Shown here in pieces: positions 1 through 6,568 of a DNA stretch of 6,568 nt. Both the position numbers and the translations under genes were made by a program. Numbering within the stretch: the stretch's first letter is position 1; every line of letters starts with the position of its first letter. The DNA comes from an uncultured Bacteroidales bacterium (lineage in GTDB: Bacteria > Bacteroidota > Bacteroidia > Bacteroidales > F082), in NCBI GenBank assembly GCA_946410535.1, contig CAMKAR010000122.1, forward strand, positions 1 through 6,568. The letters are read 5' to 3'. Below the pieces are notes generated by a model that was given only the letters and a program-made list of their open reading frames with translations, was not told the origin of the DNA and made no database searches.

Positions 1-1667
1 GGATCCAGCGTCCTGAAGGTGATGGGGGCGCTCCACACCTCTGGGTCGGAGCACTCGCTCTTCACCCGTACTTCATATTCAGTGTTGGCGACAAGGCCCT
101 GAATGACAAACGAGTTTGCAGCGTTTTCCTGATTTCCAGTGATGCCCGTTTGGGTTTGCGGTTCAGAGGCAGCCATCGAAGTGCCAAAGACCACATTGTC
201 GAGATGCAGGCAGTTCGAGGCGTTGCTCACAGTCGACTCGCCATAGAAGGCGATGCGCACCGTTTGCCCAACATATCCACTCAGGTCGATGCTCTCTTGT
301 TGGAACCTGTAGGGAGAAATGTTGATGTAGACATCTTCCGAGCCCGAGTTGTTCCACTCGCGGAGGATATTCCATGTTCGACCATCATCAGCGGTAATCA
401 GCACGACAAACCTGTCGTCGGGGCCATTTTGTATTTGGCTGTTGTAGGGGTCAGTGCTCGATATGGACAAGTCGAAAGTGAAGGCATTGTCAGAAGGTGT
501 TACGGTATGTCTCTTGGTGATGAGCCAATCATTGTGATCTGTACCATTGACAACAAGGTATGCACTCATTTCATCGACACCGTATCCATTTGCGCCAAAA
601 ATCCACGATCTCTGGTCACTGGGTCCAAAAGCGCCACCAGCCAGAATGTCGCTCAGCAGGCCTTTTTTGCTTTCCCAACCCTCGGGAAGCAATGCGGTAT
701 TGAAACGTTCGTCAATGCCAACCACTTGGTCGGTCTTGTGATAACGGACGGCGTAGCTTTCCACATCGATGGAGCCTGTCCAGTTGATTTTGGCGCTCTC
801 TTGGGTGAGGTTGCTGGCAGCCAAGTCGGTGGGCACAGGGCAAGTGCTGAGCGTAGTGAAGGTTAACGTTTCGCTCCACGTGCCGAAATCCGTTTCGCTG
901 CACTTGGCACGGACTTGGACATGATATTGCGTTTCAGCATCAAGGCCTGTAATCTGGAAATCTTCGTGCGTGGTGGCTGTAACTACAGTAGCTTCCGAGA
1001 AATCCGAGGTTTTTGAATACTGCACTTCCCAAACATTTTGCGTTTGCGTTGGGTCAACCAAATCCCAACTCAGTTTGGCGGTATGGGCCGACAACTCGCC
1101 ATGAGTCGGCTTGCCCGTGGGGAAACACGTGGGAGCCTCGCTCACCACTACGTCGTCGATACTAAAATAGTAGCCACTGCCTGTTCCTCCTGCGTACTTG
1201 AACGCCATGTAGCTGCCCTCTGGCGCAAAGGTGAAATAGGCCGTCGTCGTGGTCAGCGTCTGCGTTTTGGGGCAGGCTAACGTTTGCACGAAGGTGCTGG
1301 TATCGTTCAAGTCGGTCATGTAACCCACATAAAGAGTACCATTGGATTCGGACGTTCCTTCATTACGGTAGGTGAAGGTGAGTTGGTATCCCGAGATATT
1401 CTCCTCAAACTCAGGCAGGATAGCATAGATTGGTGTTGTCGGGTCTGACCTGAAGAACAGACAGTTGCCCTCAACGGCATAGCCCGAAGTGCTGGAAATG
1501 AACACCTGCGGATCATCATAGGACTCTTCCGGACGGGTGAGGAACCGCCAGCAGTCGGGCAGCGGATCGAAGGGGTAAATGGATTCGATGGGATAGATGC
1601 CACTGCTGACGCCCGTATAGCTGTCGAAGTTCTCCGAATAGTTAACGAGGCTTATGGGGTCGCAGAT
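1..1667 (-). repeat. Repeat unit 3 (incomplete): CAJ-A3, FN3-1c, FN3-2c split by CAJ-B2
   Basis: Residues 1530-2084 restart the four-domain order. CAJ-A3 (1530-1705) has YSENFDSYT, YPFDPLPDCWRF, GNCLFF, YAILPEFE, NISGYQLTFTYRN, GTLYVGYMTD and SIDDVVVS, closer to A1 than to A2 in the central strands. FN3-1c (1706-1801) has a two-residue expansion, TQTQNVWEV, where copies a and b read TQTAWEV or TQTAWDV. It also has H1718 where the other copies have a cysteine. FN3-2c starts STCPVPTDLAASNL and is split like FN3-2a. It resumes through FVIQGLVANTEYEVRVKSEC and ends TFRTLD at the window edge, where FN3-3 would be expected next. Confidence 0.85.
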
Positions 1668-4600
1668 GGTACGGAACGCCACGGAGGTGTAATCGCTGTA
1701 GCCACCGTTGCCGCAGCCCTTGCGGATGTAGAAGCGGACGAGCGTGTTGGGCGCGAAAACATTCGTCAGATTCAAGGTGTTGCCATGCACCACGGTCCAG
1801 TTGGTTTCGCGGGAAGGCTCGAAGTCTGCCGGGGGATTCGAGATGGTGAAATACTGGAACGTCTCATCGGTCTCGGCTTCCCAAGTGAAATTGGCACCCG
1901 TGGAAGTCACATTGCCGACGGCCAATCCTGTGGGCGGCTGGCAGGTGGGCAACAGGGAGACCTTCACGTCATCGATGCAGCACTCATAACTAGCCCCTTC
2001 GGAAAACCATCTAAACACCAAACGCGTGGCCTCGGCAGGGACTTCATTCAAGTCCTTGCTATGCTGAACCATGGAGAAATAGCTGTCCTCGAATTCTGCA
2101 ATCGGCGTAAAAGTATTGTAATTTACGTCTCCGCTCTTGATGTAACCCAAAACAAGCGTTCCACCAGAGTCTCTCTTCATCCAGAAGCTGATGCGAAGGG
2201 TGCTAATGGGATTGTCGAAGTAGGGCAAGGCGGCGTAACCGTATTCTCTACCAAAGAAGAACAATGAATTAGTGCCACTGTGGTGATAGTAACAATATTC
2301 GTCACCGTTGTTGATGATATGGGGAGCCCAACCTGCGATAAATTCTGGATTTTCATATTGGCTCGTGAAATAGCCATCCCAACAACGGGGCAAGGTACCG
2401 GAAAATACATTTGGACTACATGAATTGCCCTCGTAGCCTTCAAAGTCCTCGAAATAGAAATCGTTGTCACCATCGAAACTAAGGACCATGTGGCCGCATT
2501 CGGTATGGAAATCCACGTAGGTGTAATTGCTGACGGCCTGGTTGCCGAAGTACTTGCGGAGGTAGAAACGGGCGGGCCTGTTGGGTGTGAAAGCGTTCTC
2601 TAATCTCACCGTATTGCCTTGGACATTGATCCAATCGGTGGGATCGAAACCTTCCTGCGGATTCGTGACGGCGCAGTATTGGTATGATGTAGCATACTCA
2701 TCGGCATCCCAAGTGAAGGTGGCATCCGTGGCAGTGATGCCGCTCACTTGCAAGCCCGTGGGCACACTGCCTGCATAGTCCGTCTCGAAGACGACAGACG
2801 CACTCCATGCCTCAGGATTGGAGCAGTTGCTCTTCACTTGCGCTTCATATTCTGTATAAGCGTTGAGGTTGGAAAGGACTGCCGTGGTTGCGGTGATGTC
2901 CTGAATGGTTCGCCATGACGAGGCGGCGGTGCTTTTATAGCGGACGTCGTAGCTCTGCACATCGATGGTGCCGCTCCAGCTGAGGACGGCACTCACTTGG
3001 GTAATGGTATGGCTGCTGACGGCCAAGTTGAAAGGCACCGGGCAAGTGCTGAAGGTGGTGAAGGTTATCGTTTCGCTCCACGCGCTGAAAGCCTCATCGC
3101 TGCACCTGGCTCTGACGCGGGCATAGTATTGCGTTTCGGGAACAAGGTTACGGAGTTCAAAATTCTCATGCGTGTTGGCAATGACTGTACTATACTCCGC
3201 GAAGTCCTGGCTCGTCGAGTACTGCACATCCCAAGCGGTTTGCGTCGCGTCAATCAAATCCCAACTCAACTTGGCGGTCTGGGACGACAACTCGCCGCAG
3301 CTCGGCTTACCCGTGTGTAAACACGAGGGAGCCACGCTCACCTCCACGTCGTCGATACTCAAATAGTAGGGTTCACCCTCTCCGCCTTTGTACATGAATG
3401 TCATTCTGCCCTGCTCTGGAGCATGGGGGAAATAGGCTGTCATTGTGGTCAGTGCCGTCGTTTTTCGACATTCAAGTGTTGACACAAAGGTACTGGCATC
3501 GCTCGGGTCGGTCAGATAACCCACATGAAGCGTTCCATTGTCAATGTTCGTTCCTTCATTACGGTAGGTGAAGGTGACTTGCAAGTTGGCGACGGGTTGG
3601 GCAAACTCGGGCAAGATGGCATAAAGCGGGGTCGTGCTGCTCGACTTGAAGAACAGGCAGTTGCCGCTGACAATATAATCTTGAAATGTGGAGATAAACA
3701 CCTGTGGATAATCGGTGGCTGAACGGTTGAGGAATTGCCAGCATTGGGGCAGTGGATCGTTGGGATAGGTGCTTGGGAATTGGGCATTACTAGTGCCGGC
3801 AGTATAGCTGTCGAAGTTTTCCGTATAGCTGTTAATGTCATCGATAACCATGGTGCCGCAACCGGTGCGGAACTCCACGTAGGTGTACTTGCTGAGACCA
3901 TCGTCGCCGCAATCCTTGCGGAGGTATAAGCGGGCGACCCTGTTGGGCGTGAAAGCGTCCGTCACATTCACCGTATTGCCTTGCACATTGGTCCAGACGG
4001 TAGGCTCGAAACCTTCCAGCGGATTCGTGACGGTGCAGTATTGGAACGATTCAGTAGGCTCGCCATCCCAGCTGAAGGAGGCACCCGTGGCGGTGATGCT
4101 GCCCTCCACGACCTGCAAGCCCGTGGGCGCATCGGGCGCTTCCGGCGTTGTGAAGAAGAGAGGCGCACACCATGCCTCAGGTTCGGAGCAATTGCTCTTC
4201 ACTTGCGCTTCATATTCGGTTTCGGCGCTGAGGTTGCGAAGGACTTCCGTAACGGTAGCCGTGTTTGCGGTGATGCCTTGCTTGGTTTTCCATGGTGAGG
4301 CGGCGACTAACGTGCCCACGGCCACATTGTCGATATGCAGGTAGTTCCTGGCATTTTCCACGGTCGACTCGCCATAGAAGGCGATGCGCACGGTTTGCCC
4401 CGCATATCCACTCAGGTCGATGGCCACCCGCTCGCCCGTGGCGGAGCAAGCAATGTTGTTGAAGACATATTCCGAACCCGTGTTGTTCCACTCGCGAAGG
4501 ATGGTCCATGATTGGCAGTTGTCCGTAGTAATCAGCACGACAAACCTGTCGTCGGTGCCATCTAGCTCCATTGTGAAGCCCCAATCAGCCATAGCCAAGT

Positions 4601-6254
4601 CGAAGACGACAGCATCGGAAGATTGTATGGTATAACTCTTGCTGATGAGCCAATCTCTACTAGAAACATCTGTGACACAAAGGCGTGCATGACTGTCGAA
4701 GACATCGGCATACGCACCAAAACCCCATGGAAAATATCCCATATAATAGATAGGGGGGTCCAAAGTTTGACCATCCATAATCTGACTCAGCAAGCCATAT
4801 TTGAGTTCCCAACCCTCAGGAGCCGAAGTAGTGTTGAAGCGTTCGTAATCGCCAATCACATGATAGGCTTTTCTATGGCGGACGTCGTAGCTCGGCACGT
4901 CGATGGAGCCTGTCCAGCTGAGGTCGGCCTTCCCTGCGGTAAGGTTGTTGGCGGCCAAATTGAAAGGCACGGGGCATGTGTTGAAGGTGGTGAAGGATGC
5001 CGCTTCGCTCCACGTGCTGTAATCATCATTGCCGCATTTGGCACGGACACGGGCATAATATTGCGTTTCAGCAACAAGGCCCGTAAGCTCAAAATCCTCA
5101 TGCGTGGTGGCAGGTTTTACAGAACTCCCAGAGAAATCCGGATTTTCAGAATACTCCACTTCCCAAGCGGTTTGCGTTGCGTCAACCAAATCCCAGCTCA
5201 GCTTGGCGGTATGGGCCGACAGCTCGACACATCTCGGCGTACCTGTGGGGATGCACGAGGGGAGCACGCTCACCACTACGTCGTCGATATACAAATCGTA
5301 GTTGTAACCTCCGTCTCCATACTTGAATGCGATGTAGCTGCCCTGCGGTGCTTGGAGGAAAAAGGCTGCCTTTGTGGTCAATGCAGCCCTTTTGGGGCAT
5401 TCAAGTGTTTGCACGAAGGTGGTAGTATCGTTAGGGTTGGTCATGTAACCCACGTAAAGCGTGCCATCGTCATCGGTCGTTCCATAATTACGATAGGTGA
5501 AAGTGAGTTGGTATCCCGAGATGTTCCCCTCAAACTGGGGCAGGATGGCATAAAGGTCCTTTACTCCGCTCGAATTGAGCAACAGGCAGTTGCCGCTGAC
5601 GGCATAATATGGACTTGAGGTGAGAAACGCCTTTGGATAGGGAGGATAAGAGCCGTCTGAACGGTTGATGAATTGCCAGCATTGGGGCAGCGGATCGTTG
5701 GGGTAAGTGTTAGGAGATGAGGCATTATTAGTGTGGCTGGTATAGCTGTCGAAGTTTTCCGTATAGACGTTATTACTATTGACCACCACAGGGCCGCAAC
5801 CTCCAGTAATGGTGGCTACCCAACCCGCCTTTACCCCATTCCAATCGCTATTCCATATAATGATCATGGTGCCAGACGTGGCCACATAATCCCTACCTGT
5901 GACCAACGAATTGGGACAGTCTGTTTGTCCCCTCACAAGCAAATAATCCCCAGAGAACTCGCCATCATAAATGCGCATGTAGTCCCAATCACTACAGCTA
6001 CTACCCGACTCTGTCTCGAATTGGGAGAAGTTGATGGTAATGTCGCTATCACAAGTCAGCGTAAGGATGTAATTCTCGTTTGAACGATAATCGGCATTGG
6101 GTCCTCCCGAATCGTAGAAGTTGTAAGTTTGGCCAGGTTGAATGGCGATATCCTTGTTTCCGTCCAAAACAATAGTGTTGTTGTCCTGCGCGTTTGCTGC
6201 CCAAGGCGCGAGCAGTGCCGTGAGGAGCAGGAAGAGTGAGTGTTTTACTTTCAT
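1..6254 (-). CDS. Giant secreted multidomain protein (CUB + repeated choice-of-anchor-J/MAM-like and FN3 domains), C-terminus cut off by the window
   Basis: This is an uninterrupted frame of 2084 codons from ATG at 6254 to the window edge, with no stop seen. The start is chosen because a classic signal peptide follows at once and a TAnnTTTG promoter-like box lies about 30 bases upstream. Approximate domain order by residue: signal peptide 1-22; CUB 25-153; CAJ-A1 154-329; FN3-1a 331-424; FN3-2a 425-703 (split by CAJ-B1 464-650); FN3-3a 704-797; CAJ-A2 798-973; FN3-1b 974-1068; FN3-2b 1069-1158; FN3-3b 1159-1251; CAJ-C 1252-1433; FN3-3c 1434-1529; CAJ-A3 1530-1705; FN3-1c 1706-1801; FN3-2c from 1802 (split by CAJ-B2 1842-2027). 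No catalytic motif is visible. Such architectures in Bacteroidota are usually cell-surface or secreted adhesin-like proteins, and a T9SS sorting domain would be expected beyond base 1; this is inference. The specific ligand is unknown. The neighbour on the same strand ends in a T9SS-like tail, but a hairpin and a separate promoter suggest independent transcription. Confidence 0.93.
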   Translation of the reverse strand, partial: MKVKHSLFLLLTALLAPWAANAQDNNTIVLDGNKDIAIQPGQTYNFYDSGGPNADYRSNENYILTLTCDSDITINFSQFETESGSSCSDWDYMRIYDGEFSGDYLLVRGQTDCPNSLVTGRDYVATSGTMIIIWNSDWNGVKAGWVATITGGCGPVVVNSNNVYTENFDSYTSHTNNASSPNTYPNDPLPQCWQFINRSDGSYPPYPKAFLTSSPYYAVSGNCLLLNSSGVKDLYAILPQFEGNISGYQLTFTYRNYGTTDDDGTLYVGYMTNPNDTTTFVQTLECPKRAALTTKAAFFLQAPQGSYIAFKYGDGGYNYDLYIDDVVVSVLPSCIPTGTPRCVELSAHTAKLSWDLVDATQTAWEVEYSENPDFSGSSVKPATTHEDFELTGLVAETQYYARVRAKCGNDDYSTWSEAASFTTFNTCPVPFNLAANNLTAGKADLSWTGSIDVPSYDVRHRKAYHVIGDYERFNTTSAPEGWELKYGLLSQIMDGQTLDPPIYYMGYFPWGFGAYADVFDSHARLCVTDVSSRDWLISKSYTIQSSDAVVFDLAMADWGFTMELDGTDDRFVVLITTDNCQSWTILREWNNTGSEYVFNNIACSATGERVAIDLSGYAGQTVRIAFYGESTVENARNYLHIDNVAVGTLVAASPWKTKQGITANTATVTEVLRNLSAETEYEAQVKSNCSEPEAWCAPLFFTTPEAPDAPTGLQVVEGSITATGASFSWDGEPTESFQYCTVTNPLEGFEPTVWTNVQGNTVNVTDAFTPNRVARLYLRKDCGDDGLSKYTYVEFRTGCGTMVIDDINSYTENFDSYTAGTSNAQFPSTYPNDPLPQCWQFLNRSATDYPQVFISTFQDYIVSGNCLFFKSSSTTPLYAILPEFAQPVANLQVTFTYRNEGTNIDNGTLHVGYLTDPSDASTFVSTLECRKTTALTTMTAYFPHAPEQGRMTFMYKGGEGEPYYLSIDDVEVSVAPSCLHTGKPSCGELSSQTAKLSWDLIDATQTAWDVQYSTSQDFAEYSTVIANTHENFELRNLVPETQYYARVRARCSDEAFSAWSETITFTTFSTCPVPFNLAVSSHTITQVSAVLSWSGTIDVQSYDVRYKSTAASSWRTIQDITATTAVLSNLNAYTEYEAQVKSNCSNPEAWSASVVFETDYAGSVPTGLQVSGITATDATFTWDADEYATSYQYCAVTNPQEGFDPTDWINVQGNTVRLENAFTPNRPARFYLRKYFGNQAVSNYTYVDFHTECGHMVLSFDGDNDFYFEDFEGYEGNSCSPNVFSGTLPRCWDGYFTSQYENPEFIAGWAPHIINNGDEYCYYHHSGTNSLFFFGREYGYAALPYFDNPISTLRISFWMKRDSGGTLVLGYIKSGDVNYNTFTPIAEFEDSYFSMVQHSKDLNEVPAEATRLVFRWFSEGASYECCIDDVKVSLLPTCQPPTGLAVGNVTSTGANFTWEAETDETFQYFTISNPPADFEPSRETNWTVVHGNTLNLTNVFAPNTLVRFYIRKGCGNGGYSDYTSVAFRTICDPISLVNYSENFDSYTGVSSGIYPIESIYPFDPLPDCWRFLTRPEESYDDPQVFISSTSGYAVEGNCLFFRSDPTTPIYAILPEFEENISGYQLTFTYRNEGTSESNGTLYVGYMTDLNDTSTFVQTLACPKTQTLTTTTAYFTFAPEGSYMAFKYAGGTGSGYYFSIDDVVVSEAPTCFPTGKPTHGELSAHTAKLSWDLVDPTQTQNVWEVQYSKTSDFSEATVVTATTHEDFQITGLDAETQYHVQVRAKCSETDFGTWSETLTFTTLSTCPVPTDLAASNLTQESAKINWTGSIDVESYAVRYHKTDQVVGIDERFNTALLPEGWESKKGLLSDILAGGAFGPSDQRSWIFGANGYGVDEMSAYLVVNGTDHNDWLITKRHTVTPSDNAFTFDLSISSTDPYNSQIQNGPDDRFVVLITADDGRTWNILREWNNSGSEDVYINISPYRFQQESIDLSGYVGQTVRIAFYGESTVSNASNCLHLDNVVFGTSMAASEPQTQTGITGNQENAANSFVIQGLVANTEYEVRVKSECSDPEVWSAPITFRTLD
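174..731 (-). other. CAJ-B2: second nested choice-of-anchor-J-like domain, inside FN3-2c
   Basis: Residues 1842-2027 lie between YAVRYHK and MAASEPQTQTGITG. Landmarks repeat those of CAJ-B1 in order: DERFNTALLPEGWE, DWLITKRHTV, DDRFVVLITADD, WNILREWNNSGSED, IDLSGYVGQTVRIAFYGEST and CLHLDNVVFG. The DNA is very close to CAJ-B1 in places: 29 identical bases at 232-260 versus 4363-4391, and 28 identical bases at 394-421 versus 4528-4555. The segment between GLLS and DWLI (roughly the 500-650 base region) is much less alike between the two copies. Confidence 0.75.
1668..2501 (-). repeat. Short variant unit: CAJ-C followed directly by FN3-3c
   Basis: Residues 1252-1529 lack FN3-1 and FN3-2. CAJ-C has the same overall plan as CAJ-A (YFEDFEGYEG, LPRCWDGYF, NSLFFFG, AALPYFDNP, LRISFWMKRD, GGTLVLGYIKSG, CCIDDVKVS) but low similarity in detail. 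It also carries extra cysteines and aromatics around GDEYCYYHHSG. FN3-3c (1434-1529) resembles FN3-3a and b: PPTGLAVGNVTSTGANFTWEA, FEP...NWTVVHGNT, VRFYIRKGCG, ending AFRTICD. The pair may be a block that duplicated separately from the four-domain unit, since FN3-3 always precedes a CAJ-A or CAJ-C domain in this protein. Confidence 0.8.
2502..3863 (-). repeat. Repeat unit 2: CAJ-A2, FN3-1b, intact FN3-2b, FN3-3b
   Basis: Residues 798-1251 repeat the order of unit 1 with one major difference: FN3-2b (1069-1158) is uninterrupted, running from YDVRYKS straight into TAASSWRTIQDITATTAVL. CAJ-A2 keeps YTENFDSYT, YPNDPLPQCWQF, GNCLFF, YAILPEFA, VTFTYRN, GTLHVGY and SIDDVEVS. It departs from A1 and A3 in the NISGYQ segment, reading PVANLQ. 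FN3-3b ends VDFHTECG. The DNA keeps long stretches identical to units 1 and 3, for example 29 identical bases at 3549-3577 and 1353-1381, so divergence is patchy and not uniform. Confidence 0.85.
3864..5795 (-). repeat. Repeat unit 1: CAJ-A1, FN3-1a, FN3-2a split by CAJ-B1, FN3-3a
   Basis: This is the first full unit (residues 154-797). CAJ-A1 carries the family signature seen in all three A copies: YTENFDSYT, then YPNDPLPQCWQF, GNCLLL, YAILPQFE, LTFTYRN, GTLYVGYMT, TTFVQTL and finally YIDDVVVS. FN3-1a begins SCIPTG and contains AKLSWDLVDATQT and TQYYARVRAKC before FTT. FN3-2a begins TCPVPFNLA, contains DLSWTGSIDV, is interrupted after YDVRHRKA, and resumes with ITANTATVTEVLRNL and EYEAQVKSNC. 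FN3-3a has FSWDGEPTESFQYCTVTNP and ARLYLRKDCG and ends FRTGCG. The latter hallmark also ends FN3-3b and FN3-3c in variant form. Confidence 0.85.
4305..4865 (-). other. CAJ-B1: choice-of-anchor-J/cleaved-adhesin-like domain nested inside FN3-2a
   Basis: Residues 464-650 break FN3-2a between the beta-strand YDVRHRK and the segment beginning AASPWKT. Landmarks: ERFNTTSAPEGWE near the start, DWLISKSYTI, DDRFVVLITTD, SWTILREWNN, IDLSGYAGQTVRIAFYGEST and NYLHIDNVAV at the end. This pattern matches the choice-of-anchor J/cleaved adhesin group of MAM-like jelly-roll domains, and differs clearly from CAJ-A in the same protein. Its N and C ends lie close together in the FN3 insertion point, as expected for a nested domain. 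The family name is by motif recognition; no profile search was possible. Confidence 0.75.
5796..6182 (-). other. CUB-like domain (residues 25-153)
   Basis: The order of landmarks fits the CUB fold: FYDSGGP near 46-52, NENYILTL at 59-66, the F-x-x-F-E stretch ending at E80, C87-SDWDYMRIYDG to 98, a second cysteine at C113, TSGTMIIIW at 126-134, and NSDW...GW at 135-145. C87 and C113 are spaced like the second CUB disulfide. E60, D91 and D137 sit where calcium ligands lie in calcium-binding CUB domains; that assignment is by motif only. CUB domains are protein-protein or glycan interaction modules, best known from animals and also found at the N-terminus of large Bacteroidota exported proteins. 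It appears once here, unlike every other module. Confidence 0.8.
6189..6254 (-). other. Sec signal peptide of the giant protein
   Basis: Residues 1-22 have a basic start (MKVKH), a hydrophobic core (LFLLLTALLAPWAA) and an A-x-A type cleavage site, ANA before QD at residues 22/23. There is no lipobox cysteine after the core, so signal peptidase I processing is expected rather than lipoprotein anchoring. This fixes 6254 as the start and places the protein outside the inner membrane. Confidence 0.9.
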
Positions 6255-6283
6255 CTTGAGTAATAGGCTTTTATTTAAGGCGG

Positions 6284-6291
6284 CAAAAATA
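6284..6291 (-). promoter_or_regulatory. Bacteroidota -7-type promoter element for the giant gene
   Basis: The minus strand reads TATTTTTG, a full match to the Bacteroidota TAnnTTTG -7 element, 29 bases upstream of the ATG at 6254. Transcription would start about 20-25 bases before the ATG, giving a short A/T-rich leader. No convincing TTTG/TTG -33 element is seen upstream at the expected spacing. There is also no strong Shine-Dalgarno sequence in the leader, which is usual for this phylum. Confidence 0.5.
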
Positions 6292-6335
6292 CGAAGAAAT
6301 TTCGGATGAGAGGTTGATTTGTTGTTGTTTATGAA

Positions 6336-6369
6336 AAGAGAGCCGACAGCTTGCGCCACCGGCTCTCTT
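6336..6369 (-). terminator. Probable intrinsic terminator of the upstream minus-strand gene
   Basis: A perfect 10-bp inverted repeat, AAGAGAGCCG at 6336-6345 and CGGCTCTCTT at 6360-6369, encloses a 14-base loop. On the minus strand the stem ends CTCTCTTTTCAT, giving a short U-rich tail; the plus strand tail is CTCTCTTATC, with only two Ts. It lies between the stop codon at 6527 and the promoter of the giant gene, so it fits as the end of the upstream transcript. The large loop and weak U-tract make efficiency uncertain. Confidence 0.6.
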
Positions 6370-6417
6370 ATCGAGAATTGGCTTGTTTTCTTGTTTTTTC
6401 CTGGTTGGGGTATTTTC

Positions 6418-6522
6418 ACTCCCCCTGTCCCCTCAAGAGGGTGACGCCTGCCGGACGCTGGCTTCGGGTTCAAATTTTGCGCCGCTTTGCGCCCTCCCCC
6501 TTTTAAGGGGACCAGGGGGGTT
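6418..6522. repeat. GC-rich intergenic inverted-repeat element
   Basis: The left arm at about 6418-6440 reads CCCCCTGTCCCCTC then AAGAGGG. The right arm at about 6491-6522, read on the opposite strand, gives CCCCCCTGGTCCCCTTAAAA then GGGGGAGGGC, so the two arms are imperfect inverted copies. Each arm is also a small palindrome: CCCTC-AA-GAGGG on the left, and CCCCTT-TT-AAGGGG on the right. The interior holds an 8-base direct repeat, TTTGCGCC, at about 6477-6494. The right arm starts five bases past the stop of the upstream gene. It has the look of a dispersed intergenic repeat, but copy number cannot be seen from one window; it could also help end transcription. Confidence 0.5.
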
Positions 6523-6526
6523 CAAG

Positions 6527-6568
6527 TCATCTCACCACCACCTTCTTCACCTTCACGTTGTCGCCATT
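6527..6568 (-). CDS. C-terminal end of an upstream exported protein with a T9SS-type sorting-domain tail (partial)
   Basis: Reading the minus strand from the window edge gives NGDNVKVKKVVVR followed by TGA at 6527-6529. The VKVKKVVVR block ending just before the stop is the typical last strand of type A T9SS C-terminal domains (Por secretion system sorting domain), where a G-D/N turn precedes a Lys/Val-rich strand. Only 13 residues are visible, so the passenger protein is unknown. The proposed frame is the only one of the three minus frames giving this pattern and a stop in a sensible place before the intergenic element. Confidence 0.7.
   Translation of the reverse strand, partial: NGDNVKVKKVVVR

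Follow-up and report, generated by a model that had tools for sequence, protein, structure and literature searches.

The window, that is the whole stretch of 6,568 nucleotides analysed here, holds on its minus strand part of a gene for a modular surface protein in which certain fibronectin type III (FN3) domains probably work as sockets with exchangeable putative binding heads: one of them, FN3-2b, would have lost the domain nested in it, and another, FN3-2a, would have had it replaced through homologous recombination. In FN3-2a and in a further copy, FN3-2c, a choice-of-anchor J (CAJ) domain of about 187 residues interrupts the C-C′ loop. The architecture, the predicted fold, the polarity of the loss and a sharp, two-sided divergence with raised synonymous distance were computed; from this divergence we infer the exchange of the FN3-2a nested domain.

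Regarding the gene, its open reading frame begins with an ATG at +6254 and runs free of stops to the window edge at +3, giving 2084 amino acids, with the 3′ end outside the window. The product consists of three units, each of the form CAJ - FN3-1 - FN3-2 (Table 1), and matched PF00041 (FN3) over the whole protein with an E-value of 3e-41 and NF038128 (CAJ) with 130.6 bits in five stretches, the best one lying in the FN3-2c insert. FN3-2 is filled in the first unit (2a) and uninterrupted in the second (2b); since the third copy, FN3-2c (residues 1804-2084), is filled as well, the window's part of the gene reads filled/empty/filled. A TIGR04183 sorting domain of the T9SS type A class ends both the relative P0001 (31.4 bits) and the frame in L026 (30.7 bits; cut-off 23), a contig of the goat-reticulum Bacteroidales MAG G001 that aligns with 4.0 kb of the window at 93.6-93.8% identity; the protein, a rod built of FN3 and CAJ domains, is probably exported through type IX secretion. 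The CUB-like N-terminal region (residues ~23-148) is 70-92% identical in four alignable relatives, against 95% for CAJ1 in three. A scan of positions 6200-6568 found no sigma-70 promoter or terminator, and megablast found no match of the window in plasmids. At positions 6527-6568, the minus strand encodes NGDNVKVKKVVVR and a stop, the tail of an upstream gene with an ending like that of a T9SS sorting domain; in L001, another locus of G001 and the best of the genome scan, the upstream gene (51-6389) encodes an FN3-rich protein of 2112 amino acids that ends in the near-identical VNGDNVKVQKVVVR, and the L026 frame has this same ending. Adjacent paralogues might recombine.

Table 1. Features of the window and of the protein encoded on its minus strand.
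Feature	Residues	Window positions	Strand	Basis
T9SS-type modular surface protein, partial gene, 3′ end missing	2084 aa in window	3..6254	-	ORF; sorting domain in relatives P0001 and L026
Probable signal peptide, MKVKHSLFLLLTALLAPWAANA	1-22	6189..6254	-	read from sequence
N-terminal CUB-like region	~23-148	5811-6188	-	PF00431 E 0.0012, below cut-off
CAJ1, free-standing	~149-333	5256..5810	-	home-made CAJ profile match 147-333
FN3-1a, uninterrupted	~334-425	4980..5255	-	FN3 half profiles
FN3-2a first half, strands A, B, C	426-462	4869..4979	-	codon comparison, half profiles, AlphaFold2 model
CAJ nested in FN3-2a	463-650	4305..4868	-	
Segment differing from close orthologues as if exchanged	~472-660	4275..4841	-	identity profile, dS, two-breakpoint scan
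FN3-2a second half, strands C′, E, F, G	651-705	4140..4304	-	codon comparison, half profiles, AlphaFold2 model
FN3-3a, diverged FN3-like unit	~706-800	3855..4139	-	weak half-profile pair; boundaries inferred
CAJ2	~801-978	3321..3854	-	internal repeats D1, D10, D11 common to CAJ1 and CAJ4; boundaries inferred
FN3-1b	~979-1069	3048..3320	-	PF00041 best stretch 988-1064; half profiles
FN3-2b, uninterrupted, apparently descended from a filled FN3	1070-1160	2775..3047	-	half profiles, trees, fold
FN3-3b	~1161-1252	2499..2774	-	repeat D5; first-half profile match only; boundaries inferred
CAJ3	~1253-1436	1947..2498	-	inferred from place between FN3 units and sequence pattern
FN3-3c	~1437-1531	1662..1946	-	weak half-profile pair
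CAJ4, second place with two allele types among orthologues	~1532-1707	1134..1661	-	repeats D1, D10, D11; orthologue comparison
FN3-1c	~1708-1803	846..1133	-	half profiles
FN3-2c first half	1804-1840	735..845	-	half profiles
CAJ nested in FN3-2c	1841-2027	174..734	-	NF038128 best stretch 1881-2022
FN3-2c second half	2028-2084	3..173	-	half profiles; PF00041 match

In FN3-2a, the motifs YDVRHRK (residues 456-462, +4869-4889) and AASPWKT (651-657, +4284-4304) stand 188 residues apart; in FN3-2b, YDVRYKS (1102-1108) is followed by a single residue, T, and then by AASSWRT, which makes 2a longer by 187 codons (561 nt) and keeps the frame. The first-pass annotation had described precisely this, an FN3-2a interrupted by about 187 residues and an intact FN3-2b, with coordinates that are right and that the codon comparison bears out. 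With the insert set aside, 216 of the 261 bases aligned between 2a and 2b are identical (83%), and the resemblance is therefore not due to chance. The match of GAGGCGGCG reported for the flanks (4297-4305 and 2920-2928) is real, and so is, as DNA, that of GCTTTT at 4867 and 2931, although the latter is one base out of codon phase (A-AAA-GC in 2a, AAA-AGC in 2b), a slip that changes nothing of substance. The insert boundary is in frame only under the codon alignment, and its position is ambiguous by one or two codons; the frame shift at the junctions that had been set beforehand as refuting the observation was not found, the frame being intact by codon comparison.

As for the fold, the AlphaFold2 model packs both halves of FN3-2a into one seven-stranded FN3 sandwich with the CAJ as a side branch, and the fold predicted for FN3-2b is a single uninterrupted FN3; the proposal of one FN3 made by the flanking segments, with the CAJ standing out from the C-C′ loop, thus agrees with prediction. 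Compared with PF00041, fold and strand order (A-B-C-C′-E-F-G) are the same, and the difference is that the C-C′ loop of 2a and 2c holds a domain of ~187 residues. By score, the inserts of 2a (taken alone, 187 aa: 41.4 bits, above the curated cut-off of 30) and 2c are the domain of NCBIfam NF038128, a family match that says nothing on nesting in FN3; no Pfam family, PF07675 Cleaved_Adhesin included, matched the 2a insert (residues 463-649) at E 0.1. In structural comparison, the modelled nested CAJ matches the Kgp K domains, with the MAM-like CAJ/cleaved-adhesin fold (4itc, 3m1h, 3km5).

The homologues, retrieved with the nested FN3 as query, comprised 120 listed of 841 matches and, with the window, made a set of 121 proteins, those compared being cluster representatives. 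FN3 half profiles gave 962 first-second pairs, in which the gap between the halves was bimodal, below 50 residues in 744 and 130-209 in 218. At least one filled FN3 occurred in 88 of the 121 proteins examined, a frequency biased upward because a nested FN3 had served as query; in a sample so retrieved, the nested state is not the uncommon one that the first-pass annotation took it to be. Within the genus of G001, 38 of 99 genomes matched the unit at E 1e-10, some via the CAJ part alone, and within its order at least 18 of 393 did so at E 1e-30, with at most 6 candidates scored per genome. The named homologues among the matches listed are mostly called "fibronectin type III domain-containing protein", "choice-of-anchor J domain-containing protein" or "hypothetical protein"; no published account of a CAJ nested in an FN3 was found in the accessible parts of the open-licence literature, which does not imply absence of publication.

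The polarity of the difference between 2a and 2b was taken from trees of FN3 units, for which 558 of the 962 pairs (185 filled, 373 not) passed coverage and E-value filters and 404 were dropped. The 558-unit tree has 4 changes of filled/unfilled state, versus 155 in shuffles, and its variants have 6 (junction columns removed), 8 (first half only) and 11 (second half only); the most parsimonious history of the sampled units has the filled state arising about once. The six 2b orthologues form one clade beside 2a and 2c, among filled FN3s, in every variant, and IQ-TREE on 86 chosen units gave the same placement, with warnings of few columns and an unsettled bootstrap. A midpoint root among uninterrupted FN3s yields one gain and three losses; the branch joining all filled FN3s, which stands for the single gain, has a support of 0.646, and the placement of 2b is independent of it. 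Judged from these sequence trees, FN3-2b is a secondary loss, unless the root sits in or beside the 2b branch. The "empty site" of the first-pass annotation is then right in that 2b lacks the insert, but not as a record of the state before insertion. The corresponding alternative, an ancestral 2b that was never filled and a CAJ inserted independently into 2a and 2c, finds its argument in the uninterrupted 2b and its alignment with the flanks of 2a; it is very improbable, given that each of the five trees, including those with junction columns removed or with either half alone, places 2b among filled units, and that the nested domains of 2a and 2c are homologous and occupy the same FN3 point as in relatives. 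Recombination with an ordinary FN3 as the origin of 2b was also considered and rejected, as both 2b halves fall among filled units in the half trees. The loss is older than the split of the close orthologues, because P0001, P0002 and P0003 share the filled/empty/filled pattern; whole units have also been gained or lost, P0004 being without the FN3 pair that bears 2b and P0072 without a filled 2a.

As for the nested domain of FN3-2a, the window was compared with six orthologues (P0001, P0002, P0003, P0014, P0004 and L001). Identity is 88-93% over the scaffold (five measured) and 56-58% over the 2a nested domain (all six), in a region where the six resemble one another; a domain-by-domain comparison with the first five puts this insert at 56-59% and the remaining domains, as far as they are present, at 80-100%, apart from the N-terminal part (78% in P0002, 72% in P0014). 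Along the protein, identity to the six passes from 96-100% (residues 426-473) to 42-45% (474-580), 67-71% (581-649) and 82-91% (650-705). At the codon level, available for the 2a edges from L001 alone among the orthologues, the sequences are the same as far as residue 471, diverge intermittently to 659 or 660, and are again without differences from 661 to 690, where the compared stretch ends; dS is 0.065 before the insert, 0.47 within it and 0.00 just after, and the insert has an overall dN of 0.375. A two-breakpoint scan of residues 389-795 set the breakpoints at 472 and 660, with 171 differences in 555 against 25 in 642, and a gain of 85, where 300 shuffles reached 21.7 at most. From this sequence evidence, the 2a nested domain looks exchanged between relatives; because dS against L001 is only 0.15 in residues 581-649, the exchanged piece may cover less than the full domain or be a patchwork.

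The origin of the divergent version was sought among relatives. In P0005, whose scaffold is 65% identical to that of the window, the nested domain is 64-65% identical, closer than those of the six; neither the 120 listed of 717 matches nor the nested-domain tree offered a donor nested domain above 65% identity. That tree puts the window's domain beside 2c-type domains (83/57) and that of P0005 beside the six (74/44), both weakly, and an AU test against grouping the window's domain with the six gave a marginal p of 0.038. The scaffold tree is compatible with a change in either the window lineage or the ancestor of the others, and the window-type 2a nested domain is represented by one sequence only. 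Outside the insert, dS between the window and L026 is uneven (0.038-0.186), with 0.31 in CAJ4, which is likely a second mosaic. CAJ4 (window 1134-1661) is 92% identical to that of P0072, against 82-84% to those of P0001, P0002, P0003 and P0014. The gene copy of G001 is divided over two contigs and changes frame at about 7893-8010 of L001, just before the split FN3, by an assembly error or a real break; intact relatives exist.

Three other explanations of the 2a divergence were weighed against exchange. The nested domain might have evolved fast in place under diversifying selection, as the high dN of the insert, expected for a surface domain under pressure, and the low dS of residues 581-649 would allow. 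This is unlikely: dS rises along with dN (0.47 overall, 0.83 in residues 474-580) over adjoining flanks at 0.00-0.07, both edges are sharp, and the nested domain of 2c, which is 89-92% identical in those five close relatives whose 2c can be compared (P0001, P0002, P0003, P0004, P0072), has as a sister domain a dN of 0.068 and a dS of 0.087, so that nesting alone does not raise dS. More improbable still is that gene conversion homogenised the FN3 units, so that the halves look young and the nested domain shows the true age of divergence; the gene is indeed built of near-repeats, as the bases shared by 2a and 2b illustrate, but the similarity extends over the whole scaffold (93% over 1887 residues in P0001), including the N-terminal part and CAJ1-CAJ3, and the only outliers are the 2a insert and, mildly, CAJ4. 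We give a similarly small chance to an assembly chimera, with the nested domain of one strain on the flanks of another: repeats hamper assembly, and the G001 copy is itself split, yet the frame is intact across both edges, similar identity drops occur at 8 other nested-site clusters, and even a chimera would presuppose a second gene in which the same flanks surround a different nested domain.

The explanation that we favour, sockets with exchangeable heads, can be put as follows. The FN3-2 domains would be one FN3 lineage with an entire second domain, in most cases a CAJ, in the C-C′ loop, fixed at its two ends and branching off the side of the FN3/CAJ rod; because both ends are anchored in one FN3 hairpin, the CAJ would jut sideways, and its loss or exchange could leave the register of the rod as it was. 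In 2b, the nested domain would have gone cleanly and in frame before the close orthologues diverged; in 2a, it would have been replaced by homologous recombination, with the near-identical FN3 halves as crossover sites and, on the 5′ side, also the first ~9 residues after the first half; the swapped piece would be a divergent CAJ together with the C′ strand next to it. By analogy with the gingipain K domains and other relatives of the fold, the CAJ may bind a ligand and act as a binding head, and its exchange may alter what the cell sticks to. The putative exchange, like the loss, keeps to the nesting boundary within about ten residues, which opens to test how a binding-type domain can be changed in large repetitive surface proteins with the rod undisturbed; this also bears on the role of such proteins in rumen and gut, where names say little.

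Whether similar drops occur at other sites was assessed in 168 proteins, a drop being a middle segment below 70% identity between two 45-residue flanks that are both at least 80% identical. Pairwise, drops were seen in 32 of 147 comparisons at nested domains, 112 of 1136 at free CAJs and 159 of 5026 elsewhere, the comparisons being non-independent; grouped into orthologous sites, drops occurred at 9/35 nested, 9/69 free CAJ and 8/160 uninterrupted FN3 sites, counts that include a false "nested" call of FN3-like sequence (P0120_505) and apparently frayed boundaries (e.g., P0095_1746 and P0103_1752). Nested sites differ from uninterrupted FN3s (p 0.0006), with the caveat that the latter are about half the length of the nested domain, and do not differ significantly from free-standing CAJs (p=0.17). 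In the same order, the counts are 5/35, 7/69 and 2/160 at a cut-off of 0.60, 5/35, 7/69 and 5/160 at 0.65 (nested versus FN3, p=0.018), and 10/35, 12/69 and 17/160 at 0.75, the contrast of nested with FN3 being smaller at 0.65 and 0.75. CAJ-type domains are therefore the variable units, and nesting is no barrier; the socket may not matter for exchange, because nested CAJs showed no significant excess of variation over free ones (9/35 vs 9/69). The other eight nested sites with drops rest on identity, DNA-level edges and dS coming from the window's site alone. P0040 and P0092 have FN3 halves that are 100% (first) and 94% (second) identical around an insert at 52%. P0035 and P0054 have identical FN3 halves around inserts that are 59% identical.

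Regarding the occupants of the slot, 161 of 219 inserts match that of the window (phmmer, E<1e-5), and a profile built from these 161 also picks up 15 of the remaining 58; this count replaces an earlier assignment to one family through a profile of all inserts (216/218 matched), which was circular. The 58 fall into clusters of 34, 12 and 9 and three singles. The 34 are CAJ/cleaved-adhesin-like, their member P0035_574 matching PF07675 at 1e-35; the 12, of ~150-200 aa at the same FN3 point, include P0016_557, P0016_939, P0032_552, P0032_930 and P0035_931, the last of which, the member scanned, gave a sub-threshold DUF4082 match and no NCBIfam match; for the 9 (~140 aa), no Pfam match was found with the member P0007_823 or the similar P0099_1045. 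The singles are a DUF2436 in P0007 (1.2e-53), P0030_499, with a SoxE match just over the cut-off, and one false call. The FN3 halves around the DUF2436 of P0007 are plainly recognisable, and this FN3 falls among filled ones, which suggests that one kind of domain replaced another in a fixed slot. Tentatively, and with slightly more doubt than confidence, one FN3 lineage in gut and rumen Bacteroidales may be a standard port whose C-C′ loop takes varied binding-type domains (CAJ/cleaved adhesin, DUF2436 and an unclassified family of ~150-200 residues), swapped between proteins and strains by recombination in the conserved halves and sometimes dropped, leaving a working FN3. If true, nature would here have an equivalent of the FN3 scaffolds with grafted loops, and the bacteria a means of diversifying what their surface binds.

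Among known systems, the nearest are the cleaved adhesin (CAD, K) and DUF2436 (D) modules of Porphyromonas gingivalis Kgp, RgpA and HagA, which share the MAM-like CAJ/cleaved-adhesin fold and also belong to T9SS proteins; a DUF2436 also occupies the FN3 slot of P0007. The C-terminal module of Kgp is K3, K4 or D1, with high recombination and a mosaic incongruent with the strain phylogeny (Dashper et al. 2017, PMC5266723). Kgp variants are exchanged between strains; the likeness to the present case lies in the parts (cleaved-adhesin-type and DUF2436 domains, T9SS proteins) and in the process, the exchange proposed here being deduced by sequence from cluster representatives. Exchange of adhesin modules in Bacteroidales is thus already known; as described in the available part of that account (PMC5266723), the P. 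gingivalis modules stand in line, whereas here the domain that appears exchanged is nested within an FN3 whose halves frame the exchange, and, as far as that part of the source goes, this nesting inside another domain is what sets the present case apart.
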